Shown here piece after piece: positions 1-64,000 of a stretch of 64,000 bases of DNA. The translations under genes were made by a program, and so were the position numbers. This stretch comes from Methanococcus aeolicus Nankai-3. Lineage in GTDB: Archaea; AGJL01; Methanococci; Methanococcales; Methanococcaceae. Where the stretch lies: the NCBI RefSeq assembly GCF_000017185.1, contig NC_009635.1, forward strand, positions 498,563 through 562,562, given 5' to 3'. Positions within the stretch are counted from its first letter, which is position 1. Every line of letters begins with the position of its first letter. The notes beneath the pieces are model-generated. The model saw only the letters and a list, made by a program, of their open reading frames with translations, ran no database searches and was not told the origin of the DNA.

Positions 1-817
1 ATTGGGCGATATTCCTGGAGTTATTGTACTTGCAGGTTGTTCCAACTACCATAATGGAGAAAATGAAATAGCCCTTATTACAGAAGAATTTTTAAAAAGA
101 GGGTATATTGTAGTGGCTGCGGGATGTGTGGCCATGGACATAGGACTTTATATGGATAAAGACGGAAAAACACTTTACGAAAAATTCTCTGGCGACTTTG
201 ACAAAGGGGGACTTCTAAATGTAGGTCCATGCGTTGCAAATGCTCATGCCATCGGTAGTGCCATCAAAATAGCAAATATATTTGCAAAAATACCCCTTGA
301 AAATAATTTTACAAATGTAGCAGACTATATATTAAACAGGGTCGGGGCATGCGTAATTGCATGGGGTGCCATGAGTCAGAAGGCAGTAGCAATTGCAACC
401 GGCGCGAATAGGTGGGGCATACCTGCTGTGGTTGGGCCTCATTCATCCAAATACAGAAGATTGTATTTAGGAGAATCAGAATTAAGAGAAATTACCGATA
501 AACGAACAAATGAAAAGGTGAAATGCGAACCCGCCCCGTTGCACTTAATATATTGTGCTGAAAGTATGAATGAATGTATGGCAATGGTGGCAAAATCTTG
601 CATAAGGCCTAATGATACCCCAAAAGGAAGATTAATAAAATTAACTCATTATGTGGACATATATAAAAAATACTATGGGTGCCTACCAGATGATTTACAC
701 TTATATATTAGAAATGAAAGGGAAATTCCTTATGAAGATAAAAAAGAAATATTAAAATTCCTTAAAGAAAAAGAATGGAATCCAAGAAATGCTCCAAATG
801 AACCTTCCATATTGTAG
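1..817 (+). CDS. cdhA: CO dehydrogenase/acetyl-CoA synthase alpha subunit (CdhA), C-terminal part
   Basis: This is the last 271 or so codons of the Ni-Fe CO dehydrogenase subunit of the archaeal ACDS complex, which interconverts CO2 and CO for acetyl-CoA synthesis in the cytoplasm. The reading frame enters from outside the window (first full codon at position 2), so the true start is not seen. The visible part has the conserved C-cluster region: [27 protein letters not shown] and the segment [14 protein letters not shown], followed by GIPAVVGPH. The cysteines fit cluster ligands of the family. It ends at a TAG at 815-817 and is convergent with the regulator gene downstream. The rest of the cdh operon would lie upstream or elsewhere. 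The family assignment is firm. Confidence 0.93.
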
Positions 818-830
818 AGGGCGTGGCTAA

Positions 831-1313
831 TTAATCTAACTCTCCTCTATTATCCTTAATTATTTTTAAAAATATTGCATTTTTTTGGCATAATTCTTGA
901 CATAACTCACATCCACAACATTTATTTTTATCAATATTGATTAGATCGTTTTCAATAGTTATTGCCTTTGTTGGACATATGTCAATACATATTTTACATA
1001 AATTACATTTACTGGAAATGGCTACATCAACATCAATATTATCAGAAATTAATGTTTCCGTAATTGTAGTTACAATGTCATTGTCATCACATACGGTTTT
1101 AATAAAAAGAACAGCATCTCGCGGATAAAATTTTTCGGCCGTGACTTTTGCACATTTAACAGCTTCTTTTGCAGGTATCCGTCCAGCCAAATAATGGGTA
1201 ATTACAGTCCTATCTACATTAAGTAATTTTGCAATCTCTTCATGTGTTAAACCTTTTTCCCGAAGTTTTTTTGCCGTGAGTGCCCTTAAACCTGCCAATA
1301 TATGTTGAGTCAT
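831..1313 (-). CDS. HTH transcriptional regulator with 4Fe-4S ferredoxin domain
   Basis: A 160-residue protein. Residues 1-60 look like a helix-turn-helix DNA-binding domain (GLTHEEIAKLLNVDRTVITHYLAGR). Residues about 100-150 hold a ferredoxin-like pair of clusters, CNLCKICIDICP and CCGCELCQELCQ. A fused HTH and iron-sulfur domain suggests a redox- or ferredoxin-responsive regulator. It is tail to tail with cdhA, 13 bp apart, so it is not in that operon. The start ATG at 1313 follows a GGTGAT ribosome site. The targets are unknown; kor or cdh control is only a guess from position. Confidence 0.8.
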   Translation of the reverse strand: MTQHILAGLRALTAKKLREKGLTHEEIAKLLNVDRTVITHYLAGRIPAKEAVKCAKVTAEKFYPRDAVLFIKTVCDDNDIVTTITETLISDNIDVDVAISSKCNLCKICIDICPTKAITIENDLINIDKNKCCGCELCQELCQKNAIFLKIIKDNRGELD

Positions 1314-1696
1314 AATATCACCATTAAATATTAAAATATAAATTTATTATGTAAATCGATGCTCTTGGCATAAATGACAATCCATTAAATGGATAATTAT
1401 GATATATGGGTCATTGAACATAGGTCATTTATTGTCGATTCACCAAACATACAAATATAGGCCATACGATATATGATAATATATATTATATATTTATCCT
1501 CCTTAAAAAATAAAAACTATTTAAAAATTTCATATATCCTACATTCAATTCTTTACGGCTTTGCTACCTTCTCTGGAATCTTTTTATATTATTCCATAAT
1601 ATCGGGAAGCCCATAAATCTGTCATAAGGTCCAACAAGAGGAATATTTTTATTATATTATTTGGTGGCATATATATTTTTGTTCAGATATTACCCT
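1314..1696. other. Intergenic region with an inverted repeat and a possible gene remnant
   Basis: About 380 bp without an intact gene. Near 1382-1396 there is a perfect short inverted repeat, ATCCATT-A-AATGGAT, in the region that should hold the promoter of the HTH regulator. Around 1550-1650 the minus strand reads as a short protein-like stretch ending in a stop (PYDRFMGFPILWNN), which may be a decayed gene end. I could not identify it. Confidence 0.35.
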
Positions 1697-2230
1697 TTAT
1701 TTGTGCCCTAATTCAAAACCTTTTTCTAGAGCTTTTAAGTTTAATTCTTTAAATTTTGGCGGCACGACATCAAATACGGCATTTTTTAAAGATTCTTTTG
1801 ATATCGTGTTTGTAATACTAACCAACGCCCCAAGCATTACAACATTGGCAACTATTTTATTTCCAATATCATAGGCCATTTGAGTGGCGGGAATTGGGTA
1901 TATATTTATATCTTTTCTGTTGGGAAAATTATTCATCATATCTGGGTCATAAATAAGGATTTTTCCAGACTTCAAATCTCTTATATATATGTCCAAAGAC
2001 TCCTGAGACATTGCAACCAATACATCTAAATTTCTAACTTTTGGATAGTCTTTTGAATTATCAGAGATTACTACTTCTGCGCGGGATATTCCTCCCCTAG
2101 CTTCTGGGCCTATTGATTGGGTTTGAAAAGCATAATTATTTTCATACAGTGCTGCCGCCCTTCCCAATATTATACCTGATAAAAGTATGCCTTGGCCCCC
2201 AAATCCTGCAAATCTTATTTCTTTTCTCAT
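1697..2230 (-). CDS. korC: 2-oxoglutarate:ferredoxin oxidoreductase gamma subunit
   Basis: A 177-residue pyruvate/ketoacid ferredoxin oxidoreductase catalytic-domain protein. The N-terminus carries FAGFGGQGILLSG, diagnostic of the gamma subunit, followed by the AYEN/QTQSIGPEARGG region. With KorA, B and D it forms the cytoplasmic enzyme linking 2-oxoglutarate and succinyl-CoA through ferredoxin; in methanogens with an incomplete reductive TCA cycle it works toward 2-oxoglutarate for glutamate synthesis. It is the last gene of the kor cluster (order D-A-B-C on this strand), but a 186-bp gap containing an inserted MITE-like element separates it from korB. The start follows GGCGAT. Confidence 0.93.
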   Translation of the reverse strand: MRKEIRFAGFGGQGILLSGIILGRAAALYENNYAFQTQSIGPEARGGISRAEVVISDNSKDYPKVRNLDVLVAMSQESLDIYIRDLKSGKILIYDPDMMNNFPNRKDINIYPIPATQMAYDIGNKIVANVVMLGALVSITNTISKESLKNAVFDVVPPKFKELNLKALEKGFELGHK

Positions 2231-2302
2231 AATATCGCCATAATAATTAATTTCTTAATTCTTTTAATGTTAATTGGTATTTTATCAACATTTTTCCTTT
2301 AT

Positions 2303-2421
2303 TATAGTTAATCTTCAAAAATTGTCCCACATTAGTTCTAAATATTAAGCTTAATGTGGGGTGTTATATATACAGTCCTATCCGTATATCGTAATGCTAA
2401 ATAGTTCGAAGATTGACTATA
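2303..2421. repeat. MITE-like element (copy 1) between korB and korC
   Basis: A 119-bp element bounded by TATAGTTAATCTTC on the left and GAAGATTGACTATA on the right, which are inverted copies of each other. It shares these ends with elements near 9.8, 11.7, 14.0, 19.7 and 22.3 kb. Its right end overlaps the end of korB: the TAG stop of korB lies inside the terminal repeat. Internally there is another inverted repeat (CCCACATTA with TAATGTGGG). No coding potential. Confidence 0.8.
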
Positions 2422-3217
2422 TTTTATATAATTCATCGGTAAATTCTGGCTGTTCTTTATTCACAAATTCCCCAATCAAAAGTTTTCCATTTAATTCTTC
2501 CTCGTTTGATAGATTTTTTGCTTTATTTATCGATATAGTGTTTGATTTAATCAATTTCATAAGCTCTGTGTTGGAGTTCATATTATTCATTCTTCCATAA
2601 TATGTATAACATTGGGACATTACTTCAATAAATGCTAACCCCTTTGTTTTTATTCCCTTTTTAATGGATTTTACCAATTGGAACGGGTGGTTAGTAGTCC
2701 ATCTTGCAACATATGAAGCCCCAGAAGCTTCGGCTAATTTACATAAATCAAAAGGTCTTTCTGGATTTCCATATGGCGCCGTGGTTCCTTTTTTTCCAGT
2801 GGGCGTAGTTGGAGAAATTTGCCCTCCTGTCATGCCGTATGTATGGTTATTTACACAAATAATTGTAATATCGATGTTTCTTCTACATGCATGTATAAAG
2901 TGATTTCCCCCAATAGCCGCACAATCTCCATCGCCAGTAAATGTAATTACATTTAAATCGGGGTCATAAGATTTAATCCCCGTTGCAAATGCAATGGGTC
3001 TTCCATGGGTTGTATGCATTGAATCACAATTAAAATATCCGGGAATTCTTGAAGAGCATCCTATTCCTGATGTCATTATTGTATTGTCCATATCCATATT
3101 TAAATCATCAAATACCTTGCATGCACAATTTATAATTGTTCCAATTCCGCATCCCGAACAAAACATATGGGGCAATCGGTCTTCTCTTAAATATTTTAAA
3201 GCAAAATGTTGTTCCAT
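2417..3217 (-). CDS. korB: 2-oxoglutarate:ferredoxin oxidoreductase beta subunit
   Basis: A 266-residue thiamine-diphosphate-binding subunit. Visible features are FCSGCGIGTI near residue 20, the TPP motif region GDGDCAAIGGNHFIHA with the following NNHTYGMTGGQ, and TTAPYGNPERPFD. It pairs with KorA to form the active site for oxidative decarboxylation or reductive carboxylation of 2-oxoglutarate. It begins 3 bp after korA ends, so translation is probably coupled. Its stop codon TAG is part of the inverted end of a MITE-like element, which means the element has set or altered the C-terminus. Confidence 0.94.
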   Translation of the reverse strand: MEQHFALKYLREDRLPHMFCSGCGIGTIINCACKVFDDLNMDMDNTIMTSGIGCSSRIPGYFNCDSMHTTHGRPIAFATGIKSYDPDLNVITFTGDGDCAAIGGNHFIHACRRNIDITIICVNNHTYGMTGGQISPTTPTGKKGTTAPYGNPERPFDLCKLAEASGASYVARWTTNHPFQLVKSIKKGIKTKGLAFIEVMSQCYTYYGRMNNMNSNTELMKLIKSNTISINKAKNLSNEEELNGKLLIGEFVNKEQPEFTDELYKI

Positions 3218-3220
3218 GAT

Positions 3221-4366
3221 TTACCTCTTTGTTATTATATCAATAATTTCCCCTGGGAGATGTATTTCTCCACCAGTCTTTGGAAGCAATATCACTTCAC
3301 AGAACCCTTTTGACGCCCTTTCCACTTCCCTCGAAATTTGACCAAAATTCATTTCAGGAACAATAATTTTTTCTGTTTTTTTGGCAATTTCTAATATTTT
3401 ATTATCTGGGAATGGCCAAACTACCTCTAACCTGAAAAAACCCGCACTAACTCCATTTTCCCTAAGTTCATTTACCGCAGTTTCCGCAGACCTTGACGGA
3501 GCTCCATAGGATACCACCACAACATCTCCACAATCATCCATATATTTTTCCTCATAGGATACAATATCATCTAAATTGTCCAATATTTTATCGTTTAATC
3601 TTTTGACTAATTTATGATGTTCATTGGGTTTTGATGCTGCATCAGGATATCCTTTTTCATTGTGGGTTAATCCCGTTATATGGGACCTGTACCCTTTACC
3701 AAATATGGGCATTTTAGGAATTAAATCCTCCTCCGGATAAAATGGAAGTTTATTAAGTCCCTCTTTTCTTTTAACTATCTCAATTTCTTCTGGTATGGTT
3801 AGTTTTTCCCGCATATGTCCTACTATTTCATCACTCATCACAAAGGCTGGGACCCTATATTTTTCAGAAAGATTAAAAGCCTTTATTGTATATTCAAAAC
3901 ATTCTTGAACCGATGATGGTGCCAAGGCAATTATTTGATAATCGCCATGAGAACCCCATTTTGCCTGCATCATATCACTTTGAGATGCCATTGTAGGTTG
4001 TCCTGTTGAGGGAGCTCCCCTCTGTACATTGACTATAACAAATGGAGTTTCCGTCATTACTCCATATCCTATATGCTCCTGCATCAAACTAAAACCCGGT
4101 CCGCTTGTAGCCGTCATTACCTTTGCACCAGTCCATGATGACCCAATAACAGCTGCTAATGCTCCTATTTCATCCTCCATCTGAATAAATGCTTTCCCAA
4201 TTTGTGGCAATCTTTTTGCCATTCTTTCGGCAACCTCTGATGATGGTGTAATTGGATAACCTGCAAAAAAATCGCATCCTACGGCAATTGCACCTTCGGC
4301 ACATGCTTCATTACCTTGCATAAAATAACTACCGGGTTTAAGTTTTCCATTGATATCTAATGTCAT
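3221..4366 (-). CDS. korA: 2-oxoglutarate:ferredoxin oxidoreductase alpha subunit
   Basis: A 381-residue alpha subunit. Typical features are QGNEACAEGAIAVGCDFFAGYPITPSSEV at the N-terminus, the QMEDEIGALAAVIGSSWTGAKVMTATSGPG block and the C-terminal VPEMNFGQ. Length and order match KorA of methanogens, as distinct from pyruvate (Por) or branched-chain (Vor) enzymes; the four-subunit arrangement starting with a ferredoxin gene supports 2-oxoglutarate. It overlaps korD by 4 bp. Two GGAGCTCC palindromes lie inside the gene (3498 and 4011). Confidence 0.92.
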   Translation of the reverse strand: MTLDINGKLKPGSYFMQGNEACAEGAIAVGCDFFAGYPITPSSEVAERMAKRLPQIGKAFIQMEDEIGALAAVIGSSWTGAKVMTATSGPGFSLMQEHIGYGVMTETPFVIVNVQRGAPSTGQPTMASQSDMMQAKWGSHGDYQIIALAPSSVQECFEYTIKAFNLSEKYRVPAFVMSDEIVGHMREKLTIPEEIEIVKRKEGLNKLPFYPEEDLIPKMPIFGKGYRSHITGLTHNEKGYPDAASKPNEHHKLVKRLNDKILDNLDDIVSYEEKYMDDCGDVVVVSYGAPSRSAETAVNELRENGVSAGFFRLEVVWPFPDNKILEIAKKTEKIIVPEMNFGQISREVERASKGFCEVILLPKTGGEIHLPGEIIDIITKR

Positions 4367-4560
4367 TTCTTCACCACAATTGATTGGTCAGGACATATTA
4401 ATTCACAAATACCGCAATAATTACAATTTTCAATATTTTCGACCATTGATGGATAAATTCCTTTTTTATTTAATTCCTTGGAAACTCCAAATACATTTTT
4501 TGGACAGGAATCTATGCAAATATAACATCCTTTGCATAATTCCTCATATATCGATATCAT
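4363..4560 (-). CDS. korD: 2-oxoglutarate:ferredoxin oxidoreductase delta (ferredoxin) subunit
   Basis: A 65-residue two-cluster ferredoxin with the pattern CKGCYICIDSCP and CNYCGICELICP. It is the electron-transfer subunit of the Kor complex and the first gene of the operon, overlapping korA by 4 bp. The start follows GGGGTGAT, the usual ribosome site in this genome. The promoter region upstream carries a 17-bp inverted repeat that may be an operator. Confidence 0.93.
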   Translation of the reverse strand: MISIYEELCKGCYICIDSCPKNVFGVSKELNKKGIYPSMVENIENCNYCGICELICPDQSIVVKK

Positions 4561-4599
4561 ATCATCACCCCAACATAATCTCTAGTCTGTTGTATATTA

Positions 4600-4616
4600 T
4601 GTGTATATACTACACA
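4600..4616. promoter_or_regulatory. korD: Operator-like inverted repeat upstream of kor
   Basis: A perfect 17-bp inverted repeat TGTGTA-TATAC-TACACA, 40 bp before korD. The same sequence with flanks recurs at 4784-4800. Its symmetry and place at the promoter suggest a repressor or activator site; the protein is unknown. Confidence 0.5.
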
Positions 4617-4783
4617 TATATAAATGTTATCTTAATTAACTATGGTCTATCTTTGGCGTTTTTCAGCCACATATATTGGGAAAGCTAAATTATAATAAGT
4701 TCAAAAACTGTCCCTTTATTGTTCCAAATAATAAGTGCAATAAGACGAAAGGTCAGTAAAAATAAATAATAAGTATTATATTA

Positions 4784-4800
4784 TGTGTATATACTACACA
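4784..4800. promoter_or_regulatory. Second copy of the operator-like inverted repeat
   Basis: Same 17 bp as at 4600-4616, with the flanking TATTAT and ATATATAAA also repeated, so a block of about 30 bp is duplicated in direct orientation. Here it stands 38 bp before a short plus-strand reading frame at 4839. The following TATATAAA could serve as a TATA box on this strand. Confidence 0.45.
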
Positions 4801-4838
4801 TATATAAAATTATATATTATATTAGGGGAGCTCCCGAT

Positions 4839-4925
4839 ATGAATATGGCAAAAAAAGCAGTTGATATATTTAAAAATTTGAATAGCAATTCAGAATTGGT
4901 ATGCCCATTTACCAAGAATTGTTAA
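4839..4925 (+). pseudogene. Truncated 28-codon reading frame after the duplicated promoter element
   Basis: Starts with ATG at 4839 and gives a 28-residue peptide (begins MNMAKKAVDIFKNL) before a TAA. A GGAGCTCC palindrome lies just before it in place of a normal ribosome site. It looks like the start of a longer protein that has lost its remainder. It could be a real small protein, but I see no support. Not recognised. Confidence 0.3.
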
Positions 4926-4970
4926 TACCAATAAATTCAAAATTGATATTCTTGCTGATAAGATAAAAAA

Positions 4971-5252
4971 TTATTTAATTGCATTTAATTTTCTTTTTAT
5001 TGTATTCTCTTTGTCTATTCTTTCATCAATTTTTAAAGAGCTAACAACTCTTTTTGTATCGCTCAAAACTTCCCGATGGGCCTCTTTAAATGCCTCTAAT
5101 ATCTCGTCCAAATCTCCCTCCAATACGGTCCCCATAGCACTTGGCTCTATTTTTAAATCATATTTTTTAAAAACTTTCAATGCATTTTTAACATATTTTG
5201 AAACGCTCGGACCTTCGCCCAATGGAATTATGCTTATTTCTGCAACTACCAT
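4971..5252 (-). CDS. MTH1187 family (DUF77) thiamine-binding-type protein
   Basis: A 93-residue protein of the MTH1187/YkoF-like family: VVAEISIIPLGEGPSVSKYVKNALKVFKK followed by EPSAMGTVLEGDLDEILEAFKEAH, the usual pattern of this short ferredoxin-like-fold family. Members bind thiamine or related compounds and usually form oligomers in the cytoplasm. The start follows an AGATGGTAAA context. It stands alone between the kor promoter region and an Arg tRNA. Confidence 0.8.
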   Translation of the reverse strand: MVVAEISIIPLGEGPSVSKYVKNALKVFKKYDLKIEPSAMGTVLEGDLDEILEAFKEAHREVLSDTKRVVSSLKIDERIDKENTIKRKLNAIK

Positions 5253-5348
5253 TTTACCATCTCTATTTTAATAATAAAAATATTAATTATTATCACACTG
5301 TCTTTTTAACTATATTTTACAAATATATTCTTTTTAAATATTAAAAAA

Positions 5349-5422
5349 CGCTCCTGCCGGGATTTGAACCCGAGTCTGCGAATCCGCAGTTCGCAAGCAT
5401 ATCCTAACTAACCCACAGGAGC
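5349..5422 (-). tRNA. tRNA-Arg, anticodon GCG (predicted)
   Basis: Read on the minus strand, the 7-bp acceptor stem is GCTCCTG with CAGGAGC and a G discriminator base. The anticodon stem GCGAA/TTCGC encloses the loop CTGCGGA, which gives anticodon GCG. The T arm is TCGGG-TTCAAAT-CCCGG. The D arm contains AGTTAGGA but its stem pairs weakly as I drew it, so the isotype should be confirmed by a tRNA search. No CCA is encoded and I see no intron. Confidence 0.8.
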
Positions 5423-5786
5423 AACAATTTTAATGCAAAATAAAAAATAAAAATAAATATAACTAAATTATGGTCGGTTCGAGAACTTTTTGCACCAATT
5501 GGCGTGTAAAATATATATTGATTTAAATCTCCAATGAAATACTTTGAGATTTTTTGACCTCTGATGAACACAGTTTCCGAACAGCCATTAGTTAATCAAC
5601 AATAATATATATGTTCTTTATATTTTGTTTTTCCATATTATATAATGTATATGACTATATTTTGACCTTTTTATAAAAATACAGCTAATGCATTTATTCA
5701 ATAACCATATTTATGTCAATAGTCCGTTGATTACTATGTGTATTGTTATTTATTATATTATCGTATATATACTTATACTTGTGCGA
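5423..5786. other. Intergenic region, nothing firm
   Basis: About 360 bp of A+T-rich sequence between the tRNA and mfnB. It holds the presumptive tRNA promoter at its left edge and a short piece (GGTTCGAGAA near 5474) like the ends of the hairpin array at 6.7 kb. No gene or strong hairpin is visible. Confidence 0.4.
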
Positions 5787-6494
5787 TTATTCACATAATT
5801 TAACTAATTCCTCTACTAATTCCTTTTGTATTGTTCCTTCATTTCTGTCCCCATATGAGCAGGCCGCCCCTCTAATTCCAACAATATCGCAACCTAATTT
5901 TTTTAATATTGCAATTTCTTCTTTTTTTATTGAACCTGCCAATGCACTTTTCAAACCATAGCTCCTGGTTTCTTCGATAAATTCTTTCAATAATTTTTCG
6001 TCCAAATGGTCGAACAATGACATGCCATCTTTTAATGCTGTATCGAGCATGGCAACATCACAGCCCGAATCTCTCGCAATTTTTGGTATTATGAGTGGGT
6101 CAACAGCTCCAACCCTATATGCATCGGCATAACCTGCTGCAACAACAATTTTATTTTTATCTACTGATTTTACGGCTTTAACAACTTTTTCCATAACATC
6201 TACGGCTTCATAATATGTTTTTGTCCCATATAATCCTACTTTTATATAATCTGCACCACTAACAGCAACACCAAGAGCTGCAAGAGATACCGTTCCAGGC
6301 TTATATGGAACATCGCCCACAGTAGCACTAACCAGTAAATTTTTTGGAGTTATATTTTTTACTTCTTCTATTACCCATGGGAAATTTGCCCCCAATGAAC
6401 CCTCAGGAGGGTTCTTTACATCAATTATATGGGCCCCGCCAGCAATAGCTTCTTTCGCTTCTTCGATATTTTTTGGACTTATCAATAATAACAT
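5787..6494 (-). CDS. mfnB: (5-formylfuran-3-yl)methyl phosphate synthase (MfnB)
   Basis: A 235-residue TIM-barrel protein of the DUF556 family. MfnB makes 4-(hydroxymethyl)-2-furancarboxaldehyde phosphate from two glyceraldehyde-3-phosphate molecules, the first step to the furan ring of methanofuran. The N-terminal [16 protein letters not shown] contains Lys27, the expected catalytic lysine, and the LDTALKDG segment carries another. [13 protein letters not shown] near the C-terminus is typical. Length matches the family. It is a single gene with a GGTGAA ribosome site. Confidence 0.93.
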
Positions 6495-6675
6495 ATATTC
6501 ACCTTTTAAGTATATATTTTGTAATATTTATTATTAATATCATAACATATAATATTTAACGACTATTTATACTAATAGTATATATATTATGCGATAATAG
6601 AGATAATACGATGAATGAGATAATGAAATTATTATGTTATATATGTGGTATAAAGTATGCAACCATATATATTGT

Positions 6676-6946
6676 GTGTTCGAAAACTCAATTCCGAAGC
6701 CAAATCCCAAAAGGAATTTGTTAAGCTAATCATAGATTAGTAGCTAAACCAAAGGTTGGGCAAATAAAATTTGCCAAACCATAGGACATTTAAATCAACA
6801 GGCATTAGGCAATCAGAGATTGCCTAACCCATAGCGAACAATGTTAGCGAAAGGCCATAAAAACTCAAAGGGTTTTCATTCAACCATAATATAATACTAT
6901 AAATATATGAATTTATTACTTCAAAAATTCTCGAACATACCATATT
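6676..6946. repeat. Train of short hairpins upstream of nhaP
   Basis: About 270 bp made of successive short palindromes, most with 3-nt loops: GCTAATC-ATA-GATTAG (6725), GGCAAAT-AAA-ATTTGCC (6759-6775), AGGCAATC-AGA-GATTGCCT (6807-6825), AAAACTC-AAA-GGGTTTT (near 6860) and a weaker one at 6701. Spacers often read AAACCA or AACCATAG. The ends, TGTTCGAAAA and TTCTCGAACA, are themselves inverted. No reading frame. It differs from CRISPR because the palindromes differ and the spacers are short. Confidence 0.6.
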
Positions 6947-7062
6947 AAATAATGGTAGATATTTATACAATATCTAAACCATTTAAAATGGACATAATAT
7001 TTAGTTAAGCAATGATAATAATATACAAATAATATACAAATTATTTTTATGAAGGTGTTTTA

Positions 7063-8322
7063 ATGGATTTAGCCATTGCCATAGGGTATTTAGCACTGTT
7101 GTTTATTTCTGGTTCAATTATCGCTAAAATCGGAGAGAAATTAAAACTTCCAGATATACCATTATTGTTAATATTTGGGTTAATAGCGGGACCTTTTTTA
7201 GGCATAATATCCACAGCAGACGCCCAAAATATATTTGAATATGTAGCAAATATTGGATTAATAGTATTGTTATTAGGTGGGGCTCTTGACATGAGGTGGA
7301 TTGTCTTAAAGAGAGTGTTAAACACAGTTTTAAAGTTAGATGTTATTGGATTAATCGGTGTTTTTGGAATTTCAGGATTATTATTTAATTTTATTTTTAA
7401 AATACCATTATTTAGTCCAATTGGTTATTTATATGGTGCTATTGTATGTGCCACCGACCCAGCTACACTTATGCCAGTATTTTCAAAATCAAAAATTGAC
7501 CCAAAAATAGCTTTAACTCTTGAAGCAGAAAGTGTATTTAATGACCCATTGGGTATTGTAGTTACAACTATAATGTTATCTACGCTAGGTCTTGCAGAGA
7601 ATTTAAACCCTATTTTGAATTTCATAACTCTTGCAATCGGTGGAGTAGTATTGGGGATAATAGGGGGGAAAATATTTGAAAAAACAGTATTAAAATGTGA
7701 TTTTAAAGAGTTTGTAGCTCCATTAGGTATTGGGTTATCATTATTGTTGTGGTATTTTGGTGAAGAGCTATTTCCATTATTGTCCTCAGGATACGAAATT
7801 AGCGGTTTTATGGCTGTTGCAATAATGGGATTATATTTGGGAAATACACTCACAAAATATGAAAAACAGTCAAAATATATTGAGGAAATTGATGAATTTT
7901 GTAGTATGTTATCTACTTTATTTAGGGTATTGATATTTGTATTTTTAGGTGCAAGTATAAGTTTATCGGTATTATCTGAATACTGGATTTTAGGATTATT
8001 ATGTGCGTTGGGCTCAATATTCATTGGAAGACCATTGGGAGTATTTGCTGCTACCTCAATACCGCCTGCAAGTGATATTAAAGAAAGAATATATTATTCA
8101 TTGGAAGGTCCAAGGGGCGTAGTTCCTGCGGCACTATCTGCCACCATCTATTCTTTAATAATGACTCACCCCGATGCAATTCCTAGTGCCATCACAGCAT
8201 ACATAGCCCCAGATGCAATAGCTGGTTCAATACTTGTTGCTACCTTTATGACAATACTGTTAAGTGTGGTTTTAGAGGCATCGTGGGCGGAGCTCCTGGG
8301 AAAAAAACTATTCAAATATTAA
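7063..8322 (+). CDS. nhaP: Na+/H+ antiporter, NhaP (CPA1) type
   Basis: A 419-residue polytopic membrane protein of the monovalent cation:proton antiporter-1 family, exchanging Na+ for H+ across the cytoplasmic membrane; Na+ cycling matters for methanogen energetics. About 12-13 hydrophobic segments are present. The unwound-helix motif ATDPATLMPVFSKS and the ion-binding pair in ESVFNDPLGIV (Asn-Asp, as in MjNhaP1) are intact, and GPRGVVPAALSATI is near the C-terminus. Length is like the characterised Methanocaldococcus NhaP1. The start follows GAAGGTG. A T-rich stretch follows the stop. Confidence 0.92.
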   Translation: MDLAIAIGYLALLFISGSIIAKIGEKLKLPDIPLLLIFGLIAGPFLGIISTADAQNIFEYVANIGLIVLLLGGALDMRWIVLKRVLNTVLKLDVIGLIGVFGISGLLFNFIFKIPLFSPIGYLYGAIVCATDPATLMPVFSKSKIDPKIALTLEAESVFNDPLGIVVTTIMLSTLGLAENLNPILNFITLAIGGVVLGIIGGKIFEKTVLKCDFKEFVAPLGIGLSLLLWYFGEELFPLLSSGYEISGFMAVAIMGLYLGNTLTKYEKQSKYIEEIDEFCSMLSTLFRVLIFVFLGASISLSVLSEYWILGLLCALGSIFIGRPLGVFAATSIPPASDIKERIYYSLEGPRGVVPAALSATIYSLIMTHPDAIPSAITAYIAPDAIAGSILVATFMTILLSVVLEASWAELLGKKLFKY

Positions 8323-8335
8323 ATACATTAAATAA

Positions 8336-8376
8336 TTTATTTTTTTTATCTTTATTTTTATTTTTATTTTTTTATT
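8336..8376 (+). terminator. T-rich transcription terminator after nhaP
   Basis: Runs of T (about 8, 5, 5 and 7 in succession) begin 14 bp after the nhaP stop. Archaeal RNA polymerase terminates at such oligo-T tracts without a hairpin. The wecC start is about 20 bp beyond. Confidence 0.55.
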
Positions 8377-8394
8377 ACATACATCGGTGATTAA

Positions 8395-9711
8395 ATGAAG
8401 TTGGACAAATCAAAGCAAAAGGAAATAAATAAAATATGTGTGGTAGGTCTTGGATATATCGGATTACCTACTGCATCAATGCTTGCGATACAGGGGTATA
8501 AGGTCATAGGAGTAGATATAGACGAAGAACGGGTAAAAACCATAAGGGATGGAAAATTAATTATAAATGAACAGGGACTTATGACATTATTGACAGGGGC
8601 CATAACCTCCGGAAATTTAGTTGTAAAAACTGAACCCGAAGAAGCAGATGTATATATAATATGTGTCCCAACTCCTGCTACGGCTGATAAAAACGGTAAG
8701 AAATGTGATTTAATTTGTGTTCTAAGTGCGGTAAATAATATAAAACCATATTTAAAAGACGGAGATTTAATAATAATAGAAAGTACAATACCTCCAAAAA
8801 CCACTGAAAAAATATACGACGATATATCTAAAAATACAGGTAAAAATATATATATGGCATATTGTCCGGAAAGGGTGCTTCCCGGCAATATATTAAAGGA
8901 ACTTGTGGAAAATGACAGGACAATAGGAGGAATAAATAAAAAATCCGCACAACTTGCAAAGGAAATATATGCCTCATTTATAGAAGGTAATTTATACATA
9001 ACAGATTCTACCACTGCGGAAATGGTAAAATTAATGGAAAACACATTCAGAGATGTAAATATAGCACTTGCAAATGAATTTGCAAAAGTATCCACAGAAT
9101 TAGATATTAATGTATGGGATGCCATCAATCTTGCAAATAAACATCCCCGAGTAAATATATTAAATCCTGGCCCGGGGGTTGGAGGACATTGTATTAGTAT
9201 AGACCCATGGTTTATTGTAGGGAGCTCCGAGAATGCTGAACTAATTAAGAAGGCACGAAATTTAAATGATGATATGCCTAAATATGTTGCCTCATTGATA
9301 ATAAAAGAATTTAAAGAAATGGGAATATGCAATCCAAAAGTTGGAATTTTTGGAATTACCTATAAAGGAGATGTGGAGGACACTCGGGAAACACCTGCAC
9401 GGGCAATAATTGATTATTTATTACAGAATGATTTTGAAGTATCTATATATGACCCATATGCCAAGGATTTTGAATATCCATTAAATACAATAGAAGAAAG
9501 CATAAAAAATTCAGATGCCCTTATTTTTTTAACAGACCATAGTGAATTTAAAAATTTTGAAAAAGAAGATATTAAAGAAATATCTCATATGATGAAAAAT
9601 AAAATTGTAATGGATATGAAAAATACATTAAATCATAATTTATGGGAAGAACAAGGTTTTAATGTTAAATTATTAGGTGATGGAAAATCATGGATTGTTA
9701 AGACATTATAA
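8395..9711 (+). CDS. wecC: UDP-N-acetyl-D-mannosamine dehydrogenase
   Basis: A 438-residue UDP-glucose/GDP-mannose dehydrogenase family enzyme that oxidises UDP-ManNAc to UDP-ManNAcA with NAD+. The Rossmann motif [14 protein letters not shown] is at about residues 16-30 and the catalytic cysteine lies in [17 protein letters not shown]. The C-terminal domain ([16 protein letters not shown]) is complete. Together with wecB just downstream it supplies ManNAc-derived uronic acids for the N-glycans of S-layer and archaellins in Methanococcales. Start follows a GGTGATTAA site. Confidence 0.93.
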
Positions 9712-9757
9712 AAATAATATAATATAAAATATTAAAATATATAATTAAAAAATATGG

Positions 9758-9884
9758 TATAGTTAATCTTCGGTCGTTTTCACTAAACTGTCTCAAAATC
9801 GCAAAGCGATTTTTACGACCTCAAAATTCCAGAGGAATTTTTACGATAGGGCAAATAAGAGACAGTTATTGAAGATTAATTATA
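9758..9884. repeat. MITE-like element (copy 2) between wecC and wecB
   Basis: A 127-bp element with ends TATAGTTAATCTTC and GAAGATTAATTATA. Inside are two tandem hairpins of the 3-nt-loop type, AAAATCGC-AAA-GCGATTTT and AAAATTCC-AGA-GGAATTTT, joined by TACGACCTC. It starts 46 bp after wecC and ends about 21 bp before wecB, so it fills the gap and may affect the wecB promoter. Confidence 0.8.
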
Positions 9885-9905
9885 AATTATGTTGGGTGTA
9901 GGTAA

Positions 9906-11078
9906 ATGAAAATAGCAATAATATTAGGAACAAGGCCAGAAATTATTAAATTATCTTCAATTATTAGGGAGCTCCAAAATTTTTCAAAGGAAAATTTTTA
10001 CAGTTGTAAAACTTGTGAAGCAAATCTAAAACACAATCAATCAAACACCCATAAGGATAATAAAAACATTGAATATTTTATAATACATACAAATCAACAT
10101 TATTCTAAAAATATGGACGAAATATTTTTTAAAGAATTAAATCTGCCAACTCCGAAATACAATTTAAATGTTGGTTCTGGGACACATGGCGAACAAACCG
10201 CAAAAATGATTGACGGTATTGAAAAAATATTAATATCGGAAAATCCCGATGTAGTAATTGTTCAAGGGGATACAAACACAGTTCTTGCAGGAGCTCTATC
10301 AGCTTCAAAATTACATATAAAGGTAGCACATGTTGAAGCAGGATTGCGAAGTTATGACCGAAATATGCCGGAAGAAACAAACAGGGTTTTAACAGACCAT
10401 ATTAGTAACTACCTATTTGCACCAACTGAAATAGCAAAACATAATTTATTGAAAGAGGGAATTAATAAAAATGTGTTTGTCGTCGGAAATACTATTGTAG
10501 ATGCCACAATTCAAAATATAGAAATTGCCGAAAATATATATAAATATAATAATATGTCCATAAAAACCAATATAAATGAAGATTATTTTTTATTAACACT
10601 CCATAGGGCAGAAAATACGGACAATAAAGAAAGATTAACAAATATTGTTAATGCCATTATCAAAGCAACGGAGCAATATAATAAAAAAATCATATTTCCA
10701 ATGCACCCCAGAACGGAGAAAAAATTAAAAGAATATAATTTATTTGAAAATTTACAAAAAAACAGTAAAATAGAAATTATAGAACCAGTGGGCTATTTAG
10801 AATTTCTACTTCTTGAAAAAAATGCAAAATTAATATTAACGGATAGTGGGGGAGTTCAAGAAGAGGCCTGTATTTTGGGAGCTCCATGTATAACATTGAG
10901 AGATAATACCGAAAGACCAGAAACTATATATATTGGAAGTAATATATTGGTAAATGCCGATATAAATAAAATTTTAGATGGTATCGGCGTAATGGCCAAT
11001 AAAAAAATAAATGGGAATAATCCTTTTGGAGATGGAAATAGTGGCAAAGCCATCGTTAAAATATTGCTGGAAAATTAA
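9906..11078 (+). CDS. wecB: UDP-N-acetylglucosamine 2-epimerase (non-hydrolysing)
   Basis: A 390-residue epimerase converting UDP-GlcNAc to UDP-ManNAc, substrate of the neighbouring WecC. Motifs: ILGTRPEIIKL at the N-terminus, QGDTNTVLAGALSA, HVEAGLRSYDRNMPEE, LTLHRAENT and LTDSGGVQEEA. It is about 20-25 residues longer than usual because of a segment near residues 27-52 containing CKTCEAN, placed before the normal IEYFIIHTNQHYS strand. The extra DNA (about 9984-10070) includes a palindrome and looks like an in-frame insertion. The catalytic core is unaffected. Confidence 0.93.
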   Translation: MKIAIILGTRPEIIKLSSIIRELQNFSKENFYSCKTCEANLKHNQSNTHKDNKNIEYFIIHTNQHYSKNMDEIFFKELNLPTPKYNLNVGSGTHGEQTAKMIDGIEKILISENPDVVIVQGDTNTVLAGALSASKLHIKVAHVEAGLRSYDRNMPEETNRVLTDHISNYLFAPTEIAKHNLLKEGINKNVFVVGNTIVDATIQNIEIAENIYKYNNMSIKTNINEDYFLLTLHRAENTDNKERLTNIVNAIIKATEQYNKKIIFPMHPRTEKKLKEYNLFENLQKNSKIEIIEPVGYLEFLLLEKNAKLILTDSGGVQEEACILGAPCITLRDNTERPETIYIGSNILVNADINKILDGIGVMANKKINGNNPFGDGNSGKAIVKILLEN

Positions 11079-11225
11079 TATATGGTTAATTTAAAAAGCC
11101 CATGTATTAATTAATCTATTGTTAATAGCAAAATATTTAACTATGGTTAAATTTATTAAGTTATATAAAATATGTGAAATGTAAATAAAACGATAATTAA
11201 AGGAAATAATAATAAAGGTGATTAA

Positions 11226-11567
11226 ATGTTTGGATTTGGAAGAAAATTAGGATTTGGAAGAATGGGAAGATGTGGCGGTATGGGTAGAGGATTTAGGCAT
11301 CAAGCACAAGATAATACCGTAACAACAACGGTGGCCAACACAGAAATGCCATTAAATGAAAAATATGAATATGTTGGAGCTTGTAGATGTGGTTCAGGGG
11401 CTCATGCTTACTATAAAGCTATAAATACCGGTGAAATATTGCATGCATCAGCAGTAGCTTATGGGGAAAATACCACGCCAAAAGATACAGAATCAAAAAA
11501 TACAGTAATATCAGATAGATTAAAACGGCTCGAAGAGGAAATAAAAAAATTAAAAGAAGATTTATAG
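11226..11567 (+). CDS. Small Gly/Cys-rich protein of unknown function
   Basis: A 113-residue protein I do not recognise. The first 30 residues are rich in Gly, Arg, Phe and Met (FGFGRKLGFGRMGRCGGMGRGFRH). The middle has EYVGACRCGSGAHAYYKAINTGEILHASAVAYGE, and the end is a charged, probably coiled helix (RLKRLEEEIKKLKEDL). Cys at CACRCG could bind metal. It sits with a zinc-ribbon gene and an Mrp ATPase, a grouping seen with Fe-S or dinitrogenase-iron-molybdenum-cofactor-like proteins, but that is inference. The start follows AAAGGTGATTAA. Its TAG stop lies in the end of a MITE-like element. Confidence 0.7.
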   Translation: MFGFGRKLGFGRMGRCGGMGRGFRHQAQDNTVTTTVANTEMPLNEKYEYVGACRCGSGAHAYYKAINTGEILHASAVAYGENTTPKDTESKNTVISDRLKRLEEEIKKLKEDL

Positions 11568-11806
11568 TAAGTTCAATAACTGTCCTTTATCTGCCCCAAA
11601 TTAAAATAAATTTCTTTATTTTTAGTAATATGATAGAGAGATTTTAGCTTTAATAGCATCTATAAATTTTTCTCTGAAAAATTTATACGACCTTAAAAAT
11701 TCCTCCGGAATTTTGGGTCGTAAAAACTCCTTCGGAGTTTTGAGATCGTAAAAATCGCTTTGCGATTTTGAGACAGTTTAGCGAAAACGACCGAAGATTG
11801 ACTATA
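11563..11806. repeat. MITE-like element (copy 3) with internal hairpin train
   Basis: A 244-bp element with ends TATAGTAAGTTCAATAACTG and GACCGAAGATTGACTATA. It contains four hairpins in a row: an 11-bp stem at 11661-11687, then AAAATTCC-TCC-GGAATTTT (11696), AAAACTCC-TTC-GGAGTTTT (11723) and AAAATCGC-TTT-GCGATTTT (11751). The last three repeat every 27-28 bp with different stems and a shared spacer like GAGATCGTA. The left end supplies the stop codon of the preceding gene. Confidence 0.8.
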
Positions 11807-11842
11807 AGCAGAAATTAATATAATATATTGGGTGAAATCATT

Positions 11843-12019
11843 ATGGAAATAAAACAATTTAAATGCTCAAAATGTGAAAAAATAATAGAAGTTCCATACG
11901 GAACACCTAAACCAGAAACATGCCCTCACTGCGGAGCTCCTTCAACTTTAATCCACAGAATAGACGGAGGGGGAATGGGAATGGGCATGGGACATGGAAG
12001 AAGATGCGGATGTAGATAA
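11843..12019 (+). CDS. Zinc-ribbon protein, small
   Basis: A 58-residue protein. I place the start at ATG 11843, after GGTGAAATCATT, rather than the TTG 15 bp upstream. It carries two CxxC pairs, CSKCEK and CPHCGAP, as a zinc ribbon or rubredoxin-like knuckle, then a Gly/Met-rich tail ending RRCGCR. Function unknown; the location just before the Mrp-type ATPase suggests a link to metal or Fe-S handling. Confidence 0.7.
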   Translation: MEIKQFKCSKCEKIIEVPYGTPKPETCPHCGAPSTLIHRIDGGGMGMGMGHGRRCGCR

Positions 12020-12395
12020 TAATATATTCAATATTTGATTTTTTCTTTTTATTTTTTTTATGTCGTATGTTTTAAAACTCTTTATGATAATAAATAGAAT
12101 TTCAAAATCTCTTCGAGATTTTTACAATTGTGAAAATTGCCGTGCAATTTTGAGATGTTGCAAATGGATATTATTACAGGTTTTCGGGTATGTATCTTAT
12201 GTTAACCTTTTTGATTAATAATTTATTTAATTATATATTTAGATTAATGTATAAAATTAAATTTATATATGGTTTGTTATTATATTATGTTAGAGTATTA
12301 TATTTTTAATATATAAAATAAAATATAATTTATTATTAACAAACTTTCAAACCAGTCTCTCATACAATAATGAAATATATAAAATAGGTGGTTAA
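12020..12395. other. Intergenic region with two family hairpins
   Basis: After a T-rich tract right behind the zinc-ribbon gene, 12108-12160 holds two hairpins, AAAATCTC-TTC-GAGATTTT and AAAATTGC-CGT-GCAATTTT, about 30 bp apart. They belong to the same train family as at 11.7 kb. The rest (12200-12395) is very A+T rich and should contain the mrp promoter. Confidence 0.55.
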
Positions 12396-13259
12396 ATGTC
12401 GGAATGCGATGGAAAATGTAATTCATGTTCTTCAGCTAATTCATGCTCAGATACTAAAAAGGCGATGGAAATGCAAAATACAAAAATAAAAGAAAATATG
12501 GGCAAAATAAAACATAAAATAGCAATTTTAAGTGGTAAAGGAGGAGTAGGTAAATCCACAGTAACCATAAATTTAGCCGCCGCACTTAGTGCAATGGGCA
12601 AAAAAGTAGGGGTATTAGATGGAGATATACACGGACCCAATGTTCCTAAAATGCTTGGTGTAGAACATATGCAACCAATTGGAAACGAAAACGGTATTTA
12701 TCCAGTAACAAGCCCTGAAGGTATTAAAGTAATATCAATTAGCTACTTTTTACCAGATAGTAAAACCCCAGTAATTTGGAGGGGTGCAAAAATTAGTGGG
12801 GCTGTTAGGCAGTTTTTAAGTGATGTAATTTGGGGCGAATTAGATTATTTATTAATAGACACACCACCGGGAACAGGAGACATACAATTAACAATTTTGC
12901 AAAGTATTCCAGACATTGACGGTGTGATTACAGTGACAACCCCAGAAGATGTTGCCGTTCTTGATGCAAGTAAATCTATAACCATGGCAAATACGATGAA
13001 TATACCCATAATAGGAGTAATTGAAAATATGGGTGGTTTCGTATGCCCTCACTGTGATAAGGTTGTGGACATATTTGGAAAAGGAGGAGGAGAAAAAGCT
13101 GCCAAAGAGTTGGATGTTAATTTCTTAGGTAGGATTCCATTAGATGTAAAGGCAAGAGAGGCATCAGATAAAGGGGTGCCCATGGTTTCAATGGATTGCA
13201 CAGCATCAGAAGAATTTAAGAAAATAGTGGAAAAAATAGTGGAAAAAGTTGAAAAATAA
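12396..13259 (+). CDS. Mrp/NBP35-type Fe-S carrier ATPase
   Basis: A 287-residue P-loop protein of the ApbC/Mrp/NBP35 family, which binds and delivers Fe-S clusters in the cytoplasm. The deviant Walker A is at LSGKGGVGKST (about residues 47-57), with DGDIHGPNVPKMLG and DYLLIDTPPGTGD following. The C-terminal CPHC (VCPHCDKVVD) is the usual cluster ligand pair, and the N-terminus adds a Cys-rich patch (CDGKCNSCSSANSC) as in NBP35-like members. Start follows AGGTGGTTAA. It is transcribed alone and followed by T-rich DNA at about 13300-13340. Confidence 0.92.
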   Translation: MSECDGKCNSCSSANSCSDTKKAMEMQNTKIKENMGKIKHKIAILSGKGGVGKSTVTINLAAALSAMGKKVGVLDGDIHGPNVPKMLGVEHMQPIGNENGIYPVTSPEGIKVISISYFLPDSKTPVIWRGAKISGAVRQFLSDVIWGELDYLLIDTPPGTGDIQLTILQSIPDIDGVITVTTPEDVAVLDASKSITMANTMNIPIIGVIENMGGFVCPHCDKVVDIFGKGGGEKAAKELDVNFLGRIPLDVKAREASDKGVPMVSMDCTASEEFKKIVEKIVEKVEK

Positions 13260-13426
13260 AAAATAATTATAATATTAAATTATATTAAAATATAAATATA
13301 TTCTATTTTATTTTTATTTTTGCATTTCTTTTTTATATGTATATTGTATATGTATATTTCAATATCATATCTTAAAATATAATATTTAAGTATATTAATT
13401 ATATTAAAATCCAAAATAGTGAAAAT

Positions 13427-13930
13427 ATGGATGTTTATGAAGTATTATTCCAAAAATGTTTGGAATATGAAGTAATAATTGATGGTAAAGAAATTCCCCT
13501 GTGGAAACTTAAAAAAGAAAATCTTGATAATGCCAATTTTAATGTTAATGTACAGTGGGATAGCCTTCAAGATTTGGCGATAAGTATATATGAATTAAAA
13601 AAAGAACAACAAAACTCAAAAGAACTTATAAAATTCCCGATTGAAGAAATATTGGTGGCAATGGCATTTTTAAAATCAAAAACAAAAGGATATTTAATAA
13701 CTGACGATATTAACAATATAAACACTTGTTTATCTCATTTGAGCGATTTAATAACTGCAAGATTAAATTGTATTTTTAGATATTATTATTTAATGAAAAA
13801 ACCAGTTAATACAAATATATTCGATAGGGTCGTATTAAAATTCCATCAGCAAAAAAATATAAAAGTTAATAATTTAAATGATTTTCAAAAAATAGTATTT
13901 AAACTTAAAAATTTAGATTTTGAATATTGA
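13427..13930 (+). CDS. Hypothetical protein upstream of mcm, possibly GINS-like
   Basis: A 167-residue acidic, mostly helical protein that I cannot name with certainty. It begins MDVYEVLFQKCLEYEVIIDGKEIPLWKL and has KFPIEEILVAMAFLKSK and LITARLNCIFRYYYLMKKP. Archaeal GINS subunits are of this size and are often encoded beside mcm or primase genes, and the C-terminal FQKIVFKLKN could belong to such a fold, so a replication role is plausible but unproven. A MITE-like element starts 8 bp after its stop and separates it from mcm. Confidence 0.5.
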   Translation: MDVYEVLFQKCLEYEVIIDGKEIPLWKLKKENLDNANFNVNVQWDSLQDLAISIYELKKEQQNSKELIKFPIEEILVAMAFLKSKTKGYLITDDINNINTCLSHLSDLITARLNCIFRYYYLMKKPVNTNIFDRVVLKFHQQKNIKVNNLNDFQKIVFKLKNLDFEY

Positions 13931-13937
13931 TATTATT

Positions 13938-14074
13938 TATGGTCAATCTTCGGACGATTTCGCGTACCGTTCCACAATTAAAATGTCAAAATCTCTGTCA
14001 TATTACTATATAATAAAAAAAGAAATATGCCCAATAATTAGGACGGATTAGGGACAATTATTGAACTTACTATA
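13938..14074. repeat. MITE-like element (copy 4) upstream of mcm
   Basis: A 137-bp element with ends TATGGTCAATCTTCGGAC and AATTATTGAACTTACTATA, related to the other copies. It lies directly between the preceding gene's stop and the mcm start and ends 31 bp before that start, so it may carry or displace the mcm promoter. Confidence 0.75.
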
Positions 14075-14105
14075 TTCAGGAGCTCCGACTAAAATATGTG
14101 ATATC

Positions 14106-16259
14106 ATGGTTAAAACAGATATAAAATTAGATTTTGATGAAGAAGAATTTTTAAACAAATATGAAAATAAGATAAAGCAATACATAAAAAATATTCTCTC
14201 CTCTAATTCTATAAATAATAACATTTTTGAATTTGATATTGAAGATTTTTTAAGTAGTTATCCGGAAATTTGTGAAATTAATGATATAATAATAGAACAA
14301 CCAACACAGATCGAAGGAACAATTTTTTATATTTTTAAAGATACATATATGGAGCTCTATGGAGATGATGAAAAAACTTCAAAAGAATTGGAAAAATACC
14401 AAATAGCATTTAAAAAACCGCTGGGTTGCGATAAAAAAATAGATGAAATAAACTCCGCAGATATAAATAAATTGGTAGATTTTGAAGGAAATATAATAAA
14501 AGCAGCAAAAGTATGTGCATTATTGAAAAAGGCATGTTTTGTATGTAGAAATTGTGGAAATATATCTTATAAAACTATTCATGATTATTTTACATTTCCA
14601 AAGAGATTTTGTGATAATAAAAATTGTGGAGCAGAAATGTCATTGGACTTAAACAGCTCTTCCTATATAAATATACAGGAATTGGAAATTCAGCAACCCA
14701 TAGACATTATGAAAAATCCAGATGACCCACCACGAAGTATAAGGGCATTTCTTGAAAACTCCGACGGAATATACTCTGGAAGGGTGGATGTAGTTGGAAC
14801 AGTGATGAAAAAATTTACAAAACCAAATATGCCAGTTTTTGAGATATATGTAAAGAGCAACCATATAAAATTAAATGAAAGTTTTCAAAAAATAGAGGTA
14901 AGAGATATAATATCCAACACCGAATTAATGGAAACTATGAATGAATTGGGTAAAAAGAAAAATATTGTTGAAATATTATCTCACTATCTCATACCACAAA
15001 TAAAAGGGTATGAAATGGTTAAAAAATCAATATTTTTACAGCAAATAAAAGGATGCACAAAATTTTTACCAGATGGTTCTCAATTGAGAAAGGATAGCCA
15101 TATACTTCTTATAACAGACCCAGGAATTGGAAAATCTACAATGTTAAGAAAAATAGCCAGACTATTTCCACAAAACGCTTATGCTTCGGTTACCACTGCA
15201 ACGGGCGGGGGACTTACGGCTAATGTGGTGAGAGAAAGCACGGAAATAGGAGATGGCTGGGTTGTAAAGCCAGGGGTATTTGTTAGGGCTAATGAGGGAA
15301 CGGCATGTATTGATGAGCTTACCGTTGAAAGAAATATTATGAAATATATTCTTGAAGCTATGGAATCCCAAACCATACATATTAATAAAGGAGGGATAAA
15401 TGTAAAATTACCTACAAAATGTGCTGTTCTTGCGGCATGTAATCCAAAACGGGGAAGATTTGATTCAAATTTGGGCGTAATTGAACAAATAAATGTCCCA
15501 TCCCCTCTTCTTAGTAGATTTGATTTAATATTTCCATTGAAGGATATACCCGATAAAAAAAGAGATGAAGAAATAGCCGAACATATTTTAAATACCCATA
15601 TTGAAACAGCTACCAAAGATTATAAATTATTAAGCTCGGTAGAAATAGACGGCATTACTGTTAATGAAGAGTTAATAAAAAATTATATAATATATTCTCG
15701 GACTTGTGCTTATTTTGAGGAAAACCATTCTTTATTTAGAAGTGATACCGTAGATGAGAAAAAATTAAAAAATCCACATCTCACAAAATCGGCAAAAAAA
15801 TTAATAAAAAATTATTATATAGATATGCGAAAATTGGGGGAAGGGGACAATCCAATCCCCGTAACCGCCAGACAGCTGGAGGCGGCAATAAGAATATCGG
15901 AAATGCATGCCAAAGCAAGACTATCAAAAAAAGTCGAGGAAATTGATGCAAAAGTTGCAATTGGTATTATTGAGGAATGTTTAAACCAAGTTGCATATGA
16001 CCCCGAGACTGGAAAATATGATATTGGTAAAGCCATGGGACAGCTACCAAAATCAAAAATGGATAAAATGGATAAAATAGTTGATATAATCAGGGAGCTC
16101 CAAGCATTATCAGATAACAAATTAGCTTATGAGCAGGATATAACTGAAAAAGCTTTTGAGTTTGGAATATCTGAAAAAGAAGTTGAGGATGCACTGGAAA
16201 AATTGAAAAAAAGTGCAGATATTTATTCTCCAAAGTTCGGATACTACAAAGTCTCGTAG
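14106..16259 (+). CDS. mcm: MCM replicative helicase (paralog)
   Basis: A protein of about 717 residues. I choose ATG 14106 (MVKTDIKLDFDEEEF), preceded by GTGATATC; the longer frame from 14061 would start inside a MITE. Domains in order: N-terminal domain with a Cys4 zinc motif (CRNCG with CDNKNCG), AAA+ domain with Walker A TDPGIGKST, Walker B-like TACIDELTVE, sensor-1 LAACNPKRGRFD and arginine-finger SPLLSRFDLIFPL, then a C-terminal winged helix. It unwinds DNA at replication forks. Walker B departs from the usual CIDEFDKM, and Walker A has T for the usual G, as in divergent MCMs; Methanococcales often carry several copies, some in mobile elements. The stop codon sits in a hairpin loop. Confidence 0.88.
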   Translation: MVKTDIKLDFDEEEFLNKYENKIKQYIKNILSSNSINNNIFEFDIEDFLSSYPEICEINDIIIEQPTQIEGTIFYIFKDTYMELYGDDEKTSKELEKYQIAFKKPLGCDKKIDEINSADINKLVDFEGNIIKAAKVCALLKKACFVCRNCGNISYKTIHDYFTFPKRFCDNKNCGAEMSLDLNSSSYINIQELEIQQPIDIMKNPDDPPRSIRAFLENSDGIYSGRVDVVGTVMKKFTKPNMPVFEIYVKSNHIKLNESFQKIEVRDIISNTELMETMNELGKKKNIVEILSHYLIPQIKGYEMVKKSIFLQQIKGCTKFLPDGSQLRKDSHILLITDPGIGKSTMLRKIARLFPQNAYASVTTATGGGLTANVVRESTEIGDGWVVKPGVFVRANEGTACIDELTVERNIMKYILEAMESQTIHINKGGINVKLPTKCAVLAACNPKRGRFDSNLGVIEQINVPSPLLSRFDLIFPLKDIPDKKRDEEIAEHILNTHIETATKDYKLLSSVEIDGITVNEELIKNYIIYSRTCAYFEENHSLFRSDTVDEKKLKNPHLTKSAKKLIKNYYIDMRKLGEGDNPIPVTARQLEAAIRISEMHAKARLSKKVEEIDAKVAIGIIEECLNQVAYDPETGKYDIGKAMGQLPKSKMDKMDKIVDIIRELQALSDNKLAYEQDITEKAFEFGISEKEVEDALEKLKKSADIYSPKFGYYKVS

Positions 16260-16416
16260 AGACTTTGTAGGTCAATAACTCTGAAAGAGTTATTGCAGAC
16301 TATAAAGTCTCATAAAGAGGTTATAGGTCAATAACTCTGAAAGAGTTATTGCAGACTATAAAGTCTCATAAAGAGGTTATAGGTCAATAACTCTGAAAGA
16401 GTTATTGTAGATTATA
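16244..16416. repeat. Tandem hairpin array at the mcm/pstK junction
   Basis: A perfect hairpin CTACAAAGTCTC-GTA-GAGACTTTGTAG (16244-16270) covers the end of mcm, with the TAG stop beginning in its loop. It is followed by three copies of CAATAACTCT-GAA-AGAGTTATTG (16273, 16329, 16385) alternating with a weaker palindrome (TATAAAGTC ... GAGGTTATA). The period is 56 bp, i.e. two hairpins of 28 bp each. It separates the convergent mcm and pstK genes and could terminate both. Confidence 0.8.
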
Positions 16417-17179
16417 AGGTTTCGTAATTATTAAGTATTTTTTTAAATTCTTTTTCAACAATATTTATATTATAATTATCTAAATCAATTTTATTTTTAA
16501 TAGATTTAATATAATTTTTTCGGAGCTCCGAGATTTTTTTAATATTTTCTTTATCAAGTTTATGAGTTTTTATATATTCTCCCATAATTTGCCGAGTAAT
16601 TTTATCAATATTGTATATTATGTTTTCTTTTTCCGTAATTTCTTTTTTTTCCTTTTTAAATGGTTTATTATCGTTATGTTTTATTTCTAATATTTTTTCA
16701 ACTATTTTGTTGTAATTTATCTCTTTTGTGGTATCTATTGTTATATCGGGCTTATCCCAACTATATTTAGTGCCAGGCTCATCAAATTTATTAAACATAT
16801 CAATAATTACTTCATTTGGTATTTTAGCTCCTCTTTGGATATTTCTTTTTAAAATGGTATCTAATGGAGCTTTTAAATAAATCATTATATGATTTTTATT
16901 ATTTTCTTTGGCAATATTTATTAAATCCCTTCTTTTTGAATTATAATAATTTGTATCATCAACTATAACAGTATAATCCTTTAAAGCATTTTTTATTAAA
17001 TAATCTGTGGAATTTTTTATAAATTCCTCCTGTTCATTACTCCATTGCGGGAATTGCTCTCTAATTAAATCAGTCCCTAATATAATATTATCTATTCCTT
17101 TTTCCCATAATTTTTTAGATAATTTTTTTGAAAATGTGGATTTCCCCGTGCCGGGAAGTCCCGTAAGTATTATTAGCAC
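16412..17179 (-). CDS. pstK: O-phosphoseryl-tRNA(Sec) kinase
   Basis: A 255-residue P-loop kinase that phosphorylates Ser-tRNA(Sec) before SepSecS converts it to Sec-tRNA. Walker A is GLPGTGKST (residues 7-15). The DTNYYNSKRRDLINIAKENN and LKRNIQRGAKIPNEVI segments match archaeal PSTK, and the C-terminal helical domain for tRNA binding is present. Its presence shows the organism makes selenocysteine, as several Methanococcales do; I saw no selenoprotein gene in this window. It is 12 bp downstream of tyw1 in the same direction, so the two are probably co-transcribed. Confidence 0.88.
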   Translation of the reverse strand: MLIILTGLPGTGKSTFSKKLSKKLWEKGIDNIILGTDLIREQFPQWSNEQEEFIKNSTDYLIKNALKDYTVIVDDTNYYNSKRRDLINIAKENNKNHIMIYLKAPLDTILKRNIQRGAKIPNEVIIDMFNKFDEPGTKYSWDKPDITIDTTKEINYNKIVEKILEIKHNDNKPFKKEKKEITEKENIIYNIDKITRQIMGEYIKTHKLDKENIKKISELRKNYIKSIKNKIDLDNYNINIVEKEFKKILNNYETL

Positions 17180-17191
17180 GATATCCCCGTA

Positions 17192-18151
17192 TTATTCAAA
17201 TAATTTCAGTTTTATCTTTTTATTTTCATTCATTAAAACAGATACCCTACTATCAAAGGCATCATCTTCCAATTTGTAGAAGCTATTGTTATCCAAAATT
17301 TTGCTTAATTCAAGTATTTCCTCATGTTTAAGCATGTCGTCAAGATTTAATCTTTTTCTTGAATATCCTACATTCATATATGATTTTAATTCTATTAAAT
17401 TAGCATTTGCTTTTTCGTAAATTGGGATAAATTTTTCAATGTCATCGTTATAATCCCTTATAATGGTGGTTCTTAGACAGGTTCTTTTTTTATCATTCAA
17501 TATGTCAAGAGTATCCATTATTTTATTCCATTGAGTTTCAGTTCCCCTACATATTTTTTTATAGCTATCAAGGTCATAGGCATCGACGGATATATATAAT
17601 TGAGTTGGATTTATTTCCTCAATAACTTCTGTTAATATACCATTTGACACCACAAATGTAGAAAATCCTTTTTTATGGAATATTTCAATTAGCTCCTTAA
17701 AATAGGGATAAATCGTAGGTTCTCCTGAAAGAGATAAAGCCACATGCTTAGGATTTGCCAATTCATTGTATTTCTGTTCCCCAATTCTATCTAATATACC
17801 TTTATATCCAGTAATAAGCGTATTATGCATTTTTAATATATTTTCTGCCACTATTTCAGGTTCGTCCCATTTTGGCATTTTATAATTTGAGTTGTTATCC
17901 ATGCCTATGTCCGAAGGTAAAGCCCTCCAACAAAATATACAACTTTGCTGACACCAAATTACCGAAGGTGTGCATTGAATACATCTATGAGTTGCAATAC
18001 CATAGAACTTTGATTTATAACAACTTTTATTTTCCAGAAGGGCTTTTTTTACCCAGCCACATAATTTAACTGCTGAATGTTCTTTTATTTGATAGTGTTG
18101 TTTTCTTAACACAGTGTAAATTTCATTAGGTATATTTTCGTTTTTTTCCAT
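17192..18151 (-). CDS. taw1: tRNA 4-demethylwyosine synthase TYW1
   Basis: A 319-residue radical SAM enzyme that builds the tricyclic base of wyosine at G37 of tRNA-Phe from N1-methylguanosine and pyruvate. The radical SAM motif is CQQSCIFCWR, and the second-cluster cysteines precede it (CGWVKKAL, CYKSKF, CIQC). SLSGEPTIYPYFKELI is the conserved SAM-binding block, and YMNVGYSRKRL is typical. Length equals archaeal Taw1. The start is the ATG at 18151. It is upstream of pstK, another tRNA gene. Confidence 0.92.
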   Translation of the reverse strand: MEKNENIPNEIYTVLRKQHYQIKEHSAVKLCGWVKKALLENKSCYKSKFYGIATHRCIQCTPSVIWCQQSCIFCWRALPSDIGMDNNSNYKMPKWDEPEIVAENILKMHNTLITGYKGILDRIGEQKYNELANPKHVALSLSGEPTIYPYFKELIEIFHKKGFSTFVVSNGILTEVIEEINPTQLYISVDAYDLDSYKKICRGTETQWNKIMDTLDILNDKKRTCLRTTIIRDYNDDIEKFIPIYEKANANLIELKSYMNVGYSRKRLNLDDMLKHEEILELSKILDNNSFYKLEDDAFDSRVSVLMNENKKIKLKLFE

Positions 18152-18280
18152 TTTTTATCACGGCAATATAAATTAATAATAAAAATAATATTATCATGTG
18201 AATATATAAAATATATACAGAAATAAAATATAAAACTATAAAATAAATAAAATATAAAAAAACCAAAATTATTTTTATGT

Positions 18281-18835
18281 CTATTTCAACATATAAAAAT
18301 AATCATTTAACCAATCTACAACACCTTTTTTAACAAGGTTATTTTCAATGGCATTAATTATTTCATTTACTATATCTATTGGAGCTCCGTTGGTGGTATC
18401 AATTTCATAAACCTTGGGGGAGTTATCAAGTGATTCAATGAGGCACACATCTAAACATTCAGCTTCAATATTTTCTTTAATTTTATTAGAGCTATATTTT
18501 CTGTTTTTTAATCTCTCCAATATTATTTCAGGGTTGCATCTAAGCACTATCGTATAATCCGCATCAAGTAAATGACTTACATGTCCATCTAATACAATAT
18601 TTGAATTATTGGTATATTCTTTTTTTAAATATTTTCGGAGCTCCGAAAAATCCACCACAAAAGAGTCCATAGATATATCTTTTTCGATATATAGATTATT
18701 ATCTTTTACTATTTGGGTTATATCTATGTAATTATAACTAGGGCTATTTTTATTATTTTTATTCAGTTCATCAACCAATATTTTTGATATTGTAGATTTT
18801 CCAACGCCGGGTGTTCCTGTTATGGCTATTTTTAT
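18281..18835 (-). CDS. Adenylate kinase-like P-loop kinase (AK6/Fap7 type) with apparent ATA start
   Basis: Read from an ATA at 18835-18833, the protein has 184 residues starting IKIAITGTPGVGKSTISKILVDEL, which gives the full Walker A; later segments VVDFSELRKYLK, VLDGHVSHLLDADYTIVLRCNPEIILERLKNRKY and NVEAE-like IEAECLDVCLIES match the AK6 nucleotide kinase family. The first ATG (18778) would cut off the P-loop and kill the enzyme. Going upstream from the P-loop to the next in-frame stop I find no ATG, GTG or TTG. A good ribosome site, GGTGA, stands 4 nt before the ATA, the spacing used elsewhere here. So either translation starts at ATA, or a point change destroyed an ATG. Family members act on NMPs and in ribosome maturation. 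Confidence 0.72.
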   Translation of the reverse strand: MKIAITGTPGVGKSTISKILVDELNKNNKNSPSYNYIDITQIVKDNNLYIEKDISMDSFVVDFSELRKYLKKEYTNNSNIVLDGHVSHLLDADYTIVLRCNPEIILERLKNRKYSSNKIKENIEAECLDVCLIESLDNSPKVYEIDTTNGAPIDIVNEIINAIENNLVKKGVVDWLNDYFYMLK

Positions 18836-18901
18836 TATTTCACCTGATTTTATATTATGTTCAAAAATATATATTATTTAAACGCAATATATTAATATTT
18901 A

Positions 18902-19426
18902 TTATTCTGCATTTTTAGAATATCTGTCAAGTTTAATTCCACTCTTAACTGCAATAATTACACTTTCATCTATTTTTCCTAGGGTATAATCCATAGTTTC
19001 CAAGTATTTTTTAAAATCAGAAAATTCTTTAATAATAGCCTCTATTGGAATATCTTCCAGGTTGATTATAACTACATCATGTTCTATTATTTTTTTAAGA
19101 TTGTCAAAATCATCGGGTGCCTTTATTCGTGCCGTGAGTAATTTTGGGGGTATTTTTTCTTTTACTATTTTGATTTTAGGTTTGGATTCTACCTCTGGTT
19201 TCTCTTTTATCTCTATTTTAATTTTATTTTTATCAGTAATTTCTTTCAATGGTTCTGGGGCAGGGGGATTTTTTATTACATTTTCTACATATCCCCTATC
19301 ATTTACCTCCTCAGAAGAATATTCCTCACCAATTACCACATAATCATCATCCACAGGCACCTGAACTGGTGGCCCATCATTTCCAAACAATTTTAGTTTT
19401 AATTTATCAATAGCCTTTTTAACCAT
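18902..19426 (-). CDS. sepF: Cell division protein SepF, archaeal
   Basis: A 174-residue protein. The N-terminus (MVKKAIDKLKLKLFG) is amphipathic and would bind the membrane. A Pro/Lys/Glu-rich linker spans about residues 20-90, and the C-terminal SepF core follows: TARIKAPDDFDNLKKIIEHDVVIINLEDIP, then DFKKYLETMDYTLGKIDESVIIAVKSGIKL. Archaeal SepF anchors FtsZ at the division site. The FtsZ gene is not nearby. Start at ATG 19426 lacks a strong ribosome site but has the amphipathic helix intact. Confidence 0.85.
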   Translation of the reverse strand: MVKKAIDKLKLKLFGNDGPPVQVPVDDDYVVIGEEYSSEEVNDRGYVENVIKNPPAPEPLKEITDKNKIKIEIKEKPEVESKPKIKIVKEKIPPKLLTARIKAPDDFDNLKKIIEHDVVIINLEDIPIEAIIKEFSDFKKYLETMDYTLGKIDESVIIAVKSGIKLDRYSKNAE

Positions 19427-19615
19427 ACTACTTACCTACTTATTTATTTTTAACTTTTATATGATATATTTATAAATATATTTTTAGTGTATATTTAATA
19501 TATTTTATAACATATATATTATGTATCTTTTTTATATGTTATGTATTTGGTATCCTTTATATATGGTATCCTTATGTATTTGGGAGCTCCCGTAGTAAAA
19601 ATTATCGATTAACAA

Positions 19616-19727
19616 ATAGTTAATCTTCGGTCTTTTTCAGTTAAATCCATAATAAAGCTAAATTAGTAGCCCCACTTAATATGATAACAGAGGACAGATA
19701 AAGGACATTTCTTGAAGATTAACTATA
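19616..19727. repeat. MITE-like element (copy 5) upstream of pgk
   Basis: A 112-bp element with ends ATAGTTAATCTTCGGTC and CTTGAAGATTAACTATA. The inner sequence CGGTCTTTTTCA matches copies at 9.8 and 22.3 kb, the middle does not. It lies between sepF and pgk, which diverge, and may add to or separate their promoters. Confidence 0.78.
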
Positions 19728-19872
19728 AATACAGAATATATATTATATACTATTAAGTATCCATAAATATAAAGATAATAAAGATAAAAATAAACGAAAT
19801 ATATGCGCCGTATTATGATATACGAATATCAATATTATATGTAAATCTTATATAATTTCAAGGAGGAATATT

Positions 19873-21132
19873 ATGCTATTGACCATTGATAATTTTGATT
19901 TTAAAGGAAAAACTGTTGCATTGAGAGTAGATATAAACAGCCCCATAGACCCCCAAAATGAGATAATATTAGATGATGCACGAATAAGGGCATGTTCTGA
20001 TACAATAACAGAATTATCCAATAATGGAGCAAAAGTAGTAATAATGGCACACCAAAGCCGACCGGGAAAAAAAGATTATACTACCTTGAAATCCCATGCC
20101 GAAATACTTTCCAAAGTATTAAATAAAGAAGTTAAATATGTAGATGACATGTTTGGCTCTCATGCCGAGTCTACAATAATTAATATGGAAGATGGCGACA
20201 TCGTATTGCTTGAAAATGTTAGATTCTATGCCGAAGAAGTTTTAAAAGATTGGAAAAAATGGAAAGACGACACACCTAAAAAACAGGGCAAAACCCTAAT
20301 GATACGAAAGATACACCATTTATTTGATTATTTTATAAATGATGCTTTTGCAGCGGCTCATAGGGCTCAACCATCTTTGGTGGGATTAGCATATTATGTT
20401 CCAGCAATTGCGGGAAATGTTATGTATAATGAAATAAAAACCCTTAGTAAGGTATTAAATAATCCCGAAAAGCCTTGTGTTTTTGTGTTAGGTGGTGCAA
20501 AAGCTGATGATAGTATCGAAGTAATTAAAAATGTTCTCAGTGGAAACATTGCAGATAAAATATTAATATCAGGAATTGTAGCGAATATATTTTTGCTGGC
20601 AAAAGGCTACGACATAGGAGATAATAAGGCCGTAGTAGAAAGTATGGGATATTTAAATCAAATAGAAATTGCAGAACAGTTAATAGCTACATACGGCGAT
20701 AAAATTGTATTTCCAATAGATGTTGCACTAAATATCGATGGAGAACGAAAAGAAGTAGATTTAAATCTTAATGAAAAAATAGAATATCCTATTTATGATA
20801 TGGGTAGTAAAACTATAGAATTATATAATGGCCACATAAAAAATGCTAAAACTGTGGTTGCCAATGGTCCTGCTGGTGTTTTCGAAAATAAAAACTTCAT
20901 AAAAGGGACAGAAGGTATTTTAAATAGTATGGCTGAAACCGATGCATTTACTATAATTGGCGGAGGACATTTATCTGCTGCGGCGGCGGTTGTTGGATTG
21001 GATAAAAAAATGGACCACATAAGCACCGGGGGAGGTGCATGCATTGAGTTTTTAGCAGGAAAAACCCTTCCAGTAATCAAAGTTTTGGAAAATTCATATA
21101 ATAAATATAGGCAATATGGTAGAAATATATAA
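19873..21132 (+). CDS. pgk: Phosphoglycerate kinase
   Basis: A 419-residue archaeal phosphoglycerate kinase, interconverting 1,3-bisphosphoglycerate plus ADP with 3-phosphoglycerate plus ATP; in methanogens it serves mainly gluconeogenesis. Signature LRVDINSP at residues 16-23, [33 protein letters not shown] and [12 protein letters not shown]; the C-terminal nucleotide domain ends [16 protein letters not shown]. Length is normal for archaea. The start follows CAAGGAGGAATATT. No gene is close enough for an operon. Confidence 0.95.
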
Positions 21133-21241
21133 CTAAAATATGAATAAATTACTATTTTATCATATATATAATATGATAAATATATAACTTAATATTAATA
21201 TAATTGTTTTATCAATTTTATCAATTTTTTAGAGGAGCTCC

Positions 21242-22216
21242 ATGAATTTAAAAAAATTAGCATCAGAGTTAAAGGAATTTGAAGGCGTAAGTAGGAAAAA
21301 AGAAATAAAATCAGTAGTAGAATCATTAAGATATGATGACAGCGAATATTATTTTGATATTATATCAGATTTTGGAGACGATGCCGCAATAATTGGCATA
21401 GATGAAGAAAAAGCCATATTATTAGCTGCCGATGGAATTTGGGGAAATTTGTTGGAAAAAGACCCCTATTGGGCAGGTTATTGTGCCGTCCTCGTAAATG
21501 CCAATGACATCGCAGCAATGGGAGGAGCTCCCATAGGCATGACAAACATTATAAGCATAAATGATGAAGAAGTTGGAAAGGAAGTTTTAAGAGGCATTAA
21601 AGACGGAGTTGAAAAATTTGGTATCCCTATGATTGGAGGACATACTCATCCCGATGCCAAATGCAATGTTCTAGATGTTTCAATTACGGGAATTGTAAAA
21701 AAAGACAGCGTATTGAGAAGTGATACAGCAGAAATAGGGGATAAAGTAGTTTTTGCCTATGATTTAGATGGTAAAATACATGAAAAATTTGATTTAAATT
21801 GGGACACTACCACAATGAAACCAAAAAAACTTGTAAGAGACCAGTTAAAAGCCCTTGAAATAATCGGAGAAAAAAAACTTGCCACAGCATGTAAAGATAT
21901 TAGCAACCCTGGAGCTCTTGGAACTCTTGGTATGTTGTTGGAAGTCTCCAAAAAAGGAGCAATAGTGGATATTAATAAAATACCAATGAATAAAGAGGTC
22001 CCATTAAACCAGTGGTTAAAAATATATCCTGGCTGTGCCTTTGTATTTACGGCAAAAGAGGAAAACATAGAAAAATTAAAAGAAGTTTTGAAATTTGTAA
22101 ATATAACTGCGGAAGTTTGCGGTGAAGTAATCGAAGAAAGAAAATTAATAGTTAAAAAAGATGAAGAAGAAGAAATTTTGTTTGATTTTAATAAAGAATA
22201 TATTTGTGGATGCTAG
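21242..22216 (+). CDS. Methanogenesis marker protein 2 (AIR synthase/SelD-like)
   Basis: A 324-residue member of the PurM/HypE/SelD superfamily of the methanogen-specific marker 2 type. ISDFGDDAAIIG, AADGIWGNLLEKDPYWAGYCAVLVNANDIAAMGGAP and GGHTHPD are the nucleotide and metal-binding blocks of AIRS-like proteins; NPGALGTLGMLLEVSKKGA is in the second domain. The family occurs across methanogens and its reaction is not established. A GGAGCTCC palindrome lies directly before the ATG, so GAGGAG within it acts as the ribosome site. Two more copies of similar sequence lie inside the gene. Confidence 0.88.
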   Translation: MNLKKLASELKEFEGVSRKKEIKSVVESLRYDDSEYYFDIISDFGDDAAIIGIDEEKAILLAADGIWGNLLEKDPYWAGYCAVLVNANDIAAMGGAPIGMTNIISINDEEVGKEVLRGIKDGVEKFGIPMIGGHTHPDAKCNVLDVSITGIVKKDSVLRSDTAEIGDKVVFAYDLDGKIHEKFDLNWDTTTMKPKKLVRDQLKALEIIGEKKLATACKDISNPGALGTLGMLLEVSKKGAIVDINKIPMNKEVPLNQWLKIYPGCAFVFTAKEENIEKLKEVLKFVNITAEVCGEVIEERKLIVKKDEEEEILFDFNKEYICGC

Positions 22217-22242
22217 GAAAAATAAAAAATAAGAGGAGAAAT

Positions 22243-22378
22243 TATAGTCAATCTTCGGTCTTTTTCATAAATATACCACAATTAAAAAGCCAAAATATAT
22301 TGTTATATTACTAAAAACGAAGTAAATATGCATAATAATTTATGGCACATAAGGACAGTTATATTGAAGATTAACTAT
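22243..22378. repeat. MITE-like element (copy 6)
   Basis: A 136-bp element with ends TATAGTCAATCTTCGGTC and TATTGAAGATTAACTAT. It begins 26 bp after the stop of the marker-2 gene and ends about 20 bp before the next start. Its inner left part matches the copy at 19.6 kb, and its body (ATTAAAAAGCCAAAATAT) resembles the copy at 13.9 kb. Confidence 0.78.
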
Positions 22379-22399
22379 GGATGACTTATTGGTGGTAAA

Positions 22400-22693
22400 A
22401 TGAAAATAATGATAGATGGAGTATTTTATAATGATGAAATGATTGATTTTAAAAAAATAATGAAAAATCTTGTAAAAGAATTGGGTGATGCCGTAATAGT
22501 TAGGTCTTTGGAGCTCCCTGAAATTGGAGCAATTTATGAAGATTCATATTATTATAGATGCGGATTTACATTGGATAAAGAGATTACCGAAAAAATGGAT
22601 AAAGAAGAATTGGATAAACTAAAAGAAAAAATTATTTCATTATTTCCCGAAAATACCTCTGTCTATAGTTTAATTTGCGAGATATACGAATAG
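22400..22693 (+). CDS. Hypothetical protein, 97 residues
   Basis: Not recognised. It starts MKIMIDGVFYNDEMIDFKKIMKNLVKELGDAVIVRSLELPEIGA and ends in a helix with LKEKIISLFPENTSVYSLICEIYE; mixed alpha/beta, cytoplasmic, one Cys in RCGFT. The ribosome site GGTGGTAAA is good. It is 28 bp upstream of a methyltransferase gene in the same direction and may form an operon with it and pheA. Confidence 0.65.
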   Translation: MKIMIDGVFYNDEMIDFKKIMKNLVKELGDAVIVRSLELPEIGAIYEDSYYYRCGFTLDKEITEKMDKEELDKLKEKIISLFPENTSVYSLICEIYE

Positions 22694-22721
22694 ATATACG
22701 AATAAATAATAAAATGATAAA

Positions 22722-23429
22722 ATGGATAAGGAAAAACAAACAGTAAAAAAATTTTACGATAATTGGAAAATTGAAAATTTTCCAAAATATATTAATCTTT
22801 TAATGGAATTTGAGGAAGATTTATTGATAAATATTATAAATAATTCAGATAATTTTAAAAAAATAAAAAATAATTTAATTTTAGATTGTGGTTGTGGGCA
22901 TGGTTCCTATTATAATTTAACAAAGGAATATAATGCCATATATTTTGATTTTTCCACAAACTTATTAAAAAAATTTGAAAAAAAACATAACTTAAAAACT
23001 AATAAAATATGCGGGGATATTTCTAATTTGCCATTTAAAGACAATTCTTTTGATTTAATATTATGTATAAATGTGCTGGAACATATCAAAGATTACAAAA
23101 AAGCATTGATGGAGATTAAACGAGTTTTAAAACCAAATGCCATGGCAATAATCGTTGTAGTGAATAAAGAAAGCTGTATAAATGAAGATATTTTTAATGA
23201 TTTTGTAGTATATCATAGACCGTTAAAAAAATCAGATTTTAATAATCTAATGGGATTTGACTTAATAAAATGTATATCATTTTATTTTATACCCCCACTA
23301 TTTAAAATATTTCCCGCATTTATTTTAAAAAGAATATTGTCCATATTTCATAAAGTTGATATTAAATTAAATGAAATATTCAAAAATAAAGGGCAATTTT
23401 TGTATATTGAATTAAAAAAGCAGGAGTGA
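22722..23429 (+). CDS. Class I SAM-dependent methyltransferase
   Basis: A 235-residue Rossmann-type methyltransferase. Motif I is LILDCGCGHGSYYNL (residues about 50-64), then IYFDFSTNLLKKF, GDISNLPFKDNSFDLILCINVLEHIKDYKKALMEIKRVLKPN (motifs II-IV). The C-terminal part with FFIPPLFKIFPAFILKRIL is hydrophobic. The substrate cannot be told. It follows the 97-residue gene and precedes pheA on the same strand. Confidence 0.83.
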   Translation: MDKEKQTVKKFYDNWKIENFPKYINLLMEFEEDLLINIINNSDNFKKIKNNLILDCGCGHGSYYNLTKEYNAIYFDFSTNLLKKFEKKHNLKTNKICGDISNLPFKDNSFDLILCINVLEHIKDYKKALMEIKRVLKPNAMAIIVVVNKESCINEDIFNDFVVYHRPLKKSDFNNLMGFDLIKCISFYFIPPLFKIFPAFILKRILSIFHKVDIKLNEIFKNKGQFLYIELKKQE

Positions 23430-23475
23430 TTTATTATAAAATAAATAATAATAGTAAATAATAATTGGTGGATTT

Positions 23476-24312
23476 ATGATTTATTGCTTGGGACCAAAAG
23501 GAAGCTATACAGAAGAGGCAGCAGAAATATTTTCAAAAATAATAAAAGATAAAAATATTGAATATTGCAACTCGATATATGAAGTATTTGAACGAGTAGA
23601 ACAGGGAAATAATAATTGTTATGGGGTAGTTCCTTCTGAAAACTCCATAGAAGGTTCTGTATCTCTTACAATGGATTTACTTTTAGAATTTCCTGTAAAA
23701 ATATTGGGGGAAGTAGATATAAATATAAATCACTGTTTAATTGGATACAGTAAAGATAAAATTAAAAAAATATTGGCTCATCCACAGGCATTGGCCCAAT
23801 GTAGAAAATATATAAAAAAACACGATTGGGAAACAGAATCAGTTTTAAGCAATAGTATGGCGGTTAAAAAAGTATATGATATGAAAAACGAAGAATTAGG
23901 GGCAATAGCATCAAAAAAAGCTGGAAAATTATATAATTTAAATATTCTTGATACAAATATACAGGATTATCCAAACAACACCACACGATTTATATTAATT
24001 GGAAAGGACTGTGAAGATTCAAATGATATATCATTTACTAATAACGACACTACAAAAAAATCTACAATAATAATTGAATTAATCGGGAATAAACCCGGAG
24101 CCCTATACAATATATTAAAAGAATTCAATAAAAAAAATATCAATTTAACGAGAATAGAATCCCGACCATCTAAAACAAAATTGGGTAGTTATATATTTTA
24201 TATTGACTATGAAACACCAGAAAATGAAAAAGAATTAATTAATTCATTGAAAAATTATGTTTCCAATATAAAATATTTGGGGAGCTCCAATATCTTTTCA
24301 AAATTTTTATAG
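23476..24312 (+). CDS. pheA: Prephenate dehydratase
   Basis: A 278-residue monofunctional enzyme that converts prephenate to phenylpyruvate in phenylalanine synthesis. The catalytic domain holds GPKGSYTEEAA, VVPSENSIEGSVSLTMDLLLE and NNTTRFILIGKD (TRF motif). The C-terminal ACT domain (ELIGNKPGALYNILKEFNKKNINLTRIESRP) gives feedback control by phenylalanine. Length and order are those of archaeal PheA. The ribosome site TTGGTGGATTT precedes the ATG. Confidence 0.94.
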   Translation: MIYCLGPKGSYTEEAAEIFSKIIKDKNIEYCNSIYEVFERVEQGNNNCYGVVPSENSIEGSVSLTMDLLLEFPVKILGEVDININHCLIGYSKDKIKKILAHPQALAQCRKYIKKHDWETESVLSNSMAVKKVYDMKNEELGAIASKKAGKLYNLNILDTNIQDYPNNTTRFILIGKDCEDSNDISFTNNDTTKKSTIIIELIGNKPGALYNILKEFNKKNINLTRIESRPSKTKLGSYIFYIDYETPENEKELINSLKNYVSNIKYLGSSNIFSKFL

Positions 24313-24346
24313 TTAATTTTGGGAGCTCCCTTAGAATATCAATTAT

Positions 24347-24676
24347 TTATATTAATAAGTTGCCAATGGCAAGAATTAACATAATTCCCATAAATCCCAA
24401 ATGAGCCGAATAAATCCCGGTGTTTTGGAATTGGGTTTTTAATATGTTGCATATTGTTCCACATATGGTGAATGGAGTAATTATCTGCAATGCTATTGCC
24501 ATATAATGTATAATATTATTATCGATAAACAAAGAAGCTACTGTAAATACAAATGCAAGTATAAGGGATGCAAAATGAGGCATTAACCTCATTCCTGTCA
24601 TTCTAAATGTAGCAAATCCTGAAAGCATACTTCCAAAAATTACGGATAATGATATTAGCGTAATAATTTCATTCAT
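24347..24676 (-). CDS. Small membrane protein in the sulfur-relay group
   Basis: A 109-residue, strongly hydrophobic protein with about three transmembrane helices (ITLISLSVIFGSMLSGF, ASLILAFVFTVASLFI, GFMGIMLILAIGNLLI). Not recognised as a known family. Its gene begins 9 bp after the TusA-DsrE fusion gene on the same strand, so it may be a membrane partner of that protein. Confidence 0.7.
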   Translation of the reverse strand: MNEIITLISLSVIFGSMLSGFATFRMTGMRLMPHFASLILAFVFTVASLFIDNNIIHYMAIALQIITPFTICGTICNILKTQFQNTGIYSAHLGFMGIMLILAIGNLLI

Positions 24677-24685
24677 AATATCACC

Positions 24686-25504
24686 TTATAACCATACTGG
24701 TCTAACGGTTGGTTTTGATAAATAGTTAAAGAATGTCGGAGCTCCTGCAATTTCAAATCCATCTTCCAAATTTTTCGCACTTATACCCCTAAATTCTGCA
24801 CTTAATTCACAGACATATATTTTAATTCCATTATTTAATGCATTTTTAACTAATTCGCTTAATTTTGGGAAAGCTGGATGTTTAACTTTATCGCATTCTC
24901 CTTTTTGCCCCATACTTGCACCATCAAGCATTAAAAATATTGTGGGTTTTAACTTCATTTTTAAAGCCACATCTGCCATCATAAAGGTAGAATATGCTTT
25001 TTCGGCATTTCCTGTTCCAGTGGTATTTATTATAAATATCTCGTCAATATTAACGGAGGTAGCTCCTTCCTCTTTCTTTTCTCCCTTTTTTATTAATATT
25101 TTGTATGTTCCATCAGTTTGTTCCTCAACAGATACAACGACATGTCCCATACTTTTTAATCCTTCGGTCAAATCTACCAAAGCAGGTTTTCCAGCGTTGA
25201 TTTCAAGGAGCTCCCCTGTTTCCATTTTTTCAAGGATATCGGAAACCATCATTATAGGTCCTGGGCATGTTGCTCCAACTACGCTTATTGTTTTATTTGC
25301 CACAATTTCACCCACGAGTATCTTTATTGTATTTCCTTCTTTTTCTATTTTATAGCCTAATTTTTTTATTGAATTTTCAATATCTTTTATTTGATTTTCG
25401 CCATCTGTCTCAACAATCAATATTCCGTCTTTCATTTTACTTAAAACAGCATCTACCAATATAGATGGACTTCTTAAACATTTTACAGATATTTTTCTTA
25501 TCAT
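24686..25504 (-). CDS. TusA-like/DsrE-like fusion, sulfur carrier
   Basis: A 272-residue fusion. Residues 1-68 look like a degenerate TusA domain with a cysteine (SVKCLRSPS). Residues about 70-145 form a standard TusA domain with the CPxP motif GATCPGPIMM (Cys80). Residues about 155-272 are a DsrE/F-type domain (FIINTTGTGNAEKAYSTFMMADVALK, YVCELSAEFRGI). TusA and DsrE pass persulfide sulfur. With the membrane protein, the CxxC protein and thioredoxin nearby this suggests a sulfur-relay or reduction module; the acceptor is unknown. Starts after GTGATGTT. Confidence 0.82.
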   Translation of the reverse strand: MIRKISVKCLRSPSILVDAVLSKMKDGILIVETDGENQIKDIENSIKKLGYKIEKEGNTIKILVGEIVANKTISVVGATCPGPIMMVSDILEKMETGELLEINAGKPALVDLTEGLKSMGHVVVSVEEQTDGTYKILIKKGEKKEEGATSVNIDEIFIINTTGTGNAEKAYSTFMMADVALKMKLKPTIFLMLDGASMGQKGECDKVKHPAFPKLSELVKNALNNGIKIYVCELSAEFRGISAKNLEDGFEIAGAPTFFNYLSKPTVRPVWL

Positions 25505-25508
25505 AACA

Positions 25509-25703
25509 TCACTCCATTAAGTTCTTGATTATGTCGCATTTTGGATATGTTATTTCTATTATTTCATACCCATAATCCTCCAATAACATTTTAATTGTGG
25601 TTTTGGTATCCTCTCCCCTACACAAACCACATGCAACTTTTAAATTTTTGTTATTATTATCTATTTTTTTATTTTCGTCTTTGCAAGTTATTATTATTTT
25701 CAT
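25509..25703 (-). CDS. Small CxxC protein, unknown function
   Basis: A 64-residue protein with ACGLCRGEDT and another cysteine at YPKCDII. A CxxC beside TusA/DsrE and thioredoxin genes suggests a redox or sulfur role. It ends 4 bp before the TusA-DsrE start, so the two are likely translated together. No family recognised. Confidence 0.6.
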   Translation of the reverse strand: MKIIITCKDENKKIDNNNKNLKVACGLCRGEDTKTTIKMLLEDYGYEIIEITYPKCDIIKNLME

Positions 25704-25800
25704 AATATCTTTTATTACTATATTCTATTGTGTTATGAAATAACACAACCGATAAATATTAAAAAAATAAATTATAATATTAAATTATATTTATTTAATA

Positions 25801-26049
25801 TTATAAACTCAATAATTTTTCTTTTAACTGTTCTTTTTGTGGAGCTCCCATAAATGCCACTTCACCATCTATTACAATAGTGGGCACTGCCATAATTCCA
25901 TAATCTGCGGCTCTTTTTGGTTCTTCCATAACATTTACATGCTCTACTTCAAAATCTCCCTTAATTTCTGCTAAAACTTCCTCAACTGCTCTTTTAGCTG
26001 CCGGACAGTGTGGGCACTGTGGTGATGTGAATACTTCTATTTTTACCAT
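25801..26049 (-). CDS. trx: Thioredoxin/glutaredoxin-like protein
   Basis: An 82-residue thioredoxin-fold protein with the active site SPQCPHCPAAKRAVEE and the cis-proline loop AVPTIVIDGEVAF. It matches the short glutaredoxin-sized thioredoxins of Methanocaldococcus that reduce disulfides. I take ATG 26049 as the start, after GGAGGGATAATA; an upstream ATG at 26067 would cover the ribosome site. It is a separate unit from the sulfur-carrier genes just downstream. Confidence 0.9.
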   Translation of the reverse strand: MVKIEVFTSPQCPHCPAAKRAVEEVLAEIKGDFEVEHVNVMEEPKRAADYGIMAVPTIVIDGEVAFMGAPQKEQLKEKLLSL

Positions 26050-26126
26050 TATTATCCCTCCTATCATTTATTAATTATTATTTAATTTTATGCCTATTTA
26101 TTATATTTTAATTATGCTATTTAATA

Positions 26127-26810
26127 TTATCCCCAAATTTCTTTAAAGTGCTCTAATGCTTTTATTATATGCTCTAAGTCTGATGGAGGGAATGCGAATA
26201 CCATTTGATCATCCTTAATTTCTGCGTATTTTCTTGAACCATTACAGCCAAGTGTAGCATTTGATACTCCCCTTATTTTAACTGCGGCTACTGCATCAGC
26301 ACATAAAGACTGAATACCTGCAAAATCTGCCTGGAATCTACCGCCTCCGACATATAATAATGCTTGAACTAATCTTAATCCTTTTTTAGGTGTTGTAATT
26401 ACTACAATTGAATCAGGTGTGAAATTAGCTTCATTTAATGGTGCATAAACACCAGCATATTGTGGCTCCTCCACTTTTGGAATTGCTCCAACTGTTTTTA
26501 CAGCCCCTTCCTCTGTTTCGAAGTTTCCTAATTTGTGGTATAATTTACCTGTTTTTAATGGTTCTGGTGCATCATGGAGAACCCCAATAGCAAAAGCTCC
26601 ACCTTTACAGGAATGTTTTTCGACTGGTGCATAAAATTTTTTTCCCTCCATTCTTGCAATTTGAATCATTTCGCAATGTCTTGTTGATTCCTCCAATTCT
26701 GGTATATTTTCAGGGAGCTCCTCTTTTGATTTTACCAATTTTACAGCAACTGCGGGATATTCTAATCCTACCATTTCTTGAAATTTTTTACCTAATTCCA
26801 TTAATTCCAT
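26127..26810 (-). CDS. DUF169 family protein
   Basis: A 227-residue protein of the DUF169 family: GLEYPAVAVKLVKSKEELP, CEMIQIARMEGKKFYA, CKGGAFAIG, GLRLVQALLYVGGGRFQADFAGIQSLCADAV and TLGCNGSRKYAEI. Conserved cysteines suggest cofactor or metal binding; the family has no assigned reaction. The start at 26810 follows GGGTGATACT; the TTG 12 bp earlier is part of the ribosome site region. Alone on this strand. Confidence 0.82.
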   Translation of the reverse strand: MELMELGKKFQEMVGLEYPAVAVKLVKSKEELPENIPELEESTRHCEMIQIARMEGKKFYAPVEKHSCKGGAFAIGVLHDAPEPLKTGKLYHKLGNFETEEGAVKTVGAIPKVEEPQYAGVYAPLNEANFTPDSIVVITTPKKGLRLVQALLYVGGGRFQADFAGIQSLCADAVAAVKIRGVSNATLGCNGSRKYAEIKDDQMVFAFPPSDLEHIIKALEHFKEIWG

Positions 26811-27179
26811 AGTATCACCCAATTTATCTATAATATATAATTATTTTTGGAGTATATATATGTTGGCTATTTATGGTTATGTATTTTATCTACACTACTA
26901 TAAACAACCATCTCATATATAAAGTTTTCGATTTAAATGAGGTTGTCGAAAAATATTAATTATGAATATATAATATGATGGGCGAAACTAATTAAACGAA
27001 ATCCTTACGGATTTCGTCTATCTTTGGAAGATTGGAAACTAAAGGCAGATTATCTAATGGTGAAAGATTTATAGTTAATATGTACATCGAAACAAACAAG
27101 TGAGTTTCGAGCTATAAAATCCGTAAGAATTTTTTTCTTATTTTTTAGTTTCGACTATTCTATTTTATTTTTTTAATCT
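26811..27179. other. Intergenic region with repeat hairpins
   Basis: About 370 bp. It holds a hairpin ACGAAATCC-TTAC-GGATTTCGT at 26996-27017, and repeated pieces such as GTTTCGA/TCGAAAC at both sides of 26.92-27.16 kb. This appears to be another member of the palindrome-rich repeat class. The DUF169 promoter lies at its left end. Confidence 0.45.
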
Positions 27180-28106
27180 TTAAAGTAATAACATTACAAG
27201 CATTATTAGTAAAATTTTTACAATAATTGATATAGTATAATTAATCATAGCTAATTTTAGACCAAATCTACCAAATAATGCAACATAGGTCCCGATGGAG
27301 TGCTTCAAATATATCATAGATATTCCAATTATATTTCCAATTAACAGCGTTAGTAATGCCTGTTTTTCGTTTAGGGCTCCATTTTTTATCAAAATATCTA
27401 CAGTAGCATATCCTGCGGAGAAATGGGCAAAATTTGCAACTAAAACCATTACTGCTTCTCCCGGTAAATTTAGTATGCCAAATAATGGCGTAAATATCTC
27501 TTTTACAATATCCGTTAAACCAAAAGTCATTAGGCAATATATTAGTAATGTAAATATTACAATCATAGGAATTACTTTTTTTAGGAGCTCTACAGATTTC
27601 ATAACACCTTTCGTAATAACTTCCCTATTGAATATAATTTTTTCATTGTTGTTGGTATTGATGTTTATTGGTTTCCTTTCAAAAAAGATATTTGAATATA
27701 TAATTCCAATTGAAGCCATTAAAAATCCAGAAAACATATTAAAAAGAACATATATTATTCCTAATTTATATCCGAGAAAGACAATGGCAAGTGGTAGTTG
27801 CACCCTAAATATACTTTCTCCCAAAATTATCGGCAATGGGCTTATTATTGCGGTGGCTATTGTCTCTTTATTGTTTATTTTATTATCTTTATAGAATTTG
27901 GCAAGCATCGATTTTCCAACTGTTGGATTTATAAAATTCCCCAACAATGCTACTACACACTCCTCAGGTAAATTTGAGATTAAACATAATGGTTTTGTTA
28001 TTTTCTTAATTATGGATAACAGATTCGTTTCCTCAATGATTCCTGCAATAATAATCCCAACCGATGATAAAATAATTATTTGGGTTAAATAAGATAATAT
28101 ATCCAA
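27180..28106 (-). CDS. Nucleoside-recognition (Gate) domain membrane protein
   Basis: A 308-residue integral membrane protein with about 8-9 helices and two similar halves: GNFINPTVGKSMLAKFYKDN in the first and ANFAHFSAGYATVDILIKNG in the second, a pattern seen in Gate/SpmA-like nucleoside-recognition proteins. The substrate is unknown. It lies 103 bp downstream of the NifH-like gene on the same strand and may be the last gene of that operon, but this cannot be told from sequence alone. Confidence 0.75.
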   Translation of the reverse strand: MDILSYLTQIIILSSVGIIIAGIIEETNLLSIIKKITKPLCLISNLPEECVVALLGNFINPTVGKSMLAKFYKDNKINNKETIATAIISPLPIILGESIFRVQLPLAIVFLGYKLGIIYVLFNMFSGFLMASIGIIYSNIFFERKPININTNNNEKIIFNREVITKGVMKSVELLKKVIPMIVIFTLLIYCLMTFGLTDIVKEIFTPLFGILNLPGEAVMVLVANFAHFSAGYATVDILIKNGALNEKQALLTLLIGNIIGISMIYLKHSIGTYVALFGRFGLKLAMINYTISIIVKILLIMLVMLLL

Positions 28107-28209
28107 TGGTATCGCCCTTATGCCTTTTAGTAAATATAAATAACAATAATAAAATAAAAAATAATATGTTGTAAATAAGATTAATTTGCGAATAAAATTA
28201 ACATTACAA

Positions 28210-29082
28210 TTAGTTCTTCATTTTTTTAATTCTTTCCTTGACTGCCTGCCCAATTTGCATTATTTCTTCATTTTCCAGGGGATTTGGGATTGCGCCCATA
28301 TCATTTTCATAAATCTTCCTGGCGAGCTCTCTATAAATAGATGAAATTTCACTGTCAGGAGCATATTCAATTACAGTTTTTCCTTCAATCTCACCCTCAG
28401 CAATAAGCATGGAATTTGGAATTTTGCCTGTAATCTCAGTTCCTATTTTATTGGCCATTTCTTCAACTAAATCATAAGCATCTAATGAGCCCCTAACATT
28501 GTAAATTAATCCTCCCAGCCTACTTCCTCCTTTTTTAGCAAATTCCTTCATGCCTCTGCATATATTATTTGCCGCATACATTGCCATGTAGTCGGAGGAA
28601 GTTACAACATAAATTTGCTTAGCCAATCCCATTCTTAAAGGCATGGCAAATCCTCCACAAACAACATCTCCAAGAACATCATAAAGAACTATATCCACGC
28701 CTAATTCCTCATATATATCCATTTTCTTTAACAAATCTATTGCTACAATGACACCCCTTCCAGCACATCCGTATCCTGGCTTTGGTCCTCCTGCCTCAAT
28801 GCAGTATATGCCATTATACCCTTTATGGATGATTTCATCCATTTCAATCTTTTTTCCCTCTATTGCATCCTCTAAACTGAGTTTTTCCATTCCTTTTTCT
28901 CTCAGCGTGTCCAATATTGTAGGAATCTCTTCCCCTCCCCTTAAATTTGAAGTGCAGTCGTGTTTTGGGTCGCACCCGATTACCATTACCTTTTTTCCCT
29001 CATCTGCAAGTGCCGCCGCTATATTGCATACTGTTGTAGATTTACCAATTCCTCCTTTTCCATAAAATGCTATTTGTTTCAC
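28210..29082 (-). CDS. NifH-like iron protein of an uncharacterised nitrogenase-like system
   Basis: A 290-residue NifH-type ATPase. Walker A is GKGGIGKSTT at residues 9-18. The two 4Fe-4S ligands of the homodimer are present: Cys106 in GYGCAGRGV and Cys142 in DVVCGGFAM. So it should be a competent ATP-driven reductase. It starts with GTG after AAGGTGATAAT. It is directly downstream of two component-1-like genes and no nif regulators (NifI1/I2) or cofactor genes lie beside it, so it is not a standard nifHDK operon. It could serve CfbC-like tetrapyrrole reduction or another reductase. Confidence 0.9.
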   Translation of the reverse strand: MKQIAFYGKGGIGKSTTVCNIAAALADEGKKVMVIGCDPKHDCTSNLRGGEEIPTILDTLREKGMEKLSLEDAIEGKKIEMDEIIHKGYNGIYCIEAGGPKPGYGCAGRGVIVAIDLLKKMDIYEELGVDIVLYDVLGDVVCGGFAMPLRMGLAKQIYVVTSSDYMAMYAANNICRGMKEFAKKGGSRLGGLIYNVRGSLDAYDLVEEMANKIGTEITGKIPNSMLIAEGEIEGKTVIEYAPDSEISSIYRELARKIYENDMGAIPNPLENEEIMQIGQAVKERIKKMKN

Positions 29083-29131
29083 ATTATCACCTTAATTCTT
29101 ATTTTATATAATTACATTAATCTCATTATGA

Positions 29132-30535
29132 TTAGTCCTTACAATCACAATGCCAGCATGTTTGGAATATATCAACAATATCTGCCCAATAGTTTGATAA
29201 ACTTGGATTTCTCATTGAATACTCTATATTTCCCAATAACAAGTGTGATTTTGGTTCTTTGGAGACAATTTTATAGGTTTCCCTTGCTATATTTACAGAA
29301 TTGTTGAAGCCCATTTTTGATATTTGCATCATCCGCCTCATATCGAATAATTTTATGCCGTTTCTTAAATATTCAAACATGTTATTTTCCATTCCGCCTA
29401 CGCACAATTCAATACCATGTTCCTTCATAGCCTTTATTTCTTCCTCAGTAGTTGGATTTATCAATACTTCTGGAGCATATCCTTGATGATTTTCAATAAA
29501 TCTTGTCATTGAATTGGATATGTGTTTAACAGCATCATCTTTCATCATTAAATTCATTCTTCTAGTTTTTAATATTAAAACAGGGCATTCCATTCCTACG
29601 TCTTCAATCAATGTTTGCATTGCCCCTCCATGAACTGAAAATCCACTTGCTATTTTTTTACCTTTTAATTTTTTCCTATATTTTTCAAGTTTTTCATCTG
29701 CTTCTTTTTTTCTTTTTTCAATTACATCAGTATCCAAGTCCAGAGCTCCGGCAATAGCATACAAATATTTGGCAAACCCATTTAATGTCGTTAGTGAGTC
29801 CTCTATTTTTAGTCGTGGCGGCATAAGATATTTTGTCCCAAATTTCTTCTCGGCATATAATACCCAATCTGCTGGAAAATCTACCAAATTGAGCTCAGCC
29901 CTTGGAATGTTTTTTATATCTTCAATGGTGTTGTTGTTGAAATAAACTCCATTAACATGAGCTCCCATCTCTTCCAAAATATCTACAAATTCATCAACTG
30001 AATCTGTTCTATGGTATGAAAGTTTGCAAATATTTAAACTCTTTTCAATTTTATCCTGTTCCTCCATTACCTGAGTGGCTAATGAATATAATGCACTTTG
30101 CATGCCAACGGGAGCTCTCTTTGCATTCCCTGTGTCGTATATAATCTTTGCATCAATCATATCCCTGACTTCATCCAATGTAATATCGTAATCCTCCCCA
30201 ATCAAATCTGGGGCACATGTTGATATAATTAATATGAGCTCAGGATGGTATTTTTTATTAACCTCCAAAACCTTTTCTACCAATTTCTCATGACCGCCAT
30301 AAACTGTATCAACCTCTGTTAAATTTGTGCAAGGTAAATTGTAGGTTATCTCATAAGGTGCAAATGTGTTTATCTTCCTTTGGAATGCACAACCTACTGG
30401 TGAATGGAGTATTGGGACACATCCTTTTATTTGGTTTGCAATCCTTAAAGCTCCACAAACCTTCCCAGGAACACCGCTTTGCCTATGCAGTGGAAGGTTT
30501 GAGCAAATTCTTATTTTCTGTTCTTTATACTGCAT
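29132..30535 (-). CDS. Nitrogenase component 1-like protein, NifD-side
   Basis: A 467-residue member of the NifD/K/E/N and CfbD superfamily. Cys27 (GKVCGALR), Cys49 (HSPVGCAFQ) and Cys107 (STCAPDLIGEDYD) match the three cluster-ligand positions; more Cys occur at 11, 39 and 69. The C-terminus ends with CWHCDCKD, a possible extra metal site. Two subunits and a NifH-like partner differ from the CfbCD pair of F430 synthesis, which uses one component-1 subunit. I cannot assign FeMo-co ligands. It lies 11 bp after the second component-1 gene and 49 bp before the NifH-like gene. Confidence 0.85.
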   Translation of the reverse strand: MQYKEQKIRICSNLPLHRQSGVPGKVCGALRIANQIKGCVPILHSPVGCAFQRKINTFAPYEITYNLPCTNLTEVDTVYGGHEKLVEKVLEVNKKYHPELILIISTCAPDLIGEDYDITLDEVRDMIDAKIIYDTGNAKRAPVGMQSALYSLATQVMEEQDKIEKSLNICKLSYHRTDSVDEFVDILEEMGAHVNGVYFNNNTIEDIKNIPRAELNLVDFPADWVLYAEKKFGTKYLMPPRLKIEDSLTTLNGFAKYLYAIAGALDLDTDVIEKRKKEADEKLEKYRKKLKGKKIASGFSVHGGAMQTLIEDVGMECPVLILKTRRMNLMMKDDAVKHISNSMTRFIENHQGYAPEVLINPTTEEEIKAMKEHGIELCVGGMENNMFEYLRNGIKLFDMRRMMQISKMGFNNSVNIARETYKIVSKEPKSHLLLGNIEYSMRNPSLSNYWADIVDIFQTCWHCDCKD

Positions 30536-30546
30536 ATTGCCACCTA

Positions 30547-31755
30547 TTATGCCTTTGTAATTTCATTTATAATTCTTTCAATAATTGTAGGAGCTCCCCT
30601 AAATCCAGCAAGTGGAGTATTATTTAAAGATATTTCATCAACTACTGGATAGGAGAACCTTATTAATGGTATGTTTTTATTTTGTGCCATTTTCTTTTCA
30701 TAACTGGAACCAAACAGTATCTCAATGTTATTTTCCATAATTTTATCTTCCAGCTCCTTTCTGTCGTCTATAACAATATTTTCCACGATATCCTTAATTT
30801 CCTTTATTTTGCTGTTGATATTGTAAAATTTTGAAACGCCCAAGGTATCAATGTCAAACCCTATCTCATCAGACAAAAATTTGGCAAATCCAAATGCCTT
30901 ATAATCTCCAACTACTGCGGAGCTCATGCCGTAGAATCCTTTTAAATAGAACTGAACCTTTTCAACAGTTTTGATTATCTTCTTCTTTTCCTCTTCAACA
31001 AACTCAAAATCAACATTAACATGCTCATTTAGCGAGTTTAAAAATTCCAAGGTCCCATTTAAGCCATATGGATAATCAACAACAACATATGGGATGTCAA
31101 ATTTCTTTTTCATTAATTCTGCCAATTTAATTCCATCTCCAAAGACGACATTTAATTCAGCATTTGGAGCATTCTTTATGGCATCAAAAGTATCGCAGGT
31201 TAAAATAGAATTTATATTAACTCCTGCATTACAGCAAATCCTCCTTATTTCTTCAATATCTTCCTTAGCCTTAAAATCATCGATTTTTATACCAATCAAA
31301 TTTATTGAGTTTGGAATGGTTTCTTTTTGCTCCATAAATTGAACTAATGATTTTAATGCTTCATCATAACCTGAATATGCCAAACTGTGATATCCTGCTC
31401 CGCTAAAATAGATTATATCTTTATCAATTTCATCCTTTGCTAAATTAACAATACTCTCTAAATCTTCTCCTAAAATACCTGATGAACAGCAATCCATAGC
31501 AACAATAAAATTTGGTTTAATGGTCTCATATACCTTTTTTATTGCCAATAAGCACTTGTTTTCCGCCCCATAAACCAAATCCCTTTGATGCATTCCAGAA
31601 ACTGCAATTCTCCAATCGCTGTTATCCTGCAAAACTTCCAACATCATCACACCAGAATGGCATCCAGGTGGTGAGTGTAATATTGAATATCCGTCAAGTA
31701 TTCCATTGAATGCCCTAATGGCTCCAATCATTCTACAACCCTGCAAAGGTTCCAT
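30547..31755 (-). CDS. Nitrogenase component 1-like protein, NifK/E-side
   Basis: A 402-residue paralog of the preceding protein. Cys7 (EPLQGCRMIGAIRA), Cys32 (HSPPGCHSG) and Cys89/90 (MDCCSSGILGEDLE) match cluster ligands. The protein is shorter than NifK and begins almost at the first ligand. It contains AVVGDYKAFGFAKFLSDEIGFD, as in component-1 domain folds. It should pair with the 467-residue protein and be reduced by the NifH-like protein. Start ATG 31755 follows GGTGATTCA. Substrate unknown; the nearby methyltransferase and ABC permeases are the only clues. Confidence 0.83.
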   Translation of the reverse strand: MEPLQGCRMIGAIRAFNGILDGYSILHSPPGCHSGVMMLEVLQDNSDWRIAVSGMHQRDLVYGAENKCLLAIKKVYETIKPNFIVAMDCCSSGILGEDLESIVNLAKDEIDKDIIYFSGAGYHSLAYSGYDEALKSLVQFMEQKETIPNSINLIGIKIDDFKAKEDIEEIRRICCNAGVNINSILTCDTFDAIKNAPNAELNVVFGDGIKLAELMKKKFDIPYVVVDYPYGLNGTLEFLNSLNEHVNVDFEFVEEEKKKIIKTVEKVQFYLKGFYGMSSAVVGDYKAFGFAKFLSDEIGFDIDTLGVSKFYNINSKIKEIKDIVENIVIDDRKELEDKIMENNIEILFGSSYEKKMAQNKNIPLIRFSYPVVDEISLNNTPLAGFRGAPTIIERIINEITKA

Positions 31756-31915
31756 TGAATCACCAAAATGAATTTTTAGTTTATTAATATTTTAATGTAA
31801 TTTAACATAAATTATTACATAATATTTATTATTTATTATTTATTACTTGTTATTTATTATCAAATATACATTTATATTATTCAACTATATATCGATAAAA
31901 TCAAATAAAGAAAAA

Positions 31916-32548
31916 TTAACAAGTTTTTTCGCAAACAATCATTAAATTTATCTTTTCGCAGTCCAGAGTTTCTACTTTAAATGTTAAATTGCATTCATTT
32001 GCTATCTCTTTGAATTTTTCCAAATCTATGCCGTTTGAAAAAGGGAGCTCCCTGGCAATTTCTTCATTATAATGGTGGTTGCCAACATTTCCTTCTTTTT
32101 TTTCACTTTCAATTAATATCAATTTACCTCCATTTTTTAGAAGTTTAGTCCATCCATTAATGGCTTTTTCTGGATTTGGGAGTGTCCATAATATATGTCT
32201 TTCTACAATAGCATCAAAAGAATCATTATCAAAAGGCAGATTTTCGGCATCCCCTAATTTGAATAAAATATCATATCCATTCTCTTCCGCCTTCTTTTTT
32301 GCTTTACTGAGCATTCCCTCAGATAAATCCACACCTATAACATCATGCCCGAGCTCAGCCAAAATTAATGATAAAAAACCTGTTCCACATCCGACATCAA
32401 GAACCTTTTTTCTATCTCCAAGTATCTCCTGCAATGCACTTCTAACGGCTCTTTTATCTTTCTCCGAGTTTATACCGTGTGCCGATATGTTGTCATATTT
32501 TTTTGCATGATTGTCCCATCTTGATTTGATATATTCCTTAATACTCAT
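31916..32548 (-). CDS. SAM-dependent methyltransferase in the nitrogenase-like cluster
   Basis: A 210-residue UbiE/class I methyltransferase: VLDVGCGTGFLSLILAELGHDVIGVDLSEGMLSKAKKKAEE (motif I and II), LGDAENLPFDNDSFDAIVERHILWTLPNPEKAINGW. It starts after an AAGGCGATACA site and is 160 bp before the NifK-like gene. Its place between transporter and nitrogenase-like genes suggests it acts on the same compound or cofactor, which is inference. Confidence 0.82.
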   Translation of the reverse strand: MSIKEYIKSRWDNHAKKYDNISAHGINSEKDKRAVRSALQEILGDRKKVLDVGCGTGFLSLILAELGHDVIGVDLSEGMLSKAKKKAEENGYDILFKLGDAENLPFDNDSFDAIVERHILWTLPNPEKAINGWTKLLKNGGKLILIESEKKEGNVGNHHYNEEIARELPFSNGIDLEKFKEIANECNLTFKVETLDCEKINLMIVCEKTC

Positions 32549-32640
32549 TGTATCGCCTTTTTATTATTTTTATTATTTTTTATTAATATAAATTAAATTT
32601 TATTATATTTTATTATAAATCTTTATTTATTATTATTCCA

Positions 32641-33453
32641 TTACTCTACTTTTTCTTTTCTTGGGTCGAGAATATCCCTTAGTGCGTCCCCAAGAGTATT
32701 AAATAATAAAACGCAAATTGACAACACCAAACCCGGATAAATCATCAGCCACGGTGCTGTATCCATGTATGTCATTGATTCTTTCAGCATAAGCCCGAGC
32801 TCAGGTGTTGGCGGCTGGACACCCAATCCAAGAAAACTCAAACCTGCAATGGATAAAACAGAGTGTCCTATCATCAGCGTGGCTAGTGGAATTATGGGCA
32901 TTACTGCATTTGGAAGAATGTGCTTTGCCATTATGTAAAAATCACTTCCTCCAACTGCTTTTGCCAATGAAATATATTCATTTTCCTTTAATGACAAAAC
33001 CTCACTTCTTACAATCCTTGCATACCCTATCCATCCAAGCAGTGAAAGTGCTAAAATCAGCGTAGCCATGCTCTGTCCAAGCACTGCAATTAAGGTTAAT
33101 GCAAAAATAATGTTTGGAAATGCCATCAGTGTGTCTATGGTTCTGCTAATTATCTCATCAACAACACCTCCATAATAGCCTGCTATTAATCCGGCTGAGA
33201 CACCGATGATTAAGGATATTGCCTCAATACAAACAGCTAAAATAAGTGAAATCCTCAATCCATACAATGTCCTTTCCAATAAATCTCTTCCAAAATTGTC
33301 TGTTCCAAATGGATGTTCCAAGCTCGATGCTTGGAGTTTTCTATCAAAGTTTATTTCATTTACATCTTTGAATATGTATGGAGAGAGCAATGAAATAATA
33401 AATATGACAGCAACACCTGCCAAACATAAAGCAAACTTTTTATTGGCGTTCAT
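32641..33453 (-). CDS. Nickel/peptide-type ABC transporter permease, DppC/NikC-like
   Basis: A 270-residue inner-membrane permease with about six helices. It has the N-terminal EHPFGTDNFGRDLLERTLYGLRISL and the EAA loop ARIVRSEVLSLKENEYISLAKAVGGSDFYIMAKHILPNAVMPII, then GLSFLGLGVQPPTPELGLML, typical of DppC/OppC/NikC. The substrate could be nickel, a metallophore or peptides. It starts 3 bp after the DppB-like gene ends. I see no ABC ATPase gene for it in the window. Confidence 0.88.
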   Translation of the reverse strand: MNANKKFALCLAGVAVIFIISLLSPYIFKDVNEINFDRKLQASSLEHPFGTDNFGRDLLERTLYGLRISLILAVCIEAISLIIGVSAGLIAGYYGGVVDEIISRTIDTLMAFPNIIFALTLIAVLGQSMATLILALSLLGWIGYARIVRSEVLSLKENEYISLAKAVGGSDFYIMAKHILPNAVMPIIPLATLMIGHSVLSIAGLSFLGLGVQPPTPELGLMLKESMTYMDTAPWLMIYPGLVLSICVLLFNTLGDALRDILDPRKEKVE

Positions 33454-33456
33454 TTT

Positions 33457-34401
33457 TTATACACCTTTATCGTATCTCACTCTCGGGTCTAATATGGCAT
33501 AAGATATATCCACGATTAAATTAACAAGAACAAATAGAATTCCAAATATAAATACAAGTCCAGAAACCGCAGGATAATCTTTTGCATTGATTATATCGAT
33601 AAAATAACTTCCAATACCTGGCCATCCAAATATACTTTCAATTATGACGGCACCTCCAAGTAAATAGGCTGTTTTCATCCCCATTAATGTTATAACTGGT
33701 AGAAAGGCATTTTTTAATACATGTTTCAATACAACAACCTTATTTGAAAGTCCCTTCGCCCTTGCAGTTAAAATATAATCACTACTCATGACTTCAAGGA
33801 TGCATGTTCTCAAAACCCTTGCTAGAGAACCTGCCATGCCTAGACCAAGAGCAAAGGAAGGTAGTATTAAACTATCAAGCCCATTATATCCAAATGCACT
33901 AATAATTTTAAGTTTAACAGAAAATACCCATATTAACAACAATGCCAACCAAAAGCTTGGGATAGCCATTTTTAATGATGCATAAGCTCTGACTATATTA
34001 TCAATTATGCCATCTTTGTTAAGTGCAGATAATATACCCATTACAACCCCCAGCACAAAATAAACAGTAGTAGCACCGACCATAATCATAACAGTATATG
34101 GAAATCTTGCCATAAACTCATCTATAACTGGCTCGCCATTTTGAAGGGAAACTCCAAAATCTCCTGTTAATGCTTTGCTAAGCCATATTACATATAAATC
34201 ATAAAAAGGCTTATCTAGTCCAAGTTTTTTCTCATATTCTTTAATTGCATTTTCATCAGGACTGGAATCTGGTGATTTCTGCTCCAATATGATTTCTGCG
34301 GGATTCCCCGGGGAAAAGTAAAGTAATGAAAATGAAATCAATGAAACAGCTATTGCCATTGGTATTGCCAAAAATAACCTCCTTAATATAAAATTTTTCA
34401 T
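33457..34401 (-). CDS. Nickel/peptide-type ABC transporter permease, DppB/NikB-like
   Basis: A 314-residue permease with six predicted helices. FILRRLFLAIPMAIAVSLISFSLLYFSPGNPAE is the usual N-terminus of DppB, and the EAA loop is RVLRTCILEVMSSDYILTARAKGLSNKVVVLKHVLKNAFLPVI. It forms the pore with the DppC-like protein. It starts after AAGGTGAGCTC, 58 bp after the chimeric binding-protein gene. The pair is intact although the binding protein appears truncated. Confidence 0.88.
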   Translation of the reverse strand: MKNFILRRLFLAIPMAIAVSLISFSLLYFSPGNPAEIILEQKSPDSSPDENAIKEYEKKLGLDKPFYDLYVIWLSKALTGDFGVSLQNGEPVIDEFMARFPYTVMIMVGATTVYFVLGVVMGILSALNKDGIIDNIVRAYASLKMAIPSFWLALLLIWVFSVKLKIISAFGYNGLDSLILPSFALGLGMAGSLARVLRTCILEVMSSDYILTARAKGLSNKVVVLKHVLKNAFLPVITLMGMKTAYLLGGAVIIESIFGWPGIGSYFIDIINAKDYPAVSGLVFIFGILFVLVNLIVDISYAILDPRVRYDKGV

Positions 34402-34459
34402 GAGCTCACCTTAAAAAATAAAAAGAGATAATTTGTTTATTTGATTATTTAGTTATTTT

Positions 34460-35935
34460 TTATTTAATTACAACATTGCTTAAATCAATATATCCCACAT
34501 CAGCATCAAATCTAAATCCTTCGACATTGTCTTTAAATACAAATGCTCTCGGTCTAACATAAACTCCTGTAGCCGGGCAGAAATCATATTCTATATTCCA
34601 GAGCTCATTCCATGCATTTTTAATTTCTTCATCATTTCCAGTGTAGATTATATTAATTAATTCCTTAACTCTGTCATTTACTCCAAATTTACATCCGTAG
34701 TTATCATAGCCATCGTCGGTGCATCTCCATTTTAAGTATCTAACCGGTGGAGCTACCCATGGATGACATCTGCAAATATCGAAATCTCCTTTCTTAGCCC
34801 TTTCTTTTCTTGCCTTGCTTTCTAAACTTGCAATTTCCACATCAATTCCTAAGTCTTTCAAGTTTTTCTGAATATAAACTGCGGTATCTCTTTCCATCTG
34901 TCTGTCTCCTGTTACAAGGGCAAGTTTTAATGGTTTTCCATCCTTATCCAATATGCCATCTCCATCGGTGTCTTTGTAGCCTGCCTCTGCAAGAAGTTGT
35001 CTGGCTTTTTCTGGATTGTATGAGTATGGTTTAGCATTTTTTGGACCGTTCTTAAATTCTGGCAATAGTAAATGCCCTGTTGGTTGTGGAATTCCATTGA
35101 ATAGATTTTTAGATATTCCTTCTCTATCAATTGCATAGGCAACTGCCTGTCTAACCAGCAAACAGCCTTTAATGGTTATATTTATATTTGGTGCATTTTT
35201 TTTCATTTCATCTACTAATAATAAAAGGTCTTTAATTTTACCAACTTTATTTATATTTCCTTTGTTTTCTAACTCTCCAATGTTTTTATTATAGACTACC
35301 AACTGGTGAATCATAATTTCCTTAACTTCGGTATTATCGTTTAAATATTTTGCCATTTCAATTAATTCATTTTCGTTAAATTCTGGTATATATACACTTC
35401 TTACTATGGTGTGGAAATATTTTGAGCTTAATTTGATATTATTTAATATCTTTTCGTATGTATCGGAATTAGCAATAATTTTATGGGTTTCAGGTGTTGA
35501 AGCACTTAAACTTATCATAATTATATCTAATCCCAACTCTTTAAATTCTTTTAAAAGATTTTCGTTTAAATATACTCCATTGGTTTGCAAATCGCATCTT
35601 AAATTATTATTTTTTGTAAATTCTATTGCTTTTTTAACTTTATTGGGATATGTAAGGGGTTCTCCATACTGGCTTATCGTTATACCTGTGTGTCCCTTTG
35701 TATTTGGATTGTTGGGGTCAATTCCATAAATTCCAGATTTTACGCCTACCAATTTAGAATAACAAAAAATACAATTATGGTTGCATTTTTGGGTTATTTC
35801 AATGGACGGGTGATGGTGCGGGTCTTTATTATTTAAATCCAATCCTTCACAACCTATGCAATGTTTTGTTATTTTTAAATTTTTTACAATATTTTCTAAT
35901 TTATCGCAAATTTCATTTCTTAAAACTATTTTCAC
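34460..35935 (-). CDS. Chimeric ORF: radical SAM protein joined to the second half of an ABC substrate-binding protein
   Basis: A 491-residue frame with two unrelated parts. Residues 1 to about 255 are a radical SAM domain with EITQKCNHNCIFCYS (CX3CX2C) and extra Cys at KHCIGCEG; TISQYGEPLTYP is its SAM block. From about residue 260 (VRQAVAYAIDREGISKNLFNG) it continues as a family-5 peptide/nickel binding protein, but only its C-terminal half; signal peptide and first lobe are missing. The junction is near 35160. A deletion that fused two genes is the simplest explanation. GTG start at 35935 after GTGAG. The fused protein would stay in the cytoplasm, so it can hardly serve the permeases. Confidence 0.8.
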   Translation of the reverse strand: MKIVLRNEICDKLENIVKNLKITKHCIGCEGLDLNNKDPHHHPSIEITQKCNHNCIFCYSKLVGVKSGIYGIDPNNPNTKGHTGITISQYGEPLTYPNKVKKAIEFTKNNNLRCDLQTNGVYLNENLLKEFKELGLDIIMISLSASTPETHKIIANSDTYEKILNNIKLSSKYFHTIVRSVYIPEFNENELIEMAKYLNDNTEVKEIMIHQLVVYNKNIGELENKGNINKVGKIKDLLLLVDEMKKNAPNINITIKGCLLVRQAVAYAIDREGISKNLFNGIPQPTGHLLLPEFKNGPKNAKPYSYNPEKARQLLAEAGYKDTDGDGILDKDGKPLKLALVTGDRQMERDTAVYIQKNLKDLGIDVEIASLESKARKERAKKGDFDICRCHPWVAPPVRYLKWRCTDDGYDNYGCKFGVNDRVKELINIIYTGNDEEIKNAWNELWNIEYDFCPATGVYVRPRAFVFKDNVEGFRFDADVGYIDLSNVVIK

Positions 35936-35997
35936 GGTCTCACGAACTTATTTTTTATATATTATAATTCTCTATAATGGGAGCTCCCCATAATAAA

Positions 35998-36486
35998 TTA
36001 TTCTTTTAAATGTTTTAATATATGTCCTGTTTCATTTTTAATAATTTTTGATGCTGTTTTACATGCGCCCAATGAACCAGGAATAGAATAAATAATTTTA
36101 TTTTTATATATTCCTGCGGAGCTCCGAGACAGTACTGTTGAAAATCCAATTTCCTCATAACTTAATTGATGGAATATTATTTTAAATCCTTGGAGCTCCT
36201 TATCATATAAATTATTTAAAACATCCGGGGTATTATCTCTGCTGGATATGCCTGTCCCACCTGTGATTACAATACAATCAATATCGCAAAAATCGATTAA
36301 ATGGTCAATAGTTCCCTCCAACATATTTTTATTATCTGGTATCAGCGTATGGGCAGTAGCATTTAATTCCTTTTTTAAATAATCTCCTGATTTATCGTCA
36401 ATTTCGTTTCCAACCACTAATTCGTTATATCTGCTATCACTAACGGTTATTATAGCATATTTTACATTTTTTAATCCTTCGTGCAT
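35998..36486 (-). CDS. moaB: Molybdenum cofactor biosynthesis protein MoaB/MogA type
   Basis: A 162-residue MoCF-fold protein that adenylylates molybdopterin or helps metal insertion. KYAIITVSDSRY at the N-terminus, then DCIVITGGTGISSRDNTPDVL and FSTVLSRSSAGIYKNKIIYSIPGSLGACKTA are standard. Methanogens need molybdopterin or tungstopterin for formylmethanofuran and formate dehydrogenases. The start follows a TAATATGC context with GTGATA. Two GGAGCTCC copies lie inside. Confidence 0.92.
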   Translation of the reverse strand: MHEGLKNVKYAIITVSDSRYNELVVGNEIDDKSGDYLKKELNATAHTLIPDNKNMLEGTIDHLIDFCDIDCIVITGGTGISSRDNTPDVLNNLYDKELQGFKIIFHQLSYEEIGFSTVLSRSSAGIYKNKIIYSIPGSLGACKTASKIIKNETGHILKHLKE

Positions 36487-36525
36487 ATTATCACTTTTTT
36501 ATTTTTTTTATAATATTTTATTTAA

Positions 36526-37821
36526 TTATATTATATTTATTATCTCCTCAATACGCATCTGTCTGCTTTTTGTTAATATCTTACTTTTTAATTTATATTT
36601 TTCAATAGGGGTTTTAACCAACTCACTAATTTTATTTAATGCCTCCTGCAATGTATTATATTTAAAATATTGATTATTAAAACTTTTTTTAACTCCTGAC
36701 CTAATCTGCCATACTCCCACAGGAGCATAATAATCTGGTGTGATTTCCCTAAATACTACAATTTTACACTGTCTTTTTCGTTTAACCAAATATTCCATAA
36801 TGCTAAGACGAGAGGCATAAAATGCCCCTGTTGTTTCTTTTGCATATCCTTTTACCTTTAAATCTTCATAATCCTCCAATACAATTGGGACCCCACTACT
36901 GCCACTATCCCCAAATAATGAACCTTTTTGCCAAACTTCCATTAATTCATAGGCATAATAATCTGGCATTAATAATATTGTGTAATTATTTCCAAGGAGC
37001 TCCCCATAATATACTTCATAATCATTTATTAATGGATAATCTATTATTTTATCTCTTAAATATTTACCAATGGTATCTTGAACTCCTGTAATGCTCCACC
37101 GTGTAGGGACAAGCTTTTTATCAATTCCCAAAAGCCCCGCTGACATTAATTTAACTATATAATATTCGTCAAATCCCCCATAATTATATAATGATATAAT
37201 TGAATCTACTGCCTTTAACTCATCATTGACTACATAATCACTTTTTTTAGGTATTTTGGGATTTTCTGCCACAACAAACTTTAATAAATCACCTTTTGGA
37301 GATATCGGGGGAGCAAATCCACTATGACTTATATTAAAATTTGGTTTCTTTTTTAATGTGATTTCACTATCCACAGGTTTTAAAGACATTGCGAGCTCTT
37401 GTATGGATTCCATTGTTCTATTGTTTATATTATTATCACTTAAATTATATTTATTATATTTATTTTCTTTTTGTTTATTGATATTGACATTTGAGATAGT
37501 TTCGCCCATTACCAGCATAGAGCGATATTTTATAATTGCTTTAATAGATTTATCCTCCCATTTTAACGGACTATCCATAAATGAAGTATCCCCCTCTATC
37601 GGAGGAACTAGAGGACCTATTCTAATATTTGGATAATTATATTCTCCAACAAATATTGAAGGCGGAGAGGCTCCAAATATTTCGGTTTTATTTAATTTTT
37701 TATCAAATTTCTTTTTGATGTCCTCAAATGCTCTGAGTTTTTCTAAAATAGAACATTTTGATTTTCCACATAATAGCTTCCTTCCTTTGCATACAGAGCA
37801 CATTTTTGAATTAAATGCCAT
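36526..37821 (-). CDS. nreA: DNA repair protein NreA
   Basis: A 431-residue archaeal Nre protein (DUF650/DUF651). The N-terminal zinc motif has Cys8, 11, 18 and 23 (MCSVCKGRKLLCGKSKC), followed by EIFGASPPSIFVGEYNYPNIRIGPLVPPIEG, the hallmark segment. The C-terminus has QMRIEEII, which resembles a weak PCNA-interacting (PIP) peptide. In haloarchaea NreA acts in repair of mitomycin damage with PCNA. It is downstream of the metallo-beta-lactamase gene by 18 bp, on the same strand. Confidence 0.9.
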   Translation of the reverse strand: MAFNSKMCSVCKGRKLLCGKSKCSILEKLRAFEDIKKKFDKKLNKTEIFGASPPSIFVGEYNYPNIRIGPLVPPIEGDTSFMDSPLKWEDKSIKAIIKYRSMLVMGETISNVNINKQKENKYNKYNLSDNNINNRTMESIQELAMSLKPVDSEITLKKKPNFNISHSGFAPPISPKGDLLKFVVAENPKIPKKSDYVVNDELKAVDSIISLYNYGGFDEYYIVKLMSAGLLGIDKKLVPTRWSITGVQDTIGKYLRDKIIDYPLINDYEVYYGELLGNNYTILLMPDYYAYELMEVWQKGSLFGDSGSSGVPIVLEDYEDLKVKGYAKETTGAFYASRLSIMEYLVKRKRQCKIVVFREITPDYYAPVGVWQIRSGVKKSFNNQYFKYNTLQEALNKISELVKTPIEKYKLKSKILTKSRQMRIEEIINII

Positions 37822-37839
37822 ATTTTCACTATAATTTCA

Positions 37840-38694
37840 CTATAATTCAAGAGTTTTTCCAGTATGGCCGTAGATAAAATTATCAAGTTTGCTTAATTTC
37901 TTTAAAGCCTTAAAGCCGGTGCAGTGCATAGGCATTATAAATTCTAAATCTGAATTCTCAAAATATTCATAAACTGTTTGAATATGATTTTTGGAAGATG
38001 TTATTAAATGAAAACCCCCTATAACTCCCCTAATTTTATTTTTATTTATTTTTTTGGCATATTCTACTACATTTATAATTCCACTGTGGGAACAGCCCGT
38101 TATAATTACGCCATCTACAATAATAAACATATCATCATATGTAGAATCTATTTCATAATTTGGATTTTTCGATATATTTTTTATTTTATCATTTTTTTGG
38201 GAGCTCCCTGTTTCCAATTTTTCATTTTCTTTTAATTTATAAAATAATTCTGGTTCAAAATAGTTGTTTCGTTCAATTTTGCCAGATATTATTAAATTAT
38301 TATTTTTATCATGATATGGTTTTTCTATTAAATTTAAATAATCATAATTTTTTAAAAACTTTTTTATGTCTTTATCTATTCCAATATATGTCCCATTATT
38401 TGAATATCTTTCAAGAAAAGCATCAGGATGGACATATATCGGAATATTAATATCTTCGGTGTTATTAATTATATCTTTTAATCCATCGGTATGGTCATAA
38501 TGACCATGACTTATAATTATACCATCAAAATTGCTATTTTCATTTAGGAGCTCCATATTTTTCTTTAATATATATGGATTTTGACCTGCATCAAATAGTA
38601 TTTTTTTATTATCCGACTTTACAAGTATGGATAGTCCGTGCTGTGCAATATATTTTTTGTATGCTGTGTTTTCTACAATAATTTTTATTTCCAT
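37840..38694 (-). CDS. Metallo-beta-lactamase fold protein (MJ0301-like)
   Basis: A 284-residue metallohydrolase. Metal motif ISHGHYDHTDGL, further ligands in TGCSHSGIINVVEYAKK and IGGFHLI, and MHCTGFKAL near the end. This pattern is of the subfamily named for 7,8-dihydropterin-6-yl-methyl-aminobenzene-ribofuranose phosphate synthase (methanopterin route), though the reaction for most members is not proven. An insert about 140-170 (KLETGSSQKNDKIKNI) is not typical. It precedes nreA on the same strand. Confidence 0.82.
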   Translation of the reverse strand: MEIKIIVENTAYKKYIAQHGLSILVKSDNKKILFDAGQNPYILKKNMELLNENSNFDGIIISHGHYDHTDGLKDIINNTEDINIPIYVHPDAFLERYSNNGTYIGIDKDIKKFLKNYDYLNLIEKPYHDKNNNLIISGKIERNNYFEPELFYKLKENEKLETGSSQKNDKIKNISKNPNYEIDSTYDDMFIIVDGVIITGCSHSGIINVVEYAKKINKNKIRGVIGGFHLITSSKNHIQTVYEYFENSDLEFIMPMHCTGFKALKKLSKLDNFIYGHTGKTLEL

Positions 38695-38871
38695 AAATAT
38701 CGACCCAAATAATAATATATTTAATATATCTAACCATATATAATATATAATGTAAATTTATATGGGAGCTCCTTACAGAACAGACTTTTCGAACACACCA
38801 TATAATATATGAAACCATATAAAATAAATAAGAATAATAAAAATTAAAAAATTAAAAAATAGTGAGATATT

Positions 38872-39609
38872 ATGAAAATTTTCGGAATTGTAGATATATC
38901 GACAATAGATTACCCAAAAATGTGCTCCGCGGTTGTTTTTTTATCTGGTTGTAATATGCTCTGTGGATATTGCCATAATTATGAGCATATGTTAGACAAT
39001 ACACGAAACATAGACATGTCCCCCAAAGAAGTATTTGATAAAATCGATTTAATATTTGCAGATGCACTTGTAATAAGCGGTGGAGAACCCACACTTCAAC
39101 CAGAGGGGGTAAAAGAACTATGCAAACTTGCAAAAAATGAAGGATTAGCCGTGAAATTAGACACAAATGGGACAAGCGTAGATATTGTAAAAGATATTAT
39201 TGATAATAAATTAATAGACTACATTGCCCTTGATGTTAAATGTGGTTTTGATAAATATGAAAAAATAGCCCGTTATAATGGTAGCATAATTAAAAAAAAT
39301 ATACTTGAAATAATAAACTATTGTATATCAAATAATGTATTTATTGAATGTAGGACCACGGTTGTGCCAGATTTAATGGATAAACAAGATATTGTTGAAA
39401 TAGCAAAAACTGTAAAGGATTGTAATTTATACGCCATTCAACAGATGGACTGCCATCATAGTTATACAGAGGAATATCAAAAAATGAGGCATATAAAAAC
39501 AGATGAACTTATGGAGTTGGGAAAAATTGCCGAAAAATATGTTGGTGAAGACACATCCATTATTATAAGATCAAACAATGAAGTATTTAAAGTTAAAACT
39601 GGTAAATAA
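38872..39609 (+). CDS. Radical SAM activase, NrdG-like
   Basis: A 245-residue protein of the anaerobic ribonucleotide reductase activating type. FGIVDISTIDYPKMCSAVVFLSGCNMLCGYCHNYE has the CX3CX2C cluster motif, and SGGEPTLQPEGVKELCKLAK is the SAM block. It would generate a glycyl radical on the class III ribonucleotide reductase or act as another activase; nrdD is not in this window. The start follows GTGAGATATT. A short ferredoxin gene follows 132 bp downstream. Confidence 0.83.
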   Translation: MKIFGIVDISTIDYPKMCSAVVFLSGCNMLCGYCHNYEHMLDNTRNIDMSPKEVFDKIDLIFADALVISGGEPTLQPEGVKELCKLAKNEGLAVKLDTNGTSVDIVKDIIDNKLIDYIALDVKCGFDKYEKIARYNGSIIKKNILEIINYCISNNVFIECRTTVVPDLMDKQDIVEIAKTVKDCNLYAIQQMDCHHSYTEEYQKMRHIKTDELMELGKIAEKYVGEDTSIIIRSNNEVFKVKTGK

Positions 39610-39741
39610 TTATATTATTAGATAATATATGATATATAATACTGGGAGAATAGTTAAAATAAAGAAATAAAATTAATAATTATTAAATAATAGAGACATA
39701 AAATAATGCGATAAAAAAGAAAAATATAATAAGGTTATATT

Positions 39742-39903
39742 ATGGAAGTATTAAGTAATTGTGTAGGTTGTGGTGAATGCGTAGTATTTTGCCCTGTTGA
39801 TGCCATAACTACCTATGGAATAGCAATTATTGATAAAGACCTATGCACAGATTGCGGAATATGTGCCAAATACTGTCAAATAGATGCTTTGAAAAATATT
39901 TAA
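39742..39903 (+). CDS. Mini-ferredoxin, 2[4Fe-4S]
   Basis: A 53-residue protein from ATG 39742 to TAA 39903. It carries two full cluster motifs, [16 protein letters not shown] and [16 protein letters not shown], and nothing else. It transfers electrons in the cytoplasm; the neighbouring radical SAM protein may be a client. AGGTTATATT precedes the start. It is 19 bp upstream of egsA on the same strand. Confidence 0.85.
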
Positions 39904-39922
39904 AAATAGAATATGTGAAAAA

Positions 39923-40948
39923 ATGATTACAACTCCCCGATATATTGTTATCGAAGAAAATGGAATTAATTTATTAAATGACATACTTTTAAAACTTAAT
40001 TTAAAAAATCCATTGGTTATTACCGGGAAACGAACTAAAAAATATATATCTAATTTTGATTATTTTTATTATTTTGATTATATTGATATCAAACGAAATG
40101 AACCCAATAAAGAATTTATTGAAAATATTTGTAATTTCGACTGTATAATTGGAGTAGGAGGAGGGAAGGCGATAGATGTTGGAAAATACATAGCATATAA
40201 ATATAATAAACAATTTATTTCCATTCCTACCACAGCATCAAATGACGGAATAGCTTCCCCCATAATATCCCAACAAGGTAAATCAATTACAGCAGAATCC
40301 CCCATAGCAATAATTGCAGATTTAAATATTATAAAAAAATCACCTAAACGGCTATTAAGTGCGGGAATGGGAGATATAGTATCAAACATTACAGCAGTTC
40401 TTGATTGGAAGTTATCCTATAAAGAAACAAAAGAACCATACAGCGAGAGCTCCGCAATATTTTCAAAAACCATTGCAATGGAATTGGTGGAATTCGTTTT
40501 ATCGAATGATAAAAATAATTTGGAAGAATATCCAAAAAAATTAGTAAAAGCACTTATTGGTAGCGGAATTACCATATCAATAGCAGGTTCCACTCGTCCA
40601 GCCTCTGGAAGTGAGCATCTTTTTTCTCATTCTTTGGATATTATAACTAAAAAATTAAATTTAAATATTAATGGAATTCACGGGGAGCAGTGCGGTATTG
40701 GGACCATAATATCAGCATATTTACATCTTATTGAGGGAAATATTACAATAGGAGAATATGAAAATATAAAATTATCACTTGAAAAAGTTGGAGCTCCGAC
40801 AATAGGAGAACAATTAGGATATGATAAAAATATATTAATTGATGCCCTTGCAAATGCTCATAAAATTAGAAATAGATGGACAATATTAAGGAACGGTATT
40901 TCAAAGGAAAAAGCAGAAAAAATATTGAAAAAGACAGATATTATTTAA
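39923..40948 (+). CDS. egsA: sn-glycerol-1-phosphate dehydrogenase
   Basis: A 341-residue enzyme (EgsA/AraM family) that reduces dihydroxyacetone phosphate to sn-glycerol-1-phosphate, which sets the stereochemistry of archaeal lipids. The nucleotide motif [36 protein letters not shown] and the metal-binding [12 protein letters not shown] and [12 protein letters not shown] are all there. Length is standard. The start follows GTGAAAAA, 19 bp after the mini-ferredoxin gene. Confidence 0.94.
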
Positions 40949-40965
40949 ATTTATTATATATTTTA

Positions 40966-42081
40966 TTATTCATTCCTAAGTGCCTTTATTGGGTCTAATT
41001 TAGATGCCTTATATGCTGGATAAAGTGCAGAGATTAACGAAGTTGCTATTCCAAATAAAACTCCCAATATCACATAAACTAAACAATCCACCGTTAAAGA
41101 TGCTTTTAATAAATAACACACAATGAGGTAACCAATTCCCAAACTTAAAAATGCCCCAATAAAACTTCCTATAATGCCAAGTATTAGTGATTCATAAAGG
41201 AATATTATCATAATACTTTTTTTCGGAGCTCCGATACTTTTCATAACTCCAATTTCTTTTGTTCTTTCAATTGTGCTCATAAGCATTACATTTCCAATAC
41301 CTATTCCCGCAACCAATAGTGATATTCCTCCCATTCCCATTAAAAACATAGAAAGCATGTTCATGGCATCATTTACAGATTTAAGTATTGTATCCATTGA
41401 CAATATTATTACTTTCTTTTCTTTTTTGTTCATAATTAGTTCAGTTTCGTTTTTAATATTATTTATATTATCTTTATTTTTAACATAAAGCACAACCATT
41501 GAATAATTGCTCCCATAAAATCTATTGTATGTCTTTTGAGATAAAATGATGGAGTTTTGAGAAAGTATAAAAAATGAACTATTGTATATTCCCTTTATCC
41601 TATATGATATATTATTTATTGCAACGGCATCATTTTTATTAACTTCGTTAAAATCTGAAAACATACTATCCGCATAAACGGTTGTATCAGAAAGCTTATT
41701 ATCTACTCCCAAATTTAAATATTTAATATCTTCTTTTTTTATTCCGTAAATAGAAGCATATGTTTTTTTGTTTTTGCCTTTTATATAAATAATATCATTT
41801 TTTGTGCATATTGGTATTACAACACAGTCCAATTTTTTTAATTTAGTTATATCCTTTTTTGTAAAATGTAAATAACCTTCCCCAGAATTTGGAAATACCA
41901 CAACAAAATTAGCAACACCTTCAAAATTTTTGGATATCCCCTGCTTTAATCCGCCGCCCAATATGCCTAATGAGGATATAGCCATAACTCCAATAAGTAT
42001 TCCTAACAATGCTAAAAAACTTCTAAGTTTATGCCGTTTTAAATTCCTCTTAGCCATTTCAAAATACATGTTATTCCTCAT
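40966..42081 (-). CDS. MacB-type ABC transporter permease
   Basis: A protein of about 371 residues (start taken at ATG 42081; 42069 is also possible). One N-terminal helix (KLRSFLALLGILIGVMAISSLGILGGG) precedes a large extracellular MacB core of about 190 residues, followed by three helices (LLVAGIGIGNVMLMSTIERTKEIGVMKSIGAPKKSI is the FtsX motif). It is the permease of the exporter with the ATPase at 43012. It overlaps the membrane-protein gene upstream by about 10-20 bp. Location at the end of the small-peptide island suggests export or self-protection for these peptides. Confidence 0.86.
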   Translation of the reverse strand: MRNNMYFEMAKRNLKRHKLRSFLALLGILIGVMAISSLGILGGGLKQGISKNFEGVANFVVVFPNSGEGYLHFTKKDITKLKKLDCVVIPICTKNDIIYIKGKNKKTYASIYGIKKEDIKYLNLGVDNKLSDTTVYADSMFSDFNEVNKNDAVAINNISYRIKGIYNSSFFILSQNSIILSQKTYNRFYGSNYSMVVLYVKNKDNINNIKNETELIMNKKEKKVIILSMDTILKSVNDAMNMLSMFLMGMGGISLLVAGIGIGNVMLMSTIERTKEIGVMKSIGAPKKSIMIIFLYESLILGIIGSFIGAFLSLGIGYLIVCYLLKASLTVDCLVYVILGVLFGIATSLISALYPAYKASKLDPIKALRNE

Positions 42082-42955
42082 TTTTACCAATAATCTTAAA
42101 AGTCCGAATTAATGAAAGAAAAAATACCAAATATACAAGGTATTCCACTGAATCCACATGGTGATAATATATTGTAAATAATGTAAAAAATATTAACCCT
42201 AATGTTCCTGCTATAAATGAATTTAATAATACAATTTTCCAGCATTCTTTTAAAACACAATCTGTATTTAAATCTTTTTTAAAATTAAGATATATTGAAG
42301 CAGGAATAGACAGTAAGGCACCAATTACATAAATAAATATTTTAAATCCATTAAAATGGTCATAATCTCTGGGATAACCAAAATAATCAGGAGTAATAAA
42401 CACATTGGCCATCCAATACAATGGATAAGATATTAAAAACCATATTATTATGGAAATTGCAATTGTTTTTAGTTTTGATAAAAATGACATACTTTTATTC
42501 TGTAAATCATGTATTTTAAAAAACAAGCCCATTACTAAAACATACCCCATAACACCATCGGATAGATAAAACAAATCTATTGGTATATCTACATTCGTAT
42601 ATATTTTTAAAATATACATACCCATTTTTAAAATCATAAGCAATAATGTTATTTTTAATAAATACTTAATCAATATATTATTTTTTAATAAACCCCCTTT
42701 TATTTTTCTATTCTTAATCATAGGATTATTAATACTGTAATAAGATACTAAAAGCACAGCAAGTATTAAACCAAAAAACATGGCAAAATAGTTAATATCT
42801 ACAAATAGATAGTTGTAATATTCAGGGCTTTTAATGAATAATAACGAAAATAATATTTGGTTTCCAACAACACTAAACAAAAGCCATACCATAGCAGATA
42901 TAATAACTATTTTTTTAACATCAAATGACATACTATCCTTTTTAACATTAATCAT
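42071..42955 (-). CDS. Polytopic membrane protein in the exporter operon
   Basis: A 294-residue protein with about eight hydrophobic helices (VWLLFSVVGNQILFSLLFI, YFAMFFGLILAVLLVSYYS, GYVLVMGLFF, IWFLISYPLYWMANVFI, FIYVIGALLSIPASIYL, AGTLGLIFFTLFTIYY). The middle resembles Yip1-like membrane regions only vaguely and I assign no family. It lies between the ABC ATPase and the permease, so it probably belongs to the same exporter. Confidence 0.65.
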   Translation of the reverse strand: MINVKKDSMSFDVKKIVIISAMVWLLFSVVGNQILFSLLFIKSPEYYNYLFVDINYFAMFFGLILAVLLVSYYSINNPMIKNRKIKGGLLKNNILIKYLLKITLLLMILKMGMYILKIYTNVDIPIDLFYLSDGVMGYVLVMGLFFKIHDLQNKSMSFLSKLKTIAISIIIWFLISYPLYWMANVFITPDYFGYPRDYDHFNGFKIFIYVIGALLSIPASIYLNFKKDLNTDCVLKECWKIVLLNSFIAGTLGLIFFTLFTIYYHHVDSVEYLVYLVFFLSLIRTFKIIGKNEE

Positions 42956-43011
42956 AATCCCACCATGCTATTTTTTGTTGTATTTCTATTTTTTTCTATT
43001 TTATGACATTA

Positions 43012-43689
43012 CTACTCCTCAACTATTTTTCCATCCCTAATATCTATTATCCTATCGGCAACTTTTCCAACATTTATATCATGAGTAACTACAACAACGG
43101 TCTTTCCAGATTTGTTTAATTTTTTTAGGAGCTCCATAACTTTACCCCCAGTTTTTGAATCCAACGCCCCAGTTGGTTCATCGCACAATAGAACAGGTGC
43201 ATTATTTGCCAAAGCCCGAGCTATTGCCACTCTCTGTTGTTGTCCTCCGCTTAATTGGTTTGGTCTGTGGTTTGCAAATTGTTCATCTAATTCAGCCATT
43301 TTTAGACATTCCAGTGCTCTTTTTTGTTTTTCCTCTGAGCTCATTTCACTTCGGTATTTAAATATTAAGGGGAGCTCCACATTTTCCAATGCACTTAATA
43401 GGGGAATTAGATTAAACTGTTGAAATACAAATCCAATTTTCATTCTTCTAATTTCAGTTAATTGATTATCGTTTAAATCGTTGGTTTTTACATTATCTAT
43501 ATACACTTCTCCCTCATCTGGTTTGTCTAAGCATCCGATAATGTTTAATAGCGTAGATTTCCCGCTTCCACTTGGTCCCATAATTGCTACAAATTCCCCT
43601 TCATCTATTTTTAAACTTACATTATTTAGTGCGTAAATTGTTTCTCCACCTAAATTGTAGGATTTTACCACATTTTTTAATTCAATCAT
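43012..43689 (-). CDS. ABC transporter ATPase, LolD/MacB type
   Basis: A 225-residue ATPase. Walker A GPSGSGKSTLLN (residues about 38-49), Q-loop VFQQFNLIPLLSALENVELPL, signature LSGGQQQRVAIARAL and Walker B VLLCDEPTGALD are all intact. It powers the MacB-type permease downstream. It follows the secreted CARDB-like protein by 11 bp on the same strand. Confidence 0.93.
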   Translation of the reverse strand: MIELKNVVKSYNLGGETIYALNNVSLKIDEGEFVAIMGPSGSGKSTLLNIIGCLDKPDEGEVYIDNVKTNDLNDNQLTEIRRMKIGFVFQQFNLIPLLSALENVELPLIFKYRSEMSSEEKQKRALECLKMAELDEQFANHRPNQLSGGQQQRVAIARALANNAPVLLCDEPTGALDSKTGGKVMELLKKLNKSGKTVVVVTHDINVGKVADRIIDIRDGKIVEE

Positions 43690-43700
43690 TTTTTATCCCC

Positions 43701-45218
43701 TTATTCATTTTTTCTTACAAATCCCCTATATATTAGATAAATAACCCCAATACAGAATAAAACCCCAATTCCTATTATTATATAGTTAATGAATCCTCCA
43801 TTGCTTCCATAATTTTCATTATTACTTATTTGCCCATTTTCAGATATTGAAATATTTTTCTCCATTTTAATTAAATTATTATCTTCATCCCTATATGTAA
43901 TTATAATCGGAACCCCACTTACATTTTCATTAATTTGGCAGTGTAATTCAAAACTTCCATAATCATCAGCATTTAGTGTTCCTACGAAGTAGTTTTCATA
44001 AGGTCTTACAGGAATAATATCATCTGTTCTTTTAATGCTGACCAGTACACTTTTTGCTTTGGTAGTTCCTATGTTGGATAAATCCCCTGTAATAGTTTTT
44101 TCATTCATTCCCCCTACATTTACGCCCGTTAAAACTAATTGCACTTTTCCAATAACATTTATGGAAATATTTTTGTTTATCTCATTTCCATCAAAAATTA
44201 TTTTTATTGGAATTTCTTTAATGCCTATTTCGTTTATTTTTGTTTTAAAGGAAATATTTTCTTTTTCTCCGTGTTTGATAAATAAACTTTTTTGATTATT
44301 GCCCAAATAATATTTTCCAATTGTAATGATAAAATTAGCATCTTTATAGTTGTTCTTTATTGATAATGTAAAGTTATTTACCTCCCCCACAGGATAGTTG
44401 TATTTATTTACTTCCAATTCAACAACATTCTTTGGAATAACTTTAAATATTAAATTTCCAGTCTCTTCAACAATTTTTTGGTTTTTGTAATTATATGTGA
44501 TTGTATTGGAATCCCCTTGTTCTGTCTCTGTTTTATCGGTTAGTTGTAAATCATCATAAGGATTGCTGTGGGTTAATTTATAGGGTAGTTTTACAATACT
44601 ATCTCCACTTGCATAAATTTTAACATCCATTAGTCTTGTTTCACCAGGTTTTATATGGTCAATATATCCCTCTGATAAAGCATATATATGGTTGTCATCG
44701 TTGTTAAATTGCATTTTTATGTTTTGTGCTGTTCCTGTCCCTTTATTTGTTATTTTTAGGTAAATTTTATTTACTCCTTCGTTTATCGTTGGTGGGTTTT
44801 CGATTGTGATTGTTGGAGCTCCCCTAACTGGAATAGTAAATATCCTATTTTCTGAATATTGTTTATTATCCTCTGTGTAGTTGCAGTATGCCACAATTTT
44901 ATAATCCTTTGATGGTGCATCATCTTTAATTTTTATTATAAAATGCCCCACTCCTTTTTCAGATGGAAATAATTGTCCTTCACTGTCTTTTCCTTTGATT
45001 ATTTGTATATAATCTTTACTTTCTCCATAGGGATAAATACCTATTATAGTGTTGTTTATCTCTTTTTCTGGTGTAATTACAACCCACAAATCATAGGTTT
45101 TTGACGGCTCTAAATATTGATTTTTATAGTCAATGCTTGTAAATTCCACCGCATTTAATGTATTTAAAATTAAAAATAAAGATAAAATGGATAAAAAAAT
45201 AAAAAAAGATTTTTTCAT
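43701..45218 (-). CDS. Secreted membrane-anchored protein with repeated beta-sandwich domains
   Basis: A 505-residue protein. Residues 1-23 form a signal peptide (KKSFFIFLSILSLFLILNTLNAVE). The ectodomain has repeats such as ITIENPPTINEGVNKIYLKITNKGTGTAQNIKMQF and LVLTGVNVGGMNEKTITGDLSNIGTTKAKSVLVSI, as in COG1361/CARDB-like S-layer proteins. A transmembrane segment near the C-terminus (FINYIIIGIGVLFCIGVIYLIY) ends in RGFVRKNE. It precedes the exporter ATPase by 11 bp, so it is likely the extracellular part of the exporter, like accessory proteins of bacteriocin transporters. Confidence 0.8.
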   Translation of the reverse strand: MKKSFFIFLSILSLFLILNTLNAVEFTSIDYKNQYLEPSKTYDLWVVITPEKEINNTIIGIYPYGESKDYIQIIKGKDSEGQLFPSEKGVGHFIIKIKDDAPSKDYKIVAYCNYTEDNKQYSENRIFTIPVRGAPTITIENPPTINEGVNKIYLKITNKGTGTAQNIKMQFNNDDNHIYALSEGYIDHIKPGETRLMDVKIYASGDSIVKLPYKLTHSNPYDDLQLTDKTETEQGDSNTITYNYKNQKIVEETGNLIFKVIPKNVVELEVNKYNYPVGEVNNFTLSIKNNYKDANFIITIGKYYLGNNQKSLFIKHGEKENISFKTKINEIGIKEIPIKIIFDGNEINKNISINVIGKVQLVLTGVNVGGMNEKTITGDLSNIGTTKAKSVLVSIKRTDDIIPVRPYENYFVGTLNADDYGSFELHCQINENVSGVPIIITYRDEDNNLIKMEKNISISENGQISNNENYGSNGGFINYIIIGIGVLFCIGVIYLIYRGFVRKNE

Positions 45219-45227
45219 TATTTCACC

Positions 45228-45881
45228 TTATAAGAATTTAGCCACACTGTATAGCTGGTATGCCCCAAATAATACTGTTGGAATTAATGCAACTATAAAT
45301 GCTTTCTTTAACTCCAAATTCCTTGCATATTTTATTCCATAAGTCCATAAGCTCAAATTCCACAAACTAACTGCAATACCTACTAAAAGATTTGTATATA
45401 TCATTGTTTTTGGAAGTATTGAAGACATCACCTGTTTTACAACTGCTGGATTTTGGAGCTGTGCTACTGTTAATGTTGTAATATGAGCACTTGAAAGAAA
45501 ATAATAACCAATTGGTATGGTAATACATAGAGCAATTAAGTTTGCTATGAATCCATAGCCCGTAAATTCGAATGTTCTTTTAAATGAGCCCACTCCTTTG
45601 AATGCCATTGAAATTATATGCATAACTGCGGCTATTAATAACCATGATATAAATCCTCCTACTAGCGAAGATACTGCGGTAATTATTATCATCATTGACA
45701 TCATACCTTGCATATCTGATGGAAATATTTTAAACATTATTGATGTTGTATAGTAAGAATATGCCGACATTAACACTGAGAATATAAGAACTATGAGAAA
45801 AGGTGTTTTGAGAGATACTTCTTTATTTAATAGATATTTGAAAAAATCGTTTGGATTTAAGATTAGTTCTTTTAGGTTCAT
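45228..45881 (-). CDS. Yip1-family membrane protein, copy 1
   Basis: A 217-residue protein with five predicted helices: FLIVLIFSVLMSAYSYYT, MMIIITAVSSLVGGFISWLLIAAVMHII, KRTFEFTGYGFIANLIALCITIPIGYYFL, NLLVGIAVSLWNLSLWTYGIKYA and AFIVALIPTVLFGAYQLYSV. The N-terminus LKELILNPNDFFKYLL is typical of Yip1-domain proteins. A paralog is at 49310-49957. It is 9 bp upstream of the CARDB-like gene and follows a SpoIIM gene, so it is part of the island. Confidence 0.8.
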   Translation of the reverse strand: MNLKELILNPNDFFKYLLNKEVSLKTPFLIVLIFSVLMSAYSYYTTSIMFKIFPSDMQGMMSMMIIITAVSSLVGGFISWLLIAAVMHIISMAFKGVGSFKRTFEFTGYGFIANLIALCITIPIGYYFLSSAHITTLTVAQLQNPAVVKQVMSSILPKTMIYTNLLVGIAVSLWNLSLWTYGIKYARNLELKKAFIVALIPTVLFGAYQLYSVAKFL

Positions 45882-45950
45882 TTTCTCCCCTCTTTATTTT
45901 TTTAATAATTAATTGGTATTTAGTTATATTTAAATATTATGTTAATATAA

Positions 45951-46496
45951 TTATGTTAATAAATAATTTGCTATTTCTGGAGTAATATAAACCTCTACGA
46001 AAGCTGCTATAATTATTAATACTATTGAAATTAGTGCCAATTTTAAGAATTCTTTTATATCTTCTTCTGTTATTGGTTTTTCTTTCTTATCTAAGAGATA
46101 AAGAGTTATTTCATAAGGAATTTTAAAGCCAACTGCTCCTGCAATAATAAACCCTAAAAATTCAAAAATTGCATGAGGTATAACATAAGCAACAATATCG
46201 ATTAGTTTTACATTTGAAAGTAATATTGGAATTGATAATCCATTAAAGAATAATATATAAAATGTTGATAATCCAAATGTTAACGAGCCTAATAAAAGCA
46301 TTAAATATACTTTTAAGTTATTTTTTAATATTAAGATAAATTCTTCCAAATTTGATATTTTCTGATGTTTTAGAAGATTATTATTTTCTAAATTTGAATT
46401 GGTTGGTTGTTGATTGATATATATTCCACATAATACGCCTATTATTATACATGATAGAGACATAAATATACAAAATTTGTTTTTAATTGTTCTCAT
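45951..46496 (-). CDS. SpoIIM/DUF95 membrane protein, copy A
   Basis: A protein of about 181 residues; the start at ATG 46496 (MRTIKNK) follows TTGAGGCACA. Helices: FMSLSCIIIGVLCGIYI, NNLKVYLMLLLGSLTFGLSTFYILFFNGLSI, IVAYVIPHAIFEFLGFIIAGAVGFKIPYEI, and ALISIVLIIIAAFVEVYITPEIANYLL. PHAIFE is the family signature motif. DUF95 proteins are conserved in circular-bacteriocin clusters, where they are needed for maturation or export. Three more copies lie in this window. Confidence 0.85.
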   Translation of the reverse strand: MRTIKNKFCIFMSLSCIIIGVLCGIYINQQPTNSNLENNNLLKHQKISNLEEFILILKNNLKVYLMLLLGSLTFGLSTFYILFFNGLSIPILLSNVKLIDIVAYVIPHAIFEFLGFIIAGAVGFKIPYEITLYLLDKKEKPITEEDIKEFLKLALISIVLIIIAAFVEVYITPEIANYLLT

Positions 46497-46533
46497 ATTG
46501 TGCCTCAACAAAAATTACTATTTGATACTACTC

Positions 46534-46956
46534 CTACATATAAAATACATATAAAATAATTGCTACAACCGTTAATAAACTAGTAATAAAAATTATCCCT
46601 AAATTTTTTTTAAATTGAATCCTACTTGGAGTTTCTTCATTTGAACTATTTTCTCCAACCTTAGATAAAGTATTACATAACATCATAATCATTAAATTCA
46701 TCATTAAAATCAGTGCGGATATACCCAGTATTCCATTTGCTCCAATTGGGTCACTTTCAGAAATCATCCAACTAAGAATCCCCAATGCTATACACATCAT
46801 TATAGTTATGCTCGAAAACATAAATATGCGACTTATAATAAAATGAAATGGCATGTTAATCCATTTTTTTTGTATATAATAAAATACGCATAACACGATA
46901 CTAACAGCAATAAATGTTATTATTACTGTTGTATTAGGGTAATTCATTAAATCCAT
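46534..46956 (-). CDS. Small four-helix membrane protein, copy A
   Basis: About 140 residues with four hydrophobic helices (VIITFIAVSIVLCVFYYIQKK, IISRIFMFSSITIMMCIALGIL, GANGILGISALILMMNLMIMM, IIFITSLLTVVAIILYVFYM). ATG 46956 follows GGTGATATA. It stands between the secreted-peptide gene (38 bp or so upstream) and SpoIIM, the place of a candidate immunity protein. It is similar in layout but not obviously in sequence to 48121 and 50546. Function unproven. Confidence 0.62.
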   Translation of the reverse strand: MDLMNYPNTTVIITFIAVSIVLCVFYYIQKKWINMPFHFIISRIFMFSSITIMMCIALGILSWMISESDPIGANGILGISALILMMNLMIMMLCNTLSKVGENSSNEETPSRIQFKKNLGIIFITSLLTVVAIILYVFYM

Positions 46957-47007
46957 TATATCACCATTATACAAAATAAAAAAATAAAAAACTATTAAAA
47001 TGGGTGA

Positions 47008-47328
47008 TTATTTCATTAAAACATACGCACTTACCGTACTTGATACGCCAGCAGCAAATACTACTGCACCAATGCCTGATGCAATAGAAGGGATAGCAAA
47101 TATCGATATCACTGACCCTGCAAAAGCCATATCTTGTAATTTTCCCATAAGTCTGTCATACTCGTTTTTGGTTATTTTTCCCTCATCATACAATTTTTGA
47201 GTATATGCTCCAATTTTTCCATCTGATAACTTGCTAATTTCAGACACTGCAGCAGGTGTAGCAAACACAGCTCCCACCATACAAACCATAGCAATAGCAG
47301 CGAAACCTTTAAGTAAGTTTAACTTCAT
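47008..47328 (-). CDS. Secreted peptide precursor 1 (candidate bacteriocin-like)
   Basis: A 106-residue protein. Residues 1 to about 24 (KLNLLKGFAAIAMVC plus GAVFA) form a signal peptide with a likely cut after AVFA. The mature part of about 80 residues is charged at first (KLYDEGKITKNEYDRLMGKL) and then strongly hydrophobic (AFAGSVISIFAIPSIASG then IGAVVFAAGVSSTVSAYVL). The N-terminal 25 residues are nearly identical to those of two other precursors at 48617 and 51066 while the mature parts differ. The hydrophobic helical core recalls circular bacteriocins such as AS-48; this is inference. Confidence 0.75.
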   Translation of the reverse strand: MKLNLLKGFAAIAMVCMVGAVFATPAAVSEISKLSDGKIGAYTQKLYDEGKITKNEYDRLMGKLQDMAFAGSVISIFAIPSIASGIGAVVFAAGVSSTVSAYVLMK

Positions 47329-47576
47329 AGCTTATTCACCTCCTTTATGGTGGTTAAGTGTTCATTCGGTTGGCTCCGAACATCTGGCACATGTTCATCA
47401 TCGCCAACCTTTTTTCATTTTTCCTTAATGTTTTTAAATAGTGTTTTAATATTTTCTTTAATACCCATATAATTTTTCATTTTTTTCATAACAATAATTA
47501 ATGAAAACTACTATATATATATATATAACGATTTGAATTAAATAGTAAAGTATTTATACGGCAATAGGTTTCCTAA
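47329..47576 (-). promoter_or_regulatory. Conserved promoter and structured 5' leader, copy 1
   Basis: About 250 bp upstream of peptide gene 1, nearly repeated at 48917 and 51450. Read on the minus strand: a TATAAATA box near 47553-47560, a second run of TATATATA near 47516-47528, then a leader ending in GGAGGTGAATAAGC before the ATG. The leader holds a hairpin GGTTGGC ... GAACA ... TGTTC ... GCCAACC (about 47374-47414) some 40-80 nt before the start. This could control translation of the peptide genes. Confidence 0.7.
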
Positions 47577-47580
47577 TTCC

Positions 47581-48108
47581 TTATTTATTTAATAAATAAT
47601 TAGCAATTTTAGGAGTAATATAAACCTCTACGAAAGCTGCTATGATTATTAATACTATTGAAATTAGTGCCAATTTTAGGAATTCTTTTATATCTTCTTC
47701 TGTTATTGGTTTTTCTTTCTTATCTCTTAGATACTGAATAACTTCATACGGGATTTTAAAACCTGCTACTGCTGATATAAGCATTGCTGGAATTTCAAAT
47801 ATACCGTGTGGAATTACTGTTATAATCACAAAAAACCAATTTTTTATTAATGCTAATGCTTTGTATTGAATTGCTAGTGCAAATCCATTATATAATAAAT
47901 TACAAATTACTGGGATTAAAAAAATACCCCCTACTAAATTATAAAACACTATTTTAATATTATTAACTAAAATTCCAAAAAATGAATAGGTCGGTAAAAC
48001 ACTGCATGAATTTATAGATGTACTTTTGAATATATCAAGCGGTATGAATAAACCATAAATAAATCCTATTATGAATAACACGATAGGTAATGTTTTATAT
48101 ATTTTCAT
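47581..48108 (-). CDS. SpoIIM/DUF95 membrane protein, copy B
   Basis: A 175-residue paralog. MKIYKTLPIVLFIIGFIYGLFI is the first helix; VIPHGIFEIPAMLISAVAGFKIPYEVIQYL has the family motif; the C-terminal IKEFLKLALISIVLIIIAAFVEVYITPKIANYLL is almost identical to copy A. Follows the membrane gene at 48121 by 12 bp. The high similarity of its 3' end to those of the other copies suggests recent duplication or gene conversion. Confidence 0.84.
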   Translation of the reverse strand: MKIYKTLPIVLFIIGFIYGLFIPLDIFKSTSINSCSVLPTYSFFGILVNNIKIVFYNLVGGIFLIPVICNLLYNGFALAIQYKALALIKNWFFVIITVIPHGIFEIPAMLISAVAGFKIPYEVIQYLRDKKEKPITEEDIKEFLKLALISIVLIIIAAFVEVYITPKIANYLLNK

Positions 48109-48120
48109 AGTATTCCACTA

Positions 48121-48576
48121 TCAAATTTTTTCAATAAATATATTTAACACACGATATCCCATAGAAAAACAAACTCCTCCTCCATAACTTATTATAAATA
48201 TTAAAATTATACTTTCTGTCTGCGTATATGTCATAGGAAATACAATTAAATATTTAATAACTATTGCTGAAAATATAACAACTAATGGAATTAAAAATAA
48301 AATTATTTTAAAAAACTTTTCTAAATTATTTTTTTCAAATATTACATACTTATCATCTTTATTTACTAAATATTTTGAAGAATAAAGACCAATTAGCATA
48401 CCAATTGCAATGAACATTGTTGAAATATCAAATATATTTTTTAATAAACCCCAGCCATAATTTAACCAGAAATTAAAAACTAGTATGGGAACTATCCATA
48501 ATAATAAACCTTCAATCATTAAAGTTATTCCAACAATAATTGGATTATTTATATATGAGTGTGTAATATCTTTCAT
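48121..48576 (-). CDS. Small four-helix membrane protein, copy B
   Basis: About 151 residues; ATG 48576 follows GGTGATATTT. Four to five hydrophobic helices (VGITLMIEGLLLWIVPILVFNFWL, MFIAIGMLIGLYS, IILFLIPLVVIFSAIVIKYLIVF, IILIFIISYGGGVCF). It is between peptide gene 2 and SpoIIM copy B, the same place as copies A and C. A candidate immunity partner for peptide 2. Not recognised as a named family. Confidence 0.62.
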   Translation of the reverse strand: MKDITHSYINNPIIVGITLMIEGLLLWIVPILVFNFWLNYGWGLLKNIFDISTMFIAIGMLIGLYSSKYLVNKDDKYVIFEKNNLEKFFKIILFLIPLVVIFSAIVIKYLIVFPMTYTQTESIILIFIISYGGGVCFSMGYRVLNIFIEKI

Positions 48577-48616
48577 AAATATCACCAAAAAATAAAATTA
48601 AAATAAAATATGGGTA

Positions 48617-48916
48617 TTATAAAGCAATTCCACCTACTATCATAGGTATTCCAACAATAGCACCTGCTCCTGTGCAGCATGCGGCAGCGCCACCTGTTAT
48701 TAAAGCACCTGAGACTATTATATGTTCTGGAGCTAAAAATGCGTTTACTCCCAATAATGTCTTTCCTGTGGTGGAACCGTGGTATGCTTCATCAGCACTG
48801 TGTGCGAGTTCATATCCAGTATATGCAGAATTAAGGACAGAAGGGGTAGCAAACACAGCTCCTACCATGCAAAGCATAGCCACAGCAGCGAAACCTTTAA
48901 GTAAGTTTAACTTCAT
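48617..48916 (-). CDS. Secreted peptide precursor 2 (candidate bacteriocin-like)
   Basis: A 99-residue protein. The signal peptide (KLNLLKGFAAVAMLC plus GAVFA) matches precursors 1 and 3 almost exactly. The mature part is SVLNSAYTGYELAHSADEAY followed by hydrophobic and Gly-rich helix-forming sequence (HIIVSGALITGGAAACC then TGAGAIVGIPMIVGGIAL), including an adjacent Cys-Cys. The ORF ends directly in the hydrophobic stretch. Downstream membrane and SpoIIM genes complete the cassette. Role as a secreted toxin or bacteriocin is inference from context. Confidence 0.75.
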   Translation of the reverse strand: MKLNLLKGFAAVAMLCMVGAVFATPSVLNSAYTGYELAHSADEAYHGSTTGKTLLGVNAFLAPEHIIVSGALITGGAAACCTGAGAIVGIPMIVGGIAL

Positions 48917-49162
48917 AGTTTGTTCGCCTCCATTATGGTGGTTAAGTGTTCATTCGGTTGGCTCCGAACATTCCCTCAAATGTTCATCATCGCCAACCTT
49001 TTTTCATTTTTCCTTAATGCTTTTAAAGAGTGTTTTAATATTTTCTTTATTATCCCTATAATTTTTCATTTTTTTCATATTATTAATAAATGAAAACTAC
49101 TATATATATATATATAACGATTTGAATTAAATAGAAAAATATTTATACGGCAATAGGTTTCC
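48917..49162 (-). promoter_or_regulatory. Conserved promoter and structured 5' leader, copy 2
   Basis: Almost the same as the regions at 47329 and 51450: TATAAATA box, a long TATATATA run, and the hairpin with GGTTGGC and GCCAACC arms. In this copy the sequence between the arms has a few changes (GAACATTTGAGGGAATGTTC) that keep the inner stem. The GGAGGCGAACAAAC ribosome site precedes the ATG. Confidence 0.7.
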
Positions 49163-49173
49163 TAATGCTCTAT

Positions 49174-49275
49174 CTATTTTAATATTATATTTGCTATTTC
49201 TGGTGTAATATATACTTCTACAAATGCGGCAATGATTATATTATTGATAGGGATGCTAATTTTAGTTAAAAACAT
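49174..49275 (-). pseudogene. SpoIIM C-terminal fragment
   Basis: The minus strand encodes only the last 32 residues or so of a SpoIIM copy (IIIAAFVEVYITPEIANIILK and stop). It sits between Yip1 copy 2 and the leader of peptide gene 2. It is the expected leftover of recombination between SpoIIM gene ends, and shows that the cassettes arose by duplication and loss. Confidence 0.7.
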
Positions 49276-49309
49276 TTAGAAATTTTTTATATTTTTCTCA
49301 TTTGTGGTT

Positions 49310-49957
49310 TTAGCCAAATATAATAGTTAACAACTGCAAACTTATTAATAATAGTAATATCATTATTGTAAGAGATAATGATTTTAAAAATTTTACACAA
49401 TATAGCTGTTTTAACCCCTCTGCCCAAAGTAATGAGCTCCAAATACATGAGATAATATTAATTAAGATTAATACATAATATACTTCATTAGGAATTAATG
49501 CTTCACTTACTGCAAGTAAATATTGCGGATGATTTTGAATAACATGTATTATTTCTGGAGAAATATTATACATACAAGCAAGCCATATAATTAAATAGGC
49601 AATGTTTCCAAATATTATTGGTAAGAATCCATAGCCAACAATTTCTAATGTTTTCTTGAAATTTCCAATTTTTTTAAATAATAGTTTTGCACCAATCCAA
49701 AATATAGAGGTTATTATAAATAATAATAAAAAAGATATACAAACTCCAAAAACAAAAAACATTACAAGCATAGTCAATATAATAATCTTTTCATCATTTT
49801 GAAATATATTCCAAAATCTTAAATATGGTAAAGATGATTGTAAGAATATAGTAAGTCCAAATACTAATGTAATAAATATTGGAATTTTTAGATTATGTTT
49901 ATTTTTTACAGTTTTTTCAAAAAATATTTTGGGAGTTAGTAAAATACTTTTTATCAT
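49310..49957 (-). CDS. Yip1-family membrane protein, copy 2
   Basis: A 215-residue paralog of the protein at 45228, with the same order of helices: IPIFITLVFGLTIFLQSS, IILTMLVMFFVFGVCISFLLLFIITSIFWIG, KKTLEIVGYGFLPIIFGNIAYLII, ILINIISCIWSSLLWAEGLKQL, LSLTIMILLLLISLQLLTII. It follows SpoIIM copy C by 6 bp. Only cassettes A and C carry a Yip1 gene. Confidence 0.8.
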   Translation of the reverse strand: MIKSILLTPKIFFEKTVKNKHNLKIPIFITLVFGLTIFLQSSLPYLRFWNIFQNDEKIIILTMLVMFFVFGVCISFLLLFIITSIFWIGAKLLFKKIGNFKKTLEIVGYGFLPIIFGNIAYLIIWLACMYNISPEIIHVIQNHPQYLLAVSEALIPNEVYYVLILINIISCIWSSLLWAEGLKQLYCVKFLKSLSLTIMILLLLISLQLLTIIFG

Positions 49958-49963
49958 AATTCA

Positions 49964-50530
49964 TCACCTTATTAACTTTAATAAAATATTTGCTATTTTT
50001 GGAGTAATATATACTTCCACATAAGCCGCTATAACAATTAAAAAAATAGATATAAATGCCAATTTTAAGAACTCTTTAATATCTTCCCCTGTTATTGGTT
50101 TTTCTTTTTTATCTAAGAGATAAAGAGTTATTTCGTAAGGAATTTTAAAGCCTGCCGCCCCTGCAATAAACATCGCAGGAATCTCGAAGATTCCATGTGG
50201 AACAATATATAAAAAAGATTGCGTGTCAAAATCAGAAAGGAGTATTGAGTTACATATGCCATTAATAAACAATCCAATAAATGTTGTTATTCCAAAGGAT
50301 AAAAAACCTAAAACAAGAATAAATGTGGATTTGAGATTATTGATAAGTATTGAAATGAAATTATTAAAATTTGAGATATTTCCTCTAACATTATTCTCTT
50401 TTGATAGTGGTTGATCGCTATCATCCAATGAAATATTTATTAATTCCCCAAATACTATCCCTAAAATAAACGAACTGATTGATAGTATAATACAATACTT
50501 GTTTTTGATTATTAAATTTAGAACTTTCAT
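49964..50530 (-). CDS. SpoIIM/DUF95 membrane protein, copy C
   Basis: A protein of about 188 residues (start at ATG 50530; ATG 50542 is an alternative). IILSISSFILGIVFGELI is the first helix, FGITTFIGLFINGICNS the second, and VPHGIFEIPAMFIAGAAGFKIPYEITLYLLDKKEKPITGEDIKEFLKLAFISIFLIVIAAYVEVYITPKIAN carries the motif and the C-terminus shared with copies A and B. Cassette: peptide 3, membrane protein, this gene, Yip1. Confidence 0.84.
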   Translation of the reverse strand: MKVLNLIIKNKYCIILSISSFILGIVFGELINISLDDSDQPLSKENNVRGNISNFNNFISILINNLKSTFILVLGFLSFGITTFIGLFINGICNSILLSDFDTQSFLYIVPHGIFEIPAMFIAGAAGFKIPYEITLYLLDKKEKPITGEDIKEFLKLAFISIFLIVIAAYVEVYITPKIANILLKLIR

Positions 50531-50545
50531 AAATCTTCCCATCGT

Positions 50546-51007
50546 TCATTTGTCCAATACTTTTTTTAATATAATCATCTTAGATAAAGCTAACAGTAAT
50601 GAGAGATATGCCATTAATTCCCACCAGGGAAAATTTGGTTCGAGATTTAGTGTATAATAGATACCCATAATCATAAACACGATACTAGTGCATATTATCG
50701 AATGAATATCCCTTAAATATTCTTCTAAAATCTTCTTTTGAGATTTATCATGGTGAGATATTTTTACAGGTGTAATAAATACGGAGACGATATTATCATC
50801 AACGTGAGATATTTTTATATATGTGATAAATGTAGTGACAATCGTAGCAATCATGATAATTGTATTGAGAATGATGGGTAATATTAAATCTTGAACTATA
50901 TAATAAACTTCAAAAGTTATTGTTAGTAAGCATAATAGGCATAATTCAATGAGTGGGGCATTACAAATAGTTAATAGTATTTTTTTTATTTTTTTGATAA
51001 ATTTCAA
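50546..51007 (-). CDS. Small membrane protein, copy C
   Basis: A 153-residue protein with about four hydrophobic helices (LCLLCLLTITFEVYYIVQDL, NTIIMIATIVTTFITYI, SIICTSIVFMIMGIYYTL, WWELMAYLSLLLALSKMIIL) and a cytoplasmic charged linker that contains a tandem-like repeat (ISHVDDNIVSVFITPVKISHHD). It takes the same place as copies A and B between peptide and SpoIIM. Candidate immunity protein; the differing sequences fit specificity for different peptides, which is inference. Confidence 0.62.
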   Translation of the reverse strand: MKFIKKIKKILLTICNAPLIELCLLCLLTITFEVYYIVQDLILPIILNTIIMIATIVTTFITYIKISHVDDNIVSVFITPVKISHHDKSQKKILEEYLRDIHSIICTSIVFMIMGIYYTLNLEPNFPWWELMAYLSLLLALSKMIILKKVLDK

Positions 51008-51065
51008 AATCCCACCAATTATTAAAATTTAAAAAATATATGAAATTTAATAAAAAATATGAGAA

Positions 51066-51449
51066 TCACCAATAAAGACCACTAGCAATCCTCCTAATAG
51101 AGTATGTAGCAGTAAATGTCCAATAACCAACTCGCAATTTTCCCCCATTACGTACCTCGTCGATGAATCCTGCAAGGTCTTTAGCATCATCTTTGTCAAG
51201 ATATGGGCTTTTAGTTAGTCCGCCAGTAGCATCAGCCATGCTTTTCCACATATTCATGTATTTTTCTAGTTTAGCTTTGTTTTCCGGTGTAACTTCACCA
51301 CTATCATAGGCTGCTTTAGTATATTGAAAATATACATTTTTTGTAACTCCATTTTGGAAATTATTTGAAGTCATAGGTGTAGCAAACACAGCTCCTACCA
51401 CACATAGCATGGCAACAGCAGCGAAACCTTTAAGTAAGTTTAACTTCAT
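51066..51449 (-). CDS. Secreted peptide precursor 3 (candidate bacteriocin-like)
   Basis: A 127-residue protein with the shared signal peptide (KLNLLKGFAAVAMLC plus GAVFA). The mature part of about 103 residues is more hydrophilic than those of peptides 1 and 2: charged middle (YFQYTKAAYDSGEVTPENKAKLEKYMNMW) and an aromatic, basic end (LRVGYWTFTATYSIRRIASGLYW). It therefore may not be a circular bacteriocin; it could be a different secreted effector using the same export cassette. Confidence 0.72.
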   Translation of the reverse strand: MKLNLLKGFAAVAMLCVVGAVFATPMTSNNFQNGVTKNVYFQYTKAAYDSGEVTPENKAKLEKYMNMWKSMADATGGLTKSPYLDKDDAKDLAGFIDEVRNGGKLRVGYWTFTATYSIRRIASGLYW

Positions 51450-51742
51450 AGCCTATTCACCTCCTTTAAGTTTTTAAGGGAGTAAGTTCCAAAGGCTCAG
51501 AACCTATAAATGTTCATCACAGCCAAAGGGTTGGCTCCGAACATCTCGCACATGTTCATCATCGCCGACCTTTTATTTTTCATTTTTCCTAAATACTTTT
51601 AAAGTGTGTTTTAATATTTTTTTTATTACCCCCCATAATTTTTCATTTTTTTCATAACAATAATTAATGAAAACACCTACATATATATATATATAACGAT
51701 TTGAATTAAATAGAAAAATATTTATACGGCAATAAGTTTCCT
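51450..51742 (-). promoter_or_regulatory. Conserved promoter and structured 5' leader, copy 3
   Basis: Third copy of the region before the peptide genes. The TATAAATA and TATATATA runs and the GGTTGGC-type hairpin are kept, but an extra segment of about 40 bp (near 51476-51520, including TTGGCTGTGATGAACATT) is present, which looks like a partial duplication of the hairpin. The ribosome site is GGAGGTGAATAGGC. Confidence 0.68.
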
Positions 51743-51744
51743 AA

Positions 51745-52419
51745 TGCCTTAGTTATTTAATATTAAATCTGCTATCACCTGAATGAAATGAAGGTGAGCT
51801 ATAAAACTCGAAGAGTTTTATTCAATTTTTGGTGTAATATAAACTTCTACGAAAGAAACTTCTACGAAAGCGACTATAACGATTAATATTATTGAAATTA
51901 AAGCTAATTTTAAGAATTCTTTTGTATCTTCTTCCGTTAGTGGTTTTTCTTTTCGCTTGCTACGCAAGCGAGCAACGAAAACCAAAGATTTTCGTCTAAT
52001 TTATCCATTAAATATTGGATAACTTCATACGGTATTTTAAAACCTGCCACTGCTGATATAAGCATTGCTGGAATTTCAAATATGCCATGTGGAAGGATTA
52101 AACCAGCAATAAGTTTTAACGGTTCATTAGTTTGAAAAGTAGAACCAATTAAAACGCCAACATTAAAACCATTAAATATTAAGTTTATAAAAGTAGATAA
52201 ACCGAAGGTTATAGAACCTGCCAACATTAAAAAGATAACTTTTAAATTATTTATTAAAATTGTAGGAAATTTGAATTTTATATTTAACTTTTGATTTATT
52301 TCTTCTCCTTTGTAGTTTTTTGAAAAGTCGTTTATGAATAAGTCGTTTATGAATATAATGACTGAGATGAAACCTATTGAGAAGATTAGGATTGTTAGTA
52401 TCGATGGTAGTTTTTTCAT
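51745..52419 (-). pseudogene. SpoIIM/DUF95 gene, copy D, broken by palindromic insertions
   Basis: The first 140 or so residues are intact (SILTILIFSIGFISVIIFI, then ILPHGIFEIPAMLISAVAGFKIPYEVIQYLMDKLDE), but the frame then runs into inserted DNA and stops at 51937. Compared with copies A-C, about 45 bp including CGCTTGC-TAC-GCAAGCG and a second hairpin (near 51952-51994) has entered just before the KEKPITEED region. A second insert with ATAAAACTC-GAA-GAGTTTTAT lies at about 51779-51822, and a 15-bp stretch (AAACTTCTACGAAAG) is duplicated. The decayed C-terminal part is still readable in other frames. No peptide gene precedes this copy. Confidence 0.8.
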
Positions 52420-52443
52420 GGTTTCACAAATTATTGTAATTAA

Positions 52444-52638
52444 TTATAAGTTGTCATTAGTTCTAAAAAATTTAATAAAAAATATTGTTATCTTTAATAA
52501 AATCATAATAACTAATAATCCCATAATCAATGTTTTATAATGGGATTCTAAATTAAACATTAAAATAAGAAGAATTCCAAATAATATATACCAAATATGC
52601 CAATATAATTTACGATATGTTTTTTTATTGTTGTTCAT
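52444..52638 (-). CDS. Short membrane protein, remnant of cassette D
   Basis: From ATG 52638 about 64 residues with two hydrophobic helices (YWHIWYILFGILLILMFNL and LIMGLLVIMILLKITIFFI). The longer frame to 52680 would begin in the end of an IS remnant. It is half the size of the other cassette membrane proteins and stands before the broken SpoIIM copy D. Probably a decaying gene; expression is doubtful. Confidence 0.45.
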   Translation of the reverse strand: MNNNKKTYRKLYWHIWYILFGILLILMFNLESHYKTLIMGLLVIMILLKITIFFIKFFRTNDNL

Positions 52639-52667
52639 AGTTTTCCCCAATAAAGAAAAAATATATT

Positions 52668-53292
52668 TAGTATGGGTCAAAATATATATAACCTATACTA
52701 AATATAATATTATAAAAAAGACGATATTATGAAGGCTGAGGAAGTGGTAAATTGAACAAAAACCTAACGGTTTTTGTAGCTCTTCGCTCCTTCGGAAAGA
52801 TAGGATATAACAGTGAAGGAATGTTTAAAGGCTTTAAATTACATTTAGCAGTAGATAAGTTAGGAATACCATTAAGAATAGAATTTACCACAGGAAATAC
52901 TCATGATTATAAAGTAGCTGATAAATTATTAGTATGCACTAAGAAATCATGTGCAGATGCAGGCTATGATAAAAGATTTAAAAAAGTGATGGAATTATAC
53001 GAAAACGAACGGATAACTGCCCACAATTCAAGAAGATTAGTGGGGAAGAAAAATAAAAAGAAGCTTCCCAAATTGATATCTAAGAATTAGGGTTAAAATA
53101 GAACATACCAATTCCATATTAAAAAACAGATTTATGAATAAGTATTGGATTAATATCAAAGGTTATATTCTTAAAAAAGTATTCTGTCTCTGTGCAGTAG
53201 TTTCTGCACAGGTTTTAGCATTATATAACCTCATTATGTGGTTATCCTTATATGAAAGTCTTAGAGGTTAGAGTGTAATATGATCCATACTA
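52668..53292 (+). mobile_element. Degenerate IS element, DDE transposase (IS5/IS4-like)
   Basis: Imperfect inverted ends TAGTATGGGTCA (52668) and TGATCCATACTA (53281). The transposase reads from about 52729 but is broken: a stop soon after MKAEEVVN, then an insertion of a hairpin (ACAAAAACC-TAAC-GGTTTTTGT at 52757-52778). The best frame is 52752-53090, containing GMFKGFKLHLAVDKLGIPLRIEFTTGNTHDYKVADKLL and DAGYDKRFKKVMEL, typical of DDE transposases; the C-terminal part continues in other frames to about 53270. It is too short for an active element. It has landed just upstream of cassette D and may have removed its peptide gene. Confidence 0.75.
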
Positions 53293-53327
53293 TTAATTAT
53301 ATTTAAAAAATTATTTAGAATTGATAA

Positions 53328-53875
53328 TATGTTTAAAAAAATTATAATTTTAATAGGAATTTTTAGTTTATTTGGGAATGGTTTATGGTGAAATCTGGAA
53401 TGATATAAAATATCCTGAAAATAATTCCACCACCAAAGATACTAATGTGATATTTAATAAGATACTAATGTGATATTTAATAAGATACTAATGTGATATT
53501 TAATTTTCTAGAAGATTTTGAGAAAATAAATAAAATAAAAATTGAAATTCTTGCATATTATGTGGATAATACAAATAATAATATATCTTATGATAATGTT
53601 TATGTAGATAATGTAGAATTGTGGAAATTAATAAGTAAGGATAATGGAAATTCAACAACAATATTTAAGATTAATTACCACAAAGCAGAAAATATTTTGA
53701 ATGATAGATAATTAACCTAACAGTTGATAAAAATCCAACAAATGATAAAATTCAAATTAAATATATTAACTTAACAGTGGATTATACCTGACTCAAACAT
53801 CAAAACACCAATCCCAACTCCTGCAATAATTATCAGCATTTTAGCAATATCTATTATAATACTAAAAGATAGATA
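53328..53875 (+). pseudogene. Decayed secreted protein gene with 23-bp tandem repeats
   Basis: Starts with a signal-like stretch (FKKIIILIGIFSLFG), then frameshifts into GEIWNDIKYPENNSTTKDTN. Three copies of a 23-bp repeat beginning GATACTAATGTG (53438, 53461, 53484) shift the frame again. The next frame (53493-53711) reads FLEDFEKINKIKIEILAYYVDN and on to KINYHKAENILN. The end, up to 53875, encodes a Pro-rich stretch and a terminal hydrophobic helix (TPIPTPAIIISILAISIIIILKD), as in surface-anchored proteins. Not functional as it stands. Confidence 0.6.
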
Positions 53876-54199
53876 AGATGACCCATAAAATCTCTTCAAC
53901 ATACATTAGTGGATAATCTAACTCCTTTATATATCTCAATCTTAACGATGCAAGGTATCATTTACCTTTATCTTTAATTTAACATTTAACATATTGCCAT
54001 CCAAGAAACATATTTATCTTCTTTTAAATCCCCAATAATTTCCACCTGAATATCTTCAACATAGGGCTGGTTTTTCATAGCCTCTTCAATAGAGATTTTT
54101 CAAGTATTTCTTTATTTTTTAAACTTATAGGAGCTCCAACGAATTGATGAAACGGAGCTCCTAATGTAATACCACTTCAAAAACTGCCCTTTCCCTATC

Positions 54200-54812
54200 T
54201 GATAAATTTTTAAAGTAGCTATTAACGATTTGGAAATAAATCCATGTGACATTACCGTCTTAACCGATAGAGAGTTTAAAGACTTTGAAATAATAAAAAT
54301 TTTTGAACGATATGGTTGCAATTACATAAGTTTTATTCCGAAAAATATTAAGGTTAAATACTATCTCGAGTATGGATATAAAAAAGAGGGGGATTGGAAG
54401 TTCAATTACTTTATTGACTACAAAACTATTCCAAAATTAGTTATTGCAGAAGACGAGATAATTACAAACAACGAAAGAAAAAAGTATATTATACCTTTTT
54501 AACCAACATAGACTTCGAAAATTCAAAATCCTATATAAACATATAAAAAACGATGGAACATCGAAACAAGATTTAGAATGCTTAAAGATGTAATTATAAA
54601 AACGAATATCCTCTCTAAAAGCTAAGTTGTTCCTTTTTATGATTAGATGCGTTATTCATAATTTATGGATTAAAATACGAAATGAAAAAGAAAGTGAAAG
54701 TATGTCTCTAAAATTCCTCATCATCGAAGTGGGTAATCTATTAGCTAAATTTGATTATTTAAATGTAGTTATGAGTAATACTCAGTTGTGCATGTTTAAT
54801 GCATATTCGTAG
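54200..54812 (+). pseudogene. Second IS transposase remnant
   Basis: Frames at 54230-54502 (DITVLTDREFKDFEIIKIFERYGCNYISFIPKNIKVKYYL) and then IYKKRWNIETRFRMLKDV and a C-terminal part near 54635-54800 (YDMIRCVIHNLWI) together resemble a DDE transposase of a different type from the one at 52.7 kb. Several frameshifts and stops separate the parts. The stretch 53876-54200 to its left holds two GGAGCTCC copies and no gene that I can read. Confidence 0.6.
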
Positions 54813-54973
54813 ATACTGATATAAGCATATAGTTATATATTCATACATTTAAAATTATTTAAAATATATTAAAATTAATCAATATATCGGAAAGTTTAAA
54901 TATAATAATTTCTATTTAATATATTTGTAAATATCAAAAATAAAAATAAAAAATAATAAAAAAAGGTGAAATA

Positions 54974-55345
54974 ATGAAAGATTTGCCTGTAATTGGGAAA
55001 GACCCTTTGGGAAGGACAATAAAAGATTTTACAGTAATGCCTTGGTGGGGTGTAGATAGAAAAAGTATAGAATGGTACCCTAAAATAAACTACGATGTAT
55101 GCACAGGCTGTGGTATATGCTATATTACATGCGGAAACAGAGTAGTATTTGATTGGGACAAAGAAATGAAAAAACCTGTTGTTGCAAGACCATACAACTG
55201 TGTAGTTTCATGCACCACATGCGGTAATCTATGCCCTCATGATGCATTAATATTCCCAGATAGGGAATATATGCATGAAGTTATTATCAAAGAAAAAATT
55301 CTTAAAAAAGCTGCCAATAAATTAAAAGAACATGATTTAATATAA
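54974..55345 (+). CDS. Ferredoxin-type 4Fe-4S protein
   Basis: A 123-residue protein. The N-terminus has PVIGKDPLGRTIKDFTVMPWWGVDRKSIEWYP and is not a cluster domain. Cluster motifs are CTGCGICYITCGNRVVF and CVVSCTTCGNLCPHDALIF. The spacing is that of a two-cluster ferredoxin with an insertion between motifs. The start follows AAAGGTGAAATA. It lies 51 bp before the OsmC-like gene on the same strand. Partner unknown. Confidence 0.85.
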   Translation: MKDLPVIGKDPLGRTIKDFTVMPWWGVDRKSIEWYPKINYDVCTGCGICYITCGNRVVFDWDKEMKKPVVARPYNCVVSCTTCGNLCPHDALIFPDREYMHEVIIKEKILKKAANKLKEHDLI

Positions 55346-55395
55346 AATAATATAAATTCTTTTATTTTTTACAATATAAAATTTTGGTGAGTTCT

Positions 55396-55923
55396 ATGAA
55401 AGAAATGATGTGTGAGATGATGAAAAATATGAAACCTGAATTTATGATGGAAATGATGGATGAAATGATAGATTCAAATATGGCAGAAAATTTTGCACCT
55501 AAGATGATGCCTAAATGTCTAAATAATTTTTTATCAAAGATACCTGAAAAAGAAAGAGAGGAGTTAATAAAAAAAATCGTTGATATTATAACATCCAAAT
55601 ACTACGATGAAGGCATAAATTCAACCTTTGTAAAAGAATTTGAAACTGATGTAAATATCAAAGGATTAAAGGTAGCATCAAAAGGGGGAAAAGGTTCAGT
55701 GGGGGACAAAATTAATCCTATGGATTTATTTTTATCCGGATTATGCGGTTGCACAGCCATTGCAGTGGGGAGGACCTTGGAGGAGCTCAGTATTAAGGGA
55801 ACAGTTAAGGTAGATGGTTCTGTTAAAAAAAGTTTTGAAAAAGGATGTATTGAACAAATTACATTGAACATCCATGTAAAAATTGAAGATAGCAGTAAGT
55901 CAGAAGAGGAGCTCACCACATAA
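55396..55923 (+). CDS. OsmC-like protein with Met-rich N-terminal domain
   Basis: A 175-residue protein from ATG 55396, after GGTGAGTTCT. Residues 1-75 are Met-rich and helical (MKEMMCEMMKNMKPEFMMEM). The rest is an OsmC domain: FETDVNIKGLKVASKGGKGSVGDKINPMDLFLSGLCGCTAIAVGRTLEEL, with one reactive Cys. OsmC reduces organic hydroperoxides with two cysteines; here the protein ends at EEELTT before the usual second Cys, so it is either truncated or has another role. The Met-rich part could bind metal. Confidence 0.75.
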   Translation: MKEMMCEMMKNMKPEFMMEMMDEMIDSNMAENFAPKMMPKCLNNFLSKIPEKEREELIKKIVDIITSKYYDEGINSTFVKEFETDVNIKGLKVASKGGKGSVGDKINPMDLFLSGLCGCTAIAVGRTLEELSIKGTVKVDGSVKKSFEKGCIEQITLNIHVKIEDSSKSEEELTT

Positions 55924-56402
55924 TAATTCCATAATTATATGATTAAGTAATATTTTTAAATGACACAACCAATATTATTTATACCACTTCATATAAATGA
56001 TAATTTAAATTATCATAATCACAATTATCATAATAAAAAGTGATACTATGTTTGTAGATAGAGAGCATGAACTCACATCAATTGAAGAAAAATTAAACAG
56101 CAAATTGTTTTGAATTTACTTTAAATATATTTTTCTAAATTTATCTGCGATTGAGAAAAGATTATAATATATTCTAGATAAAAAGGGATTATAATTAATA
56201 TTCAGGTATGATTTTGATTTATAATTGCATAATTATATCATTGTAATTATCCAATCAATATGATTGAATTTTAGGAGCTATATAATTTAAAAAATGTATA
56301 ATTGTATATCATTTAGTTCATATTTTATGAAATAAAATTCAATAATAGAAAATTTTATATACTATATTATGAACAAATAATTATGTATATGGAGGTGAAA
56401 TC
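55924..56402. other. Intergenic region with palindrome and ATPase-gene remnant
   Basis: About 480 bp. A perfect 20-bp palindrome (ATGATAATTT with its mirror half) lies at 55997-56016. From ATG 56048 to TGA 56113 there is a 22-codon start of an archaeal AAA ATPase-like protein (FVDREHELTSIEEKLNSKL), the remainder being lost. The rest is A+T rich and holds the phosphatase promoter. Confidence 0.5.
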
Positions 56403-57923
56403 TTGAAAAAAGCAATAGGCATATTAGGTGTAATATTCACAATATTCATATTGCTGGCATCTCAGGCGAGTGCAGCAAAAAGTAATGCAGAATCAGCATC
56501 AGCATTTAAGTCAAATGGAGTTAAAAATGTAATAATCTTGATAGGGGATGGAATGGGATTCAGTCAGTTGAAACTAACTAAGCAGTGTTATGGTCATTTA
56601 AGTATGGAAGATATTCCATCCACAGGTTTTGAGCTCACCGACTCATTAAGTGGTGAGGTTACAGATTCAGCAGCAGCTGGAACAGCAATTGCCACAGGAT
56701 TTAAAACTTACAATGGGATGATTTCAACAATAAAAAAAGGCGAAATTAAAAATGTGACAACATTATTGGAATTGGCAGAACTATGCAATAAATCCACAGG
56801 ATTGGTATCAACAGCAAGAATTACCCATGCAACTCCTGCGGTATTTGCTTCCCATGTTGAAGATAGGGACATGGAAAAAGAAATATCTAAACAGCTAATA
56901 GAGCACAAAGTAAATGTAATGTTTGGTGGCGGTAAAAAAGAATTTGACAGCGATACCTTGAATATGGCAAAAAATTATGGATATAATATTGTTTATGATA
57001 AAAAAGGATTAGAATCAGCAAATGGAAATTATATATTGGGATTGTTCTCAGATAGTCATATACCTTATGTATTGGATAGAGATGAAAATACACCAGGATT
57101 ATTAGATATGACTAAAAAAGCAGTAGATTTATTAGAAAAAGACAATGATGGATTCTTTTTAATGATCGAAGCTGGAAGAATTGACCATGCAAGCCATGCC
57201 AATGATATTGCGTCAGTGGTGGCTGAAACAAAAGAATTTGATGATGTTGTAAATTACTGCTTAGATTATGCAAGGAAAAACAAAGATACTTTGGTTATTG
57301 TTCTTGCCGACCATGAAACTGGTGGACTGGCTGTGGGGACAGGATACGGTAATCCAGTGAATGAAGAAAAAATATTAAACATAAAAGCAAGCACCGACAA
57401 AATGGCAAAAGAAATAAAAAGCGGAAAGGACCCGAAAGAAGTTTTAAAAGAATACGCAGGAATAACATTAACCGATGATGAAGTTAAATTGATAAATGAT
57501 GCTAGGAGCTCCGATAACAAGTATGCCCTTGGAAATACCATAGCAGAAATCATTGATGAAAAGGTTGGAGTTGGATTTGTATCCCACAAACACACCGGAG
57601 CTCCTGTGCCATTAATGGTGTATGGAAAAGGTTCTGAGAATTTTAGGGGATTTTTACACCATGTAGATACAAGTAAGGAGACGGCAAAATTGATGTTGTT
57701 TGGAAATACCAACAAATACATAAAGAACTACGGCGTAAGCAGTTTAAAAGGAGATGCAAATGGTGATTTTGTAATCAACAAAGATGACGCATACGTTACA
57801 TTAATGTCCTATGTTGGGGAAGAAGTTGATACACAGAATGAAGAAAAATTAGATATGGATAATAATGGATTGATTGATTACATGGATGTTGCCATTATAA
57901 TGAATAAGGCGGAATCCTACTAA
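56403..57923 (+). CDS. phoA: Secreted alkaline phosphatase with C-terminal dockerin-like domain
   Basis: A 506-residue protein starting with TTG after GGAGGTGAAATC. Signal peptide at residues 1-24 (ILGVIFTIFILLASQASA). The phosphatase domain has LIGDGMGFSQL (metal Asp49), VTDSAAAGTA (nucleophile Ser89), EAGRIDHASHANDI and LADHETGGL. Residues about 447-506 are two calcium-loop repeats (GDANGDFVINKDDAYVTLMSY and LDMDNNGLIDYMDVAIIMNK), as in type I dockerins. It hydrolyses phosphomonoesters outside the cell; the dockerin would attach it to a cohesin-bearing surface protein. None is seen nearby. Confidence 0.92.
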   Translation: MKKAIGILGVIFTIFILLASQASAAKSNAESASAFKSNGVKNVIILIGDGMGFSQLKLTKQCYGHLSMEDIPSTGFELTDSLSGEVTDSAAAGTAIATGFKTYNGMISTIKKGEIKNVTTLLELAELCNKSTGLVSTARITHATPAVFASHVEDRDMEKEISKQLIEHKVNVMFGGGKKEFDSDTLNMAKNYGYNIVYDKKGLESANGNYILGLFSDSHIPYVLDRDENTPGLLDMTKKAVDLLEKDNDGFFLMIEAGRIDHASHANDIASVVAETKEFDDVVNYCLDYARKNKDTLVIVLADHETGGLAVGTGYGNPVNEEKILNIKASTDKMAKEIKSGKDPKEVLKEYAGITLTDDEVKLINDARSSDNKYALGNTIAEIIDEKVGVGFVSHKHTGAPVPLMVYGKGSENFRGFLHHVDTSKETAKLMLFGNTNKYIKNYGVSSLKGDANGDFVINKDDAYVTLMSYVGEEVDTQNEEKLDMDNNGLIDYMDVAIIMNKAESY

Positions 57924-57996
57924 GTAGTTTAAATTCAAACCATCTATTATTGTTATTATTTTATTTTTTCCTTGTATTTAAGAGATTTTGATTATT

Positions 57997-59115
57997 TTAG
58001 TTTATGGTTATATTGTATTTTGAAACCTCATCAAAATATCCCAAAATTGATAGATATCCATTATTGTTTTCATCATTTTGTACATATTTATCACCATAAT
58101 ATCTTTGATGAGGATAATTGGAGATACCATAATAATATATTTTAACCTTGAATTTTTCCCCATTATTTATGTTTTCAAGGTTTTTTACGCCGTACCCTAT
58201 CAATGTGTTGTTTTCATTGTAAAAATTTACTTTTATGTAGATTTGCGTATTATCATCTGCGATATTCTCTCCAATTAACTCCACATAAGGTCTTCCATTG
58301 TCTGACATTAGTTTTTGACTGATTATTTTAGTATCATTTTGATGACTAATCATAGGATAATAATCTATACCAAAAATAGGGAATAACTTGCATTTTGAAA
58401 TTGTGTAGTTGTTATACACCCAATCGTTGTTGTTGGTTTTAAACTTGAATGTCTCATTTGGTTCTATATTGTATAAATGAACCATATTTTGACCTATTAG
58501 TGTGTTATTTTTATCGTAGTATTTTATAAAAACATATCCATCAACAGATTTATTATTAGTATTTTCGCCTATAACTTCGATAATCTGGCTGTTGTTGTGT
58601 TTTAAAATATTGTATCTAATTTTAACAGGTACTCCGTGGTTTCCATTTTCATTGTAAAATAGCGTATCTTTATAACATTTTACCGATAAATTAACTGTTG
58701 ATACGGAATCAACATAGTTTGAAGGACATTTTATTTTTGCTTTAAATGTTTCGCCCGGATTTATATTATCAAATTTTTCTTTGAAACTACCTATTACATA
58801 GCCATCTGAATCATACAATTTGGCATAGATAACACAATTACCTGAGATATTTCCAATATTTTTACCAATTACCTCTATGTATGCGTTGTTGTGGTTATTA
58901 TTGTTGTTATTCCCCTTATCACCATTGTTTTCAAATATTAACTTATAATTAACTATCTGAATTAGGTTTTGCTCCTCCATCATATCTTCAAATGGTATTG
59001 CATTTCTAGGGTCATTGATGGAGCTCCATACAAAATAAATAGATGATGCTATTATGATTATCAGTACAATATTTATCAAAATCGATATACTTAGAAGTAT
59101 ATTTTTACCATTCAT
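57997..59115 (-). CDS. Membrane-anchored protein with three FxLYD-like repeats
   Basis: About 372 residues from ATG 59115 (MNGKNILLS). One N-terminal helix (LLSISILINIVLIIIIASSIYFVW) anchors it, with the rest outside. Three similar units follow: VIGKNIGNISGNCVIYAKLYDSDGYVIGSF, VIGENTNNKSVDGYVFIKYYDKNNTLIGQN and LIGENIADDNTQIYIKVNFYNENNTLIGYG, each with a later INPGETFKAKI-like end, as in FxLYD domains. A low-complexity Asn stretch is at about 75-82. Function unknown; surface structure is likely. Confidence 0.7.
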   Translation of the reverse strand: MNGKNILLSISILINIVLIIIIASSIYFVWSSINDPRNAIPFEDMMEEQNLIQIVNYKLIFENNGDKGNNNNNNHNNAYIEVIGKNIGNISGNCVIYAKLYDSDGYVIGSFKEKFDNINPGETFKAKIKCPSNYVDSVSTVNLSVKCYKDTLFYNENGNHGVPVKIRYNILKHNNSQIIEVIGENTNNKSVDGYVFIKYYDKNNTLIGQNMVHLYNIEPNETFKFKTNNNDWVYNNYTISKCKLFPIFGIDYYPMISHQNDTKIISQKLMSDNGRPYVELIGENIADDNTQIYIKVNFYNENNTLIGYGVKNLENINNGEKFKVKIYYYGISNYPHQRYYGDKYVQNDENNNGYLSILGYFDEVSKYNITIN

Positions 59116-59329
59116 ACATACATCCCTTTGCAAAATTATATTTAAATAAATTGAATATTTTATTATTTGATAATATCATATTGTAATTGATATATAAATA
59201 TGTTATTACTAAAAAAAGTAAATTGTTGAATATTAAAAATGTCTTTAATTAAAAATTTTAATAAAATGTATGAAAAATAAAAAAATAATATCAATCAATA
59301 AGTTGTTAATATTAAAAATAGAGATTAAA

Positions 59330-59575
59330 TATCTTTAACTTCATTCCAGCAATTTTTTACAACTTCAACAGAGTGTTTAAATGCATAAGTTCATCATCGC
59401 TTATTTTTATAGGAACTACTTCTTCTATTCCGTTTTTTCCAACTTTAATGGGAGCTCCACTACATACATCTTTTATTCCATTCATTTTTTTCATAGCCAC
59501 TTTCAAACAACGCCTTTTGAGTCATTACATTAACGGGATTTGTTAATATACACAATTTTGTGTCGCAGTCTTTTG
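59330..59575 (-). pseudogene. Malate/lactate dehydrogenase remnant with internal deletion
   Basis: Minus strand, upper part: CDTKLCILTNPVNVMTQKALFESGYEKN, matching the middle of an archaeal malate dehydrogenase. It then jumps to MNGIKDVCSGAPIKVGKNGIEEVVPIKISDDEL, the C-terminal part, with about 140 residues missing between. A further frameshift near 59377 breaks the last helix (HSVEVVKNCWNEVKD in another frame). The first 110 or so residues are also absent. Confidence 0.72.
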
Positions 59576-59748
59576 AGGTAATATAATATGGTATAGAATA
59601 TACCCATTAATAAAATAATAGATGCTAATCCAAAAAACAGTAAAAATGGCGTATTTCTATATTTTTTATGCGTTATATATTTTATAATGAGATAACTATC
59701 CGGAAATAAATAAATCATTAGATTGTTCATTAATGTGTTATTGTCCAT
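59530..59748 (-). CDS. Hypothetical small membrane protein
   Basis: A 72-residue frame with one clear helix (FLLFFGLASIILLMGIFYTILYYL) and a shorter hydrophobic part at the start (LMNNLMIYLFPDSYLIIKYI). It partly overlaps the malate dehydrogenase remnant. GGTTGTGTAA precedes the ATG. Whether it is expressed is uncertain. Confidence 0.35.
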   Translation of the reverse strand: MDNNTLMNNLMIYLFPDSYLIIKYITHKKYRNTPFLLFFGLASIILLMGIFYTILYYLKRLRHKIVYINKSR

Positions 59749-59759
59749 TTACACAACCT

Positions 59760-60400
59760 CGTAAAAATAAATATAAAAATAAATATAAAAATAAAATATT
59801 ATTTAAATTTATTATATTTTTTTGTGGTTTTATGGAGCTCCGTAATAATACTCCGTAATAATAATTTTATAATATATAAATATATAAATATATTTTACTT
59901 TTTTAAATACTCCTTTTTAATAGCAAAGTAAATCAAAAATAGAACACTAAAACGGTTAATATTAAACTATATCTATTTATTTCTATTATTAAAGCGTATA
60001 TCTCGGCATTAACACTATTTCATCATTCTAAGCTGTACGCCATGTCCGATAGCTAACCCTGCCGAGAATAATATACGAATTTTTGCTGTATTGTATTCAT
60101 ACTATGGGAATCTTCCCTATCTTACAACTCGCCCAAAAATTCATTTAAAAAAATCATATACCTTCAATTTCGAACCCGCTATCATAGCAAGGTTATCCAT
60201 AAGCTCCATGTAGGTCGGTTTATTGAAGATATATATTGTATGCTTTTAAACTATATATATCTTTTGAATTTTATAATAAATATAAAAAATATTTTAGGAG
60301 TTTTAGGAGCTCCCCCACATTTATAATCTCACTTTTATATAAATTAATTTAGGAAACGATATATAAAATAAACATGCATAATAATGCATGTCTAAAAAAT
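59760..60400. other. Gene-free region with an unexplained less A+T-rich segment
   Basis: About 640 bp. Two GGAGCTCC copies at 59834 and 60306. The part 60015-60225 is clearly richer in G+C than its surroundings and includes CTCGGCA and TGCCGAG arms (60018-60024 and 60076-60082) that could close a stem over about 51 nt. On the minus strand a stretch near 60140-60225 reads TYMELMDNLAMIAGSKLKVYDF, so a decayed gene is an alternative to an RNA. The pyk promoter should lie to its right. Confidence 0.4.
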
Positions 60401-60427
60401 ATTATTGCCACGAGGGGGAGGGAGAAA

Positions 60428-61780
60428 ATGAAAAATAACATATTTAACCGTAAAACTAAAATATTAATAACAATGGGCCCATCTATCGAACGAGTGTTGG
60501 AAAAATCAGCAAATATAATTGATGGAGTTAGGTTTAACATGTCCCATGCTAAGATTGAGGAGATGGATAAATATATGGAAATATTGAATAAAAACAATAT
60601 TGCAAAATTAATGGATTTAAAGGGAAATAAATTACGAATTAAAACAACCAACATATCAAGTATAAAAGCGGGAGAAACAGTAATAATTGGTAAAGATGTA
60701 ATATTGTCCCACCACCCAGTAAATGAGGTGGAAATTGGGCATTTTATACTAATAAATGATGGAAAGGTTAAATTGAAAATAGATAATATTAAAGATAATT
60801 TAATATATGCAACGGCGATAGTTGGGGGAGAAATAAAACAAGGCAATGGAATAAATACTCCGGATTCGAGTTTAAAAATGCCAATAATCGCCATTGAAGA
60901 TATTGAACATATAAAATATGCGATTAAACATGATTTTGAATATATTGCACTATCATTTGTTAGAAATAAAAACGATATAATCAATTTAAAAAATATTTTA
61001 CAAGAGTATAATGGAAATATACCAATAATAGCTAAAATAGAGACAAAAGAAGGTTTAAAAAACATAGAGGAAATATCAATATATGCAGACGGAATTATGG
61101 TTGCTAGGGGGGATTTAGGTGTTGAAATTCCTATTGAAAATATTCCTGTAAAACAGAAGGAAATAATAAGGACGGCAAATAAACACGGAAAAATAGTAAT
61201 AACTGCAACTCAAATGCTTGATTCAATGGTAAATAATCCATACCCAACGAGAGCGGAATTGACAGACATTGCAAATGCTATATATGATGGAACAGACTGT
61301 ATAATGCTATCAAATGAAACATCAATAGGAAAATACCCTATAGAAGCTATTAAGGTAATGGATAATGTTGCAAAAATATCTGAAAAAGATATCGATAAAT
61401 TTGGGAGAAAAACAAAATTGGGGAGTTGCTCAACTTCAATAGGCATAGCTTATGCCACATATGCACTTTTTGAGCAATTACGCCCCAAAATAATATTAAC
61501 GCCCACATGGTCGGGAAGTAGTGCCAAACTTATATCCAAATTTAAGCCTTCAATTCCAATAATTGCACCTACGCCCAATATAAAAACATTTAGAAAATTA
61601 AGACTCGTATGGGGCGTTACTCCTGTTCTTTCAGATGAAGTTCATAGTATTGACGACATTTTAAATTTATCAAAAGAAATAGCTAAAAAATATATTGATA
61701 CTGGAACATATATTATAACTTTGGGGCATCCAATTGGCATGAAAAAGACCAATTTAATTAAAGTGGAAACAATTGAATAG
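60428..61780 (+). CDS. pyk: Pyruvate kinase
   Basis: A 450-residue enzyme making pyruvate and ATP from phosphoenolpyruvate and ADP. I take ATG 60428, after GGGGGAGGGAGAAA; the ATG at 60374 has no ribosome site. Motifs: TKILITMGPS, GVRFNMSHA, the metal and active-site segment IPIIAKIETKEGLKNIEEI, GIMVARGDLGVEIP, ATQMLDSMVNNPYPTRAELTDIANAIYDGTDCIMLSNETSIGKYPIEAI. The C-terminal domain is short but complete. Methanococcales have Pyk, usually for catabolism of glycogen. Confidence 0.94.
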   Translation: MKNNIFNRKTKILITMGPSIERVLEKSANIIDGVRFNMSHAKIEEMDKYMEILNKNNIAKLMDLKGNKLRIKTTNISSIKAGETVIIGKDVILSHHPVNEVEIGHFILINDGKVKLKIDNIKDNLIYATAIVGGEIKQGNGINTPDSSLKMPIIAIEDIEHIKYAIKHDFEYIALSFVRNKNDIINLKNILQEYNGNIPIIAKIETKEGLKNIEEISIYADGIMVARGDLGVEIPIENIPVKQKEIIRTANKHGKIVITATQMLDSMVNNPYPTRAELTDIANAIYDGTDCIMLSNETSIGKYPIEAIKVMDNVAKISEKDIDKFGRKTKLGSCSTSIGIAYATYALFEQLRPKIILTPTWSGSSAKLISKFKPSIPIIAPTPNIKTFRKLRLVWGVTPVLSDEVHSIDDILNLSKEIAKKYIDTGTYIITLGHPIGMKKTNLIKVETIE

Positions 61781-61874
61781 AAAAATAATAATGATAATAA
61801 TGCAATAATAAAAATAACATAGTTAAGTAATATGCTAATAATAATATAACTAAACTATTTTAAAGGCTGATGCA

Positions 61875-62402
61875 ATGATAATCCTAGATTTTGAAACAAA
61901 TACCCGCAAACCATATGATGTGATAGAAGTAGGAGCGATAAAAGTTGCTTTTATTGATGGAGAATATAAAAAGATAGATGCTTTTCATCGTTATTATTAT
62001 TCAAAATATGGCATAAATCAACGAGCTTTAGAGGTGCATAGATTAACACCACAAAAAATAAAAAATTTAAGAGGCGGTGAAAATTATGCTAAATATTTTA
62101 GACAGGATAATGAATTTATAGAGTTTTGCCAAGATTGTAATACTTTAGTAGCACACAATATCACTTTTGAACTTAGATATTTAGGAGATATGGTAACTTT
62201 TGATAATCATATTTGCACAATGGCACAAAATAAACATATAGTAAGAGCTGTCGATATTAGGGGCGGGTTGAAACCTCCAAAACTTATTGAGGCGTGTAAT
62301 CATTATGGGATAGATTTTGATGAAGAACAATATCATAGTGCCATTTACGATGTAACAAAAACATTAGAAGTTTTAAATTGTATGGATAACCTAACTTTAT
62401 AA
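61875..62402 (+). CDS. DnaQ-like 3'-5' exonuclease
   Basis: A 175-residue exonuclease of the DEDDh type: ILDFETN (Asp and Glu of motif I), the motif II region LVAHNITFELRYLG, and YHSAIYDVTKTLEVL with His and Asp of motif III. Similar to the epsilon/RNase T group, which trims DNA or RNA 3' ends. In methanogens this family is patchy, so lateral transfer is possible. The start is ATG 61875 after AGGCTGATGCA. It stands alone between pyk and nadA. Confidence 0.8.
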   Translation: MIILDFETNTRKPYDVIEVGAIKVAFIDGEYKKIDAFHRYYYSKYGINQRALEVHRLTPQKIKNLRGGENYAKYFRQDNEFIEFCQDCNTLVAHNITFELRYLGDMVTFDNHICTMAQNKHIVRAVDIRGGLKPPKLIEACNHYGIDFDEEQYHSAIYDVTKTLEVLNCMDNLTL

Positions 62403-62591
62403 AATTAAATGCAAGAAGCTACAAACAGAAAGGGGAGGAATACGCTACAAAGTGTGAAATTCTAACTTTTTGATGATAAAATACATCTATAGTTTATCAA
62501 ACTTATATGAGTAAAATCGCTCATTCATCAAGTCAATCGTTAGATGATGAAAGATAAAAATAATAATAAAAATAATAAAAATATAAATATA

Positions 62592-63509
62592 TTAAATATT
62601 CAACATTCTTTCAATTGATTTTTTTGCCTGTTCAATGACCTCTTCATCAAGGGTTATTTCATATTCTTCATTGATTAAACATTTTTCTACTTTTTCAAGT
62701 GTCATTTGTTTCATCGGGTCACAAATAGCATCTTTTCTAAGCGGTATCAATTTTTTTGTTTTACCTGCCTTTTTTAATTCATGGTTTAACCTAACTATCA
62801 TATCGCATTCTGTTCCTATTATTATTTCTTCTGCTGGAGTTTCCAGTACAAATTTAACCATTCCGCCTGTGCTCAATACGGCATCGGCCAAATCTTGAAC
62901 CTCAGGGGCACATTCTGGGTGTGCTATGCATACAGCATTAGGATATTGTTTTTTCGCGGCTATAACATCTTCTTTTTTAAATTTCTGATGAACATAACAA
63001 CCTCCATCTTTTGGGATGCAGATTATTTCTTTATCTGTTCTTTTACTTACAAAATATCCTAAATTATTGTCTGGTCCAAATAATATTTTATCCTCTTCAA
63101 ATGAATTTATTACTTTATCCGCATTTGCAGATGTGCAAGTTGAGTCAGCTATTGCCTTTGCAGAAGCAAGGGTATTTACATAAATTACAACTTTTGCATT
63201 AGGGTGTTCTTTTTTTGCATCCAATATGATTTTTGGAGGTAATTGGTGTGCCATTGGACATTCTACATCCTTAATCTCAGGAATTAAAACTTTTTTATCC
63301 TTATTTAATATTTTTGCAGTTTCAGCCATAAAATCTACGCCACAAAATACAATAATATCCGCAGTGGTTTCTTTGGCAATAATACATAATTCCAATGAAT
63401 CCCCCACAAAATCAGCAATATTTTGAATTTCTTCTGGCTGATAATTATGTGCTAATATTATAGCATTTTTTTCTTTTTTGATTGTGTTTATTCTTTCTAT
63501 TATATCCAT
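62592..63509 (-). CDS. nadA: Quinolinate synthase
   Basis: A 305-residue enzyme that condenses iminoaspartate and dihydroxyacetone phosphate to quinolinate in NAD synthesis, with a 4Fe-4S cluster. I take ATG 63509, preceded by GTGAGGAATA. IILAHNYQPEEIQNIADFVGDSLEL at the N-terminus; cluster cysteines in FCGVDFMAE, STCTSANA and the C-terminal DAICDPMKQMTLEKVE. VYVNTLASAKA and GPDNNLGYFV are also typical. Gene order suggests co-transcription with the gene upstream at 63571, 62 bp away. Confidence 0.95.
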   Translation of the reverse strand: MDIIERINTIKKEKNAIILAHNYQPEEIQNIADFVGDSLELCIIAKETTADIIVFCGVDFMAETAKILNKDKKVLIPEIKDVECPMAHQLPPKIILDAKKEHPNAKVVIYVNTLASAKAIADSTCTSANADKVINSFEEDKILFGPDNNLGYFVSKRTDKEIICIPKDGGCYVHQKFKKEDVIAAKKQYPNAVCIAHPECAPEVQDLADAVLSTGGMVKFVLETPAEEIIIGTECDMIVRLNHELKKAGKTKKLIPLRKDAICDPMKQMTLEKVEKCLINEEYEITLDEEVIEQAKKSIERMLNI

Positions 63510-63570
63510 ATTATTCCTCACTAAATTGTTTAAATATTAATCGTAATATAATTATTTCAGTTATTTTTTA

Positions 63571-64000
63571 TTATTTATTAATTTTATTTATTATTTTTAA
63601 GCACTCAATAATCATTTTTTTAGATATTTCATCCAATATATATGGGGTTATGGGAGCTCCGTCTCTAATATACCTACCTGTGCCAACCACAATGTGCCCT
63701 TCATTTTCTATATTCACATAATTTACAGGGCCATCAGAGTAAATGGCATCTCCAACTTTTACAGTTTCCTCTATGCCAAATACTCCATTTGTCCCTATTG
63801 TTTTTATGTTGTTTTTTTCGCAATGCTTTATAATTGCTTCTCTGATGGGAGTGGTATCTCCTCCAGCTATGCAAATAATTGCAACATCTCCTTTTATCGA
63901 TTGAACGGTTTCAATAGTTATATTTTCACAAACTGCTACGACTTTATCACTGAAAAAGTCTTCGGCAAATTTTGCCTTATTTTCTCCAATTTTTGCCCCA
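63571..64000 (-). CDS. Incomplete gene, Rossmann-like protein, C-terminal part
   Basis: The window holds the last 142 residues, reading GAKIGENKAKFAEDFFSDKVVAVCEN at the edge. It has alternating strands and helices (VAIICIAGGDTTPIREAIIKH; IKTIGTNGVFGIEETVKVGDAIYS) and ends GRYIRDGAPITPYILDEISKKMIIECLKII. I do not recognise the family with certainty; an FeGP-cofactor protein such as HcgC, or another NAD-binding-like protein, is possible. It is followed by nadA on the same strand. Confidence 0.5.
   Translation of the reverse strand, partial: GAKIGENKAKFAEDFFSDKVVAVCENITIETVQSIKGDVAIICIAGGDTTPIREAIIKHCEKNNIKTIGTNGVFGIEETVKVGDAIYSDGPVNYVNIENEGHIVVGTGRYIRDGAPITPYILDEISKKMIIECLKIINKINK

Follow-up and report, generated by a model that had tools for sequence, protein, structure and literature searches.

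Introduction

The REPIN/REP system with its RAYT (Y1) transposase comprises short, mostly extragenic, clustered palindromes of high copy number, with predicted folding as single-stranded DNA and compensatory changes between the arms (PMC3116915). In a REPIN, a variable spacer separates two conserved REP sequences, one at each end. The mitochondrial double-hairpin and repetitive hairpin-forming elements of Allomyces and sponges are tiny hairpins, often paired or clustered and patchy among close relatives. In the passage of PMC2800124 that cites the Allomyces elements, flanking duplication is not reported for them; in the sponge elements, stems are conserved and loops vary. Rickettsia palindromic elements (RPEs) are palindromic repeats of ~150 bp, in limited families, that insert in frame in protein genes (PMC10969869), and prokaryotic MITEs are small, multicopy, non-coding and dispersed, with imperfect terminal inverted repeats. 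Template-switch (quasipalindrome) mutation, described for single loci, predicts perfect arms, simultaneous change of both arms and loop inversion (PMC8794818, PMC8604942). Template switching homogenises inverted repeats and inverts the spacer between the arms, with a change from TTC to GAA among the cases in yeast genes (PMC8604942); it is also able to generate hairpins and may preserve them (PMC8794818). Tandem repeats are over-represented in Methanococcus aeolicus and M. voltae, and the hairpins treated here are not described in those parts of PMC4060949 that concern these repeats.

Here we analyse hairpin trains in a stretch of 64,000 nucleotides from M. aeolicus Nankai-3 (NC_009635.1, positions 498,563 to 562,562; hereafter the window). 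Their unit is a module with a fixed, asymmetric outer frame, a variable, nearly always paired inner stem and a usually C-G-closed 3-nt loop. The module class resembles REPINs, double-hairpin elements and RPEs, and lacks a defining feature of REPINs (RAYT) and one of RPEs (size and conservation). As with REPINs, the palindromes are high-copy and mainly extragenic; unlike REPINs, they have short frames of many kinds, arms of 7-13 bp and loops of 3 nt. Neither this genome nor G012, a relative of the same family and another genus, yielded an intact Y1 transposase. Whereas double-hairpin elements are mitochondrial, the modules lie in an archaeal chromosome and are dominated by C-G-closed 3-nt loops, and in contrast to the sponge elements their stems vary yet stay paired. 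In-frame insertion in a gene, as in RPEs, occurs as a 35-residue train in an intein, and a second insertion, in a SpoIIM-like gene, shifts the frame. Instead of conserved ~150-bp families, these insertions are a train of 105 bp, in which all four hairpins differ, and a 46-bp pair, and the modules at large have spacings of 21-36 bp and variable stems. Unlike ordinary prokaryotic MITEs, the MITE-like element described below has exchangeable hairpin cargo in three fixed slots, and an autonomous partner was not found. Finally, template switching would involve here a whole dispersed repeat class. We propose, with a probability of roughly 0.5, that the trains are dispersed palindromic DNA modules, partly MITE-borne, which are kept paired by template switching from arm to arm.

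Results

Hairpin trains in the window and the genome

A preliminary description of the window had reported three hairpins at 11.7 kb, and their sequences are exactly as given there; a fourth, which had been missed, lies upstream of them. The other trains that it claimed were located at 9795-9841, 12104-12151 and 16244-16407. A further train at 6.70-6.88 kb exists but is looser and irregular, and the hairpins reported at 27.0, 51.8, 51.95 and 52.76 kb are all present, those at 27.0 and 52.76 kb with 4-nt instead of 3-nt loops. Among the genes of the window, those for MCM and a KTI12-like protein accord with an archaeon, and that for 4-HFC-P synthase accords with a methanogen. The hairpins and modules are as follows.

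6759-6827, + strand: irregular hairpin pair in the gap of divergent genes
9795-9813, + strand: hairpin in a second MITE-like copy, AAAATCGC-AAA-GCGATTTT
9823-9841, + strand: hairpin in the same copy, AAAATTCC-AGA-GGAATTTT
11664-11684, + strand: train hairpin 1, AAATTTTTC-TCT-GAAAAATTT
11696-11714, + strand: train hairpin 2, AAAATTCC-TCC-GGAATTTT
11723-11741, + strand: train hairpin 3, AAAACTCC-TTC-GGAGTTTT
11751-11769, + strand: train hairpin 4, AAAATCGC-TTT-GCGATTTT
12104-12122, + strand: hairpin AAAATCTC-TTC-GAGATTTT, not within any recognised terminal repeats
12133-12151, + strand: hairpin AAAATTGC-CGT-GCAATTTT, 29 bp from the preceding one
16243-16417, + strand: about three (3.1) copies of a 56-bp unit of two hairpins, overlapping the MCM stop codon, between the convergent MCM and KTI12-like genes
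26996-27017, + strand: single hairpin with a 4-nt loop, ACGAAATCC-TTAC-GGATTTCGT
51797-51825 (G000:550359-550387 in genome coordinates), - strand: TTGA/AGCT module, in the frame shared by 15 genomes of the order, TTGA-ATAAAACTC-TTC-GAGTTTTAT-AGCT
51951-51999 (approximate edges), - strand: frameshifting double hairpin of ~46 bp within the SpoIIM-like gene, ACGAAAATCtttGgTTTTCGT-TGC-TCGCTTGCgtaGCAAGCGA, not in the relative G011
52752-52781 (G000:551314-551343), + strand: TTGA/AGCT module with a 4-nt loop, TTGA-ACAAAAACC-TAAC-GGTTTTTGT-AGCT, adjoining a transposase-like remnant

Perfect stems of 8 bp or more occur in 23 hairpins of the window, where 3.3 were expected (maximum 7 in 20 order-2 Markov simulations); in six hairpins the stem reaches 10 bp or more, against 0.4 expected from such simulations. 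The genome was covered by samples and pattern searches. A 444-kb sample, made up of the window and nineteen evenly spaced 20-kb stretches, held 85 hairpins with 3-nt loops where 7.6 were expected; for longer loops, the observed and expected numbers were 16 and 9.0 (4 nt), 8 and 7.6 (5 nt), 5 and 4.6 (6 nt), 4 and 7.0 (7 nt), and 6 and 6.6 (8 nt). The excess is essentially limited to 3-nt loops, and loops of 5-8 nt are at background. In the comparison with randomised sequence that the preliminary description had proposed, hairpin copies are thus well over the simulated background both in the window and in the 444-kb sample, and the loops are, as it had stated, mostly 3 nt.

Of the 109 sample hairpins, 72 have C as the 5' closing base, forming a C-G pair, and so do 42 of the 74 distinct cores; the share in simulations is 18%. 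The C-closed loops are mainly GAA, AAA, AGA, ATA, GTA, GGA or their complements (GNA/ANA-type). DNA triloops of the d(GNA) type with a CG closing pair are stable (PMC5815330), and by analogy the C-G-closed loops here appear to resemble them.

The period of 28 bp had been described as constant, but hairpin spacings peak at 21-23 as well as 27-28 bp, and 33 and 36 bp also occur; the 28-bp period is valid for one module class only. Hairpin density is 0.06 per kb in genes vs 0.8-1.3 per kb in intergenic DNA. In the ~495 kb first examined, a set that over-represents the MITE-like family because its copies were fetched deliberately, 123 of 209 perfect 3-nt-loop hairpins lay inside MITE-like elements and the others elsewhere. 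Outside this family, modules are seen singly, within repeats of other kinds and in genes.

The 11.7-kb train is carried by a MITE-like element

The 11.7-kb train had been treated as a free-standing entity; its hairpins are instead the cargo of a MITE-like family of ~90 copies. A genome search with 11660-11790 gave 53 matches, of which eight are nearly full-length with 94-100% identity, and the aligned copies reveal a longer element around the train. Four copies were delimited in the window.

2308-2421 (G000:500870), + strand: hairpin-free copy, ~114 bp
9758-9884 (G000:508321-508441), - strand: second copy, with slot A directly joined to the right end
11563-11806, + strand: element with the 11.7-kb train, ~244 bp; left end TATAGtaaGTTCAATAACTGTCC, right end AAACGACCGAAGATTGACTATA, four-hairpin train in slot C
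19616-19722 (G000:518178-518284), - strand: hairpin-free copy, 107 bp

Genome-wide, the left end occurs 91 times and the right end 81 times, with no hit for the reversed-pattern controls, and forty end pairs delimit elements that range from 53 bp (no hairpins) to 334 bp (eight hairpins). Elements without hairpins are ~117 bp long and bear imperfect terminal inverted repeats, TATAGTYAATCTTC ... GAAGATTRACTATA. Hairpins occupy three slots: slot A, after TCCTAT, and slot C, the home of the 11.7-kb train, before GGTTTAGTGAAAAAGACC, take 28-bp modules, and slot B, after TTATTAA, takes 22-bp modules. The number and order of the modules in these slots vary among copies; in slot B, subsets and order differ between copies and loop orientation is constant. 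The family shares with MITEs terminal inverted repeats, imperfect ones, and many dispersed, short copies that do not code for protein. With regard to target duplication, the flanks are frequently TA/TAT but blend into the TATAG/CTATA ends. An autonomous partner was sought among end pairs at distances of 1.6-3.6 kb, and the two such stretches that were read contained host genes and no transposase. Among 25 relatives, the family gave no match except a 30-bp hit in G012.

Inside the 11.7-kb element, the differing stems come from a small set of modules that are used repeatedly and do not form a continuum; the broad variety of paired stems is seen in further frames of this class. The 28-bp frame TCTC-AAAA-N4-N3-N4-TTTT-TACGA has three main stems, and pairing is nearly complete where the frame matches. 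Its broken stems are mostly arm-swapped chimeras of two module types, CTCC/GGAA and TTCC/GGAG.

The ORF at 11226-11567 takes its stop codon from the TATAG end of the element (11563-11567), and the insertion at 11563 may therefore have truncated or re-ended the protein. At G000:364290-364667, three MITE-like copies lie head to tail with a spacing of ~123 bp. An element at L178:177-436 carries both 22-bp and 28-bp trains, and its neighbours resemble, by eye, a cobalt-transport operon.

The two arms of the stems change together

Frame-only pattern searches, in which the outer frame was fixed and 5-19 inner bases were left free, detected the frame TTGA-AYRAA...TTYRT-AGCT in 15 of 36 genomes of Methanococcales, with one hit for the reversed control. 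Its copy number ranges from 0 to 39 per related genome, with the most (39) in G012. Perfect varied stems were present in 44 of 59 distinct sequences; when the 3' arms were redealt among copies of equal length, perfect stems averaged 9.9 and never exceeded 21 in 5000 trials. The TCGA frame (TCGA-AGYRAA...TTYRCT) gave 19 perfect stems out of 25 vs 8.2 after shuffling; these counts take the sequences as independent, which is not entirely true. The assertion that both arms change together is thus borne out in both frames.

In the TTGA/AGCT frame, the outer variable pair is C-G in 35 copies, T-A in 20 and a broken C-A in 4, and the next one is A-T in 41, G-C in 15 and broken in 3. The core has an odd length (19, 21, 23 or 25) in 44 of 59 copies, which indicates that the arms tend to lengthen or shorten together. 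Single mismatches comprise T-G (3) and G-T (1) vs C-A (5) and A-C (1), few events in which no strand stands out. Within identical frames and arms, we counted eight pairs of reverse-complement loops vs 4.2 expected, a number reached in 380 of 20000 shuffles; this is a modest signal (~2%) that pools pattern-search and other entries and depends on the class definition. The excess fits template switching and is suggestive, not decisive.

Modules inside genes

The intein of a Hel308-type helicase contains four different hairpins in frame, a segment of 105 bp or 35 residues that is not in the corresponding inteins of G016, G020 and G022. The 3.65-kb block of helicase and intein is 99.1% identical between G000:94937-98734 and G012:C1 ~1455900-1458600. 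Such identity across genera points to recent transfer that included the train, and the train was therefore probably passed horizontally between this genome and G012.

The SpoIIM-like gene (51937-52419) contains a 46-bp double hairpin, which is absent from the otherwise closely similar G011. It shifts the frame, so that the predicted protein has 160 residues vs open frames of ~180-200 in relatives. About four paralogues, this gene among them, form a cluster in this genome, with more in G011, and the frameshift is in one copy. The hairpin pair, at 550.5 kb of the genome and missing from G011, resembles another at 29.9 kb. Two in-frame hairpins also lie in a biotin-ligase-like gene, within a stretch that differs from relative to relative; the insert in the biotin-ligase gene of G012 was examined for hairpins and contains none.

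Hairpins in relatives

In 340 kb of G012, 63 hairpins with 3-nt loops were found vs 7.8 expected, other loop sizes being near background, and C is the closing base in 48 of the 63. Spacings are 24-29 bp in G012, as in the intein train, and its trains add further frames, such as CTCG-ACRAAA...TTTYGT-GAGT followed by C-AGYRAA...TTYRCT-TCGAC. Most other sampled relatives are at background, and G022 has a small excess, mainly of G-rich stems. The 3-nt-loop hairpins of G022, a more distant relative, form a different, recurring set, several of them with G-rich stems (TTGGGACTGAAAGTCCCAA, ATAGGAGGTTTCCTCCTAT), at L108:1653-1831 and 10271-10331.

Discussion

The preliminary description left it undecided whether pairing is selected or is made by the copying mechanism. 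These are the right two options, and the evidence leans to copying. We propose that MITE transposition would spread the modules that it carries, that recombination or slippage between modules sharing a frame would alter their number and order, and that DNA synthesis would occasionally jump from arm to arm (template switching, or "quasipalindrome correction"), keeping new stems paired. Such jumps would homogenise the arms, change both lengths jointly and sometimes invert the loop, and a compact, C-G-closed hairpin would favour the fold-back that they require. The stems of the MITE modules are nearly invariant, which suggests that copying there is old or rare. As a counterpoint, strong selection for pairing would leave few broken stems too. 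Moreover, 3-nt loops are depleted among instantaneous compensatory changes in rRNA (PMC8794818), opposite to the preference for 3-nt loops here.

Paired stems of differing sequence are normally taken as proof of a selected RNA structure. Since the pattern here extends to MITE cargo, divergent gaps and genes, template switching may be a simpler source. If this is true, the modules offer, in nature, hundreds of parallel copies in which one could count how often hairpins arise, arms are homogenised and loops invert, and they are a warning for covariation-based RNA discovery. Archaea would also gain a mobile or semi-mobile repeat class, and the intein insert shows that hairpin trains can turn into protein sequence. 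More tentatively, the modules could constitute a dispersed element class in Methanococcales that is defined by its shape instead of its sequence, namely a short frame around a compact, C-G-closed hairpin of 3-nt loop. Its stems might be continually rewritten by arm-to-arm copying, and it would enter intergenic DNA, MITEs and genes via a putative mobilisation system.

Among the alternatives to template switching, the one that survives best, although we consider it rather doubtful, is that an enzyme (a transposase or another) recognises the shape of the hairpin and not its sequence, so that mobility itself would select paired arms, as in REPINs moved by RAYT. The clean insertions in the intein and the SpoIIM-like gene, the spread of copy number from 0 to 39 in related genomes and the conservation of asymmetric frames all agree with such mobility, and compensatory changes are known from REPINs (PMC3116915). 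However, no candidate enzyme was found, no target duplication was established at the single-hairpin insertions, and a Y1/RAYT transposase was rejected as the driver: this genome has a broken one, and none was found in G012, the genome with the most copies. A Y1 (IS200/IS605-type) transposase domain, split between two frames, lies at G000:319142-319464.

Selection on RNA appears unlikely. On this view the trains would be transcribed and would stabilise mRNAs, mark processing sites, terminate transcription or give small RNAs, with stems maintained by compensatory substitutions. The covariation itself is what this explanation predicts, and hairpins of 8-9 bp have predicted RNA stem energies of -3 to -7 kcal/mol at 37 C; the DNA folding parameters assign the same energy to every triloop of a given closing pair. 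Hairpins are also somewhat denser in convergent gaps (1.32 per kb) than in divergent (0.96) or tandem ones (0.82), on small counts. But divergent and tandem gaps are about equally dense and modules lie in coding sequence too, single mismatches are of both kinds with no transcribed strand evident, and stem lengths change symmetrically. The similar density in all gap types, the modules in genes and the lack of a clear mismatch strand make RNA selection less favoured than template switching. No Rfam family corresponds to the trains, an Rfam scan of the window returning one tRNA only. Archaeal terminators are usually T-tracts, not hairpins, which also speaks against a terminator function. Intrinsic terminators were rejected as a candidate class because the hairpins are not confined to 3' ends, with divergent and tandem densities alike and modules within genes.

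It is very improbable that the hairpins are ordinary internal repeats of a MITE, shaped by transposition and slippage only, with stems that are old independent sequences and no process that maintains pairing. Most hairpins at 11.7 and 9.8 kb do belong to a handful of module types that were copied along with the MITE. That account leaves unexplained the dozens of distinct paired arms in one frame over 15 genomes, the near-exclusive 3-nt loops and the hairpins outside MITEs, and it is already weakened by the frame-only pattern test. A CRISPR-like array, suggested by regularly spaced palindromic units, can be dismissed, as the preliminary description had done, because the frame is repeated and the palindrome itself varies, with conserved linkers of ~8 bp in place of constant repeats and unique spacers of ~30-40 bp.

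Two minor observations concern the right part of the window. The ORF fragment at 52752-53090, by eye a transposase remnant, directly adjoins the TTGA/AGCT module at 52752-52781, and the hairpin sequence of this module is found again at G000:898807-898836. At 53436-53504, three perfect copies of a 23-bp tandem repeat, AAGATACTAATGTGATATTTAAT, are present.

Follow-up and report, generated by a model that had tools for sequence, protein, structure and literature searches.

A probable multi-cassette bacteriocin-like system in Methanococcales

Circular bacteriocins have been described from bacteria, and SpoIIM (DUF95) has been described as present in every one of their gene clusters, where its role is not settled. 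The AS-48, uberolysin/circularin A and carnocyclin clusters all combine a small hydrophobic precursor with SpoIIM/DUF95, a small, cationic, hydrophobic transmembrane (TM) protein and a MacB-type protection ABC transporter. AS-48-type circular bacteriocins are cationic, and we know of no circular bacteriocin with a Sec-type leader. Another related arrangement is YknWXYZ of Bacillus, the protection pump against SDP, which comprises a Yip1 protein, an extracellular anchored partner, an ATPase and a MacB-like permease. From archaea, the available text of Makarova et al. (2014, 2015) describes arCOG01996 membrane-protein cassettes of Methanococci, Archaeoglobi and Thermococci, with SpoIIM, Yip1, small TM proteins and a SalXY-like ABC transporter nearby, and reads them as membrane defence or remodelling.

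The window analyzed here is a stretch of 64,000 nucleotides of Methanococcus aeolicus Nankai-3 (NC_009635.1, positions 498,563 to 562,562); it lies in a Methanococcales genome of 1.57 Mb. The window holds an island, flanked by transposase remnants, with three intact cassettes of secreted precursor, small TM protein and SpoIIM, a decayed fourth cassette, two Yip1 genes and a terminal operon in the order Yip1, CARDB, ATPase, TM protein, MacB. The cassettes consist of the following features:

52444–52680, minus strand: small TM protein of decayed cassette 4
51818–52419, minus strand: SpoIIM of decayed cassette 4 (SpoIIM proper at 51937–52419), broken by a palindromic insertion near 51940–51990
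51371–51758, minus strand: repeated 5′ block, copy 1 (promoter, kink-turn UTR, RBS, leader; repeat families D2 and D4)
51066–51449, minus strand: cassette 1 secreted precursor, 127 aa, a leader plus a polar mature part of 104 aa
50546–51007, minus strand: cassette 1 small 4-TM protein, presumed to give immunity to the cassette 1 peptide
49964–50542, minus strand: cassette 1 SpoIIM/DUF95 (PF01944)
49310–49957, minus strand: cassette 1 Yip1 protein (PF04893, E = 1.8e-17)
49175–49239, minus strand: SpoIIM C-terminal remnant (repeat family D6)
48838–49179, minus strand: repeated 5′ block, copy 2
48617–48916, minus strand: cassette 2 secreted precursor, 99 aa, mature part hydrophobic
48121–48588, minus strand: cassette 2 small 4-TM protein
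47581–48108, minus strand: cassette 2 SpoIIM/DUF95 (PF01944)
47250–47590, minus strand: repeated 5′ block, copy 3
47008–47328, minus strand: cassette 3 secreted precursor, 106 aa
46534–46974, minus strand: cassette 3 small 4-TM protein
45951–46511, minus strand: cassette 3 SpoIIM/DUF95 (PF01944)

All genes claimed in a preliminary description of this DNA were found at their positions, including its three minus-strand units of precursor, small membrane protein and SpoIIM/DUF95 (PF01944 E about 1e-26 in cassettes 1–3), Yip1 in two units (PF04893), the decaying fourth unit and the SpoIIM fragment.

The three precursors share the leader MKLNLLKGFAA[VI]AM[LV]C[MV]VGAVFA^TP, which looks like a Sec signal peptide. 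Hydropathy of the precursor peptides varied, with GRAVY values of −0.65 (51066), 0.73 (48617) and 0.35 (47008). Peptide 2 is thus hydrophobic, as the preliminary description had it, and so is peptide 3; the polar peptide is the first (51066) and not the third. Across the archaeal cassettes, the peptides are mostly anionic (median charge −3), and they did not match bacteriocin families in Pfam and NCBIfam (e.g. PF09221, PF16942). Aligning uberolysin-type bacterial circular bacteriocins with the archaeal precursors using hhalign also yielded nothing, as did, in any meaningful sense, a PDB sequence search with one 66-aa peptide of plasmid pMETHO01; AlphaFold models of the precursors were too poor for use (pLDDT 53–55). 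The missing sequence match, the Sec-type leader and the mostly anionic charge set the archaeal peptides apart from circular bacteriocin clusters. The island further differs in having several cassettes per single pump, a kink-turn UTR and no secretion ABC transporter, its sole ABC operon being of protection-like architecture.

SpoIIM (PF01944) adjoins the precursor, and the putative immunity protein is small, cationic and hydrophobic, as in the bacterial clusters. A tblastn search with cassette SpoIIM gave few matches on bacterial plasmids; SpoIIMs of bacteriocin clusters were among them, and annotated circular bacteriocins (uberolysin/carnocyclin-type or cyclic) lay beside the match in three of three loci examined. 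The housekeeping SpoIIM paralog, searched against bacterial plasmids in the same way, gave no circular-bacteriocin match. Consistently, two bacterial bacteriocin SpoIIMs scored 73 and 55 bits with a cassette-type profile versus 38 and 25 with a housekeeping profile; a SpoIIM tree had long branches and did not resolve the groupings. The island also resembles a circular-bacteriocin-type cluster on a Priestia plasmid, which carries YIP1 and four tandem peptides. It is SpoIIM alone that points, by analogy, to the peptides being circular.

Between cassettes, conservation is confined to the flanks, namely a promoter/UTR of ∼250–350 bp, the 25-residue leader and the C-terminal half of SpoIIM. DNA identity reached 92% in the leader (about 52% in shuffles), 71–87% in the 5′ block and 69–78% in the SpoIIM C-half, whereas the mature peptide, the TM protein and the SpoIIM N-half were unrelated, at or near shuffle level. 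Because the repeated 5′ block recurs inside the genome with E-values of 9e-99 and 3e-91, and the leader so exceeds its shuffles, this repeat structure is not due to chance. Conserved flanks around an unrelated core are the pattern of cassette exchange, a process that these alignments suggest. Within the core, peptide and TM protein travel together: 10 out of 11 homologous TM pairs also had homologous peptides (5000 permutations gave 0.7 on average and never more than 5), and one such pair spans two families with 66% peptide and 71% TM identity. An Archaeoglobi-type precursor combines the core of a Methanococcales precursor with a different leader. Nearly all small TM proteins (30 of 32) are net positive, with a median GRAVY of 0.91. 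Given the observed co-inheritance, we infer that each is the cognate immunity protein of the adjoining peptide.

The last cassette is followed by the terminal operon:

45228–45881, minus strand: Yip1 protein (PF04893, E = 3.2e-25; YknW family NF052650, E = 1.8e-7)
43701–45218, minus strand: secreted, C-terminally anchored CARDB-like protein (CARDB E = 9e-4, below the Pfam cut-off), in the place of the YknWXYZ membrane fusion protein
43012–43689, minus strand: ABC ATPase
42071–42955, minus strand: 8-TM protein without family
40966–42090, minus strand: MacB/FtsX-type permease

Compared with the four components of YknWXYZ, the Yip1 protein, ATPase and permease are present in one operon, with the Yip1 protein scoring 30.9 against NF052650 (YknW, NCBIfam), below the curated cut-off of 110. 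The archaeal operon differs in its partner protein, which is CARDB-like (a weak match), in the extra 8-TM protein and in its linkage to SpoIIM cassettes. PADLOC returned merely generic ABC/permease matches. The MacB operon had been proposed to be an exporter; an immunity or efflux pump is more likely, because the precursors have Sec-like leaders and the operon is similar to YknWXYZ and As-48EFGH, both of which are self-protection pumps.

Cassette-type SpoIIM is present in 15 of 36 Methanococcales genomes. Analogous cassettes occur in Archaeoglobi, in a Thermococci MAG and on the Methanomethylovorans plasmid pMETHO01, where a single locus encodes Yip1, ATPase, MacB, SpoIIM and two hydrophobic 66-aa peptides. 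Precursor homologs that regularly lack the DUF95 and membrane genes had been named as a finding that would speak against the bacteriocin reading. Most small precursors have both; about 6 of 33 have no SpoIIM next to them, and the leader also occurs on larger secreted proteins without SpoIIM.

In the 15 genomes with cassette-type SpoIIM, precursor UTRs contain either a single kink-turn hairpin or a pair of them, with covariation; in the island these are:

51529–51571, minus strand: cassette 1 hairpin a, in the 5′ UTR (E = 3e-16)
51490–51528, minus strand: cassette 1 hairpin b, box C/D-like GUGAUGA/CUGA (E = 2.6e-9)
48956–48999, minus strand: cassette 2 hairpin (E = 1.5e-16)
47368–47410, minus strand: cassette 3 hairpin (E = 4e-17)

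They show a C stem, a 3-nt bulge, tandem G-A/A-G pairs (columns conserved in 20–21 of 21) and an NC stem with covariation. Pair cells were paired in 90% versus 73% of shuffled cases, and covariation was 0.458 versus 0.170, with none of 500 shuffles as high. The model recovered the known C/D-box sRNAs sR39 and sR3, and an Rfam scan of the island returned no family. A reading of the hairpin as a SECIS element was dropped because of its 5′ UTR location and the absence of a matching Rfam model. The model had no match in the Archaeoglobi, Thermococci and plasmid loci, and the kink-turn therefore looks like a Methanococcales feature. Archaeal L7Ae is known to autoregulate mRNAs through a kink-turn hairpin in the 5′ UTR before the start codon (PMC5539422, PMC6298567). 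The island hairpins share this position; they differ in preceding secreted peptides, often in tandem, and in that L7Ae binding is putative. Such hairpins in the precursor UTRs suggest that L7Ae controls translation.

The arCOG01996 cassettes and this island most likely belong to one class of loci. Their available accounts, which cover the membrane cassettes, do not mention precursor peptides, a link to circular bacteriocins or a kink-turn UTR, and in that light the kink-turn hairpins in precursor UTRs are new here. A membrane-remodelling or vesicle system, with SpoIIM, Yip1 and the small TM proteins shaping membranes in the way that Makarova et al. (2015) suggested for arCOG01996 cassettes, fits the membrane-shaping relatives of SpoIIM and Yip1, and the available part of PMC5898192 names the same cassettes. 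We consider it improbable, as it leaves unexplained why each cassette has one hypervariable secreted peptide coupled to one TM protein, and why SpoIIM relatives lie in annotated circular-bacteriocin loci. Hypervariable peptide/TM pairs would suit recognition as well as killing, a choice already raised for another archaeal peptide locus (PMC6393860), so that the peptides could be pheromones or kin-recognition markers and the TM proteins their receptors, with no killing involved. This has a slightly better but still small chance of being right: the cationic TM proteins mostly have 2–4 TM helices, profile searches found no signalling domain in them, and toxin handling is what SpoIIM and the YknW-like pump suggest. 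Least probable are dispersed selfish repeats, with the flanks as mobile element and the cores as passengers. The transposase remnants, the palindrome inserted within the island and the many broken cassette copies in relatives would fit them, but the cores are open, gene order is conserved, peptide/TM pairs are coupled and two families have retained the terminal operon.

A far stronger contender, which overlaps with the bacteriocin-like reading as a version of it, is that the peptides are linear, Sec-secreted pore formers of glycine-zipper or SDP-like type, with SpoIIM serving protection or folding and no cyclisation. The Sec-type leader, the GxxxG-rich mature parts of many cassette peptides, the Yip1 protein resembling that of the SDP pump and the lack of a dedicated exporter all favour this somewhat-less-than-even possibility, against which stands the presence of SpoIIM in all described circular-bacteriocin clusters. 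Head-to-tail circular bacteriocins of archaea, with Sec-secreted precursors, cyclisation with SpoIIM but without a dedicated exporter, core-swapping cassette arrays and expression through L7Ae and tandem kink-turns, are a more doubtful proposition.

Leaving circularity open, we consider the island to be, quite probably, a multi-cassette bacteriocin-like system of Methanococcales. The preliminary description had favoured this reading, which gains support from peptide/TM co-inheritance, the SpoIIM relatives in circular-bacteriocin clusters, the YknW-like Yip1 and the occurrence of such cassettes in many archaea. Each cassette would make one pre-peptide, whose Sec-like leader would be cut after ...VFA or ...LVA to leave a mostly hydrophobic peptide of about 50–105 residues outside the cell. 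In analogy to circular bacteriocins, SpoIIM/DUF95 may act on it at the membrane, the likeliest roles being maturation, which could include head-to-tail closure, and/or self-protection. The small cationic TM protein would confer immunity to the adjoining peptide, and the Yip1-CARDB-ATPase-(TM)-MacB operon, judging by its architecture, would be a shared YknWXYZ/As-48EFGH-type pump that clears the membrane of peptide. Recombination via the shared 5′ block and the 3′ half of SpoIIM would swap the peptide/TM core and diversify the arsenal, while the one or two kink-turn hairpins per precursor 5′ UTR, as a natural L7Ae target, probably tune translation.

A secreted peptide with a matching TM protein and SpoIIM, otherwise a marker of bacterial circular bacteriocins, suggests that archaea, too, probably make bacteriocins. 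With Sec-type leaders, export is uncoupled from maturation in the archaeal cassettes, which would allow the role of SpoIIM to be probed in a system that has no dedicated exporter. If our reading is true, methanogens living in hot vents and sediments would have a peptide weapon, dozens of peptide/immunity pairs from nature would become available, and the kink-turn control known from archaeal mRNAs would also apply to conflict peptides that are secreted.

All genes listed in the preliminary description were present in the window, and its layout of repeated cassettes, a decayed fourth unit and a terminal operon was confirmed. On the minus strand, each of cassettes 1–3 encodes a secreted precursor, a small four-TM protein and a SpoIIM protein (PF01944), with Yip1 (PF04893) closing cassettes 1 and 3; downstream of cassette 3 follow a CARDB-like secreted protein, an ABC ATPase, an 8-TM protein and a MacB-type permease. 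The M. aeolicus genome (one contig, 1,569,500 bases) holds four SpoIIM matches, all inside the island. Cassette 4 is broken, its SpoIIM gene being disrupted by a palindromic insertion, TCGCTTGCGTAGCAAGCGA (51940–51990; one copy in the window). Transposase fragments adjoin the island at 52752–53090 and 54230–54502. One further remnant lies within the window:

49175–49239, SpoIIM tail

A 25-residue leader is common to the three precursors, and its end (VFA before TP) resembles a signal-peptidase site. Between cassettes, DNA identity was 92% in the leader, 71–87% in the upstream block (promoter, UTR, RBS and leader; E = 9e-99 and 3e-91 against its two other copies) and 69–78% in the C-terminal half of spoIIM; in the mature peptide, the TM protein and the N-terminal half of SpoIIM it was at or near the level of shuffled sequences. 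Protein identities were 78–80% for the C-terminal and 27–42% for the N-terminal half of SpoIIM, and 4–12% for the TM proteins. Such conserved flanks around a divergent core are the pattern expected of core exchange, itself an inferred process.

Searching 40 relatives with the upstream block located arrays outside M. aeolicus. The 33 small mature peptides from these loci have 53–104 residues, a median GRAVY of 0.6 and a median charge of −3; 21 begin with [ET][PS]V..G[DN], and in 29 the last six residues are uncharged. By reading the loci, we found SpoIIM, intact or broken, next to about 27 of the 33 precursors, and Yip1, CARDB, ATPase and MacB usually come after the last cassette. Cassette-type SpoIIM occurs in 15 of 36 Methanococcales genomes; the housekeeping paralog is a separate, usually single-copy DUF95 protein, adjoining HMG-CoA reductase in both loci inspected. 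When named genomes were scanned, Archaeoglobi and one Thermococci MAG proved to have analogous cassettes. In those of Archaeoglobi the leader differs (MYAVRxWxEE...WLAVGMCLAM...), and a divergent Yip1 is often present. At one locus (L107), a Methanococcales peptide core stands behind an Archaeoglobi-type leader (66% identity over 70 residues), which points to a modular build in which leader and core meet at ..GD. Both L107, Archaeoglobi-like despite its Arcobacter bin, and L118, assigned to Desulfurellaceae, are probably mis-binned contigs with Archaeoglobi-type cassettes.

Each precursor UTR contains a kink-turn hairpin, GGUUGGC-GAU-GA-U-GAACAU...AUGUUC-G-GA-GCCAACC, consisting of a C stem, a 3-nt bulge, tandem G-A/A-G and an NC stem. 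Across 21 distinct hairpins, 90% of pair cells were paired (72.6% when shuffled), covariation was 0.458 (shuffled, 0.170; slid controls, ≤0.156), and the G-A columns were conserved in 20, 21, 21 and 21. Folding z-scores were −3.7 and −3.9 for cassettes 2 and 3, and weaker, with a different minimum, for cassette 1 (−1.7). With presence defined as E <1e-6 at one or more sites per genome, a covariance model recovered exactly the 15 genomes with cassette-type SpoIIM, an overlap that is not independent evidence because both belong to one locus. In the other Methanococcales genomes searched, it found no hairpin except C/D-box sRNAs, and it did not find the kink-turn in the Archaeoglobi and plasmid loci. 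Five weaker sites were the C/D-box sRNAs sR39 or sR3, an independent check of the model since the C/D motif is a kink-turn. Nearly all strong sites precede a gene with the family leader; the exceptions are a decayed leader (L090:4032), a contig end (L090:42) and three sites (L028:9699, L088:1919, L089:3068) ahead of a leaderless, partly frameshifted protein family, MGSFALWYFGYDYKYEKRF.... In several species, the RBS that follows directly (GGUGG) is paired with CCACC. Archaeal L7Ae binds 5′-UTR kink-turns and represses translation (PMC5539422, PMC6298567), which makes L7Ae control of precursor translation the natural guess.

Other genes share these elements. In genome G027 (L039:2193–2720), a 175-aa protein without a Pfam match contains a pre-toxin-like stretch, GEDLYHFATGQKYNGWGLAFDVITLIPLAKVLKAV, and is preceded by the family leader and a weaker kink-turn hairpin. 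This type of leader, together with a kink-turn UTR, also marks secreted proteins of ∼240–390 aa that are not accompanied by SpoIIM (L028:5207, L037:8338, L040:5417, L084:1520, L085:2227, L087:2051); small multi-TM proteins follow several of them.

We compared peptides and TM proteins across 32 cassettes after trimming the initial nine residues, which are conserved. Among 11 clearly homologous TM pairs, the peptides were homologous too in 10; permuting the labels, at a slightly lower threshold, gave a mean of 0.7 such pairs (maximum, 5). Four of the ten are orthologous loci within one genus and six span species, some of them families; genomes G011 and G030 share 66% peptide and 71% TM identity. 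The coupling is one-sided, as similar peptides may go with dissimilar TM proteins. It is the best evidence for the TM protein as a putative cognate immunity protein. Most of these proteins combine small size and hydrophobicity with a positive net charge (30 of 32 are cationic); circular-bacteriocin immunity proteins are described in the same terms (PMC6131525).

The preliminary description had cast the MacB-type permease as an exporter, a role that we now read as protection. Yip1 of the terminal operon matched NCBIfam YknW at 1.8e-7, under the curated cut-off. YknWXYZ, which guards Bacillus against the SDP toxin (PMC4887032), likewise combines a Yip1 protein, an ATPase and a MacB-like permease, but has a membrane fusion protein in place of the CARDB-like protein. 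As-48EFGH, the AS-48 self-protection ABC transporter, shares its cluster with the DUF95 protein As-48C (PMC3942455). These parallels argue for a putative protection system, and a dedicated exporter would be unnecessary given the Sec-like appearance of the leader. Genome G005, without cassette SpoIIM or precursors, retains Yip1-CARDB-ATPase (L167:7504–10377), possibly an orphan protection module like that of a resistant non-producer.

Clusters of arCOG01996 with SalXY-like ABC transporters were predicted to act in membrane-associated defence (Makarova et al. 2014, PMC4158269), and three- or four-gene cassettes of Methanococci, Archaeoglobi and Thermococci were read as membrane remodelling (Makarova et al. 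2015, PMC5898192); the relevant passages of both mention neither precursors, circular bacteriocins nor the UTR element. Our literature search found no archaeal circular bacteriocins and did not cover a 2019 review of archaeal antimicrobial peptides in mBio, so that any claim of priority is provisional.

SpoIIM is reported to be encoded in all circular-bacteriocin clusters and is treated as class-defining (PMC6131525, PMC13289728). Using tblastn, cassette SpoIIM matched seven of 72,556 plasmid records; besides the four that we inspected, these comprise Nonomuraea, Halomicrococcus and another record of S. simulans. An uberolysin/carnocyclin-family peptide adjoins SpoIIM in Staphylococcus aureus, YIP1 and four uberolysin/circularin peptides accompany it in Priestia megaterium, and a putative cyclic bacteriocin is at the Staphylococcus simulans locus. 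The housekeeping paralog reached Methanosphaera only, and the Priestia and S. aureus SpoIIM scored 73 and 55 bits with the cassette profile versus 38 and 25 bits with the housekeeping profile. The fourth record, archaeal plasmid pMETHO01 (Methanomethylovorans hollandica; L101/L146), was independently reached with the window Yip1 (E = 1e-28). Its locus encodes two 66-aa hydrophobic peptides (95% identical), a TM protein, SpoIIM, Yip1, a 400-aa protein, an ATPase and a MacB permease, with a viperin gene nearby; the peptides are a further candidate for archaeal circular bacteriocins. The archaeal peptides matched no circular-bacteriocin family, and profile comparison with bacterial circular bacteriocins found nothing. 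Both results speak against membership of the class; circularity, which SpoIIM suggests, is a possible trait of the peptides. The bacteriocin-like interpretation first proposed for the island is supported by the peptide/TM coupling and by the plasmid loci, and the island probably works like a circular-bacteriocin system.

Follow-up and report, generated by a model that had tools for sequence, protein, structure and literature searches.

Exchange of secreted-peptide cassettes between homology arms in a probable bacteriocin-like array of a Methanococcales methanogen with kink-turn leader RNAs

The window analysed here, a stretch of 64 kb from Methanococcus aeolicus Nankai-3, contains three units on the minus strand, each with its own promoter and SpoIIM gene (Table 1). 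Every unit has two parts. The first is a constant block that runs from SpoIIM C-terminal codons through the promoter and leader RNA to the signal peptide; the second is a variable cassette that encodes the mature peptide, a small membrane protein and the N-part of SpoIIM. Sequence comparison shows that the variable cassette recombines as a single piece between two constant arms, both in the array and across species, and that the arms, in which the SpoIIM C-terminal end, promoter, leader and signal peptide are contiguous, are homogenised inside each genome. We consider it likely that the locus is a bacteriocin-like array of secreted-peptide cassettes under kink-turn and probable L7Ae control; both the activity of the peptides and the binding of L7Ae are inferred.

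The initial annotation claimed that promoter, leader and signal-peptide regions are nearly identical in the three units and that nothing obvious is shared after the signal peptide, and both claims held. Base-by-base alignment and a repeat search place the constant regions at about 47.25-47.82, 48.84-49.24 and 51.37-51.76 kb, with promoter, leader and signal peptide about 90% identical across the three units. Between units 1 and 2, identity is 90% in the promoter, 93% in the 5' part of the leader, 88% in the kink-turn, 90% in the Shine-Dalgarno region and 92% in the signal peptide; it is 37% in the mature peptide, 46% in the membrane protein and 48% in the SpoIIM N-part, the level expected of unrelated AT-rich DNA under forced global alignment, and is back to 81% over the last 80 SpoIIM codons. 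The loss is abrupt, falling after codon 25, two codons past the predicted signal-peptidase site, and no gradual decay into the mature region is seen. The unit 3 leader is longer by about 47 bp, and the extra segment contains a second kink-turn. Repeats of such length (hundreds of bases) exclude a chance origin of the constant regions, as does the copy number of the signal peptide, exactly three in the 1.57-Mb genome. In this genome the promoter pattern CTATTTAATTCAAATCGTTATATA is likewise confined to the three units, with three occurrences; across 36 genomes there are 22 (reversed control, 0). The SpoIIM 3' ends, claimed to be identical, are only similar (98% over the best 97 bp in two copies, 80-88% in the other two). 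The orphan SpoIIM 3' end before the unit 2 promoter is a scar, and the SpoIIM end thus belongs to the constant block. Three intact SpoIIM genes (PF01944, E about 1e-26) are present in the cluster, the ABC_tran, FtsX/MacB and Yip1 families are all matched, and the export cassette is conserved in four other genomes (G023, G029, G034 and G003).

Table 1. Features of the array, with coordinates in the 64-kb window
Feature	Coordinates	Strand	Remarks
Decayed fourth unit: small membrane protein and broken SpoIIM	51818..52680	-	
Unit 3 leader, first kink-turn	51529..51570	-	
Unit 3 leader, second kink-turn	51490..51528	-	
Unit 3 precursor peptide, 127 aa	51066..51449	-	Signal peptide 51375-51449, 24/25 identical to consensus
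Unit 3 small membrane protein, putative immunity/accessory	50546..51007	-	By position; no Pfam family
Unit 3 SpoIIM protein	49964..50542	-	PF01944 E 2.3e-27
Unit 3 Yip1 membrane protein	49310..49957	-	PF04893 E 1.8e-17
Orphan SpoIIM 3' end, immediately upstream of unit 2 promoter	49180..49264	-	Repeat family D6
Kink-turn stem-loop, unit 2 leader	48956..48998	-	
Unit 2 precursor peptide, 99 aa	48617..48916	-	
Unit 2 small membrane protein	48121..48588	-	84% identical to G023 counterpart (cargo there 86% identical)
Unit 2 SpoIIM protein	47581..48108	-	PF01944 E 2.2e-27
Unit 1 constant block (homology arm): SpoIIM C-terminal codons, promoter, leader RNA, signal peptide	47254..47817	-	
Promoter element CTATTTAATTCAAATCGTTATATA, unit 1	47522..47545	-	Copies at 49111-49134 and 51690-51713
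Kink-turn stem-loop, unit 1 leader	47368..47409	-	
Unit 1 Shine-Dalgarno-sequestering hairpin ACCACC/GGAGGT	47338..47354	-	
Unit 1 precursor peptide, 106 aa	47008..47328	-	
Unit 1 small membrane protein	46534..46974	-	DNA 100% identical in G029
Unit 1 SpoIIM protein	45951..46511	-	PF01944 E 2.4e-26
Yip1 membrane protein closing the array	45228..45881	-	PF04893 E 3.2e-25
Large secreted/membrane-anchored protein, weak CARDB match	43701..45218	-	Adjoins ABC genes also in G023, G029, G034, G003
ABC transporter ATPase, MacB/LolD type	43012..43689	-	PF00005 E 9.2e-39; best NCBIfam match MacB 1.1e-73
Export-cassette membrane protein	42071..42955	-	
MacB/FtsX-type permease	40966..42090	-	PF02687 E 1.5e-20, PF12704 E 8.4e-14

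The clearest case of exchange between genomes is seen in unit 1, which is identical at 1142 of 1143 bases (47280-46138, including a perfect run of 972 bp) with a Methanothermococcus metagenome-assembled genome (MAG), G029 (NZ_WAKW01000019). The shared block starts within the signal peptide and ends within the SpoIIM C-terminus; around it the arms show 85-97% identity, and the neighbouring genes 86% (Yip1), 87% (CARDB), 92% (ATPase) and 82% (FtsX). As G029 is a MAG, a chimera might be suspected, which would require two switches within one contig. In G000, G023 and G029 alike, the final unit ahead of the export cassette is of the unit 1 type, and the cargos upstream of it differ. Over 31 units, cargo is correlated with the membrane protein (Mantel r = 0.83, P = 0.0002) and shows no correlation with the signal peptide (r = 0.05, P = 0.13); the identity of signal peptides is 0.88 within genomes as against 0.56 between them (P = 0.0002), and cargo similarity is no greater within a genome than between genomes. 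In G023 and G006, which belong to two genera, the leader is 46% and the signal peptide 57% identical, and the core, membrane protein and SpoIIM are 80%, 80% and 83% identical. The same cargo thus stands behind different leaders, and the change in identity falls at the signal peptide, which supports cassette exchange. The arms group by genome: those of G023 form one clade (100/99), and the four arms of G003 are identical or nearly so despite different cargo.

Cassette exchange or diversifying selection had been proposed in the initial annotation, which saw the second homology arm in the SpoIIM 3' ends. The comparison with related genomes (the 1.14-kb transfer, the independence of cargo and signal peptide and the cross-genus cargo) supports exchange, and the end of the G029 block within the SpoIIM C-terminus supports the second arm; diversifying selection on the cargo remains only a possibility, with no dN/dS values behind it. 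The proposal can also be refined, as the swapped piece comprises the mature peptide, the membrane protein and the SpoIIM N-part.

Covariation shows that the leader RNA folds into a standard kink-turn (box C/D-like), of which there are one or two, 20-80 nt ahead of the start codon. Both helices are supported, with 31 cells changed on both sides versus 10.7 in shuffled data, and five of the six pairs of the inner helix covary; the 3-nt bulge and tandem G.A/A.G core are kept in nearly all seed rows (in one row the first G is changed to A). Rule-based kink-turns occur in 0.2% of shuffled leaders. An RNA model of the kink-turn detects 47 sites in 15 genomes, 45 of which precede such a signal peptide (control, 38/1000), and SpoIIM lies downstream of most sites, other genomes included. 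Leaders and signal peptides of the same type are also found before secreted proteins of 240-390 aa. The genome that we take to be the model species M. jannaschii apparently carries one unit. A genus of the same family (g2) gave no kink-turn hits. Extending the RNA-model search to the phylum brought in no genomes beyond the same 36, so that the element is known from this group only. Rfam yielded no leader family, either for the whole window at the gathering score or for the region with E values up to 5.

L7Ae is known to repress through leader kink-turns with a GAU bulge and tandem G.A pairs (PMC5539422, PMC6298567), and the core of the array kink-turn (GAU bulge, tandem G.A/A.G) equals the published consensus of L7Ae-bound leaders (PMC6298567). 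L7Ae-family genes are present in the genome; no kink-turn was found before them by a simple rule of the same kind. The Shine-Dalgarno sequence sits downstream of the kink-turn in a separate hairpin and is not occluded by the kink-turn helix. This hairpin is short, its stability at growth temperature is uncertain, and it was scored against mononucleotide shuffles only. As part of the whole best reading, translational control by L7Ae is likely, although binding is inferred. From known archaeal biology, L7Ae would bind the kink-turn or kink-turns and set translation together with the hairpin covering the Shine-Dalgarno sequence.

The function proposed for the array is inferred from gene content. 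Circular-bacteriocin clusters contain a precursor, SpoIIM, a transporter and often Yip1 (PMC8659200). By analogy, the mature peptides would be exported and probably act against competing microbes. Maturation, export or protection may fall to SpoIIM, Yip1 and the MacB-type ABC cassette, and the small membrane protein may be a cognate immunity or maturation factor. SpoIIM also has uses beyond bacteriocins, which counts against this reading. No bacteriocin family matched any of 11 precursors (Pfam E up to 1, NCBIfam E 0.1-1), and no toxin domain was found in the cargo in Pfam. With regard to the saposin-like or helical-bundle core fold that would mark a circular bacteriocin, single-sequence AlphaFold models of two cores are helical and of poor confidence (pLDDT 41 and 59); with the better of the two, a low-confidence query, Foldseek gave no match at E 0.001. 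Among PDB sequences, the unit 1 peptide matches a helix of a coronavirus spike (E = 1.3e-4); we regard this as a chance helix-to-helix match because it covers only 41 residues and lacks a supporting fold match. No relative of the unit 1 peptide was found in viral contigs.

Tandem duplication with fast divergence of the cargo and purifying selection on the start, without any cassette exchange, would agree with an array made of direct repeats and with the constraint expected on signal peptide and promoter. However, even with cargo orthologues present, arms of one genome resemble each other more than they resemble those of other genomes, a near-identical cassette is shared across species with diverged arms and flanks, and one cargo stands behind different leaders in two genera; this explanation is thus very unlikely and is ruled out as the full account. 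It is also very unlikely that exchange depends on a dedicated site-specific system (an integron or a diversity-generating retroelement, for instance) in place of homologous recombination. Such systems typically join a constant start to variable cargo, but the exchange boundaries fall inside long homologous arms, and a non-systematic look through the named genes of the locus revealed neither a reverse transcriptase nor an integrase.

It remains possible that the peptides are not antimicrobial: they could be secreted peptides for signalling, adhesion or the envelope, dependent on the SpoIIM/ABC machinery and diversified for strain recognition. The lack of a match to known bacteriocin families in Pfam and NCBIfam and the use of the same leader and signal peptide type before larger secreted proteins speak for this; against it stand a gene set like that of circular-bacteriocin clusters, the linkage of cargo with the membrane protein, as would hold for toxin and immunity, and the multiple cargos adjacent within one genome. 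The leader might also act without L7Ae, its kink-turn stabilising the mRNA or binding another protein or a ligand in a riboswitch-like manner, a view that is less likely but still possible. The distance of the kink-turn from the start codon and a Shine-Dalgarno sequence that the kink-turn itself leaves uncovered fit this view; kink-turns are known in riboswitches too, and the motif also occurs in box C/D-type RNAs. But the core equals the L7Ae-bound consensus (PMC6298567), and no Rfam family matches, hence no known riboswitch.

Peptide weapons of methanogens are scarcely known, and no description of SpoIIM-linked peptide arrays in Methanococcales was found in the literature searched, the coverage of which is incomplete. 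If the bacteriocin-like reading is true, the arrays offer dozens of untested peptides from thermophiles and a clear archaeal example of cassette exchange via homologous arms, and the kink-turn leader opens L7Ae control of non-ribosomal genes to direct test. A bolder and less likely reading, still compatible with the data, is an order-wide modular weapon array in methanogens, in which kink-turn leader and signal peptide would be a landing pad for peptide-plus-immunity cassettes traded across genera, with L7Ae, a ribosomal protein, controlling how each cassette is translated and peptide output tracking ribosome supply.

Like L7Ae-regulated archaeal leaders (PMC5539422, PMC6298567), the array leaders have a GAU bulge and tandem G.A/A.G pairs ahead of the Shine-Dalgarno sequence in the 5' UTR. 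They differ in a longer and more stable C-helix, often two tandem kink-turns, a separate Shine-Dalgarno hairpin (in l7ae leaders the kink-turn itself encloses the Shine-Dalgarno sequence) and the attachment of the kink-turn to an export-peptide family rather than to l7ae. With circular bacteriocin clusters (e.g. enterocin AS-48, SpoIIM/DUF95) the array shares a small precursor with an N-terminal leader, a SpoIIM protein, small hydrophobic proteins, an accessory ABC transporter and Yip1, which is found in many of these clusters, some of which have up to three precursor copies (PMC8659200, PMC6131525, PMC3942455). In contrast to them, the array is archaeal, its precursors are without a known circular-bacteriocin family, and the resemblance is one of gene set, with cyclisation only a possibility; a near-unchanged signal peptide is common to all cargos, whole cassettes are exchanged between homology arms, and the leader carries a kink-turn. 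Polymorphic toxin systems are alike in their constant N-terminal delivery part, exchangeable C-terminal cargo and linked immunity-like gene (as in the Mantel tests and block exchange above), whereas the cargo of the array is a hydrophobic peptide of 50-100 aa without an enzymatic domain. In the array, moreover, every unit comes with a promoter and SpoIIM gene of its own, and the N-part of SpoIIM is included in the exchange.

The source genome of M. aeolicus is a single contig of 1,569,500 bases, of which the window takes in positions 498563-562562. It bears three units on the minus strand, each in the order precursor peptide, small membrane protein and SpoIIM, with Yip1 additionally present in unit 3. 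Genes for Yip1, a CARDB-like protein, an ABC ATPase, a membrane protein and a MacB/FtsX permease are found once, 3' of the units. Among the genomes compared, we take G023 to be M. okinawensis, G003 M. infernus, G004 M. jannaschii and G035 Methanotorris igneus; G029 is a Methanothermococcus MAG (contig NZ_WAKW01000019). Unit arrays of the same plan occur in G023 (five in a row), G003 (five) and G029 (three), and the Yip1-CARDB-ATPase-permease cassette ends each of them.

Coordinates of features in the array (counted within the window) and in other genomes
Feature	Position	Remark
Precursor, unit 1	47008-47328	minus strand
Precursor, unit 2	48617-48916	minus strand
Precursor, unit 3	51066-51449	minus strand
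Stretch near-identical to G029	47280 to 46138	inside signal peptide to inside SpoIIM C-end
Orphan SpoIIM 3' end	49180-49264	before unit 2 promoter
Tandem duplication in unit 3 membrane protein gene	50747-50848	internal, 51 nt, 73%
Fourth unit	51.8-52.7 kb	decayed
Palindrome-rich short insert	51775-51815	interrupts SpoIIM gene of fourth unit
Palindrome-rich short insert	51953-51999	interrupts same gene; core AAGCGAGCAACGAAAACC, 2 copies in genome
Fragments resembling decayed transposase gene	52752-53280	beside fourth unit; family unconfirmed
Perfect 23-bp tandem repeat, three copies	53436-53504	AAGATACTAATGTGATATTTAAT
Secreted protein, second cargo class	L033:3207-4085	
Secreted protein, second cargo class	L038:7338-8150	
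Leader copy	G023:C2:445699-445742	no signal-peptide ORF behind
Promoter element copy	G023:C2:527179-527202	no signal-peptide ORF behind
Weak model match	G004:C1:35368	family f2
Weak model match	G005:C1:572269	family f2
Weak model match	G002:C1:1163985	family f2
Weak model match	G010:C3:40371	family f2
Weak model match	G012:C159:1381	family f2

The initial annotation had claimed that the units share nothing obvious after the signal peptide and that their SpoIIM 3' ends are identical. In a base-by-base alignment the former claim held for units 1 and 2, which show ~90% identity from the promoter up to and including codon 25 and are unrelated thereafter (mature peptide 37%, membrane protein 46%, SpoIIM N-part 48%). 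The latter did not hold: identity returns, but only to 81% over the last 80 SpoIIM codons. Together, the SpoIIM C-end, the promoter, the leader and the signal peptide span up to 565 bp without a break, and an orphan SpoIIM 3' end preceding the unit 2 promoter shows that this constant block is moved whole.

The exchange is modular, and very likely proceeds through the homologous arms, the constant blocks flanking each cassette. The suggested comparison of related strains for other cargo between the same flanks supports it in two cases. Unit 1 differs from G029 at 1 of 1,143 bases; outside this stretch, identity is 85-97% in the arms and, for most of the genes that follow, 82-92%, with a membrane protein at 42.1-43.0 kb reaching 97%. 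Although the G029 contig is part of a MAG, two switches would be required to make it a chimera. An independent exchange case that does not rely on such a MAG is given by G023 and G006, the latter a genome of the other family, f2: DNA identity is 80% in the cargo core, 80% in the membrane protein and 83% in SpoIIM, but only 46% in the leader and 57% in the signal peptide. Across 31 units, cargo co-varies with the membrane protein (Mantel r 0.83, p 0.0002) and not with the signal peptide (r 0.05, p 0.13), whose identity is 88% within versus 56% between genomes. In a tree of the arms, G023 and G003 each have a clade of their own (100/99 for G023); because arms of the source genome and G029, close species, intermix, homogenisation between these two is unresolved.

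The leader stem-loop, present in all units, is a standard kink-turn (C-helix, GAU bulge, GA, inner helix, NGA, C-helix) of conserved structure. Its inner helix is fully changed between genera with pairing retained (GAACAU/AUGUUC, GAAUAG/CUAUUC, GCCUC/GAGGC, GGAC/GUCC). Among 19 sequences, 31 cells changed on both sides versus 10.7 in shuffles, and pairing is 87.5% versus at most 42% in slid controls. After tandem copies had been merged and hits of box C/D type excluded, a search with a model built from these sequences gave 47 leader-type sites (E at most 2.9e-4) across 15 genomes of the order, with 19 of the sites lying in eight genomes that contributed no sequence to the model. A signal peptide of this type, in some cases frameshifted or truncated by a contig end, lies 22-81 nt downstream of 45 sites; one of the other two sits at a contig end. 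Many leaders carry a second kink-turn. The excluded weak hits resemble box C/D RNAs, bearers of the same turn, and five, each in a different family f2 genome, appear to represent one conserved box C/D-type small RNA.

Downstream of the kink-turn, the Shine-Dalgarno sequence supplies the 3' strand of a short hairpin (CCACC/GGTGG, TCACC/GGTGA, CTCCCTTAA/TTAAAGGAG), with weaker support than the kink-turn (mean z 1.5, mononucleotide shuffles). The shared promoter element, preceding a TATA-like run, has 22 exact matches in 36 genomes and its reversed pattern none. The leader and promoter element copies on G023:C2 are solitary constant parts.

Secreted proteins of 240-390 aa share the kink-turn leader and signal peptide type, with further cases at kink-turn sites in G014, G007 and G034:C85. 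No SpoIIM lies downstream of them on the same strand; they constitute a second cargo class, of unassigned function.

A bacteriocin-like function of the peptides is inferred and seems likely. The peptides would be exported and processed near A23, the small membrane protein would be the cognate partner, most likely for immunity, and SpoIIM, Yip1 and the ABC cassette may mature, export and protect, by analogy with circular-bacteriocin clusters (PMC8659200, PMC6131525, PMC3942455). L7Ae would set translation via the kink-turn, in the manner established for other archaeal leaders (PMC5539422, PMC6298567); for the present leaders such control is an inference that could as well fail as hold.

The literature searched, which excluded Makarova and co-workers (mBio 2019), contained no such array combined with a kink-turn leader; the excluded work, on archaeal peptide weapons, might already include some of these peptides. 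The gene set is the same as in circular-bacteriocin clusters; however, the array precursors match no bacteriocin model. Because of this, and because cyclisation is undemonstrated, we regard the array as working like such a cluster rather than as a member. A constant start, swappable cargo and a linked partner are likewise found in polymorphic toxins.
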